41,821 bases of DNA from positions 1 through 41,821 of IMG/VR virus record IMGVR_UViG_3300030329_003321, one strand, 5' to 3'. The position numbers and the translations under genes were made by a program. The first letter of the stretch is position 1, and each line of letters starts with the position of its first letter. Origin of the DNA: a virus. Of this stretch, positions 1 through 41,821 are shown piece by piece. The notes under the pieces are model-generated. The model was not told where the DNA came from. It worked only from the letters and a program-made list of their open reading frames with translations, and did no database searches.

Positions 1-530
1 CCATCCCATACCCAATCCTTACCTTCCATAATTCCCTCAACAAAAGCATCAGGAGCAGAAGGATCAGCAACGATATCAGCAGCAGTTGCTAACATGAAAT
101 CATCACCAACAACGTTAACACCTTCACGGGTTGGTCTTAATGAACCAATACCACGAGAGGACACGCCGAGTTTTACTCCTTCCTCAACGAGAGAAGAAGC
201 AATCTTACCCATTGGTGTGCCAAGAATCTTAGCTTTACCAATGAAGTTAGAACCACTTTCTTTAAGTGATACTATCTTATGAGAAACTCTGTCGAGATTC
301 ACAGTGGGAGTATCGGGGTGACCCAATTCTCCAAGTGCTCTTCCTGATTGAACGTGATTCTCATTGTAACGTCCAACTTCCTTACGAAGAGTTTCCATAG
401 GATACATTCTACCATTACGGTTTTTAATGTCTCCTTGAAGGAATACCCCTTCAATATACATAGACTTCTTGCCGTTGCGATTTTCAACGAGAAATTCTAC
501 ACTTTCGATTTCTTCTCTAATGAGTTTCAT
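1..530 (-). CDS. 21: prohead core protease gp21 (N-terminal part, cut by window edge)
   Basis: The frame opens with ATG at 530 and runs off the left edge after 176 codons. It encodes a T4 gp21-type maturation protease, a serine protease that digests the scaffold and trims capsid proteins before DNA packaging. I see the likely catalytic His in GELGHPDTP (about residue 71) and the likely catalytic Ser in LGVSSRGIG (residues 124-125), with the spacing expected of herpesvirus-protease-like prohead proteases. The opening KLIREEIESVEFLVE, followed by GVFLQGDIKNRNGRMYP, is typical of this family in T4-like phages. T4 gp21 is 212 aa, so most of the enzyme is present. The ATG directly follows the TAA of the 198-aa gene, which fixes the start and suggests translational coupling. 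The position after portal and core protein matches T4 order. Confidence 0.95.
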   Translation of the reverse strand, partial: MKLIREEIESVEFLVENRNGKKSMYIEGVFLQGDIKNRNGRMYPMETLRKEVGRYNENHVQSGRALGELGHPDTPTVNLDRVSHKIVSLKESGSNFIGKAKILGTPMGKIASSLVEEGVKLGVSSRGIGSLRPTREGVNVVGDDFMLATAADIVADPSAPDAFVEGIMEGKDWVWD

Positions 531-1127
531 TTAAGCATCCCCTGCTGTTTGAACTTGAATAATATTAATATTACCACTAGCACCATCAGTTCTTGCTGCT
601 AGTCTTCCTGCTGAGTATAAAACAGTATCAGCACGACCATTACTTGCAGTCCATGCTGTAGAAACACCAGTAGTAATAGCATCCACCGTTACCTTAGTCT
701 GGAAAGTTCCATCATAAGTAGATGCAGTATTATCAATTGCAGTTACTAATGCTACAAAATTATATTGATTAACAATATCTCCATTAGAGGAGGTTATTGG
801 ACAAACTAACTGCACGACGTTTCCAACGTTAAATGGCATCGTCTGGCCTTCAGGACAAGTAAGAACTGTCGTAGCACCAATAGTAATTCCAACGACTTTT
901 TGAGAATATCTGGACATCGCAATAGTCTCAGATGTTCCATCAGGAATATAGTAACTACCTGTATCAGCAGTAACAGTTCGTGCAGTTTGAGAAAAAGCAA
1001 CATGTGCTCCTGCACCTCTAGGAGTTATTCTCAAATATGGAGATTTTATTGCAAACGAAGTAGTCATTCCTGACGTTGCCGTCGCCGCAAAAGAAATACC
1101 CGTTCCAACTATCGGACTATGTGCCAT
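531..1127 (-). CDS. putative virion protein between gp67-like and gp21
   Basis: This is a 198-aa protein with no family I can name. It is rich in Thr, Ala, Ser, Gly and Val with alternating hydrophobics, so it is probably all-beta. There is no signal peptide or membrane segment. It sits where T4 has gp68, between the core protein and the protease, but does not resemble a helical scaffold protein. Similar proteins occur at this place in marine T4-like phages, from memory, and are usually called structural. A capsid decoration or head-associated role is possible but inferred only from position and composition. The ATG at 1127 is preceded by a CTAAATA late-promoter-like element that spans the stop of the upstream gene. 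Its own stop abuts gp21. Confidence 0.8.
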   Translation of the reverse strand: MAHSPIVGTGISFAATATSGMTTSFAIKSPYLRITPRGAGAHVAFSQTARTVTADTGSYYIPDGTSETIAMSRYSQKVVGITIGATTVLTCPEGQTMPFNVGNVVQLVCPITSSNGDIVNQYNFVALVTAIDNTASTYDGTFQTKVTVDAITTGVSTAWTASNGRADTVLYSAGRLAARTDGASGNINIIQVQTAGDA

Positions 1128-1151
1128 TATTCTTTAAAATCCATTTAATGT

Positions 1152-1158
1152 TATTTAG
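1152..1158 (-). promoter_or_regulatory. late-promoter-like CTAAATA
   Basis: On the minus strand the bases read CTAAATA, 25 nt upstream of the ATG of the 198-aa gene. The element overlaps the TAA stop of the 92-aa gene. It matches the TAAATA core shared by most other gene starts in this window, but not the full T4 late consensus TATAAATA. Confidence 0.4.
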
Positions 1159-1433
1159 TATACTTGAGCAGTAGATTGTTGTGCATCATCTTCTATCTCA
1201 GTTTCAGCTTCTGCTTCAACCTCAATTTCAGACTCTGCATCTACTTCTTCATCATCATCAATTTCATCTTCAACTTCCTGATCACCAAAAAGCGAGTTTG
1301 CTACAACAGGTCGAGCAGTCTCTACCTTCTCTGCTGATTTAGCAAAAAGAATCTCTTTCATCTTATCACTGATTTGAGAAGGACTCTCATCACCGATAAT
1401 CATATCCATTAAATCATTAGTAATTTCAGGCAT
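1155..1433 (-). CDS. 67: prohead core (scaffold) protein, gp67-like
   Basis: This is a 92-aa protein with two parts. The N-terminal half (about residues 1-50) is helical and includes SDKMKEILFAKSAEKVE and then VVANSLFG. The C-terminal half (about 52-86) is almost entirely Asp/Glu with a few small residues. A short size, helical head and strongly acidic tail directly downstream of the portal gene fit T4 gp67 (80 aa), an internal prohead core component degraded by gp21. The assignment rests on position and composition more than on residue identity. A full TATAAATA late promoter lies 31 nt upstream of the ATG. Confidence 0.75.
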   Translation of the reverse strand: MPEITNDLMDMIIGDESPSQISDKMKEILFAKSAEKVETARPVVANSLFGDQEVEDEIDDDEEVDAESEIEVEAEAETEIEDDAQQSTAQVY

Positions 1434-1463
1434 CGTAAATTATGTTCAAATGTTAACTAGTTG

Positions 1464-1471
1464 TATTTATA
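1464..1471 (-). promoter_or_regulatory. late promoter, TATAAATA
   Basis: The minus strand reads TATAAATA, a perfect match to the T4 late promoter read by the gp55/gp33 RNA polymerase. It is 31 nt upstream of the gp67-like ATG. The TAA inside the motif is also the stop codon of gp20. Confidence 0.7.
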
Positions 1472-3158
1472 TTTCTCCACCCTTAGGTGTTTGATTTATA
1501 TTAGATTTGGTAACTGCACTATCTACAGCGGTAGCTCTTAGATCAGCATCTGCAGTATCTACTCCTGGTTCTTCCTCAGGAAATGGCATAGGTCTTAATC
1601 CACCACTACCTTCTGGATCTAACATCATATCTGCAGGATCAGGTATAGTACCATCTGCAATTTCCTTTTCAATTTGATCATCCTGCTCCTCAATCTCTAC
1701 ATCAGTTTGACGCAAAACATTACGTCTAACCCAATCATTAGAATAATACTTACCAATATAAGGTTCTGTTGCAGTAAGAAGAGCTAATCTTTCTGTTTGC
1801 AATTCTGCTTCTTTTAATTCTGTGAAGTGATTATCATATAAGAAGTCATATTGAATATGCTCTTGCATTATCTCCCAATCTTCTGGAGTAATAACATTCT
1901 TAAGGAGCAATTGTGTTTTTAGCATGTCACTGAACATTGCTGAGAATCTCTTTCTCAAACGTCCAACAAACTTACTAAATTTAACTTCATCACGAAGTAT
2001 CTCAGAAGATCTTCCAAGGTTAAATCCACCATCTCCTTCTATTCTAGAGATAGGAACATTTAGTGCCTTGTATAATTTCTTCTTGAAGTATTCGATGTCT
2101 GTGATTTCTCCAAGATTCTGTCCTCCAGGAAGAGTAGAAATTTCAGTTCCACGTCCTCCTTCTCTTCTAGGCAGCCAGAAATCTTCAAGCATTGCCATGT
2201 ACTTCTTGTCATCCCGAACCTCCCCAGTAGATGCGTCGTATACAAGTTTGTTACGATATCTCATCATCACGTCACGGAGATATTGCTCTGCCTTTACTTT
2301 CGGTAGATTTCCAACATCAATATAGAAAATTCTTCGTTCTGGAGCACGAGATAATCTGTATATAACCAGACTATCCTCAATCATTCTAAGTTGATTAAGT
2401 GCTTTGATTGCCTTATGTAAATATGATAAGGTTGTTCCTTTATTCCTATCTACTAATCCTGAAGTACAGAATGTAATTGAATCTTTTGCAAATTTAATTC
2501 CACCTTGTCCACCAGTTGACGATGAAGCACTGGCTGTAGGATAAGTTAATTTAGGATTATATACAAAATATTCTTCTAATTCAGGAAACTCATAATCTGT
2601 AGGATTGCCTGTGTTTACAGTTAATTGACGGACATTATTCTTCTGCTTCTTTTCTTGTCTTACATAACGCATTTTCATTGCGTCGATATATCTTAACTCT
2701 TGTATTCCCTCATGAGGATTCTTAATATCAATTACTTTATTATAATACAATCTGCCATCAATATACCAATTCCTATAAATTTCATGTGCCTTTCTATTGA
2801 AATCTAATAACTCAAGAATAAACTTAAACTCTTCTCTTATAGTCTTCTTAATACCATCACTTGCATTTAAATGATCTAAATTAATCTCAATTGGACTGTC
2901 GTTACTATCAGAAACAAGGGCTTCATTTACAATATCTTCAATAGCACTATCCGCTTCAGGATGAAGTGACATCTCACGATATCTTTTAATTAACGAAACT
3001 TCAGTCTTATAAACACCTTCAATATCCACATATTGACCAAAAAAACCACTACTCATGTAGTAGTCTGACTGATCCTCTTGATTAGGGGGAACAGGAGAGA
3101 CTACTCCAGGAGATTGTGGTTCGTTGTCCTCTATCGAGAACCCAAATAACTTCGCCAT
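1467..3158 (-). CDS. 20: portal vertex protein gp20
   Basis: This is a 563-aa portal protein (T4 gp20 is 524 aa), which as a dodecamer forms the DNA entry channel at one capsid vertex, docks the terminase and later the neck, and nucleates prohead assembly. Recognisable family segments are LIKRYREMSLHPEADSAIED (near residue 60), the RIFYIDVGNLPKVKAEQYL stretch (near 280) and LPGGQNLGEITDIEYFKKKL (near 345), followed by the long wing/stem helices. The acidic, proline-rich C-terminal tail (last ~60 residues) is probably flexible. The ATG at 3158 is chosen because MAKLFGFSIED is the usual portal opening. No clear Shine-Dalgarno is seen, but a GATAAATA element is 31 nt upstream. Confidence 0.97.
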   Translation of the reverse strand: MAKLFGFSIEDNEPQSPGVVSPVPPNQEDQSDYYMSSGFFGQYVDIEGVYKTEVSLIKRYREMSLHPEADSAIEDIVNEALVSDSNDSPIEINLDHLNASDGIKKTIREEFKFILELLDFNRKAHEIYRNWYIDGRLYYNKVIDIKNPHEGIQELRYIDAMKMRYVRQEKKQKNNVRQLTVNTGNPTDYEFPELEEYFVYNPKLTYPTASASSSTGGQGGIKFAKDSITFCTSGLVDRNKGTTLSYLHKAIKALNQLRMIEDSLVIYRLSRAPERRIFYIDVGNLPKVKAEQYLRDVMMRYRNKLVYDASTGEVRDDKKYMAMLEDFWLPRREGGRGTEISTLPGGQNLGEITDIEYFKKKLYKALNVPISRIEGDGGFNLGRSSEILRDEVKFSKFVGRLRKRFSAMFSDMLKTQLLLKNVITPEDWEIMQEHIQYDFLYDNHFTELKEAELQTERLALLTATEPYIGKYYSNDWVRRNVLRQTDVEIEEQDDQIEKEIADGTIPDPADMMLDPEGSGGLRPMPFPEEEPGVDTADADLRATAVDSAVTKSNINQTPKGGEI

Positions 3159-3182
3159 GATTTATTTAAAAAATGCCCTTTC

Positions 3183-3213
3183 TAGGACTATTTATCAAAG
3201 TTTTTAAGTCCTA
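3183..3213 (-). terminator. hairpin between gp19 and gp20
   Basis: A perfect 7-bp inverted repeat, TAGGACT and AGTCCTA, is separated by 17 nt and sits immediately after the gp19 stop on the minus strand. No U-tract follows, so intrinsic termination is uncertain. The late-promoter-like GATAAATA overlaps its loop, so it may instead be an RNA stability or processing structure. Confidence 0.35.
3189..3196 (-). promoter_or_regulatory. late-promoter-like GATAAATA upstream of gp20
   Basis: The minus strand reads GATAAATA, one mismatch from TATAAATA, 31 nt before the gp20 ATG. It overlaps the loop and one arm of a hairpin. Confidence 0.5.
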
Positions 3214-3215
3214 CT

Positions 3216-3830
3216 TTATACTATTGCTGTTTGGGTTTGAGGTATTTGAGATTCTGGTGGTTGAGGTGCTGTTGCTCCTTCTCCTCTTTCCATGTAATTG
3301 ACTTGGAAAGTAACAGTAAACTCTTCGATTGCATCAGAACTTTCATATGAAAGATCAATTGATCCAATTTCAGAAGGCCAAATATCTTGTACTGTATATG
3401 TATAAAGTACACCTGACGCTGTTGATCCCACGTCTCTAGTTCCTATATCAGTTCTACCTAACTGTCTAATAGTACCACTTCCCATATATTCGGAAGGTGA
3501 TACTGCACCACTACCATCTTCTATACCATTAATTAATTCAGCCCATTGTTCAAATGTTTGTCTTATATCAAAACTTTCATCATTAATAACAGTAACTGAC
3601 CAAGGTTCAAAGGTTCTGTCTCCAGCAACTTTTAAAATTCTTCCTCGGAAAGGAACATCTACAGACCCAATAGTTTGAGTAGGCATAGATGTTGCCTTAC
3701 AAAGAAATTTAAATTCACGTTCTGCGTCATCCACCCAACCTGTTGGGCAAGTAACACCCACTTCAAAGAGGTTAGGTCTTGCACCACCCCCCTTTAGTTG
3801 AGCTTTAAAATTTGAAATTGTTGATGCCAT
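3216..3830 (-). CDS. 19: tail tube protein gp19
   Basis: This is a 204-aa tail tube monomer (T4 gp19 is 163 aa) that stacks as hexameric rings to form the inner tube through which DNA leaves. Family features are the N-terminal MASTISNFKAQLKGGGARPN, the LCKATSMPTQTIGSVDVPFRG-like stretch near residue 45, and the C-terminal YMERGEGA segment. The extra length lies in the C-terminal third and in a Pro/Gln-rich tail. It lies between sheath and portal as in T4. A GGAG just before the ATG at 3830 supports the start. No late-promoter core is seen upstream, so it is probably transcribed with gp18. Confidence 0.95.
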   Translation of the reverse strand: MASTISNFKAQLKGGGARPNLFEVGVTCPTGWVDDAEREFKFLCKATSMPTQTIGSVDVPFRGRILKVAGDRTFEPWSVTVINDESFDIRQTFEQWAELINGIEDGSGAVSPSEYMGSGTIRQLGRTDIGTRDVGSTASGVLYTYTVQDIWPSEIGSIDLSYESSDAIEEFTVTFQVNYMERGEGATAPQPPESQIPQTQTAIV

Positions 3831-3868
3831 CGTTGTAATCTCCTATGTTAATTAATTATGGGATAAAT

Positions 3869-6127
3869 TTAAACTCTTCCTGTTACTTCTTCAAAACTGA
3901 CTCCAGTTCTGGTAGCAACGAAAGTAAGAGTAACAAAGTTAATCGACCTTGTAGGCTTCAAGAATATATCAGCCCTAAATTCATTATTATCAATAACCTC
4001 AGGAGTGTTATTGGTTTGGTCACAAATGACTCTAAAGTCTACGAGTCCTCTCTTCGCTTGAATATCTCTTAGATAAGGTTCAACTATATTAACAAAGTTG
4101 GAACGAGTAATTTCATCGTTGAATTCAAATAGTTGAGCATTAGCAACTCCTTGAAGTGCTGATTCAACAGTGATGAATAGACGACGAACGTTAATTCTAT
4201 CAAATGCAGATGCGTAACTTAATCCTGTCTTATCACCAAAGAGAACTGATCCCTGACCTGGAAGGTTAGTGATTGGATTAATTCTATTTTCATAGAGTGA
4301 ATCTCTTTGTGACTTAGTAGGATTGTATGCAAGTTTAACAGAGTTATTGAGGTTTCCTCTCTGTTGTCCAGCAGGTGAGAACCAAGGGAACTGCTCAATG
4401 TCAGTTCTAACCATTAGGCCTGCAACGTCTGGGTTGGTTGGCATCCAACGGAACTTGTTGTTGTATCTATCCCATGTCCACTTGTATCCACTATCAAATA
4501 CTGCATAAGATGAAGATGTAATAGGAGCATAGAATGCAAGAACATTATTTGTCTGATCCTTGCTGCTAGTTACATTAACCACATCTGATTTATGTGGAGA
4601 GATAACCGCAACACAGTCCTTTCTCGCTTCTGCAATAGCAATGAGTTTATTTGCTTTTGCTTGAGACTCATCTTTAGCAGCACAACCTGGACCCATGATT
4701 AAGAAATCTACATCTACCTCATCTTCATTTTCAAATAAATCATATCCTGCAGAGAGATCTCCAAGATTTGCTTTATATTGAGCACCACCAGATGCATTGT
4801 AGTTTTGTCCACCACCTAATTCATAACCTACGTTACCTAATCCACTAAAGATAACTCCTGATGCGTCTTGTCCCCAAACACCACCACCAGTAGTAATTGG
4901 AGTGAATCCATCAGACTTAACACCACTTGTGGTAGTAAATCCAGTTGCTCTTGGAGTTGTATCCCAGAAACTATCTGCTGCTTGAGATGGGTTCCATCCT
5001 GCATAGATGTACTCAGAGAAGTTAGCAAGGAAGTTCTTATAGTAGGTATTTGTAGGAGGATTAACGTCAGATATTGTATCTGATGCCTTAGAAAGATTAA
5101 GGTTTTTCTCAAGAATCGTTCCTTGAATACCTGATACACTTCCTGTATCATCTACAAGTACGAGGTGGAATGCATCATTCTTACCATTTCTAACATCTGC
5201 ATATCCACTTGTTTGTGGTTTAGATGCAATTGTGTTCCAGTAAACAGTACCGCTACTTAAATCAAGAGTTTGATTGTCATACCAGTCAGTAACTGTACCA
5301 GCTGTGTTAACACTTGATACTTTATAATCACCACCTTTGTTGGTTCCTGCAGTACTTACACAATAAACAATTGAACCAGGTGTGATTGATCGTTGCTCAT
5401 CAAATTGTGCATAATTAATATATGTTTCTGTTCCTATTATATTACCTGTCTGCTCAACCTTGGAGACTATCTTAACATCAATTGTACTAGCTGCATTAGT
5501 AGAGTCTGTAGATAGACCTGTAATAATACCCTTAACGTATCCGTTAGTAGTAGCAGTTGTACCTAAACCAACCGTTGTACCACTATAAGCAACCGTAACA
5601 CCACAACCTATTTCAAATCCAGCGACTTTAAGGTTTGTAGTAGTAAGACCAATTGTTTGATCCGCAAAATCATCAATAAAGCATAACTTTAATCCATCAG
5701 CCCATGTACCAGGAGTTCTAGCAGCATAAGTCCATCCGCTACTTATGTCTGTATAACTCTGATCATAGTCATCAAAGTTCTTAATTTTAAGAGTAGTGGT
5801 AGATGCAATACCAACTCCTCCAACAGGAGCACCAGCATTCGAGTTCTTCAGGTTTGCACCATCAACTCTAACTACTTTAAGTTGTCCTCCATATGATAAG
5901 AATGACGCTCCACTCATCCAGTACTCATACTGACTATCAGTAGATAGCGGTTTACCGAAGGATTCTGTTAAATCTACTTCGTTTTGAATGTCAATTACTT
6001 CATTAACTGGTCCAATTTTAAAAGGTCCTGCAATAGCACCTGTATTGGCCACTACATTATCAACTCTACCTACTGTTAGGTCAACCTCCCTAGTTAATAC
6101 TCCAGGAGATATTTGCTGAGTCGCCAT
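3869..6127 (-). CDS. 18: contractile tail sheath protein gp18
   Basis: This is a 752-aa sheath protein (T4 gp18 is 659 aa). It polymerises around the tail tube and contracts to drive it through the cell envelope. The N-terminus (QQISPGVLTREVDLTVG) and the C-terminal sheath core, with a PWFSPAGQQRG segment near residue 590, a NPITNLPGQGSVLFGDKT stretch and the KRGLVDFRVICDQTNNTPEV region, are hallmarks of phage sheath proteins. The middle (about 130-480) is Thr/Gly-rich and probably contains the surface-exposed variable domains. The ATG at 6127 has GGAGAAAAAAAGC in front, a good ribosome site. A late-promoter-like AATAAATA lies 38 nt upstream. Confidence 0.97.
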   Translation of the reverse strand: MATQQISPGVLTREVDLTVGRVDNVVANTGAIAGPFKIGPVNEVIDIQNEVDLTESFGKPLSTDSQYEYWMSGASFLSYGGQLKVVRVDGANLKNSNAGAPVGGVGIASTTTLKIKNFDDYDQSYTDISSGWTYAARTPGTWADGLKLCFIDDFADQTIGLTTTNLKVAGFEIGCGVTVAYSGTTVGLGTTATTNGYVKGIITGLSTDSTNAASTIDVKIVSKVEQTGNIIGTETYINYAQFDEQRSITPGSIVYCVSTAGTNKGGDYKVSSVNTAGTVTDWYDNQTLDLSSGTVYWNTIASKPQTSGYADVRNGKNDAFHLVLVDDTGSVSGIQGTILEKNLNLSKASDTISDVNPPTNTYYKNFLANFSEYIYAGWNPSQAADSFWDTTPRATGFTTTSGVKSDGFTPITTGGGVWGQDASGVIFSGLGNVGYELGGGQNYNASGGAQYKANLGDLSAGYDLFENEDEVDVDFLIMGPGCAAKDESQAKANKLIAIAEARKDCVAVISPHKSDVVNVTSSKDQTNNVLAFYAPITSSSYAVFDSGYKWTWDRYNNKFRWMPTNPDVAGLMVRTDIEQFPWFSPAGQQRGNLNNSVKLAYNPTKSQRDSLYENRINPITNLPGQGSVLFGDKTGLSYASAFDRINVRRLFITVESALQGVANAQLFEFNDEITRSNFVNIVEPYLRDIQAKRGLVDFRVICDQTNNTPEVIDNNEFRADIFLKPTRSINFVTLTFVATRTGVSFEEVTGRV

Positions 6128-6164
6128 GCTTTTTTTCTCCGAATTTCTCAGTTTATCTTGAAAT

Positions 6165-6172
6165 TATTTATT
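6165..6172 (-). promoter_or_regulatory. late-promoter-like AATAAATA upstream of gp18
   Basis: The minus strand reads AATAAATA, one mismatch from the T4 late consensus, in the 83-nt gap between the zinc-finger-like gene and gp18. It is 38 nt before the ATG and is a likely separate promoter for the highly expressed tail genes. Confidence 0.5.
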
Positions 6173-6210
6173 GATTACAACATTTTCAGTGGGGAAACAT
6201 GCCGTGAACA

Positions 6211-6441
6211 TTACCAATCAGGGTAAGTCCATTCAGGAAAGGGAAGTCCTTTTTTTCTACTATCAACAATCCTTTTTACTGTGCATATTTTACACTCATA
6301 TGAATATGATGATGCAACTGGCCCTCTATCTTTACGAGTCCTATAAAAATTTTCTAATAAATTCTTTTTTTCTCCACAAATCCTACATCTCCTTTCTGAC
6401 AGTAAAAGATGCCCTAACTTTATTTGTTTATCTAATTCCAT
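6211..6441 (-). CDS. small zinc-finger-like protein (two CxxC pairs)
   Basis: This is a 76-aa basic protein with CRIC at residues 19-22 and CKIC at 50-53, a spacing that can hold one zinc ion. The stretch ENFYRTRKDRGPVASSY lies between the pairs. Such Cys4 fingers occur next to HNH or endonuclease VII-type nucleases and in stand-alone phage DNA-binding proteins. No HNH catalytic triad is visible, so I do not call it a nuclease. Its ATG overlaps the NifU-like stop (TAATG), so the two are translationally coupled, and the pair sits between terminase and sheath. Function unknown. Confidence 0.8.
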   Translation of the reverse strand: MELDKQIKLGHLLLSERRCRICGEKKNLLENFYRTRKDRGPVASSYSYECKICTVKRIVDSRKKGLPFPEWTYPDW

Positions 6442-6737
6442 TACAGAACTTGAATTACCCCATAAACATCAGGGATCTCATGCATCAATTTACTTTCTAT
6501 ACCTTGTTTAAGGGTGATCGCACTCATTGCACAAGTAGAACATGCACCCCCTAATCTTACTTTAACAAAATTAGTTTCATGTTCTATTTCTACAAACTCT
6601 AACCAACCTCCATCTGCCTCAATATAAGGTATAAGTTCCTCAAGAACTTTAATTACGTTTTCTTCAGTTAGTTCCATTTTTTTCTCCATGTGTGTGGCTA
6701 ATTCATACTGTCTTACAAGGTATTCATACTGACTCAT
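6441..6737 (-). CDS. NifU-like (NifU C-terminal domain) Fe-S scaffold-type protein
   Basis: This is a 98-aa protein with a complete NifU C-terminal domain: an ENVIKVLEELIPYIEADGG helix and turn, a beta segment and the conserved GGACSTCAMS loop whose CxxC (Cys66, Cys69) binds an Fe-S cluster in cellular homologues, ending VYGVIQVL. In cells this domain transfers Fe-S clusters to apoproteins; the phage role is unknown. The start at 6737 is chosen because its ATG overlaps the gp17 stop (TAATG). A second ATG at 6677 has a better Shine-Dalgarno (GGAG then six A) and would give a bare 78-aa domain, so two forms are possible. The open frame extends further upstream inside gp17, but that part is not real coding. 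It is co-transcribed with the terminase. Confidence 0.9.
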   Translation of the reverse strand: MSQYEYLVRQYELATHMEKKMELTEENVIKVLEELIPYIEADGGWLEFVEIEHETNFVKVRLGGACSTCAMSAITLKQGIESKLMHEIPDVYGVIQVL

Positions 6738-8386
6738 TAAGATAGATACTCCCACATATAAGACGACTCCCCATATTCGGAAGCATTTGAGTACCATCTA
6801 TCACCATCTTGAATGAAACTATCATCCTCCATACCATCATCCATAAACCCGAAAGGAGCCATATCTTGTTCTATCTGATTCTTCTGTTCTTCATACAATC
6901 TTTTTCGTACATCTTGGTCAGTAAGTTCTTTAAAGTAATCGCATTGAACTAACCATGCATATATTACCAAACACATTGCAAGGTCATCATTACATCCTTC
7001 TTCTGCTTCAAATGAATTGCTCTTATGAATAAATGTAGTAAGTTCACTCATAATCTCATAATCAGTAAAAAGAAGTTTATTTTCTTCTATTAAAGTTTTT
7101 AAGTTAAGAGCACCAACCTTCTTAACTGTCTTGGACATCTTAACACCAAGTTGAGTCTTCTTACCAGAGAACCCTTGGCCTACAATTTGACCTGCTCTAT
7201 CTCTCATAGAACATTGAAGTAAATTTGGATATTCCATGTCATAATTTAATATGGATGCTACCTGATCTCCTATATCATTTACTTCACATAAAATAAATGC
7301 ATCATTATAACTCTTTCCTACTTCCTCAATAATACTTGGAAAAAGCATTGGTTTGATTTCATTATTCCTATACTTAGCAACTACGGCATGTGGAAACTCT
7401 GTAATATCTACAACTATAAACGCAGAGAAATCTTTTCCTACTCCTCGTGCAACGTCTACTGTAATTACATAATCATGTCCTTTTTGAGGATCAACATAAA
7501 CATCTAATCCCGCACTTGTCTTTTCTGGTTGCTGATATACCAATGCTCTTAATTTGCTTGGAGCAATAAGAGTATCAACAGATCCTAAGAACTCACACTC
7601 AAACTCAATCTTGAACTGTTGTTCAGAAGTGTTTGCAATAGTTTGTTCCTTCCATACCTCATCCCTACCAGGAACTTCTGACCAATGAACATCTGTGGGT
7701 ACATATTCATTCTTTCCTCTTTCTGCATCGTGCCAATACCTATAAAAGTGATTCATCCCGTGAGGGGTAGAAACCATTATGACTTTAGTAGTCTTACCAG
7801 AAGTAATAGTAGGATAAACGGAACTAAAGAATGCATCAGCGATATGGTTGGGAACAAAAGCAAATTCGTCAAGGAAAAGAATGTTAAAAGACATACCACG
7901 GACAGCACTTGCTGAAGTAGAAGCCGCCAAGATTTTACTACCATTTTCTAACTCCAATGAACCTTTATTCCATGATATAATTCCTTGCTGCATCCACTTA
8001 GGTAAATTCTCATAGGCAGTTTGTAAACGACCTAATAAGTCTCTAGCAGTGGCTGCTTTGTTAGCAAGTATACCAATATTTACATTATCATTAAATACCG
8101 CATAATGCAATAAGTATGATACAGACGTAGTAGACTTACCAGTCTGTCTGGGCATCTTACAAATATTAAATCTATTCTCATGGAAATTATTAATTAATTT
8201 CTCTTGAAAATCATAAGGCTCAAAAGGAACAAGACCTTCATCCAAACTAACAATCTTTACATGTTGCTTTGCAAAATATACAGGATCATTCTTACATGCC
8301 ATAAACTCAAGGATTTGTTCCTGAGTGAATTCTTGTGCAACATTCGCCTTTTTTAAGAGGGGATTGCCTAAATAAATGTCTTCCAT
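6737..8386 (-). CDS. 17: large terminase subunit gp17
   Basis: This is a 549-aa DNA-packaging motor (T4 gp17 is 610 aa). The ATPase domain has Walker A PRQTGKST at residues 79-86, Walker B ILFLDEFA at 169-176 with catalytic Glu, and coupling motif MVSTPHG at about 204-210. The RNase H-like nuclease domain shows its acidic residues in VDVARG (Asp311), LCEVND (Glu368) and CNDDLAMC (Asp467/468). The enzyme docks on the gp20 portal, translocates DNA by ATP hydrolysis and cuts concatemers. The last ~50 residues are very acidic. The ATG at 8386 has a strong GGAGG site 4 nt upstream. Unlike in T4, gp16 is not adjacent: three genes (651, 142 and 47 aa) lie between the two terminase subunits. Confidence 0.97.
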   Translation of the reverse strand: MEDIYLGNPLLKKANVAQEFTQEQILEFMACKNDPVYFAKQHVKIVSLDEGLVPFEPYDFQEKLINNFHENRFNICKMPRQTGKSTTSVSYLLHYAVFNDNVNIGILANKAATARDLLGRLQTAYENLPKWMQQGIISWNKGSLELENGSKILAASTSASAVRGMSFNILFLDEFAFVPNHIADAFFSSVYPTITSGKTTKVIMVSTPHGMNHFYRYWHDAERGKNEYVPTDVHWSEVPGRDEVWKEQTIANTSEQQFKIEFECEFLGSVDTLIAPSKLRALVYQQPEKTSAGLDVYVDPQKGHDYVITVDVARGVGKDFSAFIVVDITEFPHAVVAKYRNNEIKPMLFPSIIEEVGKSYNDAFILCEVNDIGDQVASILNYDMEYPNLLQCSMRDRAGQIVGQGFSGKKTQLGVKMSKTVKKVGALNLKTLIEENKLLFTDYEIMSELTTFIHKSNSFEAEEGCNDDLAMCLVIYAWLVQCDYFKELTDQDVRKRLYEEQKNQIEQDMAPFGFMDDGMEDDSFIQDGDRWYSNASEYGESSYMWEYLS

Positions 8387-8395
8387 AATAACCTC

Positions 8396-8539
8396 CTACA
8401 TCATTTCATATTTTCCAAATTTTTTATCATGATCTCTAGTTTTTTGTTGCAAGTCTAATATTTTTTCTAAATTTTTTACTTTCTTTTCTAAACTCTTAAG
8501 TTGTTCCTCCGATTTGGAGGAGAGGTTCTCCTTGGCCAT
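8396..8539 (-). CDS. 47-aa coiled-coil-like small protein
   Basis: This short frame, ATG at 8539 to TAG at 8396, encodes a Lys/Glu/Leu-rich peptide. LKSLEKKVKNLEKILDLQQK has leucines and isoleucines at heptad spacing, so a short coiled coil is likely. It starts inside the 3' end of the 142-aa gene (44-nt overlap in another frame) and ends 9 nt before the gp17 ATG, filling what would otherwise be a gap. The gp17 Shine-Dalgarno lies between its stop and the gp17 start. I recall similar short ORFs just before gp17 in marine T4-like phages. Function unknown; a terminase or gp17-associated role is only a guess from position. Confidence 0.65.
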   Translation of the reverse strand: MAKENLSSKSEEQLKSLEKKVKNLEKILDLQQKTRDHDKKFGKYEMM

Positions 8540-8924
8540 TTTTAGAAACTTGGTAAGACCAGAGCTTAGCACCAGGATACACTTTTCTCACTTGATCCAG
8601 TACTTCTCTGCGTGAAGGTTTTTTGACAGAAGGGAAAAACATTTTTATCATGTACCCTTTTCCTCTCCAGCCAACATAAACATCGATTATATTTCCTATT
8701 TTAGATGGAATGCGAGTGGATTCACTTACACCACCGCCGTTACCACCACCATTAGAGCCGTTTCCATTACCATTACCATTGGTTCCGTTTCCGTTACCAT
8801 TCTTTTTTCCATTGTCATCATCTTGCTCAAGATATCCTCTAGCACCAACATGGTAACCAGTAGGAATTTTTCTACATTTCTTCTTTTGATGACAATAGTA
8901 TTGCCCTGAAGGACAGTTTTTCAT
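8496..8924 (-). CDS. Cys-motif and Asn-Gly-repeat protein, unknown function
   Basis: This is a 142-aa protein in three parts. The N-terminus has cysteines at 4, 11 and 17 (CPSGQYYCHQKKKC) and a GYHVGARGYLE segment, suggesting a small metal-bound or disulfide knuckle. Residues 42-65 are a nearly pure Asn/Gly/Thr/Ser linker. The C-terminal ~60 residues form a basic alpha/beta domain with YVGWRGKGYMIKMFFPSV and VRKVYPGAKLWSY. The layout of two folded ends joined by a flexible linker suggests an adaptor. I do not recognise a named family, though proteins like this occur beside gp17 in cyanophages, from memory. A GATAAATA element lies 23 nt upstream of the start. Confidence 0.8.
   Translation of the reverse strand: MKNCPSGQYYCHQKKKCRKIPTGYHVGARGYLEQDDDNGKKNGNGNGTNGNGNGNGSNGGGNGGGVSESTRIPSKIGNIIDVYVGWRGKGYMIKMFFPSVKKPSRREVLDQVRKVYPGAKLWSYQVSKNGQGEPLLQIGGTT
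8730..8801 (-). repeat. simple repeat coding for an (Asn-Gly)n linker
   Basis: On the plus strand this is an array of CCATTA / CCGTTT-type hexamers (alternating Asn and Gly codons on the minus strand). Both codon choices and the occasional Ser/Thr vary, so the array has diverged. Repeats of this kind can expand or contract by slippage. Confidence 0.75.
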
Positions 8925-8946
8925 AAAATAAACGATTCTACCTTTA

Positions 8947-8954
8947 TATTTATC
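8947..8954 (-). promoter_or_regulatory. late-promoter-like GATAAATA upstream of the 142-aa gene
   Basis: The minus strand reads GATAAATA, 23 nt before the ATG at 8924, in the 35-nt gap after the 651-aa gene. It would give a transcript carrying the 142-aa, 47-aa, gp17, NifU-like and zinc-finger-like genes. Confidence 0.5.
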
Positions 8955-8959
8955 TAAGA

Positions 8960-10915
8960 TTAAGCTTCTAAAGCAGTAAAAATGGATTTAAAAGTTGTAG
9001 AACTAGAAGAAGCAGGGTAACCTAATAACCTTAAAGCTCCGCTACTTATATCAGCTCCAAACGTTGCAATTCCTGTAGGTTGGTTAATAGTACCATATTC
9101 ACTCATATATGCATTAGTTCCATCATGAATAACATTAATGGTAGTTCTATTATAATTGGTTCCTTGAACAATTTGAACTTGATAATTTACAGACCTATAT
9201 GTAGAAGCACTAACTGATATTACAGTCGCTGCAGATGTAGATGTAGTTGTTAAAATTCCACCTTGAATATCTCCACCTATTAATTCTAAATTAGTTGAAG
9301 AAACAGGGTCAAAAGTAAAGTCTCCTGCAGTAGCATCATATCTGAGAAATCTACCATCTCCTAAATTAGAATCATCAACATCACTTAATCCTGTAAGAGT
9401 TGTAGTTCCTGCACTGACAGTAGTAAATTTGAATTTCTTACCCTTATGAACTCCAGTTTGATCTAAATCAACAACAAGTTGCATCCCATCATAAGCACTA
9501 ATATTTGTAGAAATACCACTAATATCATCAAGATATTGTAACTCTACAGCACCACCTCCACCAAATGTGGCTAACTGCTGTTGAACTCTATTAACAAATG
9601 TTGTATAGTGCTTAGATAAATCTTCAACCGTTGCAAACTTTTTATCTAATGGTGTAAGAGGATCAGGTTTACCACCCACAGATTGTTCATAAGTAGGAGG
9701 GTCATTTAAAAGACCTTCACTCAATTCTTCTTGAGTTTCATTTAATTGTTTCTGTGTTTCTTTTAACTCCTCAACAATTTTATAAATTTCAACAATATCA
9801 CTTTTACTGTTTCTATACTGTTTATCTAAATCAAAGAGATTTTTCTTTAAACTCCCAATATTCTCATCATAATCTTTAATTTCAGGAAGACTATGAATCT
9901 CTAATTGTAATTTATTAAGATAATCTTTAAGTTCTCTATTAGAACTACGATACTTTTTATTAGATTCTGAAATCTCATTTTCAATCTTTTGCCTAGTCTC
10001 ATTAAGCTTACTTAATACACTTTTCTTTAATTTTCTATCATCATCTTTAAACTCATTATGATGTGACCAAATTTTATCTACTGCATCTTTTATCTCTTCA
10101 TAGATTTTATCTTTAGTCTTATTTAAATGATCACTTACTTCTTTAATTTCAACTTTTTTCTCAAAATCCTTAGTATCAAGATTTTCTGTTAGATCGTGAA
10201 TATCTGCATCAAATTGAGTTTTAAGATCCGTTAAATGATCTTTTACCTTAACAAAGTCATCATCAATTACACTAAAAGTTTTTCCAATCCATGAAAAATC
10301 AGGGACTTCATTAACCTCATTTACCCATTTTGGGAAAGTAGGAATTTGATCCTTAACATCATCAATAGCCTTACATATTGATTTTATTTCACCATCATAA
10401 TACTTTGGTTCTGGGAGATTTTGAATCTTCTCTTCAATAGCATTTAATTGCTCATCATAGTATTTTACTTCTGGAAGAGTTTGAATCTCTTCTCTTACTA
10501 AATCAATTTGCTTACATATTGCTTGTACTTCTGCGTCATAATATTTTACATCGGGAACTTCGGGAATACTCTCTTTTAATTCTTCTAAGTTCTCAGAAAG
10601 TTCTTGAAGTTCTTTATCATAATATTTAATTTCGGGTATATCAGGGATACTTTCCCTAACATCATTTACCATACGAACCAATTCACCCCATTGAGGTGCT
10701 TTGATTACATCAAAAGTCTCATATTCAGTTGGTGTATAGTCATCTCTCCAATTATCCGTTTTTACTTCTTCTTTTATTTCTTCTTTCTCTATGAAATCTT
10801 CTACAGAGGGTAAATCTTTTTCCTCAGATATAAACTCATCTACTGAGGGTAATCCTTCCGAATTATCTTTATAGTCTTCTATAGACGGCAAATTTTCAAT
10901 GTTGTCTTCCGACAT
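8960..10915 (-). CDS. 651-aa fibre-like virion protein with coiled coil and beta C-terminus
   Basis: The protein has three visible regions. Residues 1-45 hold three acidic LPSxxxF/Y repeats spaced 13 aa (from 9, 22 and 35). Residues ~85-440 are charged and helical, with four KYYD repeats at 97, 124, 151 and 171, each led by Pro-rich turns, then long heptad-like stretches; this is a likely trimeric coiled-coil shaft. From about 460 the protein turns Gly/Thr/Ser-rich and beta, starting after FGGGGAVELQYLDDISG, and ends with a domain containing NVIHDGTNAYMSEYG (about 595-610) that also recurs in the 4065-aa protein. A shaft plus C-terminal beta tip suggests a whisker or fibre. It lies between gp16 and gp17, where T4 has nothing. 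A fibritin-like role cannot be shown from sequence. Confidence 0.85.
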   Translation of the reverse strand: MSEDNIENLPSIEDYKDNSEGLPSVDEFISEEKDLPSVEDFIEKEEIKEEVKTDNWRDDYTPTEYETFDVIKAPQWGELVRMVNDVRESIPDIPEIKYYDKELQELSENLEELKESIPEVPDVKYYDAEVQAICKQIDLVREEIQTLPEVKYYDEQLNAIEEKIQNLPEPKYYDGEIKSICKAIDDVKDQIPTFPKWVNEVNEVPDFSWIGKTFSVIDDDFVKVKDHLTDLKTQFDADIHDLTENLDTKDFEKKVEIKEVSDHLNKTKDKIYEEIKDAVDKIWSHHNEFKDDDRKLKKSVLSKLNETRQKIENEISESNKKYRSSNRELKDYLNKLQLEIHSLPEIKDYDENIGSLKKNLFDLDKQYRNSKSDIVEIYKIVEELKETQKQLNETQEELSEGLLNDPPTYEQSVGGKPDPLTPLDKKFATVEDLSKHYTTFVNRVQQQLATFGGGGAVELQYLDDISGISTNISAYDGMQLVVDLDQTGVHKGKKFKFTTVSAGTTTLTGLSDVDDSNLGDGRFLRYDATAGDFTFDPVSSTNLELIGGDIQGGILTTTSTSAATVISVSASTYRSVNYQVQIVQGTNYNRTTINVIHDGTNAYMSEYGTINQPTGIATFGADISSGALRLLGYPASSSSTTFKSIFTALEA

Positions 10916-10959
10916 GTTATGAGTAGCTTAGGTACTTTGGGATTTCTCTCCCCTTAAGT

Positions 10960-11379
10960 TTATTTATTGTCGTTTGGAAGTCCAGTTTTTATGAGTTTAG
11001 CAAGTTCTGCTGTAGATCCCACAAATAATGCATTATTAACAGTATTGGGGCCTTTTGATTGTTGCTCTTCATTTACATCTTTAAGTTTTTTCTGAAGATC
11101 CATCAACTTATCAGTAGCATCAGAAACACTCTTAATTAACTGCCCTGCTACCTCATATGCTCTCGGCATGTCACTCTCTTGAGCAAGTTCAAGAATTCCG
11201 TCAATTGCTTCTTGTCCTTTTTCAATGATAGAATATAAATTGCCTCTTGTATATTCATAATCTCTAGTTATATCATCTTTAGTAATTGGAGGTTTTTGTA
11301 TTCCAACAGGTTCTTTAACTTCAATAGAATCCACTTCCACTTCTGGAGTAATATTAAAGGCATTATCTAGTTGTTTCAT
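10960..11379 (-). CDS. 16: small terminase subunit gp16
   Basis: This is a 139-aa protein (T4 gp16 is 164 aa), the DNA-recognition and regulatory partner of gp17. After a disordered N-terminal ~35 residues come the helices DDITRDYEYTRGNLYSIIEK and AIDGILELAQESDMPRAYEV, then a long LMDLQKKLKDVNEE coiled coil, and the C-terminal VNNALFVGSTAELAKLIK. This helical pattern with the NNALFVGSTAEL motif is characteristic of T4-type gp16. It starts 2 nt after the gp15 stop, as expected for a coupled gene, and is followed by the 651-aa gene rather than gp17. Confidence 0.9.
   Translation of the reverse strand: MKQLDNAFNITPEVEVDSIEVKEPVGIQKPPITKDDITRDYEYTRGNLYSIIEKGQEAIDGILELAQESDMPRAYEVAGQLIKSVSDATDKLMDLQKKLKDVNEEQQSKGPNTVNNALFVGSTAELAKLIKTGLPNDNK
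10961..10968 (-). promoter_or_regulatory. late-promoter-like AATAAATA upstream of the 651-aa gene
   Basis: The minus strand reads AATAAATA, 46 nt before the ATG at 10915. The gp16 stop codon TAA is part of the motif. Confidence 0.4.
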
Positions 11380-11381
11380 GA

Positions 11382-12392
11382 TTATGTAAAGGATCCATCA
11401 AATCCAAAGTCATCTCCAATTTCTATTAGAGAATTAGTTGTGGCAGTAACTTTATTGACTGCAGCACCAGAAACGTGTGCAGTTGGAGTAGTTCCATCTT
11501 GACCTCTCTTAACAACCAACTTATTACCACTCTTCTTATCAACATAGATGGACTCACTATCAACAATAACATATGTATTAAGTTCAATACCAGATGAATC
11601 ATTAACCTCCATCAAAGTACCCTCAACACCCATATCTTCAGATAGGTTTGTTGTTACATCATTATCATAAGCCTTAGTAGCACGAGGAACAACAGAGTAG
11701 GTGACATCTCTTGTAGGTGTCTTGGTAGTACCACCAACAACGTATCCAATTTTTGCAGATCTGATAAGATCTTTGGATGCAGCAGATGTATCTCCAACAG
11801 GACCAAATAGGTATGTTTTTGCTGTAAATCTAAATGTATAAATTAATGATCTACGAGTTGTAAAATCTCCCTCATAGTCATCTTCCATTGTGATGTTTTC
11901 AATAATAACAGGAATATCTCTCTTCTCTCCAATAGTACTTACAAGGTCAACACTTAAATTATATGAAGGTTGAAAGTATGGTAATATCTGTTCTACAATC
12001 TGAAGCATATCATCATTCAACTTCGTAAATACTGAAAGTTCAAAAGACATGTTATAAGGAACAGGCATATATGTCTTTCTTATAGCCGTTGCAATTCCTA
12101 CTGTGTGTGATTTAAATGTTTGAGTTGTTGTTACTTTCCTTGATCCATCATATTGCAATCCTACAAATTCAAACGACATTCTAGGTAATGTGATTGAAGT
12201 AGGTTTATTAAGATCAGGAGATTGTTGAAGACGTGCTAAAAACTTCTGAGTAGGTCCATATGCAAGAGGAACTCTGATAGTGCTTACAACATTATCATCA
12301 GAATCTTCATGCTGAATTTCTATTCCATTAAAAAGGGTTCCAAACGAAATAATCGTTCTTCTCAATATTTCGTGATAAAAATACTCAAACAT
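11382..12392 (-). CDS. 15: tail completion / sheath terminator protein gp15
   Basis: This is a 336-aa protein (T4 gp15 is 272 aa), which caps the end of the tail tube and sheath and joins the tail to the neck. The conserved body is clear: FYHEILRRTIISFGTLFNGI at the start, IRVPLAYGPTQKFLAR near 40, PYNMSFELSVFTKLNDDMLQ near 112 and DIPVIIENITMEDDYEGDF near 159. The extra length is near the end: residues about 258-316 form a VDSESIYVD...VKRGQDGTTPTAHVSGAAV unit that also occurs in the two giant proteins, before the conserved-looking DDFGFDGSF tail. This looks like an inserted small beta domain. Confidence 0.94.
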   Translation of the reverse strand: MFEYFYHEILRRTIISFGTLFNGIEIQHEDSDDNVVSTIRVPLAYGPTQKFLARLQQSPDLNKPTSITLPRMSFEFVGLQYDGSRKVTTTQTFKSHTVGIATAIRKTYMPVPYNMSFELSVFTKLNDDMLQIVEQILPYFQPSYNLSVDLVSTIGEKRDIPVIIENITMEDDYEGDFTTRRSLIYTFRFTAKTYLFGPVGDTSAASKDLIRSAKIGYVVGGTTKTPTRDVTYSVVPRATKAYDNDVTTNLSEDMGVEGTLMEVNDSSGIELNTYVIVDSESIYVDKKSGNKLVVKRGQDGTTPTAHVSGAAVNKVTATTNSLIEIGDDFGFDGSFT

Positions 12393-12413
12393 TTCTATAA
12401 ACCTATTGTATTA

Positions 12414-12420
12414 TATTTAG
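12414..12420 (-). promoter_or_regulatory. late-promoter-like CTAAATA upstream of gp15
   Basis: The minus strand reads CTAAATA, 22 nt before the gp15 ATG. The TAA is the gp14 stop codon. Confidence 0.4.
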
Positions 12421-13823
12421 GGAGTTCCGAATGGATTGGTCTCACTGAAATCTAAAATAGAATCTGCTTGAGTTTCTATTTCTAAGTTATCAGGATATTC
12501 ACTCACAGTATTATCTAGTTGTTCTGACTTCAATTGATAAGCAGCTCCACTTTCTGATCCAGTAATATCTTCTCCTGCAATAAAGTCTCCTGTAGTGTTA
12601 GATATGACTAATACACCTGTTACAGCATTCCAAGTCTTCACAAGTGCCGTCTTACCACTCTGAGACCCAGTTACAGTCTCATTATCTATAAAGTCTCCTG
12701 TTCCTGCCATGTAAGGAGTTCCAATGGTAATTGTAGGTGCGACAGTATATCCAGCACCAGCATAAGACATGTAAACATTGGAAATGGTTCCTGCAGAACT
12801 TACAACCGCAATAGCAGATGCAGTAGTTCCAATACCAGGTCCACTAATAGTTACAGAAGGTGCGGTAGTATATCCAGAACCACCATCAGTAATCGTAACA
12901 ACACCAACAACATTATCACTGATTCTACTTGTTGCAGCAGCTCCAACACCATCATTGTTACTACTTAATATAACAACTCCAGGATTATCAGTATATCCAA
13001 TACCTGGATTTTGTACATAGATTCCTTGTACCTTAGAACCTATTTCAGATCCATCACAATTAATAATTCCATCAAGAAGAGTTGCAATACCAACCGCTTG
13101 ACCACCTATAGTTGGAGAAGATGAAATCGCTACATTAGGTGCAGCAGTGTATCTTTCACCTCTATCCGTTATAACAAATTGGTTAATACCACCAGTAGTT
13201 ACAACTCCTGCGATTGCTGTTGCAGTGGTTCCTGCGGCCACCAATGTAAGAGTGCGGAGATTAAAGTCTACATCAACTGTATCATCAATATCCTCAATAC
13301 CAGTATCAATAACTTCATCTTCTGGTCTGAATAGTTCACAAGTTAATGTATATACATAATTCTTCTTTAACTGATAAAATGGTTTCTCATGCTCTACAAA
13401 CTTAATCTCAAAAAGTCTATCACCAAATGGGAAATATACTAAATCTCCTTCTCTAGGCCTATCATATATTTCAACATTAGGTAACTCAATATCAGGTAAA
13501 TTTTTTATCAAAGGAGCAATATAATTTTGATATCTTTCTCTTGAAATTGTTACAGTCAATTCTTTATTAGACTGAATACCAAACTTAGAAAGTAATACTG
13601 TATTATCCCCATACCCATCAAAATTTTCTACATATGCCTCGATAGGATAAGAATTATTGAACTTAGATTCAATTACTTCTCTAATAATAGTATTAGTAGT
13701 CGCATACTGACGAGGAAGATAATGAACTTCCACGCCATATATTGTTAATTGTTCATTAATTAAATCTTGTACAAGACCCTGTTCACTCGATGATCCTTGT
13801 AGAAAATAGGGATTTAATGCCAT
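12417..13823 (-). CDS. 14: neck protein gp14 with inserted beta-repeat region
   Basis: This is a 468-aa protein, far longer than T4 gp14 (256 aa), a neck component joining head and tail with gp13. The gp14 core is at residues 1-170 (LINEQLTIYGVEVHYLPRQY, then FGIQSNKELTVTISRERYQN and PREGDLVYFPFGDRLFEIKF) and at the C-terminus (ETQADSILDFSETNPFG). Between them, residues ~190-370 hold four GxGYxxxPxVxI repeats (near 221, 272, 313 and 354). These are followed by two GDFxxxExxTGSxSG repeats (near 376 and 412). The same repeat types occur in the giant baseplate proteins, so this is probably a surface-exposed insertion. It overlaps the gp13 stop by one base. Confidence 0.93.
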   Translation of the reverse strand: MALNPYFLQGSSSEQGLVQDLINEQLTIYGVEVHYLPRQYATTNTIIREVIESKFNNSYPIEAYVENFDGYGDNTVLLSKFGIQSNKELTVTISRERYQNYIAPLIKNLPDIELPNVEIYDRPREGDLVYFPFGDRLFEIKFVEHEKPFYQLKKNYVYTLTCELFRPEDEVIDTGIEDIDDTVDVDFNLRTLTLVAAGTTATAIAGVVTTGGINQFVITDRGERYTAAPNVAISSSPTIGGQAVGIATLLDGIINCDGSEIGSKVQGIYVQNPGIGYTDNPGVVILSSNNDGVGAAATSRISDNVVGVVTITDGGSGYTTAPSVTISGPGIGTTASAIAVVSSAGTISNVYMSYAGAGYTVAPTITIGTPYMAGTGDFIDNETVTGSQSGKTALVKTWNAVTGVLVISNTTGDFIAGEDITGSESGAAYQLKSEQLDNTVSEYPDNLEIETQADSILDFSETNPFGTP

Positions 13824-14671
13824 TATCCTATCATATCTAGAGGTGGTAATTCATAAGTATTGGACATCATCTCTCTTATCACTTCTAGATCTTTCATTCC
13901 ATCTTCATAGATTGCTCTACCATCAAGTTCAACTCCACCAGGAAGTTTTACTCCTTGGAACTTGATTAAGTTTTGACCCCACTGTCTTTTTAAATTAGCT
14001 GTAAAATACTTTTTAAGAAAAGAATCATTATATACTCTGGTATAATCATTTGGATCCAGAGTTCTGAAACAATCCAAAATCAACCAATCACCTACGGTAA
14101 CAGTTTCCCAATCAATATCAAGATACAATCTATCCATTCTCTGATTAAATCTTATTTGCTTTTCTGTCGTCAATAAGTAATCAATATCAGACAAATAAGT
14201 CTTAGTCATTGCATAACTTAAAAGACCATCATATCCAAGGTTAAAAGCAACATCATTTAAAAATAACTGATACTTAACACTAAACATATTGTTAGTAGCA
14301 GTATTAGCACCATCAAAACGGAATACCTTGTAGACACCAATAACAGCAGGTGGTACTTGTAAATAATTACTGTTCTCTTTCCAATCAAACTGAACTGATA
14401 CCCCATCAATAGTGGATGATGCAGTAGTTGTTGTTATTCCCGTAACATTAGATTCACCTGGTCCTTTTCCTCTATCAACATCTTCTTGCGTAAACTGATA
14501 TTTTAAATAGGTTTGTAATACTCCATCAAAATGCCTTTCTTGAAAATATTGAATAGAATCATCCAATATATCCTCTACTTGCTCATCCGCAACATTAATT
14601 TCCAACACAGGGGCTCCTAACTGCCTTTTAGCATAATCTATTAATTGAGATCTGGTTGCTGGTTGTGCCAT
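13823..14671 (-). CDS. 13: neck protein gp13
   Basis: This is a 282-aa protein (T4 gp13 is 309 aa) that binds under the portal after packaging and with gp14 forms the neck. The N-terminal helix SQLIDYAKRQLGAPVLEINV followed by VEDILDDSIQYFQERHFDG is the family signature. Further on are the KVFRFDGANTATNNMFSVKY, YLLTTEKQIRFNQRMDRLYLD and FLKKYFTANLKRQWGQNL segments, and PGGVELDGRAIYEDG near the end. The gene order 13-14-15 and the one-base overlap with gp14 agree with T4. A CTAAATA element lies 23 nt upstream of the ATG. Confidence 0.95.
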   Translation of the reverse strand: MAQPATRSQLIDYAKRQLGAPVLEINVADEQVEDILDDSIQYFQERHFDGVLQTYLKYQFTQEDVDRGKGPGESNVTGITTTTASSTIDGVSVQFDWKENSNYLQVPPAVIGVYKVFRFDGANTATNNMFSVKYQLFLNDVAFNLGYDGLLSYAMTKTYLSDIDYLLTTEKQIRFNQRMDRLYLDIDWETVTVGDWLILDCFRTLDPNDYTRVYNDSFLKKYFTANLKRQWGQNLIKFQGVKLPGGVELDGRAIYEDGMKDLEVIREMMSNTYELPPLDMIG

Positions 14672-14693
14672 GTATTTACTATTCCTGTGAAAT

Positions 14694-14700
14694 TATTTAG
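14694..14700 (-). promoter_or_regulatory. late-promoter-like CTAAATA upstream of gp13
   Basis: The minus strand reads CTAAATA, 23 nt before the gp13 ATG. It includes the TAA stop of the 215-aa gene. Confidence 0.4.
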
Positions 14701-15344
14701 GAAGGTGCGGAAGAGATACCTGCCTTAACTATAATCGAACCCTGAACTAGTCTATAAATCGTAGATGCTGTAGATACCCTACTGAAGGTTACAGCAGTAC
14801 CAGGAAGGATCTGAGACCCCGATGTGAAGGCAGTTCCCACTTCAATGGTATTGCCCGTAGAAACAGTAACCACAGGTACATCTGTAAGTTGATCACTTAT
14901 TGTTACAGAGTCACCAACAGCAACATTAGTAACCTTATTCAAAGTAAATGTTGTTGTACCAATACCCGCAGTGCTTCCTACTGATATAGCAGTTTCTAGT
15001 ACATCTGTAGTATTAGATGAAGAAGCAGAATTTACTAAAATATCATAAACATATCTTCCTCCTGCTAAACTTCTAGTTTGGGTAGAACCCAAAGAAATTT
15101 CTATTTTTCCACCTGCTTCACTAGTGAATCCAACACCAAAAGTAGCAGCCACAATATCAGTAGCACCCACTGCAACACTCTTAATCATCTGAGAAGAACC
15201 ACTATAATCAGTAAAGTTAAAAGCAGTTCCGTTAGGATTAGTTACTGTAAATATATTACTAAAATTAGCACCACCATTAATGGTTAAATTAGACTCATAA
15301 GGAGTTCCTGATGCAACATCAAATGTTATATTTTGATTAGCCAT
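14697..15344 (-). CDS. putative baseplate/tail structural protein (215 aa)
   Basis: This beta-rich protein has no Cys and few charged residues. The N-terminal ~110 residues (GANFSNIFTVTNPNGTAFNF, then GGKIEISLGSTQTRSLAGGRYVYDILV) loosely resemble the N-terminal domain of BppU-type baseplate proteins, where a polar loading region is followed by an LxxGxYxYDI strand. The matching final strand, RLVQGSIIVKAGIS, appears at the end of the protein. The part between (about 110-190) holds VGDSVTISDQ-type beta repeats and looks like an insertion into that domain. It lies between the giant tail genes and gp13, where T4 has fibre and whisker genes. A virion role is likely; the exact role is unknown. Confidence 0.8.
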   Translation of the reverse strand: MANQNITFDVASGTPYESNLTINGGANFSNIFTVTNPNGTAFNFTDYSGSSQMIKSVAVGATDIVAATFGVGFTSEAGGKIEISLGSTQTRSLAGGRYVYDILVNSASSSNTTDVLETAISVGSTAGIGTTTFTLNKVTNVAVGDSVTISDQLTDVPVVTVSTGNTIEVGTAFTSGSQILPGTAVTFSRVSTASTIYRLVQGSIIVKAGISSAPS

Positions 15345-15558
15345 TTACTAACTCCTTGAGTAAAGATTTAATTTCATTAATCTCATTTTTTAAATTATCA
15401 AGATCATCTTTCATATTATCTATTTTATCATTTCCATTATCTCTCATATTTTTTTGAGTGATATATTCATTATATCCACTGGCATTTTGATTGACAATAG
15501 AATTGGTTTTAGGGTCTCTATACAATCCAGTATGACCCTCTACTTTAAGATAAGACAT
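15337..15558 (-). CDS. 73-aa small protein with C-terminal coiled coil
   Basis: The N-terminal half (SYLKVEGHTGLYRDPKTNSI) looks like a small folded or peptide-binding unit, and the C-terminal half (KIDNMKDDLDNLKNEINEIK) has hydrophobics at heptad positions, so a coiled coil is likely. The ATG at 15558 is chosen; a TTG three codons upstream is in frame but lies within the end of the 2498-aa gene. The ATG follows that gene's TAA by one base, and its own end overlaps the 215-aa gene by 8 nt. It is probably a minor virion or assembly protein; small VEGHxxLxRDxxTxAI-type proteins are common in marine T4-like phages, from memory. Confidence 0.8.
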   Translation of the reverse strand: MSYLKVEGHTGLYRDPKTNSIVNQNASGYNEYITQKNMRDNGNDKIDNMKDDLDNLKNEINEIKSLLKELVNG

Positions 15559-15559
15559 T

Positions 15560-18500
15560 TTAGGCAAGTGCTAGGACTTTAAGATCTTTCACACGAGGAA
15601 CATATACCTGATTGGTTGAAGTCATTACCAGTTTAATTCTATAGTACCTAAAGGAAGGAACATCAGTGGCAGTGAAAGTTCTTTCTTTAAAGTCATTAAG
15701 ACTAGGTTCTACTAATTCATTATTAGTAGGTGCTACAAACGAATCAGGTCTTCCATCATTATCTGCAGGATCGATTACCTCTCCTCTTTCATTAAGATTG
15801 TTATATCCAGGGAAAGGTCTATAAACTGGTTCAAAGTTTTCATTATCACCAATTGCATAGAATGCTCTAATATCACAACTATCATTCAAATAAACATTTG
15901 CAATAATTTTGACGGAAGATGCAGGATTTTCCAATGCAATTTCTTTAGAAAGATATTGGAAAGCATTAGGATCATCAAACAAACTATTAACTCTATTATC
16001 ACTTGTATAACTACTTAATCCGATAGGAGCATTAACTCTATTAGAAACAAAGATAGCACTCATTCGTTGAGTATCAATTACAGGTGTTAATTTAGAACTT
16101 ACAGTGGATAAATTAATCTGCATATTCATTGATTTATTACCAGGCAATGCACTTAATTTATTTGTTTCATTAATCTTAGAAGCAATTATTCTTGGAGTAG
16201 AAAGAAGATTATTTTCACCTATTGCGACTGCTTCAGATGTTTGTTCTAAATAACCAGTTTCACTACCATCTAAACTAGAACCACTAATAGTTCTTACTTG
16301 GGCTGAAACATTAGTTCCAGGAACTGTAAGAGTTTGTAGTTGAGGATTAATTATTTCAAAAGGAATATTTTGAGTAGCAGTTGCATTAATTCCTCCTCCT
16401 GTTTGAGTTCTATCTGTATATAAAATAGGGAAACTTTCTCCTGTAGATCTGCCCAGTCCACTAGAACCCATATCCAATTTAATAGTATAAGAATCAAAAG
16501 TAATTGGATCTGCCGTAGTTACATCAGCCAAATTGTGAGTTTTATTAATCCTTCTCAGGGAAACTCCACCCAATTCATATTTGTAAACCAGCGTTCCTGC
16601 AAGATAATTCTTAGCGGTAGTAGAATCAATTGATCGAGAAGTAATTCCAATATTGGTTCCTGAGGCAGACTCATAAGAAAGAATCTCATTTCCAATCTGT
16701 AGATAACCATAGTTAGTGGTTCCTACTCCTACACTTTCAAACGTATCTAAGTTATTAACATTTTCTACAACAATCTCTCCTGTTGTAGTAGAATTTAAAT
16801 CATTAGTTAACTTAGTGGGAATAATATCAGTTTGGACATCGGAAAGAGTAACAAAATTATCACTAAAATACATTCCATGATTTTCATGATTAACTACAAT
16901 TTGATCTCCACTAGTAACCTCAGTAATATCATTAATATAAACACCTCCTCCAACATTGTTAGCACCATTTAACTCAGTAGTGATACCAGTAGAACCATCT
17001 AACATAATATACTGAACTGTCTTACCAACACCCGTTACAAAATCACCTTGAACATTATCAACAACTAATTGCGTAGCACTAGAAATTCCAACCACAGATA
17101 ATCTAACATTAGCACCTATAGCCTTATTACCAATACCAGTAGATCCTATACTTAAAACATCACCAGCCACATATCCATCTCCACCTGCTGTAATCGTTGC
17201 ACCAGTTGCTACTCCATTTTCAACAGTAATTTTAGCCGTTGCATTAGCACCACTTCCTGTTACACTACTTAATTTAACATCTGGGAATACCCACCCACCT
17301 GATACAGGAGTAAGTCCAATACCAGAATTAATAATATTTAAAGTTCCTGTTGCAATTCCTGCACTTGAAACATAATCACCTGTAGCATTACTACCAAATT
17401 GTTTGATCGTATATCCTGCTTTTAGATTAGCATCTTCTAAATTAGAACCAATACCTATTCTTATCTTTCTAGAAGTAAAATTAATAGGATCTGGTAATAA
17501 CCTAGCAATTTGATTATTACCTAAAGACAATTCAGGATTATAAACTTCTATTGATCCTGTTTGGGCAAAATCTGCTCTGTATAAAGTAAATTTAAGATCT
17601 TCCCACTGACTTGGTTCCCATGTAGAACCATTTTGAGATTTAAATAAAGAACCCAAGAATGGTTGTTGAGCAACAAAGGTTCCTGTTATTAAATCAGTTT
17701 CTCCTACTCTTGAAACAATGGCAGAATACTTATAGGATTCTGAAAGAAGAACTATTGCATATTCAGTTCCACCTTCAACATAAATTGGAGCATTAAAAGT
17801 AAATGTGGTGGCTACCGTACCATTATTAGAAACACTAATTTCAGATGGTGATTTAACAATTTCAGAAAATGGAATAACCTTTGTAGTAGGAAGACCATTT
17901 ACCATAGTCCTTAATTGGAAGGTAACAGGTAGTTCTGTATCATCTTTTGTAGCAAAATAAACTTCACAACTTGTTAAGAAAACTCCATTAGGATCTGGGA
18001 CAAAGAATGATTGTGCTAGAGGATCCCATTGTTGCATTCCTAAGTTCATCCATATTCTAGTTCCTTCTACTTCTGTCCATCCACCCGTATTTCTTGTTTC
18101 AGTGATAGCAGTATTTTCAATTCTTGCATTTCTAACAGAAATAATATCTTCCTGAATAGTTTCTAGAATTCCCGTAGATCTAAATCCTTCATCCGCAGTT
18201 GTTTGTGCATTTTGTCTATCAAGAGCCTCATTATTAATTAAAGTAAGTACTTTTTCACCTGTTTCAAATCGTGGATGGACTCCAACATCAGGATCAGGAA
18301 TATAAAAACTTCCAATTAAATTTGCTCCAATATCCGATACTAATCTAACATTAGTAACAACTGCTAAAGCACCACTAGTTTCTCCAACTAACATCATATC
18401 ATCTTCTACCCATCCCCAATATGATCCTTGAGGTTGATCTGCTAATGAGAAAGTATCAACATTTAGAATAGTAGAAGTTGATGAATAAGTAGCAGGAATA

Positions 18501-21500
18501 GGTTCCGCAGAATAAGGACTAGCTCCATATCTCTTTGTAGGTGCATTATATGGACCTTCCATATGATTGGACTGTGCTACTCTGAATCTAATACTAGGAT
18601 CCACTAAATTACCATTTTGTGGAGCACCTCCAATTGGTCTAGTTGTTCCAGTAACAGTTTCTCCTACCTGGAATACACCAGAAGCCATGGAAATTTCTAG
18701 TAGTTTAGGAACACAATATTGTGTTACATCTCTACCATCAAAAAATGCATATAATCTAGTAGATGGTTTAACTCGTTTTGCAACAAATTGAACATTACGA
18801 GATCTCATGAACCCAATAAGGTCTCTGCTTACAAGTCTATCTCCTTGGGAAGTCTGATCAAACTGTTCTGTAATTACTCTACGTGTACCTGATCTTGTTT
18901 CCTCACCCCTAACTCTTTGGAAAAGAGCAGTAAACTGCTGCCTCATGTTTTGTCTTCCAGGACGAGAACCTGGAGCCCATCGTTGACCTATTCCTTGAAC
19001 CCTACGTCTTGCGGTTTCTACTGTTCCTGACCAATTTTGTTCCCATGTATTCCAAATAACACCTCCAAATCCTGCTTGAGGATTTCCACCGAATTGTTCA
19101 GTAAATTCAGCAACAGTTTCTGCAAAATCACCTTCCACATTAATAATATTTGCCTCTAATCTTCTAGTATCAAGCCAATTATCAGATGCTGGAGTAAGAT
19201 CAAGAGTTCCCTGCCAGAAAGATACCATGAAAGGAGTTACAGACTCACTTCTAGTTCCTCCTGTTTGCTTTAACCACTCAACTTCATTATAATTAAGAGT
19301 TATTATATCTCCTGTTCTTTTAATATTAGTTCCTTGTGGATTAATATATCTTTTATCCGAATTAGCATTTACTCCTTCTACAGGGCCTAATTCCAAATCA
19401 ACTGCAGTAGTATAATGTTTCGGTCTTAAAATTTGATTTTCTACATCTACACTATTCTTATATCCAACAAGAGTTGTTTGTGAAAGAAAATTAGTAAAAT
19501 TATCAACAAAAAATCCCGCTTTAAATTTATTAAACCCTGCAGAGTCAGGAACAAATAAACTGGCCGTATTTGCTTCTAATAAAGAAAGAGAAGTATAATA
19601 TTCCAAAGATGAAATTCTCTTTTCAAGTCGGTTAATATCCGACATTTTATATCTCTTATAATTTAAGAAATTAATGGAAATGTTATCTGTAGTATAGAGA
19701 TAAGGAGGCAATTCAGCAGTAGCAATCTTTAATCCATCGTCAACTATTATTGGTTCTCGTGGGTTAACAGCAGGAGTACCATATTTAACTTGGAAATTAC
19801 CTTCTTTAGTAATATAGATGGAATCTACTCTTCCAAGATAATATGAAAAATCAGTTAGAATTGTTTCATCAGATGCTAAAATATTAGCCGCAGAATTGCC
19901 AGCAGCATTAAATTCTCTTCCATAAAATTCAAGAGGAGATCTTACATCTTCAGCAACAACATAATCAGAAACTCTAGGTCTAATATCAATTAAATCAGTA
20001 TTTCTAACACCATTTACTGTTTGAATTTCAGTAGTATAATTAAATGTATCATAAGAATTTTTAGTTGTTATATCTCCATCATCTGTAGACTGATAATAAC
20101 CATTTGAAAAATATATTTTTAATTGGCGAGTAGGTGCATCGGAGTCAGATTTTCTTTGAATAGAAGGATATCCATAGAAAGATTGATTTTGACCATTTTC
20201 AGAAGTAAAATTAGGAGATATATTTACACTTGTAAAATCTAAGGTAACAATTTTTCCTTCAATCTTAGATTCTTCAAAAGAAACAACTTCATTTTCTTTA
20301 AATTTAAGATCATTTTCATTAATAATTGATATTTTGCTGTCAGAAACTATTTCAGCAACAATGGCACATGCATTAGAACTCATTCCTTTAATTTTTTCAC
20401 CTACTATCAAATCAGAAGTTTTTCCTGTAGGTCCAGTTAATGATGCAAAAGTTAGTGTAGGAGCTGATGCTTCTGAAGTATCGACAGATTCAAAAACAGC
20501 ATGTACATTTATCAGATCTGCAACATTCAGAGATATATCTAAATCTTGAACTCTAGTACCATAGGGGTAATTTCCTGAAGTTAATCCATCATTAAGAGTG
20601 GTTGAACCAATACCAGATGCAGAATCAATAGATTTATCTACTACAATACTATTAACTCTATTTCTAATTTTCTCCTTTGCTTTAGGTTTTTGCTTTTTCA
20701 GTGTTGTAATGAGAGTAGCATCATCAATACCATCACTTAAACCCTCAATCTGTAATCTAGTGGATCCAGAAGTTATTTTTACTCTATCTTCTGTTAAAAG
20801 TTCAGTAGTACCATCACCTTTTATTAAGGTGTATCTTTCTGGTTTAAAGGGTAAAAATGTTTCATTTGTACCAGCTGCAACCTGTTCTGAAAGTTGACCT
20901 CCACTAATAAGAACACTTTGAGTTTTTCTTATTCTTATAACTCCATCAGTTAAATCAACATTAGAAATATTGGCATTCGGTAAAATAGTATAGAAAGAAT
21001 TATCATCTGAATCTTGTAAATCTGTACTAACAAGAGTTAAATCAGAAACTTGAGTAGTCACAGCAGGTAATTTACCATCAGCTACACCAGTAACCGTATT
21101 AACACCCGTTACAACAACATGAGTCGTACCAACACTGACAACAGATGCCATAATTGGTTCATTAAATTCACTAGTCTGTGATGGACTAAACTTAAGAATA
21201 TTTCCAACTTTAATATCTCCAGGAAATATTGGATTAGTGCTTCTTATTGAACTAATGGTTCCACTTGGATATCCCGAAAGACTAGAATCCCATGCAGTTG
21301 GTGAAAGGGTTGCAATACCAATATTAACAACATTTGTCTGAACGGTGTCTCCAGAGAAGGTCTGTGCAGCACCTACAGTATTCATACTAGGTCCATTAGT
21401 ATTTCCAAATACCGATTTAACATCAGAAATACCAAAAGATGTTACTGCAATAGCAACCCTTGTATTTTCTTCACCATCAATTATAAAATTCTCATTCTTT

Positions 21501-23056
21501 ATAAATTCTCCTTCTACTTCATACAAAGATAATGCAGTACTACTCGTTACAGCATCTTTCAAAAATGCAGTAGCTCCACTATTTTTTCCTTTAATATGAG
21601 TAGGAACAGTTAATGTTATATTTTCATTTAATGTAATTTCCGTAACTGTTTGAATATCATATAGTTTTAAATCCCATTCATTAACATCCGAATTGGCTCT
21701 ATCATATGATCCAGAATTTAAATCAGCATCATATACTCTTGCAACACCAATTTCTTTACCTGCAGGTAAGGTAGATGCAGTACCTACTCTTTTATCTCTT
21801 AAACTTAAAACATACGTATTACCAATACCAATTTGAGGAGATCCATAAACTTTATTTAATTTTAGAGTAGCCCCTGTATTGAACTCCAGTGCTTGTTCTT
21901 CTACAAGTTTAGTAGTTCTTGGTTTAGGACAATCCAAATAGGTTGGAACAACAGTTTCTATATCATATCCCTTTACAAATGCTCTACCTGGTGAAACTTG
22001 ATATAATGCAAGATTGTCTGATGGAGACTTACCACTAGGTGTTACTTGATTACTATTGTATATTCCGTTATTACCCTGATAATTATTTAAAGATTCCTTT
22101 GCTTTAGTGGTAAAAGGTTTTACATAATAGTCTCCCGATTCAGCATAAGTTCTTCTGGCTAATTCATCTGCAATATGTTTATATTCAGTACTTTCTTTTT
22201 TAGATTTTACTATACCTTCTTCAATAGTTGCAAGTTCAATAAAATTATCATCATCAAAATCATCTAATGACTTTTTGACTAGTGATGTTGTTATTCTAAG
22301 TCTATCAGCACCAGGAGCAGAAAAATTAGTAAATCCTCTTGCATTATCATTTAAATTAGGATTAACATCCGCATTAACTATTTGCTCACTCATGAAGAGT
22401 CCAACTCTATAACTAGGAGAATCGGAATATTGAGAAAGAATAATAGATTGATCATTTACATTTAAAAATTGCCCTCTTCCAAAATAAATTCCTTGAGAAA
22501 TTGAAAATATTGAACCTGAAGAAAGTGCATTGGATGCTAATGTTGATGCAAAAGCCTCTCCAGAAGCAATTGTAGTATTAGCAGATAAAATATCTTTATT
22601 AACGCTCAATAATTCATCATCTAAAAACTTAGAACCAGCATTATCGGAAGTACTAGAACCAATATAATTGATATAAAGAGTAGTATTTCCTTTTTCTGAA
22701 TTTCTTCCTATTAAAATTTTATCTACAACTGCAGTCACACCTGAAGTCAATCCAGTAATTGTTGCTCCTCTTACCTGATTTACATAATCACTTAAAGGAA
22801 TTCCTAAGTATACATTCTCTAACTGAACACATTGATAAGGACTTATATAAGTGGTATTACCAGGAACTATCTTCGCACCTTCTTTAAAGAAGTGTTGACC
22901 AAATTTTTCAATCTGATCTTGTAAAATAGATTGAAGATTATTTAGCTCTCTTGCTTGTACTGGATAAGCAGGTTTAAATAATACCTTATAATAGTCATTA
23001 TTTGCACTGAAATCATCAAAGTATGGAGCTACGTTTAGATTAGTTTCCTGTGGCAT
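15560..23056 (-). CDS. 2498-aa virion protein, DUF4815-type, gp9/gp10 region
   Basis: The N-terminus (NVAPYFDDFSANNDYYKVLF, then YPVQARELNNLQSILQDQIE) is the DUF4815 signature found in very large tail proteins of marine myoviruses. Residues ~1350-1425 are unusually Arg-rich (RRRVQGIGQRWAPGSRPGRQ). Then comes FVAKRVKPSTRLYAFFDGRD, and at about 1680-1830 a jelly-roll-like domain (FLTSCEVYFATKDDTELPVT through YVEGGTEYAIVLLSES, ending FKSQNGSTWEPSQWEDLKF). Short beta modules follow, including a GGDGY repeat and IGNEILSYES near 2140. The C-terminus (NDSCDIRAFYAIGDNE to SFRYYRIKLVMTSTNQVYVP) looks like a final beta-sandwich. T4 has gp9-gp12 here, so a peripheral baseplate or fibre-attachment role is inferred. 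Confidence 0.9.
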   Translation of the reverse strand: MPQETNLNVAPYFDDFSANNDYYKVLFKPAYPVQARELNNLQSILQDQIEKFGQHFFKEGAKIVPGNTTYISPYQCVQLENVYLGIPLSDYVNQVRGATITGLTSGVTAVVDKILIGRNSEKGNTTLYINYIGSSTSDNAGSKFLDDELLSVNKDILSANTTIASGEAFASTLASNALSSGSIFSISQGIYFGRGQFLNVNDQSIILSQYSDSPSYRVGLFMSEQIVNADVNPNLNDNARGFTNFSAPGADRLRITTSLVKKSLDDFDDDNFIELATIEEGIVKSKKESTEYKHIADELARRTYAESGDYYVKPFTTKAKESLNNYQGNNGIYNSNQVTPSGKSPSDNLALYQVSPGRAFVKGYDIETVVPTYLDCPKPRTTKLVEEQALEFNTGATLKLNKVYGSPQIGIGNTYVLSLRDKRVGTASTLPAGKEIGVARVYDADLNSGSYDRANSDVNEWDLKLYDIQTVTEITLNENITLTVPTHIKGKNSGATAFLKDAVTSSTALSLYEVEGEFIKNENFIIDGEENTRVAIAVTSFGISDVKSVFGNTNGPSMNTVGAAQTFSGDTVQTNVVNIGIATLSPTAWDSSLSGYPSGTISSIRSTNPIFPGDIKVGNILKFSPSQTSEFNEPIMASVVSVGTTHVVVTGVNTVTGVADGKLPAVTTQVSDLTLVSTDLQDSDDNSFYTILPNANISNVDLTDGVIRIRKTQSVLISGGQLSEQVAAGTNETFLPFKPERYTLIKGDGTTELLTEDRVKITSGSTRLQIEGLSDGIDDATLITTLKKQKPKAKEKIRNRVNSIVVDKSIDSASGIGSTTLNDGLTSGNYPYGTRVQDLDISLNVADLINVHAVFESVDTSEASAPTLTFASLTGPTGKTSDLIVGEKIKGMSSNACAIVAEIVSDSKISIINENDLKFKENEVVSFEESKIEGKIVTLDFTSVNISPNFTSENGQNQSFYGYPSIQRKSDSDAPTRQLKIYFSNGYYQSTDDGDITTKNSYDTFNYTTEIQTVNGVRNTDLIDIRPRVSDYVVAEDVRSPLEFYGREFNAAGNSAANILASDETILTDFSYYLGRVDSIYITKEGNFQVKYGTPAVNPREPIIVDDGLKIATAELPPYLYTTDNISINFLNYKRYKMSDINRLEKRISSLEYYTSLSLLEANTASLFVPDSAGFNKFKAGFFVDNFTNFLSQTTLVGYKNSVDVENQILRPKHYTTAVDLELGPVEGVNANSDKRYINPQGTNIKRTGDIITLNYNEVEWLKQTGGTRSESVTPFMVSFWQGTLDLTPASDNWLDTRRLEANIINVEGDFAETVAEFTEQFGGNPQAGFGGVIWNTWEQNWSGTVETARRRVQGIGQRWAPGSRPGRQNMRQQFTALFQRVRGEETRSGTRRVITEQFDQTSQGDRLVSRDLIGFMRSRNVQFVAKRVKPSTRLYAFFDGRDVTQYCVPKLLEISMASGVFQVGETVTGTTRPIGGAPQNGNLVDPSIRFRVAQSNHMEGPYNAPTKRYGASPYSAEPIPATYSSTSTILNVDTFSLADQPQGSYWGWVEDDMMLVGETSGALAVVTNVRLVSDIGANLIGSFYIPDPDVGVHPRFETGEKVLTLINNEALDRQNAQTTADEGFRSTGILETIQEDIISVRNARIENTAITETRNTGGWTEVEGTRIWMNLGMQQWDPLAQSFFVPDPNGVFLTSCEVYFATKDDTELPVTFQLRTMVNGLPTTKVIPFSEIVKSPSEISVSNNGTVATTFTFNAPIYVEGGTEYAIVLLSESYKYSAIVSRVGETDLITGTFVAQQPFLGSLFKSQNGSTWEPSQWEDLKFTLYRADFAQTGSIEVYNPELSLGNNQIARLLPDPINFTSRKIRIGIGSNLEDANLKAGYTIKQFGSNATGDYVSSAGIATGTLNIINSGIGLTPVSGGWVFPDVKLSSVTGSGANATAKITVENGVATGATITAGGDGYVAGDVLSIGSTGIGNKAIGANVRLSVVGISSATQLVVDNVQGDFVTGVGKTVQYIMLDGSTGITTELNGANNVGGGVYINDITEVTSGDQIVVNHENHGMYFSDNFVTLSDVQTDIIPTKLTNDLNSTTTGEIVVENVNNLDTFESVGVGTTNYGYLQIGNEILSYESASGTNIGITSRSIDSTTAKNYLAGTLVYKYELGGVSLRRINKTHNLADVTTADPITFDSYTIKLDMGSSGLGRSTGESFPILYTDRTQTGGGINATATQNIPFEIINPQLQTLTVPGTNVSAQVRTISGSSLDGSETGYLEQTSEAVAIGENNLLSTPRIIASKINETNKLSALPGNKSMNMQINLSTVSSKLTPVIDTQRMSAIFVSNRVNAPIGLSSYTSDNRVNSLFDDPNAFQYLSKEIALENPASSVKIIANVYLNDSCDIRAFYAIGDNENFEPVYRPFPGYNNLNERGEVIDPADNDGRPDSFVAPTNNELVEPSLNDFKERTFTATDVPSFRYYRIKLVMTSTNQVYVPRVKDLKVLALA

Positions 23057-23062
23057 GATTCT

Positions 23063-24619
23063 TTAGAATTGCAAAATGACTTTAATATCTTCTTTTTGAT
23101 TAGTAGACCTAGTAATTGAAGGTCTATTATCAACGTAAATAATGTTTCCAGAATATTTTCTAACTTCTGGGTTTGCCACTCCTTTTGTGAATGACTGTCC
23201 AAGATAATAGGTTTTACTATTTATTACAGTAGATATACCTGTAAATGAACTATGAATCCCTAAAGTAACGGATCCTCCCATGACATCTAATGACCCTTGA
23301 TTAGCAGTGATGTTATTAGTAAATCTATGCAATTGGAATCCATACTCAGGATCGGTATTAGCCGTACCATTGGTATTAAATCCAGCAGTAGTTCTATCCT
23401 GCCAATACTTCAAAACTTGAGTATTTTGATCATAAGAAATAACTCTACCAACTGCAGTAGATCCTATTCCAATAGTTTGAGTAACAAAATCATCAGCAGT
23501 AAATGTAGCATTACTTGCTCCAACTCCTGTAAGTTTTAAAGCATATGTAGCACTTGCTTTATCAATTTCTAAATTAGAACTGGTTCCATATGATTTGGGA
23601 TTTTGTACAATTCCAACACGAGCAAATTCATTCCCCGTTATAAAATCAGGGTTTCCTGTATCATTTTCTATTCGGCAATATATGAGAGAACTTTTTGCTC
23701 CCAATTCACGATATATATCAGCCCCATGACCACCCTCAGGAGGAATGATAACATTAAATGCAGGAGCTGTACTTCCTACAGGTACTCCCCCTGCTACAAC
23801 ATCCAAAGTACCAAAACTATAACCAGCACCTCCTTTTGAAACAGTTACTGATTCCACTTTAGATGCACTATTAATAACAACAGTTGCTTCTGCCCCTGTT
23901 CCATCACCTTTAATAGGTACTCTGGTATATGATTGGTTTGCAGTACCTAATCCAGCCCCTCTATTTGTAATAGTAACAATTTTAAGTTGACCACTGGTAG
24001 CAGCATTATCTCTTACAGGAGCATCAATAGAGTTAGTTGCCCAATCCGTAGGAACAGGCATAAAGTTTGTAGAATCAAATTTAGTAATATCACCAGGTTT
24101 AATTGTATAAAGATATTTCCAAATATAACCATCACCACTAGTACCAGCCGCTCTTGGTTCTAAGTCTGTGAAAGTTGGTTCATCTAGAGATGCTTTTCCT
24201 TCTGTGTTATCTGGGTCAGTTCCATTTTGAAGACAAATATAAACTCTAAAATCGGAATTTATAACAAAATACTTTGCATCATATAAACTAATGGCATTCG
24301 ATGGTTTAGATGGATTCTCTGCTTTAATATCATTTCTATACATATCATAAGTAATACCCGATGCCCAAGTATGTTTAGGAACTACTTGTTTGACATCAGA
24401 AGATGTTACTTTTTTCAAAGCAATCATACTATCCCAATACTCATTTTCTTCGTTAAAAGAATCTCTAGGATTGGGTGGAGTAGAATTCCAGTTAGAATCA
24501 ACTTGGGTTGCATTGGGTAAACCGATCCACGTATAATATGAATTAGTTGTCGATGCTACACTAGCGACAAAATCTTTAGTATTTAATATACGAAGTTGAT
24601 CCGTTATAATTGCGGCCAT
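23063..24619 (-). CDS. 8: baseplate wedge protein gp8 (enlarged)
   Basis: This is a 518-aa protein against 334 aa for T4 gp8, a wedge component that dimerises at the baseplate rim. The gp8 core is visible: an N-terminal ITDQLRILNTKDFVASV, then YYTWIGLPNATQVDSNWNS, YWDSMIALKKVTSSDVKQVV, SLYDAKYFVINSDFRVYICL and DGYIWKYLYTIKPGDITKFD, and the C-terminal IYVDNRPSITRSTNQKEDIK. The extra ~180 residues lie in the second half, including a GTGAEATVVINSASKVESVT stretch with a GGAGY repeat near residue 263 of the same type as in gp14. The gene follows the giant gp7-slot protein as in T4 and starts 33 nt after it, with a late-promoter-like element between. Confidence 0.93.
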   Translation of the reverse strand: MAAIITDQLRILNTKDFVASVASTTNSYYTWIGLPNATQVDSNWNSTPPNPRDSFNEENEYWDSMIALKKVTSSDVKQVVPKHTWASGITYDMYRNDIKAENPSKPSNAISLYDAKYFVINSDFRVYICLQNGTDPDNTEGKASLDEPTFTDLEPRAAGTSGDGYIWKYLYTIKPGDITKFDSTNFMPVPTDWATNSIDAPVRDNAATSGQLKIVTITNRGAGLGTANQSYTRVPIKGDGTGAEATVVINSASKVESVTVSKGGAGYSFGTLDVVAGGVPVGSTAPAFNVIIPPEGGHGADIYRELGAKSSLIYCRIENDTGNPDFITGNEFARVGIVQNPKSYGTSSNLEIDKASATYALKLTGVGASNATFTADDFVTQTIGIGSTAVGRVISYDQNTQVLKYWQDRTTAGFNTNGTANTDPEYGFQLHRFTNNITANQGSLDVMGGSVTLGIHSSFTGISTVINSKTYYLGQSFTKGVANPEVRKYSGNIIYVDNRPSITRSTNQKEDIKVILQF

Positions 24620-24637
24620 TTTGACAATTTTTTTAGT

Positions 24638-24645
24638 TATTTATT
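24638..24645 (-). promoter_or_regulatory. late-promoter-like AATAAATA upstream of gp8
   Basis: The minus strand reads AATAAATA, 19 nt before the gp8 ATG, in the short gap after the 4065-aa gene. Confidence 0.45.
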
Positions 24646-24652
24646 AAGTTTA

Positions 24653-27600
24653 TTAACCAGAATAATCTTTAGATTTCAAAGGTGCTACTCTTGTAATAAG
24701 AGCAGACGTAGAAAGTCCAGTAAATCCGTTCTCTGTATATGCAGTAAATGCTTTAGGAGAAGTTCTAGAACCTAATACGATTCTACCCCATGAGAAATTA
24801 CCATAGAATTCACTTACTCCCATTCCCGATAAGGAATTGAAACTAGAAACACTAGTTGTTACTCTCGCAACATAAGTATTAGCAATACCAGGAGTAGAAG
24901 TTTCTGCAACCGAAACGGCAGCAACTTCATAAACATTATCTATAAAGGTAGTTCCTATACCTATCACAGATCCATTTTGATATAGAGATGTTAAACCATT
25001 TCCAATATTACTATTAGAAACTGTAAAGTAATATCCAGTTTGAATACCACTTATAGTAACAGCAGTTCCTGTTACCGTAGCATCTCTCATAAAGGAATCC
25101 GTTGGAATATACAAATCAAACACAACACCCGTAGATGCAACACCTACAGTGGTTGTAGAAATTCCAACAATTGTACCAAAATCACCTTGATATGTAGTAG
25201 ATTCATTAACTTCATTTGTTGCTGATGGAACTTCAATAAGAACTTCAGGTGGAGTGGTAATAGTATAACCAGTGCCAGGAGAAGTAACTGTTATTGCAGA
25301 AACTGCGTCTCCAGTAAGTGTAGATGAAGCAGATGCTCTAGTAGTAGTTCCTAATCCCACAGGAGTAGCGATAATCACATCAGGAGCAGACGTATATCCC
25401 GTTCCTCCATAACTCACCACAACAGAAGATATTGTATTAGCAAGAGAAACAACAGCAGTTGCAGCAGCTGCTACGAGATTATTTTGAGATGTTATAGAAA
25501 TCTTTTGAGTCTTAGCAGTTGTTTGAGATTCATTATCAGGATCAAAGAAAGGTCTTATACTTTCCACATATACAACAGTTGATGCAATACCAACAGATTG
25601 AATAATAACTGTTGTGGGATTAACTAAAGCTTCCAATTCTGGTCTGGCTTTACTTACGATTTGTCCATCAATAATTTTATCAGATCCCTGTTTAGTCCAA
25701 TTAACTGTTCTTTCACAATCTGGATTACCATTAATACCAACACCTACATATGCATTTGTATCAACAATATCAGTTGCAACAATATCAGTTACTAATCTGT
25801 CATCCTGAAGTAAAGATCTTGCACATAAATTAGCATCACCTTGAACTTCAAGAAGATCTCCCTCCTTAACAGTTTCTAAAATATCTGTAAAGGTAACGTC
25901 GATATCTCCACTTCCCTTATAAAAGAGAATCTTACAAGTATCACCATCAAATGTTCCATCATCATTTGGTCCTTTAGGGGCTTCGGAGAAAGTCAAGACA
26001 CTACCATTTTCAAATGTATATCCTTCACCAGGAACTTGTAAAGTATCATTTATAAAAACTAATAATGCTGCTTGAACATCAATAATTGACCCTTCCTTTG
26101 CTCTAATAGTAACAGGCACTCCACCTTTCTTTAAAGTAAATGCTCTTTGAGTACCATTAAACTCACTAGTAATCTTATCCAATACTTCAAGTTCACCAAA
26201 GAACCATGCACTGAACTTATCTGACTGAGTTTCTTGTATAGTGATTTGGAATTCCTCAAAAGTCACAGTAGGATCAGTAGGAATACCAGTAGTTCCCATT
26301 TTAGGAACAGTTAAAATTTGATTATTGTCATAACTATATCCAGTATTTTTTATTTCAAAATTAATAACACTCGAACCTTGACCTACTACTATATCAACAG
26401 TTGCTTGAGTTCCTATTCCAGAAGACTCAGAACTATAAATTAATGGAAGATTGGAATATGAAAGTGGATCATCAATAACAACTTCTGGTGGGTTTGTCGC
26501 TGTATAACCAGTACCTGGATTAGTAATTGCAATACTAACAATATGACCACCACTTATAGCAGCAGTACCAATAAATTCAATATTAGGAACACCAAGACTT
26601 AAAGTTTGAAGACCTACATTAACAGTAGTTTGAACTCCTGTTCTATAACCAGATCCACTGTTACCAATACTAATTGAAGTAATTGTACCAGCAGCAGAGA
26701 TAACAGCAGTTCCACCAGCAGCAACAAGAGGCTGATACCCAAAACCGCTAGTTGAACCTACTGATACAATCATACCCCTGACAGGAATAGAACCGCTATT
26801 AGGGTCATAGGCTTCGGATGTGGCTGTTCCTGTGAAAGTAATGCTACTAATACCAGTAAGACCCTCGGATAAGGTATAATCCTGATCAACTGTTAGATCA
26901 CCTGTTGGTCCTTGGAATATGCCATTTATAAGAACCGTAGCATTAGCAGTAGAGAATCCACCAACGTTTGCTTGATCTGATGTGAGAGTAAATGTTTTTC
27001 CAATACCATTAAATTCATCAGAAATATCATCAAAAACAACATTCTCCACATAAGGTCTATCAACACTACCTTCAGCTGCAGATCTCATGAAGGATCTTCC
27101 TTGGAATGTAGAATGAGTTGTTATTCCAACCCAATCTCTACTATCAGGAGGATTGGTGGTAGAACTTATAGGAGTAGGCCCTTGAGGTGCAGTAATAAAG
27201 TTAATTGTATTATCAATAATATTATAATCACCTTGAATTTTACTTACAATTGAATTTGCAGTATGAACTCCAATATTAGTTCCCATCCAACCACGATCTA
27301 CAAGAATATCATTTGTAGCTCCATAACCAACAGTATTAATCTTCATTATTTCTTCACTAATCCTAACCAAGTCACCACTAAAGAATGAAGTTACTCCAAC
27401 AGTTTCTAAAACCTTTGCCCCCAACGATAATTGAGTAGTTATTCCTGTAGTAACAGCAGTTGCAACAATAGGAGATTGAATTGCATTATCAAGAGCAATT
27501 ATACATTTTGTATTTTGATCTTGTGCCGTTATCGTATGTGCAACACCACTACCAACTGCTGATAGATGTAAAATATTTGGAACGGCTTTTAATGCATCTT

Positions 27601-30600
27601 CTGAACTCTTAGCAAACTTAATGGTACGTTCATCAATTTTAACAATATAAGTTGTTGATGGTAAAAGAGTAGTAGATCCATATCCAGAAATAGTCGTGGT
27701 AGCAATTCCAATGGGACTTCCATCTGTAGGATATGAATATTGAACTTCTTCACCAGTAACATAGAAGTGCTCTGGAATTGTAACCGTATTCTTAGTTAAA
27801 TCAACAATTGATGAGTCACTACCATCAAAATCTCTTTGGAAAACATTTCTACCATTATGCTGTAAATTAAATGCTCTAAGAACATCTGTTTCTGTACCAG
27901 TATAATCCCCATATCCTACACTAATAGAAGCATTAGTTAAATCTATCTTGTTAACAGTATCTCTATCATCATTTCTAGCAGTAATTTCAAGACCCATCTG
28001 GAATACACGAACTGATGCAGCAATACCTGCATTCGGAGTATACATTAACTGAGTATGAGAAGTAGAAGTTGAAACTGCAGCTCCTACAGTTCCTATTCCT
28101 GCACCAGCACTAAGAATACTTGCATACTCTGTGATGTATGCTTCAGAACTGTCATTTAAGACAATTACTTCAGATACTTCATAAACATTATTAGTTGTAT
28201 CTTCTACACTAAGTAAATAATATGCAGCATTATGATCATTAATCGCAGAATCATTATTAATCTCATATTCAGCAATTTTATGGGCAAGTGGAGAAGATGC
28301 CGATGGAATTGCAGTAAATGCTGAATCTACAAATGCAGTATCAAAAATACCATCCCCAAGATATACAGTTCCAATACCAGTTCCACCAGCTCCCGTATTA
28401 GCAGCTGCCATAGCAATAGTTATAGTATCTACGGTACAAGCAACACCTGCATTAGGGACAAAATCAATATTAAGAGGACCAGTTGACATTGAGGCAATAT
28501 AAGTTCCCAATCCTGTTCCACTATAATCTTCATCAGTTACAGTTGTTACTTGACCATACTCTAAAAGTTCTACTGTTGTACCATCATGAAGGATATTTAA
28601 TTCATCAACTTCCCTCAGTCCATTATCAGAATCAATTTGAACTAGAATCTTTGCACTTCTATAGGTAGAACCAATACCAACAATATTAGTAGTAGTTCCT
28701 TCAGCAACAGATACTTGAGTTGATTTAATATCAACAGAACTTCCTAAAGTAGTAGATCCTATTCCTGCAACTGTACTTAGACCAACAATATCAAAACTAA
28801 TTGCACTTACATTATAATCATTAACTTGATATTTTGTTGGATAGAAAAGAAGTCTTCCTTGATTTCCACTAACATCAAAATCAAAACTTCCCAGATCACT
28901 TACAGTCTCAACTCGGCCATACTGATTGATAAATCCACTAGAACCATTATGTAAAAGACTAACGAACATACATTGACGTTCTCCAGTGAAAGTCTTATCT
29001 TTAACAAGAGTAAAGAATTTTTTATAAGTTTGTTTAATATCAAAACTGTCACTAACAGAAAATCTTGTTGCTCTTGGTTCACTATTGAATTGTGAACTAA
29101 TATCATCAATAACAAGAACTCTGTTACCTACTGATTCATAGTAATCAGTTAATATTCTTGAATTAAAGAAAATTTGATTAGATGCTAATCTATCATCATT
29201 AATACTCAAAGAATTTTCTGTAATTAAATCAAAACTAGGATAAGTATCAATTTTCATCACACTATCTAAATTCAAAAATGCAACTAAATCACTATTATTC
29301 GCAATAATAGACTTTTCCGTTTGCTGCGTAGACTCTACAATCATATCACTGAATTTCATAAACCCTGAAGGATGATTAAGTGTATCTACAGCTTCATCCC
29401 AAGTATTCATATCAACTTTTGATTTTATAGAATATGAAAAATACTGGTAGTAGTTATTGTCAGGTAGTCTTTCAAGACTGTTATTTAAGAATCCAGTATC
29501 TTTCATCCACCCATTAGCAACAACTGATCCTGCAGCAACTTTAACTTCTGCATTAAAATCAATCTTAGATTTAATGGTTCCTTGGGTACTTGAAGTTTTT
29601 CCTACAATAATATCTCCAACATCAAATTCAGTGGCTGATGATAATTTCAATAGTTCAATACGATTATTCCAACTTTCCACTACACCAAATTTTTCTCCAC
29701 ACTGAACATCCTCTCCACGTAGGAAATTATTTTTCCTTAATTTGATATCAAATTGAGGGAAATACTTCTCAGGAACAATTATTCCAGCTGAATTTAATAC
29801 ATCAAAATTACCAGGAAATTCTCCTTCTCTCAAATATCCATCTAAACTATAAGTAACAACTCCAACACCTCCCCCTAATGGAATATTAACATCAGCAAGA
29901 GTAAACAACGTATAATCATAATTAAGGGAATTAAATCCAGTTCCTGTAGTTCCTACTCCAACACTTACATTTTCAATTAAAACTTTATCTCCTACAACTA
30001 ATGGAGACTCATCACTAAAAGCAGTGTTTAATCCAACGGTAACATTTTTAGTAGACATATCATATGATATAGTCTTTATTTCAATACCATTTACATTAGA
30101 TGTTGGTATAATAATTGGTGTAATATCATTAATACTCTTAGTATTTTCAAGAATAGTTACTTTAGTATCTCCAACATTATAAGATAAGTGAGCATCCTTA
30201 ACTTCTTTTTTCGTTAGTCCATCTAATACAGTTAAATTAGGAGCTATCGTGTAATTTTTACCTACAGAAGTAATTCCTATTTCACTTAAGGAATTTAATG
30301 GTTCCATTATAAGAACTTCAGATAGATTAAGAACAGGTCTTAATGTAGTATCAGTAGGAAAATCAAATCCAATATTCTGAATCTGAGTCGAATTAATTTT
30401 TCCAATAGTGTCACTACTAGATTCAAGAATAGCACCAGTACCTATACCCGTTACAATAGAAGATACTCCTACAGTTTCAGAATAATAATTACCCTTAGAC
30501 TGTATTGCAATATCTGCTATAGGACCATAAGCTGAGGTAGAACTGGTAGAATACTTCAGTTCTGCTTCAGAAAGACTATAAGAACCTTTCTCTAAATCAG

Positions 30601-33600
30601 ATAATACATTATATGTAAAAGTAGTTGTAGTACCAATACCCGTTATACCAAAAGATCCCGAATAAACACTCTCTTTTACATCTATCTGATTATACCCAAC
30701 AACCTCCCTATCAATAATAAGTTCTTTTTTAATATCTGAAATTGTATCTCCCTGTACTGGAGTAAATTTGTAAAATAATGCTTCAGGAAGACTATCATTA
30801 ACTATCAATGTCAGTCCTGCATCTGTAGAAATTCCTACTGTACCAGTCTTAGATACTTCAAATGTATTAGTTGTACGGGTGGAATAAAATACATCTTCAA
30901 AATCCCTATCGGTATATAAATCTAAATTAAATGCTGAATAAGAAGCTAATCCAACAAAAGAGCATAAAGAAGGATCAGACAAGTTAAACTTAACTGTATT
31001 AGTCTTATAAAAATCTAAAGATGGATTAATAGGAGAAAAAGTACCTGCAGAAGCAGATGTTATATTAACAACTTCTGGAGTAAATTCTAAAGATTCAAAT
31101 CTACTTAAAGAAAGTTTTACTTTATTCTTAGATTGTCTAACAATATAATAGATTTTCTCATCTTCTAAACCACCAGATGAAGCAGCTGCAGTATGAATTA
31201 CCTTATCACCATCATTTAATCCATGATTAGTAATTGTAATTGTATTATTAGTAACATCAACATCTCCAGCACTGAATGATTTTGGATCAAAAACCATTCT
31301 TCTATTAAAGTCATTATATTTTACCACAATATTAGTATGAATACCTGGTTGCGTATCCATTATTATATTATCATCCAATAATAAACCGTGAGTAGATGCA
31401 GTAGCTACAGTAACTACATTTTTATTTGCTTCTCCAGTAACAACAAAATCTTTTATAGTTTTAAAACTATGGTACACACCAGTTCCTAATCCAGTAAATC
31501 TTAGTAATCCTCCTGTCTTATTAGTATCAGCAATTCCTACAAAAGTACCCGTCGTTCCAAGTCCCACCCTAAATGTAGATATTCCAATAAGATTATTAGA
31601 AATTTTTCCAACATATACTCTAGACTCATCTGGTAAATTAAATGATGTAGTACCATCAGTAGAAACTCCAATAGGATCCCCACTATTAGTTCTATATCTT
31701 AGAAGATCACCAGTATTTAATTCATGATCTGGTAAGAAAATAGATTGTGATGGAATATAAACTTGTGTGAGTCCTGCACCAGGATTAGAGAAGAAAATAG
31801 TTGTTCCTATTCCAACTCCAGTAAGAGTACCTAATCCTACGGCTTCCTTGGGTTCAAAATAAATTTCTTCGGTAGATTCAAAAGTTATGTCATTCTGAGG
31901 AGTAGTATCAAAAGTAAATTTTCTAGGATCTTCAGTTATAATTGAAGTGGCTGTATGGGCAACAGATATAGTTCCATTTTGAGCCCTTAATACTCTTAAT
32001 CTTGAATTTTTTTCATCAACTGTCAATACTTTTACTTTTTCTGTACCAATTCCAAGAATATCATTTTCTCCGATTGATAATAAATCAATACCTAAAGATC
32101 CAGCAACCTTAAAGTAAGTAACTATACCAGTAACTCCTGTAGTGCTTACTCCACCTGTTAATGAAAGTGATTCTGTTCTAATACCAATACTAAATCCCCC
32201 TTGCAGAGAACTAATTGAAGTATTAAATCCTGAAAGAGATACTAAATCATTATTTACAAAATTATGAGGTGAAGTAGAAATAGCAACATATTTTCCACTA
32301 GCATCAAAAGGAACAATTTCTAATTCAGTAACTGTACTAGAGGCAACACTAATGTTAGTAACATTTACTCCTTCAACTGCAGAAACTTTAGCTTTAGCTT
32401 CTTGAGCACCTATTAAAGGTTGGAAAAGTATTTTATCATTAACTTGATAATTTGTTCCTCCTGTTAAAATACCAACAGATTGAATATCACCAGTAGAAAC
32501 ATTAGTTACATTTACATTAAAATCATGATCTCTAGTAGGTTGAAATAAGAAATCATAATAAGAACTATTTTTATTTAAAGAATATGGAGTAGTATTTCTA
32601 AACCATTCTGTATTTTCTAAATTATAATCTATTTGATTTGATTGTGTATCAGCATTAAATGGATTGGGTTCTGCTTTAAAAGTATTTCCAATCACATATG
32701 GAAATTCAGGAATTCTATATTTGTTAAAAGGCCCTGAGTTTTCAATAAGAGTAGGATTAATTGTAGTAAAATATGCATACGTACCATTTGGATAATCAGG
32801 TGTTACACAAAAACGTCCATTATGCTCATCTAAATCACCTGAACCATCAAATATATAATCTTCAACGAAAAATCCTTGAGGGAAATCTGATATAGAAGGT
32901 CTATTAGACAAAGTTGTTAATTTATATCCTGACTTCATTGCCCGTACAACGCCACCCTCACGTCTTGTATATCCATAAGGACCATAGATGGGGTATCCGT
33001 CATAAGACCACCCTACAATCGGAGAATGGTACTCTGTAGCGACTTCCTGATCATTAACTTTCTCTAAATCAAAAAGACCATATTTTACATCATTATTTTG
33101 GTTTCTAACATATACGGATTCTCTTAATTTTCTAGGTGTATATAAATGAGTATATTGTATACCCAAATCTGTATTTACAGCTGGATCTAAGATTCCATCA
33201 TCAACAGAAATGATATCTAGATACTTTTGGAATAAATTAACAGTCCATGTTTTAAGACGAGCTCTAAATTGGGCATTCAAACCACTAGGTCTAACTCCCA
33301 CAATAATATTACCAGTATATCCAATACCTGCATTTGCTATTCTAACATCTACTAATTTACCATCACGGACAACAGGAACAATCTTTCCATAACTACCAGA
33401 TCCATCACTAAAGATAGTTAATGTAGGTGGAGCATCGTATCCAAATCCCTCATTAGTTACTACAGCTTCTTTAAGTCTACCATTATCAATAACTACACTA
33501 ACTTCTGCATTAGTTCCTGCTTTTAAATCAAATAAAGGTTGATTATCATAATTTAAAATGTCAGCTGACCCATATGCAGAACCAGCATTAGTAATTTGCA

Positions 33601-36600
33601 CCGAATCAATAGCTCCTCTAAATAAAGGTTGAATTTTAGCACTAAAATCTTGACCAGTAGCAGTAACCACTCCAATTTGTCCACTTAGAGTTACTGTAAT
33701 TGGTTGATAATTAAATGAGTGCTGTCCTGTACCCAATCCAACTGAAGAGAACCCAATATATTGTTTTGTATTATAATAATGCTCTTTAGCAGTAGTTCCT
33801 ACTCCAACACTGGATAATTTGAAATTATCTTCATCGACAGAAGTAACATAATAATCAGTATTTGAATTTATACCACCAATACAATCTTTTTTAGGTCCAG
33901 TAAAGGAATATTGAAGAATTTCTCCTGATTTATATCCATGACCTTCAATGTATATTTGATTAAGAGAACTACTAATTCCTGCATCTGAAACTATAACTCT
34001 TTTCTTATTTTCGTATCCAGATCCACTGTTTACAACTGAAATACTAGATATAATTCTTTTCTTTTCAAATGTTTGGAATTCATGAACTCCTTCTCCAAAA
34101 CTTGTCAAAGAAACAGTGTTTACACCTGCCTTAATAGCCTCTGTTTGATTAGTGTAAAGTTTGATTGTAGATACACCTACAGTATGTGCATAATAAATGG
34201 AATCCGTAGAAAGTCCCCCTACAGCAACTCCACCATTTGTCTTATAAATTACTTTTTCGCCATTTTTAAATTTATGGAATGTACCAAATCCTATTGTATC
34301 ATTCTCTAAAATGACACGATCTGACCTATCAGTACCTAAACCAATCGAATTAAATTCAACATCATGATGTTTAAAAATAGTATTACTAAAGGCTTGAGCA
34401 CCTGTACCATTACCACCCGTTATAGTGACAATAGGATCAGATGTATAATCATATCCACTATCCTCAACAGCAATCTCACTTAAAGTACCTTTAACTGCAC
34501 ATATACCTGTTGCACCTGAACCTACATTATCTTCCAAATGTAAAAGTGGAGGATTAATAACATCATAATTTCTTCCTCCAGAAGTTACATCAATTTTTTC
34601 AATAGTTCCATAATAAACAGTATCTTTTGCTTTATAGTTTAGAATTTCAACACCATTAACTAATATACCTGTTCTATTTCCTGGTTCAGTTATAAACTCA
34701 CCAGTTTTAGGATTAGGAGACTTTATTTCTCTAAGCAATAACTGATTATCTACTTTTTTACCTTGAAAATCAAAAGGTTTTAAAGTATTTGAAGTAACAA
34801 TACCAGATACTGAAATAAATTGATCATTATCAATATTAGTTCTACTGGAAGAAAGTTTTAATTGGTTAGCATTAACTCTCTTTACATAGAAAACTCCAGG
34901 ATCCATCTGAGGGAATTTACTGACAGTTTGAACCTTATTGCCTAAAAAGTCAGATTCTTCAGTGATAAAAGAATCATAATAAACCGCATCTCCACTATAA
35001 TATCCATGATCCTCTATATCTAAGAAACTAAAAGTATCTCCATTATAACTACCAGTTAAGATAAGTGTTCTGTCATTAAAGTCTAAAGGGGCATTTTGAT
35101 AATTTGGAATAGAAGAAGAGGCAACCAAAAGATCATTATTAAATTTTAAATATACATTTTGGACATCTGCAAGATAATCATTCACATATTGATAATCTTT
35201 AAGATTAACATCAACATTACTTCTTAAAATTTTTCTTTCGACACTAGAACTAGCACTAATGATACGACCTTGGCCTTTGACAGAAAAACTATACTCGCTG
35301 GTAAGTTCTACAACTGAAGAATCTTGAGTACTTCCTTGGGTATCCGTAATAACAACTTTATCACCAACTTTTAAATTATTTTTATCCTTAGTTACAATAT
35401 TATAAGTAAAGTCTGATTCATCTACTAAAGTTATGGATTCTATATCATACTTAATAGCTAAATTATAGAACCAATTATCTACTTTTGGTCCAGATGTAGT
35501 AATTCCTAAACTTTCTACTTTTGCAACATCATTTTTATCGTAATAATAAGTATCTCTACTAACTATTGGTTGAGAAAGAACATTTCCAATTCTTAATTCT
35601 ACTCTACTTGTAGTTCCTACACCAACATATGCATATGCATGAACATTTAATCTAATATTTTCTTTTAAATTGACAGAATCATCACTACCTATACCAATAA
35701 TACTAGTATTAGCTACTCCTACCCCATAAAACTGATTTATGGACTTAGAACGATATGTTAATATCCCTGTGATACCTGAACTATAAGTTGTTACTAACTC
35801 ACCTGTTGGAGGAAACCCAATTGTAGAGTCTACGTCAATAACACTTGAACCACCTGAAACTTTTGTTACTATTTTTGTGATAGGATGAGCAGAAAATTCT
35901 CCATATACATTTCCCCTAAGAGAAATGTCTGCAGAATATCCATAATCAGTTGAAAAATTATAAAACTCTTTTTGATCGTCAGTTATTTTCTCAATATTAG
36001 CAATCGGAGCAAAGGCTTTAGTTATTCCGTAATTTGGATATTCATCTTGGAATAAAGTGCAATTTAAAAGTTTTGAAGGATCTCCAGTTATAGATTCGAC
36101 AACCATATTTTTACCAATTCTATAATCGGCATCAGAAGGTCTAAAAAGAAATTGTCTTGGTCTTAATATTTCACAATCTTCCCCATATAAAGCTCCAAAA
36201 AGGATTCTAAAAGATTCATCACTTCCTTTTGATTGATAAAAATCCTTAACTCTAGAAATAAAGAGTCTTTGATTTAAATCATCATCTAATTGTCTATTTT
36301 CAAAACCAGGAGAATATAAACCTTTGATTTTAATTAAAAATCTAGCAAATAATAAAGCACTTAAGTTTACTATTTTTGTACCAAGTGAATGTGCTTGAAT
36401 ATTTGATTCTGAGAAAGTTAATTGATCACTATGAAGTGAATTATAAGCAGTTACTCCACTAAATCCTCTAATACACCCTTTAAAAGCATTGGTTGTTTTT
36501 TCTTCATATAAAATGATTTCTTCATCTATTTTAATTAGACCAAATCTTTCAGGAAACTCATATGTACCAATAATCCCTTCCTCTAAATCAAAAGATGCAG

Positions 36601-36850
36601 GAATTTCAGTATCCGCCTGATTAATATCAGTTCTTAATTGAGTACTATCAGAATTAGTAGTTAAAGTAACTAATTTAACATATTGATCTATATTTTGTAG
36701 GACATCAGCAGAAGCAGTAGGAGCCTCCTCAGAAACATAATACTGCTGTAAGAATTCTCCTAATAAAGGGAAGTCAGTCTGTACAAAAGAAGGAAGTTGA
36801 GACTCAACTATACTCTGTATTTGAACTCTGGTTAAATCTGTTGATATCAT
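24653..36850 (-). CDS. 4065-aa giant baseplate protein in the gp7 position, with YHYH domain and many beta repeats
   Basis: The protein occupies the gp7 slot between gp6 and gp8 and is about four times T4 gp7 (1032 aa). The N-terminal ~280 residues (LPSFVQTDFPLLGEFLQQYY, a long helical part, then FYQSKGSDESFRILFGALYG and PRQFLFRPSDADYRIGKNMV) look like a conserved wedge-binding domain. A YHYH-type domain is at about 1265-1365 (GWSYDGYPIYGPYGY ... DEHNGRFCVTPDYPNGTYAY). The rest is small repeats: at least 14 GxGY units, seven HGxxxGDxVxY units, three RGxxGT...H units (near 105, 1617 and 3187), two EFNG...INxxLQ units (near 3277 and 3563), and three HDGT...EYG-like units (near 2634, 2755 and 2899). 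The C-terminus ends in ITRVAPLKSKDYSG. It is probably a long peripheral baseplate protein or fibre attachment. The gp7 name rests on position and the N-terminus. Confidence 0.9.
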   Translation of the reverse strand: MISTDLTRVQIQSIVESQLPSFVQTDFPLLGEFLQQYYVSEEAPTASADVLQNIDQYVKLVTLTTNSDSTQLRTDINQADTEIPASFDLEEGIIGTYEFPERFGLIKIDEEIILYEEKTTNAFKGCIRGFSGVTAYNSLHSDQLTFSESNIQAHSLGTKIVNLSALLFARFLIKIKGLYSPGFENRQLDDDLNQRLFISRVKDFYQSKGSDESFRILFGALYGEDCEILRPRQFLFRPSDADYRIGKNMVVESITGDPSKLLNCTLFQDEYPNYGITKAFAPIANIEKITDDQKEFYNFSTDYGYSADISLRGNVYGEFSAHPITKIVTKVSGGSSVIDVDSTIGFPPTGELVTTYSSGITGILTYRSKSINQFYGVGVANTSIIGIGSDDSVNLKENIRLNVHAYAYVGVGTTSRVELRIGNVLSQPIVSRDTYYYDKNDVAKVESLGITTSGPKVDNWFYNLAIKYDIESITLVDESDFTYNIVTKDKNNLKVGDKVVITDTQGSTQDSSVVELTSEYSFSVKGQGRIISASSSVERKILRSNVDVNLKDYQYVNDYLADVQNVYLKFNNDLLVASSSIPNYQNAPLDFNDRTLILTGSYNGDTFSFLDIEDHGYYSGDAVYYDSFITEESDFLGNKVQTVSKFPQMDPGVFYVKRVNANQLKLSSSRTNIDNDQFISVSGIVTSNTLKPFDFQGKKVDNQLLLREIKSPNPKTGEFITEPGNRTGILVNGVEILNYKAKDTVYYGTIEKIDVTSGGRNYDVINPPLLHLEDNVGSGATGICAVKGTLSEIAVEDSGYDYTSDPIVTITGGNGTGAQAFSNTIFKHHDVEFNSIGLGTDRSDRVILENDTIGFGTFHKFKNGEKVIYKTNGGVAVGGLSTDSIYYAHTVGVSTIKLYTNQTEAIKAGVNTVSLTSFGEGVHEFQTFEKKRIISSISVVNSGSGYENKKRVIVSDAGISSSLNQIYIEGHGYKSGEILQYSFTGPKKDCIGGINSNTDYYVTSVDEDNFKLSSVGVGTTAKEHYYNTKQYIGFSSVGLGTGQHSFNYQPITVTLSGQIGVVTATGQDFSAKIQPLFRGAIDSVQITNAGSAYGSADILNYDNQPLFDLKAGTNAEVSVVIDNGRLKEAVVTNEGFGYDAPPTLTIFSDGSGSYGKIVPVVRDGKLVDVRIANAGIGYTGNIIVGVRPSGLNAQFRARLKTWTVNLFQKYLDIISVDDGILDPAVNTDLGIQYTHLYTPRKLRESVYVRNQNNDVKYGLFDLEKVNDQEVATEYHSPIVGWSYDGYPIYGPYGYTRREGGVVRAMKSGYKLTTLSNRPSISDFPQGFFVEDYIFDGSGDLDEHNGRFCVTPDYPNGTYAYFTTINPTLIENSGPFNKYRIPEFPYVIGNTFKAEPNPFNADTQSNQIDYNLENTEWFRNTTPYSLNKNSSYYDFLFQPTRDHDFNVNVTNVSTGDIQSVGILTGGTNYQVNDKILFQPLIGAQEAKAKVSAVEGVNVTNISVASSTVTELEIVPFDASGKYVAISTSPHNFVNNDLVSLSGFNTSISSLQGGFSIGIRTESLSLTGGVSTTGVTGIVTYFKVAGSLGIDLLSIGENDILGIGTEKVKVLTVDEKNSRLRVLRAQNGTISVAHTATSIITEDPRKFTFDTTPQNDITFESTEEIYFEPKEAVGLGTLTGVGIGTTIFFSNPGAGLTQVYIPSQSIFLPDHELNTGDLLRYRTNSGDPIGVSTDGTTSFNLPDESRVYVGKISNNLIGISTFRVGLGTTGTFVGIADTNKTGGLLRFTGLGTGVYHSFKTIKDFVVTGEANKNVVTVATASTHGLLLDDNIIMDTQPGIHTNIVVKYNDFNRRMVFDPKSFSAGDVDVTNNTITITNHGLNDGDKVIHTAAASSGGLEDEKIYYIVRQSKNKVKLSLSRFESLEFTPEVVNITSASAGTFSPINPSLDFYKTNTVKFNLSDPSLCSFVGLASYSAFNLDLYTDRDFEDVFYSTRTTNTFEVSKTGTVGISTDAGLTLIVNDSLPEALFYKFTPVQGDTISDIKKELIIDREVVGYNQIDVKESVYSGSFGITGIGTTTTFTYNVLSDLEKGSYSLSEAELKYSTSSTSAYGPIADIAIQSKGNYYSETVGVSSIVTGIGTGAILESSSDTIGKINSTQIQNIGFDFPTDTTLRPVLNLSEVLIMEPLNSLSEIGITSVGKNYTIAPNLTVLDGLTKKEVKDAHLSYNVGDTKVTILENTKSINDITPIIIPTSNVNGIEIKTISYDMSTKNVTVGLNTAFSDESPLVVGDKVLIENVSVGVGTTGTGFNSLNYDYTLFTLADVNIPLGGGVGVVTYSLDGYLREGEFPGNFDVLNSAGIIVPEKYFPQFDIKLRKNNFLRGEDVQCGEKFGVVESWNNRIELLKLSSATEFDVGDIIVGKTSSTQGTIKSKIDFNAEVKVAAGSVVANGWMKDTGFLNNSLERLPDNNYYQYFSYSIKSKVDMNTWDEAVDTLNHPSGFMKFSDMIVESTQQTEKSIIANNSDLVAFLNLDSVMKIDTYPSFDLITENSLSINDDRLASNQIFFNSRILTDYYESVGNRVLVIDDISSQFNSEPRATRFSVSDSFDIKQTYKKFFTLVKDKTFTGERQCMFVSLLHNGSSGFINQYGRVETVSDLGSFDFDVSGNQGRLLFYPTKYQVNDYNVSAISFDIVGLSTVAGIGSTTLGSSVDIKSTQVSVAEGTTTNIVGIGSTYRSAKILVQIDSDNGLREVDELNILHDGTTVELLEYGQVTTVTDEDYSGTGLGTYIASMSTGPLNIDFVPNAGVACTVDTITIAMAAANTGAGGTGIGTVYLGDGIFDTAFVDSAFTAIPSASSPLAHKIAEYEINNDSAINDHNAAYYLLSVEDTTNNVYEVSEVIVLNDSSEAYITEYASILSAGAGIGTVGAAVSTSTSHTQLMYTPNAGIAASVRVFQMGLEITARNDDRDTVNKIDLTNASISVGYGDYTGTETDVLRAFNLQHNGRNVFQRDFDGSDSSIVDLTKNTVTIPEHFYVTGEEVQYSYPTDGSPIGIATTTISGYGSTTLLPSTTYIVKIDERTIKFAKSSEDALKAVPNILHLSAVGSGVAHTITAQDQNTKCIIALDNAIQSPIVATAVTTGITTQLSLGAKVLETVGVTSFFSGDLVRISEEIMKINTVGYGATNDILVDRGWMGTNIGVHTANSIVSKIQGDYNIIDNTINFITAPQGPTPISSTTNPPDSRDWVGITTHSTFQGRSFMRSAAEGSVDRPYVENVVFDDISDEFNGIGKTFTLTSDQANVGGFSTANATVLINGIFQGPTGDLTVDQDYTLSEGLTGISSITFTGTATSEAYDPNSGSIPVRGMIVSVGSTSGFGYQPLVAAGGTAVISAAGTITSISIGNSGSGYRTGVQTTVNVGLQTLSLGVPNIEFIGTAAISGGHIVSIAITNPGTGYTATNPPEVVIDDPLSYSNLPLIYSSESSGIGTQATVDIVVGQGSSVINFEIKNTGYSYDNNQILTVPKMGTTGIPTDPTVTFEEFQITIQETQSDKFSAWFFGELEVLDKITSEFNGTQRAFTLKKGGVPVTIRAKEGSIIDVQAALLVFINDTLQVPGEGYTFENGSVLTFSEAPKGPNDDGTFDGDTCKILFYKGSGDIDVTFTDILETVKEGDLLEVQGDANLCARSLLQDDRLVTDIVATDIVDTNAYVGVGINGNPDCERTVNWTKQGSDKIIDGQIVSKARPELEALVNPTTVIIQSVGIASTVVYVESIRPFFDPDNESQTTAKTQKISITSQNNLVAAAATAVVSLANTISSVVVSYGGTGYTSAPDVIIATPVGLGTTTRASASSTLTGDAVSAITVTSPGTGYTITTPPEVLIEVPSATNEVNESTTYQGDFGTIVGISTTTVGVASTGVVFDLYIPTDSFMRDATVTGTAVTISGIQTGYYFTVSNSNIGNGLTSLYQNGSVIGIGTTFIDNVYEVAAVSVAETSTPGIANTYVARVTTSVSSFNSLSGMGVSEFYGNFSWGRIVLGSRTSPKAFTAYTENGFTGLSTSALITRVAPLKSKDYSG

Positions 36851-36886
36851 TTTTTGTATATGTTAATCTTAGTAAGAATATAAAGG

Positions 36887-39121
36887 TTAATATCCACCAC
36901 CGCCTCCAGTGCCTCCACCACCGCCTCCAGCAGTCGGAGTGGGCATTGTTGGTGCTGCTGCTGTAGTTCCTGATGTCAGAGTAGTAGTACCTCCTCCTCC
37001 ATTTGCCGCAGCTGCTTGAGAAACCATCATGGTTGTACGTCCATCAGGATAGTATGTAACAGTCTCTGTTCTACCTACTGAAGTAGTTATTACTGTATAA
37101 GAACCATCAGCATTATTAACTGTCTCACTAGTTGCAGTCACCTCTCCATCGGTATTACATCCAAAATGAGGTACACCACGAACTAAATCATTATCACCAT
37201 AGTTATCAGCAGGATCTTCGGTGTCACAAGCAGCATTTATCTCAATACCACTTCCATTTCCACTTCCATCATCACCATTACCATTTCCTAATTGTAAATA
37301 GAGATCATGTAATCCCTGCACATTGTTAGAACAAGGAACGGCATCAAACTCAATCACAGGAAAATCAATATAAACATCGGTATCTACAATATTAATAGGA
37401 GATAATTTTATTTCTCCATGTTCGTAATCAATAGTACCTACATTTTGTTTTACAATATCAGCTTGAGTTGGTGACATTAATCTAAACAAGAACATTGTTC
37501 CTTTGGAATGATCATCATCATTTGGTTTGTCTGCGAGATACACCATTCCTTGTATCCCAGAAACATGGAATCCAGTAGTTCTAATATTATGGCCTTTGCA
37601 GTTTTTAACAAACATACAATTTCCAAAACATAGTTCGTATTCCGCAAAACTATTTAACGCTACTCTCAGATCCCTTCTGATCCTTATAGACGTAATATTA
37701 GAGGTAATAGATGGATCAGCACCATCAATCATACATTGGAATTTACTGAAATTAAAAGTTGCTCCGAATTTACCTAAATCTCCACTTCTATTATATTCTG
37801 CAATAGCATTTATTATTGCATTTATAATATCTTCTCTAGATTTTCCTAAATTACAATTATAATATGCATTTATGTCTGGTTCTATGTACAAATATTTTAA
37901 ATCTGTCAATTCTAGGTCAATTCCACCTACATTATACTTTCTAACCGTATTTTTAAGGTTTTCTTTAAGGGCATTTGACAAATAATTTCCATTTACAGGT
38001 TTTACAGCACAAAAAACCTTCCCATATCGAGGAGGACTCAATTCTTCTCCTCCATAACAAGAAATAGCCTCGGTTTCAGGGAATACATTAGGAATTAATG
38101 CTTCATAATCGTCAGCAGTAACTGCTCTGTTCTGTGATGCATAGACTCTAGGACCATATTTCTTAATAGAGTTTATATCTTCAATCTCAGCACCTCCATG
38201 TGAGCAGGTAGTCACGTTAAGTAGTGAAATACCAGAGGTTAATGTTATTCCACCAGATCTACCATTAGTTAAAGTACCACTAAAAGTAACGTTACATACT
38301 CCATTTCCATCTAATCCATCACATACAATATAAGAAACTTCAATATAAGAAGGAGCCTCTAGTTTTTTACCAAAAATACCGTCTCCAAAGATTAATTCAT
38401 ACCTTTCTCCTTCTATTTCTTGCACCCAATAGATAGGTGATTCGCTATTTACTTCAAATAGAGTTTGATTTGTTGTATAATGTCCATGACAACTAGTTAC
38501 AGCACCTGTCTGATGATAAGTTCTACTCGTATTTGATCTTTGAGAAGGTTTTACTGTAACTTTAATAGTAGTTGTATCAATTCCACTGTTTGGAAGGATA
38601 AATCTTTGATTCGGATCATAAGAATCTACTGTAAAATTAGTAGTAAGCTGAGTTCCCTGAAGAAGTTCAATATTAGTGAATAATGCTCTGTTATTATTAA
38701 CTGGTCTTGTAATATCGTCTAATGATACAAAGGTATAACTTTCGTTTGCGAATGCATTTGTTATTGCTACTATTCCTTTGTGTAATTTAATATTTTGAGG
38801 TTGTGAAGAATATCCTGTTGTATCTACGTAAAATGACGCATTAAGTCTTGCTGCTCTTCTTGATCTAGGCAAATATCCAATATTTTGTATCAAGGAAACT
38901 ACATTTTCTCGCAATGTAGCACTATCCAGAAACACCTCATTCGATACCATGTTGGCATTGTAGGAGGTGATATACGTATTATAGGCAAGTATATCAATAA
39001 TTGAGGATAAATTAGATCCCTCAAAGTCATAATCCGTAAATTTGGAGTTGGCCCTGAGATAATCTTTTATTGATACCTTAATCTGGTCAAAATCCAGATT
39101 AGCAAAGTTAACTAATGGCAT
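36887..39121 (-). CDS. 6: baseplate wedge protein gp6 with Gly-rich tail
   Basis: This is a 744-aa protein (T4 gp6 is 660 aa), the wedge component that links wedges into the inner baseplate ring; it belongs to the gpJ-like family. Family segments include KVSIKDYLRANSKFTDYDFE near the start, NVVSLIQNIGYLPRSRRAAR near 90, LIFGDGIFGKKLEAPSYIEV near 240 and AVTADDYEALIPNVFPETEA near 335. The last ~115 residues are not gp6-like: an acidic Cys-containing stretch, a beta-like TSETVNNADGSYTVITT part with YYPDGRTTM, then an Ala/Thr/Gly tail ending in a GGGGGG-T-GGGGGY run. The ATG directly follows the gp25 stop (TAAATG). Confidence 0.95.
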   Translation of the reverse strand: MPLVNFANLDFDQIKVSIKDYLRANSKFTDYDFEGSNLSSIIDILAYNTYITSYNANMVSNEVFLDSATLRENVVSLIQNIGYLPRSRRAARLNASFYVDTTGYSSQPQNIKLHKGIVAITNAFANESYTFVSLDDITRPVNNNRALFTNIELLQGTQLTTNFTVDSYDPNQRFILPNSGIDTTTIKVTVKPSQRSNTSRTYHQTGAVTSCHGHYTTNQTLFEVNSESPIYWVQEIEGERYELIFGDGIFGKKLEAPSYIEVSYIVCDGLDGNGVCNVTFSGTLTNGRSGGITLTSGISLLNVTTCSHGGAEIEDINSIKKYGPRVYASQNRAVTADDYEALIPNVFPETEAISCYGGEELSPPRYGKVFCAVKPVNGNYLSNALKENLKNTVRKYNVGGIDLELTDLKYLYIEPDINAYYNCNLGKSREDIINAIINAIAEYNRSGDLGKFGATFNFSKFQCMIDGADPSITSNITSIRIRRDLRVALNSFAEYELCFGNCMFVKNCKGHNIRTTGFHVSGIQGMVYLADKPNDDDHSKGTMFLFRLMSPTQADIVKQNVGTIDYEHGEIKLSPINIVDTDVYIDFPVIEFDAVPCSNNVQGLHDLYLQLGNGNGDDGSGNGSGIEINAACDTEDPADNYGDNDLVRGVPHFGCNTDGEVTATSETVNNADGSYTVITTSVGRTETVTYYPDGRTTMMVSQAAAANGGGGTTTLTSGTTAAAPTMPTPTAGGGGGGTGGGGGY
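36894..36930 (-). repeat. 21-bp tandem repeat coding for a polyglycine tail of gp6
   Basis: A 16-bp unit (plus strand CCACCACCGCCTCCAG) occurs twice, starting at 36894 and 36915, a 21-bp period. It lies in the last codons of gp6 and is a GC-rich island in AT-rich DNA, consistent with recent slippage duplication. Confidence 0.75.
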
Positions 39122-39523
39122 TTATCTTGTTGGTATTAGCACAAATGACAATTCTTGGGGTGGAATATCAATTCCAACGACTTCATAAACAATTATTACG
39201 TCCATATTATAGTCATCAATGTTAGCATTAACGCTAACTCTGATTAATTTAACTCTTGGTTCATAATTTTCGATAACATTAATGATTTCTGACCTTACAG
39301 ACATCGCTGTAATGTCATCAACGTTCTCAAATAAGAGATTATTGACTTGTGATCCCAAGCTTTCATTAAAAAAACGTTCTCCAGGAGTGGTAAGAACCAA
39401 ATTCCTTAGAGAACGAGCAATAGCTGTTGTATTTTTAATCGCAATAAGGTCATTGGTTAAAGGATTAACCTGAAAAGACATACTAATGTCCTTAAATGAC
39501 TTACTTATACGTTGGACAGGCAC
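39122..39523 (-). CDS. 25: baseplate wedge protein gp25
   Basis: This is a 133-aa protein (T4 gp25 is 132 aa) of the gpW/gp25 lysozyme-like-fold family, a central wedge component at the sheath base. The signature LIAIKNTTAIARSLRNLVLT followed by PGERFFNESLGSQVNNLLFE is complete, and YEPRVKLIRVSV follows. The start is a GTG at 39523; the next ATG (codon 15) would remove the conserved ISKSFKDISMSF opening, so GTG is preferred. No Shine-Dalgarno is seen, but a CTAAATA element lies 23 nt upstream. The stop abuts the gp6 ATG. Confidence 0.95.
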   Translation of the reverse strand: MPVQRISKSFKDISMSFQVNPLTNDLIAIKNTTAIARSLRNLVLTTPGERFFNESLGSQVNNLLFENVDDITAMSVRSEIINVIENYEPRVKLIRVSVNANIDDYNMDVIIVYEVVGIDIPPQELSFVLIPTR

Positions 39524-39545
39524 TATTACTTAGCAAATATAACTT

Positions 39546-39552
39546 TATTTAG
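39546..39552 (-). promoter_or_regulatory. late-promoter-like CTAAATA upstream of gp25
   Basis: The minus strand reads CTAAATA, 23 nt before the gp25 GTG. It could be the first late promoter of the whole baseplate-to-capsid block. Confidence 0.45.
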
Positions 39553-39571
39553 CACCTTATCCACTCACTTT

Positions 39572-39712
39572 TTATTTGCCTTGACCTCTTGTGCGTTTTT
39601 TTGCTTTATTTCGAGAGGAAGCGGCATATTTGGTGTGTTTTCCTCTTCCTTGACGAGTTTTTTTCGGTACGGCTTCGACAATTTCGCCTCCCAAAGCACT
39701 TCTCATCGGCAT
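39572..39712 (-). CDS. 46-aa very basic small protein
   Basis: This short frame, ATG at 39712 to TAA at 39572, encodes PMRSALGGEIVEAVPKKTRQ followed by an Arg/Lys/Gln-rich tail with about 15 basic residues in 30. A GGAGGA Shine-Dalgarno lies 9 nt upstream of the ATG, inside the end of the 50-aa gene, which strongly supports translation. I recall closely similar small basic proteins in cyanophages, without known function. The charge suggests binding to DNA or RNA or packing into the capsid, but nothing in the sequence proves it. Confidence 0.8.
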   Translation of the reverse strand: MPMRSALGGEIVEAVPKKTRQGRGKHTKYAASSRNKAKKRTRGQGK

Positions 39713-39714
39713 TT

Positions 39715-39867
39715 TTAAGATTCCTCCACTTTTAGTTCATTTGGATCAAGTTTATTTTCGTAAAAATCAGTTGATAACTCATCTAAAACCTGAGCACACT
39801 CCTCAATACTCAGATTTTTATGAATTATTTGTCCCTGATGGACAATTTGGTATTTTTTACGAGACAC
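39715..39867 (-). CDS. 50-aa small protein, GTG start
   Basis: The frame starts with GTG at 39867, 5 nt after the glycosyltransferase-like stop, and ends at 39715. It encodes a compact protein with YQIVHQGQIIHKNLSIEECA then VLDELSTDFYENKLDPNELK. The layout is a beta hairpin followed by a helix with conserved-looking Glu/Leu pattern. No ATG is available in frame, and no clear Shine-Dalgarno is seen; translation may be coupled to the preceding gene. Its end carries the ribosome site of the 46-aa gene. From memory, similar short ORFs occur in marine T4-like phages. Function unknown. Confidence 0.7.
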   Translation of the reverse strand: MSRKKYQIVHQGQIIHKNLSIEECAQVLDELSTDFYENKLDPNELKVEES

Positions 39868-39872
39868 GTTCG

Positions 39873-40649
39873 TTAGATAACACGAGTTTTTTCGTGGCCT
39901 ACACGTATTCTAGGGTCGCACCAGATGTCATACCCTGCATCGATAGCATCTAAACAGAAACTAACGTCTTCTCCGCACATATCTTGTACTGCTCCAGACT
40001 CAAACTGTTGCATTTTAGGTGCGAACCAAGGATATGTCATTTTCTCATCTTCAAATACACCGTTTTTGATCATGACCCAACCAAAACCTGTGTAATCTAC
40101 AGTGAAAGGCTTGCGACGTTTGCTGATCGATTCCACTGTTTCGTGATTCATGACTCCACCATTCTTACGAAAATCATCTTCTTCTAACCAGTGTGCGACA
40201 GAAGTAGTTTGCCCGTCCTCTGTAGCATACCAACCAGCAGATATAGGACGATCATCTCCTTCAGCAGGTAATGCAAGGTCACATAATTGCCAGAACTTGT
40301 TAGTATCAAAGACAATATCCGAGTCAATCCATAACTGATAGTCGTATTCTAGTTTACCATCCCAAGGTACTTGATTAGGCCCACGAAGAACATTTGCACC
40401 TAATACTTTACAACGTGCAAAGTTTACCATAGAAGAGTAATCCTGACTAATCTGAATACTCATTCCATTCTGTACCATATCAAAGCACAGTTGTACAAAG
40501 TTCTTTAAAAAGATGTAAGAAGTTCCTCTACCTGGAAGACAAAATACTATCTTCTTTCCTTTCCATCTTTCTTTAATAGCTGGTATATCCCAATCTGGTT
40601 GTTTGCTTTTCTTCGGTGGTACAGTTTTTACCGTAAATCCTTTTGCCAT
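39873..40649 (-). CDS. glycosyltransferase-like protein (GT-A fold)
   Basis: This is a 258-aa protein with GT-A-type features. A first strand is at KKIVFCLPGRGTSYIFLKNF (residues 32-51), and a DxD-type metal/nucleotide-sugar motif is in LWIDSDIVFD (Asp109, Asp111). An acceptor-side segment DYTGFGWVMIKNGVFE is near 185-200, and a late GEDVSFCLDAIDAGYDIWCD is near 226-245, followed by a His (VGHEK, His252) typical of metal-binding GT-A enzymes. No membrane anchor or signal peptide is present, so it acts in the cytoplasm, perhaps modifying a host or virion component; the sugar and acceptor cannot be told. A strong sigma-70-type promoter (TTGACA-N18-TATAAT) is directly upstream, so it may be expressed early. 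Confidence 0.85.
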   Translation of the reverse strand: MAKGFTVKTVPPKKSKQPDWDIPAIKERWKGKKIVFCLPGRGTSYIFLKNFVQLCFDMVQNGMSIQISQDYSSMVNFARCKVLGANVLRGPNQVPWDGKLEYDYQLWIDSDIVFDTNKFWQLCDLALPAEGDDRPISAGWYATEDGQTTSVAHWLEEDDFRKNGGVMNHETVESISKRRKPFTVDYTGFGWVMIKNGVFEDEKMTYPWFAPKMQQFESGAVQDMCGEDVSFCLDAIDAGYDIWCDPRIRVGHEKTRVI

Positions 40650-40673
40650 AGCGTTGATTGAAATTTCATCTCA

Positions 40674-40703
40674 ATTATAACATCTTTTTATATATGTTGT
40701 CAA
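40674..40703 (-). promoter_or_regulatory. sigma-70-type promoter for the glycosyltransferase-like gene
   Basis: On the minus strand, TTGACA (40703-40698) and TATAAT (40679-40674) are separated by 18 bp. Both hexamers match the consensus perfectly. The -35 overlaps the end of the 76-aa gene. Transcription would start near 40667, about 18 nt before the ATG. Confidence 0.75.
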
Positions 40704-40930
40704 TATGAATCTTCTTCCCACATTGGCTGAGGGATAACCCTACCTGGTCCACCAACGCCGCATTTTGCTCCGAGTTTAATATATGATAAATCTTGTTCTG
40801 TATAATCTGTTTTTAACAATCCGACCATTACCTTTAACATCTCCCATGTACATTCAAATTCTTCTTCAGGGAGATTGGCATAAAGACATCTATCTTGTGC
40901 ATAGATGTGATAGGTCGTTTCATCGTACAT
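40700..40930 (-). CDS. 76-aa conserved-looking hypothetical protein
   Basis: The protein begins YDETTYHIYAQDRCLYANLP, continues with FECTWEMLKVMVGLLKTDYT (a likely amphipathic helix), then EQDLSYIKLG and a Gly-rich CGVGGPGRVIPQP end. Two or three cysteines are scattered and form no zinc motif. I recall the YHIYAxDxCLY opening from small cyanophage proteins of unknown function. Its gene is flanked by two sigma-70-type promoters, one upstream and one overlapping its stop, so it is likely an early gene. The ATG at 40930 has AAGGA about 15 nt upstream. Confidence 0.8.
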   Translation of the reverse strand: MYDETTYHIYAQDRCLYANLPEEEFECTWEMLKVMVGLLKTDYTEQDLSYIKLGAKCGVGGPGRVIPQPMWEEDSY

Positions 40931-40952
40931 AAGTCGTCGTTGTCCTTCACTT

Positions 40953-40981
40953 ATTATATATCAATTTCAACATAATTGCAA
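40953..40981 (-). promoter_or_regulatory. sigma-70-type promoter for the 76-aa gene
   Basis: On the minus strand, TTGCAA (40981-40976) and TATAAT (40958-40953) are 17 bp apart, one mismatch at -35 and none at -10. The ATG at 40930 is about 16 nt from the expected start. Confidence 0.7.
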
Positions 40982-40983
40982 GT

Positions 40984-41015
40984 AGGTAAAAAGGTAGACA
41001 AAGGGTTTTTTACCT
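40984..41015 (-). terminator. AT-rich hairpin upstream of the 76-aa gene promoter
   Basis: A 9-bp inverted repeat, AGGTAAAAA and TTTTTACCT, with a 14-nt loop, lies just before the -35 of the promoter at 40953-40981. The stem is weak, and the long leader transcript from the upstream promoter would have to pass through it. It could be a weak terminator or attenuator. Confidence 0.3.
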
Positions 41016-41156
41016 CGGAAAATTTTTGGCGATTTTTATATATACATCTCGAATTGTCACCTCTGTAGGTTAGGGTCTCTATCTTTTTTATAAACGCAAC
41101 GCCCCCGACCCCCGCTAACACATAAGACCGCAAATACTGTCAATACGCATATAACA

Positions 41157-41186
41157 ATTATAGCATATTCGTGCCATAAGTGTCAA
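41157..41186 (-). promoter_or_regulatory. sigma-70-type promoter with consensus hexamers
   Basis: On the minus strand, TTGACA (41186-41181) and TATAAT (41162-41157) are 18 bp apart, both perfect. It would make a ~220-nt leader before the 76-aa gene. The reason for a second promoter this far upstream is not clear from sequence. Confidence 0.7.
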
Positions 41187-41199
41187 CAATGCTCACACA

Positions 41200-41229
41200 C
41201 AGTTTGTAATACTTAAGAAGCACAAACTG
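41200..41229 (-). other. hairpin downstream of the 57-aa gene
   Basis: A perfect 8-bp inverted repeat, CAGTTTGT and ACAAACTG, surrounds a 14-nt loop that contains CTTAAG. It follows the 57-aa gene on the minus strand and could be a terminator without a U-tract or a protein-binding site. Confidence 0.35.
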
Positions 41230-41236
41230 CAGGCTG

Positions 41237-41307
41237 CTAAGTAATAAGAACTGTGTATTCCTTAAGTAATAAGAATGCAGAGTAAATTGTCAGACCTTAA
41301 GTAATTA
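41237..41307. repeat. three short direct repeats, core TAAGTAAT
   Basis: TAAGTAATAAGAA occurs at 41238-41250 and 41263-41275, and TAAGTAAT again at 41298-41305, overlapping the stop of the 57-aa gene. Spacings are 25 and 35 bp. The purpose is unknown; binding sites for a regulator or replication factor are possible. Confidence 0.55.
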
Positions 41308-41478
41308 CCAACTGACAGGATTACTCATATCTTCAATAATACTTTTGCACCTCTCATTGTCTTGTAATTCAAATACTTTCTCCCATGAAATATCGTGTGG
41401 ATTAAAGTCACTTAGTGTCTCTAATTCTAATGTTATTCTATACTTACTCTTCTCCGCTTGATTGTAAAGAACTGACAT
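41305..41478 (-). CDS. 57-aa small protein
   Basis: This frame from ATG at 41478 to TAA at 41305 encodes SVLYNQAEKSKYRITLELET followed by LSDFNPHDISWEKVFEL, then a charged helix and a PVSW end. It begins with a beta strand and continues with helices, and has one Cys. It is too short for a standard ORF cut-off. A strong sigma-70-type promoter (TTGACA-N17-TATAGT) about 30 nt upstream, and a codon pattern free of stops, support it. I recall near-identical small proteins in cyanophages. Function unknown; position near the origin-like region suggests early expression. Confidence 0.8.
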   Translation of the reverse strand: MSVLYNQAEKSKYRITLELETLSDFNPHDISWEKVFELQDNERCKSIIEDMSNPVSW

Positions 41479-41509
41479 GGAATTAGCCCGCTGTAAGTGT
41501 TACTTAGTT

Positions 41510-41538
41510 ACTATAACATACCTGAGAGATACTGTCAA
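41510..41538 (-). promoter_or_regulatory. sigma-70-type promoter for the 57-aa gene
   Basis: On the minus strand, TTGACA (41538-41533) and TATAGT (41515-41510) are 17 bp apart. It sits 32 nt before the ATG at 41478. Confidence 0.7.
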
Positions 41539-41550
41539 TAACTGATAGTA

Positions 41551-41558
41551 TATTTATA
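41551..41558 (-). promoter_or_regulatory. late promoter, TATAAATA, upstream of the 57-aa gene
   Basis: The minus strand reads TATAAATA, a perfect late-promoter core, 13 bp upstream of the host-type promoter. The gene may thus be read both early and late. The motif is 73 nt from the ATG, further than for other genes here. Confidence 0.45.
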
Positions 41559-41650
41559 AACAAAAGTGTTACAAATCGAACCTAAACTGTCGGTTCTAGT
41601 TTGTTACTGAACTGGTTTGTTATTATACCCATAAAATATTATCGAGGGGC

Positions 41651-41679
41651 TTGTAATATTTGCGAGTTCGTGTTATAAT
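41651..41679 (+). promoter_or_regulatory. rightward sigma-70-type promoter with overlapping inverted repeat
   Basis: TTGTAA (41651-41656) and TATAAT (41674-41679) are 17 bp apart on the plus strand. A 6-bp inverted repeat, GCGAGT at 41662-41667 and ACTCGC at 41682-41687, flanks the -10, which could be an operator. It is the only promoter pointing right and presumably drives genes beyond the window. Confidence 0.65.
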
Positions 41680-41711
41680 CGACTCGCTAAGATCACTAAA
41701 GAAACTAACAT

Positions 41712-41786
41712 TTATCAACACATTTTCCACACTAATTAACACTTATTCCACAGATTAACTCACTATTCTTATCAACTTGTGGAAAA
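41712..41786. promoter_or_regulatory. cluster of DnaA-box-like sequences, possible replication origin
   Basis: Within 75 bp are TTATCAACA (41712-41720), TTTTCCACA (41723-41731), TATTCCACA (41744-41752), TTATCAACT (41769-41777) and TTTTCCACA on the minus strand (41786-41778). The two TTTTCCACA copies fit the relaxed DnaA box TTWTNCACA exactly, and the other three differ by one or two bases. The DNA around is AT-rich. Whether DnaA binds here, and whether replication starts here, is unproven. Confidence 0.45.
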
Positions 41787-41821
41787 CGATTAGAAAACAT
41801 AAGTATATTTAATTTGCTATT

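Follow-up and report, generated by a model that had tools for sequence, protein, structure and literature searches.

Five DnaA-box-like 9-mers at the end of a cyanophage contig

The window analysed here is a complete contig of 41,821 bases, an IMG/VR virus fragment. The phage was identified as T4-like, as the first-pass annotation had it, by two baseplate genes, gp6 (36887-39121) and the baseplate wedge gene gp25 (PF04965; 39122-39523, minus strand), the latter a landmark 2.2 kb from the box array described below. Matches of the window to phage records were exclusively to Synechococcus, Prochlorococcus, cyanophage and marine-virus entries. A 57-amino-acid ORF of PHROG 12516, to which no function is assigned, lies at 41305-41478 on the minus strand and served as the anchor in the search for relatives. 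Between gp25 and the array, the operon encodes a 258-amino-acid protein (39873-40649) that falls in PHROG 1574 and whose match to glycosyltransferases is weak. At about 41010-41085, on the minus strand, a late-promoter-like TATAAAAA precedes ACCCTAACCTACARAGGT, a leader that is highly conserved, and then the next gene, an arrangement that recurs in S-RIM2, S-SM1, P-SSM7 and S-CAM22.

As had been noted at first pass, five DnaA-box-like 9-mers lie within 75 bp (41712-41786), two of them in opposite orientations. The series begins with the DnaA-box-like TTATCAACA (41712-41720, plus strand), which many relatives carry at about -241 from the 57-amino-acid ORF. A DnaA box, TTTTCCACA, follows on the same strand at 41723-41731, 11 bp or one helical turn away, and the DnaA-box-like TATTCCACA (41744-41752, plus strand) lies 21 bp, or two turns, from that box. 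The weak box-like TTATCAACT (41769-41777, plus strand) precedes the second TTTTCCACA box, which is on the minus strand at 41778-41786, the position of a conserved box at -307 in relatives. Only the two TTTTCCACA copies match TTWTNCACA exactly; TTATCAACA and TATTCCACA each have one mismatch and TTATCAACT has two. The entire 41.8 kb window contains TTTTCCACA twice, both copies being these oppositely oriented ones in the cluster. Neither two TTTTCCACA copies nor four loose boxes fell within 75 bp in any of 1,000 windows simulated with a second-order Markov model, or in any of 400 simulated with the local AT-rich intergenic composition. A conserved AT-rich stretch, AATAGCAAATTAAATATAC (41802-41821, minus strand), delimited from the alignment of relatives and possibly an unwinding element, reaches the contig end. 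Because the contig stops at 41821, 35 bp past the last box, the window holds the array only in part.

Box words in cyanobacterial hosts

The first-pass annotation had named TTTTCCACA as the cyanobacterial form of the box, and the published record agrees: Synechococcus elongatus, Anabaena and Cyanothece all use it as their DnaA box, and in most cyanobacteria the origin adjoins dnaN (PMC4674748, PMC2275245). TTATCAACA is a box form reported from the linear chromosome of Cyanothece (PMC4674748). The host side was checked in seven Prochlorococcus and Synechococcus genomes in which dnaN was located. Exact TTTTCCACA occurred upstream of dnaN in two of the seven (L312, L313) and near-match variants, mostly with one mismatch, in the remaining genomes; Synechococcus RCC307 showed little box signal there. 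Support for a host-form box is moderate from the host genomes examined and stronger from the literature.

An intergenic inverted pair, TTTTCCACA-N35-TGTGGAAAA, was common to seven of nine host genomes (L319-L325; G012-G016, G018 and G019), for example at G013:C13:62688-62751, with a third box 11 bp, or one helical turn, from the pair in six of the seven. This pair adjoins an EVE-domain-like gene, with a DnaK-like gene not far away, and is possibly a DnaA-regulating or titration site. In one of these hosts, Prochlorococcus MIT 9314 (G013), an ORF at L334 4367-5668 has a start closely resembling eukaryotic ubiquitin (MQIFVKTITGKTITLDVE...) and a long unassigned C-terminal part.

Conservation and helical phasing of the boxes

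The exact 20-mer of the tandem boxes had no match in IMG/VR, and protein-anchored and spaced-pair searches took its place. BLAST of one relative's intergenic region (L014) against phage records returned a single short match, and that of another (L161) none. The 57-amino-acid ORF identified 80 loci in IMG/VR, 60 of which have at least 420 bp upstream. At least two exact TTTTCCACA boxes were present upstream of the ORF in 44 of these 60 loci and at least one in 47, so that the conservation in related phages that the first-pass annotation had wanted checked was found. That annotation had also proposed comparing the box density with that of the rest of the genome, and the density proved unique to the site: per 10 kb, TTTTCCACA had 64 copies there and 0.18 in the rest of these loci. 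As a control, the reversed word averaged 0.18 per site against 2.87 for TTTTCCACA. Every TTTTCCACA copy lay inside the array in three long relatives: five of five in G001 (70.8 kb), six of six in G007 (43.8 kb) and five of five in G010 (37.0 kb).

In close relatives the boxes are laid out, from the ORF start, at -406 (+), -382 (-), -307 (+), -273 (-), -241 (-) and -87 (+); compared with the window, they have a further inverted pair some 75-100 bp beyond the position of its box at 41778-41786. The alignment runs from a near-invariant inverted pair, GTTTTCCACA...TGTGGAAAAC, through AT-rich AAATAGCAAATTAAATATA (41802-41821 of the window) to the boxes of the window. DnaA-type variants (TTATCCACA, TTATCAACA and TTATACACA) occupy equivalent positions in relatives. 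Good boxes number 2-8 per genome, and just 2-3 in many isolates.

Spacings were evaluated after pieces more than 80% alike had been removed; relatedness still inflates nominal p-values for the phasing described here. In the 57-amino-acid ORF family, same-strand boxes were mostly 11-12, 21-22 or 31-33 bp apart (R 0.92, n 27) and opposite-strand boxes in the +- arrangement 12-14, 23-25 or 34-36 bp apart (R 0.88, n 41); phasing was not seen for the -+ arrangement. Loci found by pattern gave a same-strand R of 0.85 (n 59). Half-turn gaps between boxes were nearly absent. Together, these data describe host-form 9-mers that occur above chance and are conserved among relatives with regular spacing.

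Promoters facing the array and leading away from it

The divergent promoter reported beside the boxes was located on both strands. On the plus strand, P_R (41651-41679) is of sigma70 type, TTGTAA-N17-TATAAT, and faces the boxes. On the minus strand, P_F (41510-41538) is an early promoter, TTGACA-N17-TATAGT, that serves the 57-amino-acid ORF and the genes after it. Most isolates carry P_R as TTGAC-N17-TAAGAY, and S-SM2 as TTGACA-N17-TAGAAT; the opposite early promoter, TTGACA-N17-TATAAT/TACAAT, reads into a small ORF. Since its second hexamer is poor, the TAAGAY form was missed by the promoter scan, and the strength of the candidate promoter is uncertain where this form occurs. The gap between the P_R words is rigid and the spacer varies, for which reason CTTAGC...GTCAA, at first taken for a hairpin, is interpreted as a promoter. 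The annotated isolates have no gene ahead of P_R on its strand over several kb. In the clade of the window, P_R (about 41640-41690) also holds a dyad, GCGAG...CTCGC, around TATAAC, and the register of its arms shifts between relatives.

The distance from the end of the box pair to the -10 of P_R was 58-59 bp in 20 of the 31 loci with the element. Helical turns account for distances of 48, 58-59 and 69 bp but not for 87-88 or 97 bp, so we claim a preferred distance here and not phasing. P-SSM4 (L355 ~10832-11230) and P-RSM4 (L358 ~16968-17370) retain the divergent promoter pair with the boxes absent or decayed, P-RSM4 having an apparent decayed box, TGCGGAAAA. Boxes and promoters are thus evolutionarily separable.

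Distribution among cyanophages

A scan for TTTTCCACA-N13-17-TGTGGAAAA returned at least 120 IMG/VR stretches; among the matches listed, 101 of the 119 loci read carried cyanophage-type genes. The box cluster was present in 13 of 22 cyanophage isolates examined, some of these positives having come from the pattern search itself: S-PM2, Syn9, S-SSM5, S-ShM2, Syn1, Syn33, S-RIM50, P-SSM7, S-SM1, S-RIM2, S-CAM22, S-SM2 and P-TIM68. It was absent from the other nine (P-SSM2, P-SSM4, S-RSM4, P-HM1, P-RSM4, S-SSM7, SynMITS9220M01, Bellamy and S-SCSM1) and from T4. Twelve isolates had been chosen ahead of scanning, and six of them had the cluster. The stretches read in box-negative isolates contained no clusters of loose boxes either. 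With several cyanophage lineages lacking them, the boxes are not indispensable family-wide.

Where position was checked in isolates, the cluster was situated some 2-6 kb upstream of gp25, flanked by a dense array of small ORFs on one side and by the next early promoter on the other. The median intergenic gap in S-PM2 is 6 bp (PMC5931967), which makes gaps of hundreds of bases unusual. The three-box cluster of S-PM2 itself (L349 3678-3834; S-PM2 19177-19333) overlaps annotated tRNA-Asn and tRNA-Leu genes; either the tRNA annotation is off or the boxes are located in the tRNA ends. The DnaA DNA-binding domain (PF08299) was found in none of the 22 isolates nor in T4, and was detected in all ten control bacteria. 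For these genomes a phage-encoded DnaA system was thereby ruled out.

Duplex stability, skew and RNA structure at the site

Duplex stability beside the boxes, in 50-bp windows, ranked in the lowest 0.02% for S-SM2, the lowest 1% for P-TIM68 and the lowest 4% for the window analysed. A change of GC skew, for which the first-pass annotation had proposed to look, did not appear: skew was monotone, with no switch at the site, in the complete relatives S-SM2 and P-TIM68. As RNA, the inverted box pair folds at -15 to -18 kcal/mol. No terminator was called at the pair, base-pairing was not kept beyond the 9-mer, and neither the window nor the L014 site matched an Rfam family. In Syn1, S-PM2 and S-SM2 the box repeats are direct or mixed, which makes a hairpin impossible, and in the alignment of relatives unpaired boxes retain the identical word. 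On these grounds a general hairpin or terminator reading was rejected; the inverted pair could additionally act as one.

A candidate DnaA-assisted early origin and its alternatives

Judged by its sequence, the site is probably a genuine array bound by host DnaA, and it suggests that cyanophages built like T4 use or capture this host protein. That the boxes are a chance cluster, as might be supposed for an intergenic, AT-rich region, is practically excluded: none of 1,400 simulated windows reproduced it, the cluster is conserved in many lineages and it is helically phased, and we consider this explanation refuted.

The reading that we favour, with a confidence somewhat short of even, is that the array is a DnaA-assisted, transcription-coupled early origin. 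Early in infection, cis-acting boxes of host form would recruit host DnaA to one fixed place in the genome, where the protein would occupy one face of the helix, on boxes one, two or three turns apart, just downstream of P_R. DnaA on its boxes and transcription running from P_R across the neighbouring AT-rich DNA would then jointly open the duplex; the P_R transcript may provide a primer or form an R-loop, and the phage replisome would begin first-round replication at the opened site. An origin is favoured because a promoter without a gene reads into AT-rich DNA, as in T4 oriF and oriG. The conserved, site-unique boxes of host form, their fixed place and phasing, the facing promoter and the AT-rich DNA alongside all speak for it. 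Against it stand the lack of a GC-skew switch, the nine of 22 isolates without the cluster, a duplex stability just in the lowest 4% for the window, the promoters without boxes in P-SSM4 and P-RSM4, and the mostly one-mismatch boxes upstream of host dnaN. Losing one helper need not be fatal, given the five or more early origins of T4. A broader proposal, that widespread lytic phages with a T4-type replisome start or license first-round replication via DnaA at a syntenic, phased origin with a non-coding early transcript, is more tentative, and we put it as possible rather than probable. With similar reserve, such an origin might be described as a hybrid of bacterial oriC and the T4 R-loop origin.

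Next in rank after an origin comes transcriptional control, an option beyond the pair of origin and decoy named in the first-pass annotation, in which DnaA would act via the box-facing promoter of the divergent pair. DnaA would here be a transcription factor only, repressing or activating P_R and perhaps P_F so that phage transcription tracks the DnaA level, with no origin involved. The preferred 58-59 bp from boxes to the P_R -10 in 20 of 31 loci fits such control, as do the extra box by P_F (at about -87) in some lineages and the survival of both promoters in P-SSM4 and P-RSM4, which lack the boxes; however, P_R has no annotated gene to regulate and the distances of 87-88 and 97 bp are out of phase with the 58-59 class, and we regard this reading as rather unlikely. 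It is less probable again that a different regulator, of the phage or the host, recognises the 9-mer, or that the 9-mer works as an RNA hairpin or terminator, its identity with the DnaA box being coincidental. Recognition by DnaA is indeed deduced from the 9-mers themselves, and RNA folding of the inverted pair does yield -15 to -18 kcal/mol; yet coincidence accounts poorly for the exact host consensus with DnaA-type variants TTATCCACA, TTATCAACA and TTATACACA at equivalent positions, and a hairpin accounts poorly for the repeats of Syn1, S-PM2 and S-SM2 that are unable to form one, for the loss of pairing outside the 9-mer and for a pair at which no terminator is called.

The array might instead be a decoy that titrates DnaA, blocks new rounds of host replication and frees nucleotides and machinery for the phage. 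Two to eight good boxes per genome would be multiplied as phage DNA accumulates, and E. coli datA shows that DnaA-box arrays can reduce DnaA activity (PMC4585315). A decoy would need neither a fixed place, nor a fixed promoter distance, nor helical phasing, and many isolates have just two or three boxes to offer; we consider it improbable, more so than either of the foregoing alternatives.

Relation to known systems

In most accounts, T4-like phages do without host DnaA. The literature searched, to which most subscription papers did not belong, reports neither DnaA boxes nor mapped origins for T4-like cyanophages, and the two main comparative genome papers on these phages mention neither DnaA nor replication origins. 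The array offers a precise place to seek the origin of T4-like cyanophages and, if the proposal is true, phage DNA replication would be tied to the host cell cycle in very abundant marine photosynthetic cells. The proposal is highly testable, because cultured phages carry the site (S-RIM2, S-RIM50, Syn9, Syn1, S-PM2, P-SSM7 and S-SM1).

With cyanobacterial oriC the array shares the TTTTCCACA word, several boxes in both orientations and AT-rich intergenic DNA (PMC4674748, PMC2275245); it differs in belonging to a phage with its own replisome, in not lying by dnaN, in having a facing promoter and in showing no GC-skew switch. The origins of T4, of which at least five are early, consist of a promoter and an AT-rich downstream element; oriE has an early promoter with 12-nt direct repeats that relatives keep at syntenic positions, and oriF and oriG have MotA-dependent middle promoters (PMC3016281). 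The array resembles these three in a promoter that reads into AT-rich DNA, and oriE also in an early promoter with repeats. T4 origins, however, have no host DnaA boxes, their repeats not being DnaA boxes, and for P_R the sequence suggests a promoter of the host sigma70 type, where oriF and oriG use MotA-dependent ones. E. coli datA and DARS are likewise intergenic DnaA-box clusters of defined spacing; unlike the phage array, they are host chromosomal regulators of the nucleotide state of DnaA, defined without such promoter coupling.

Lambda (pR/ori-lambda) and P1 (oriR) are known cases of phages whose DNA makes use of host DnaA boxes, and in lambda boxes downstream of the promoter help transcriptional activation of the origin. 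Both phages, unlike those carrying the array, are temperate and dependent on the host replisome, and their sequence and layout are unrelated to it.
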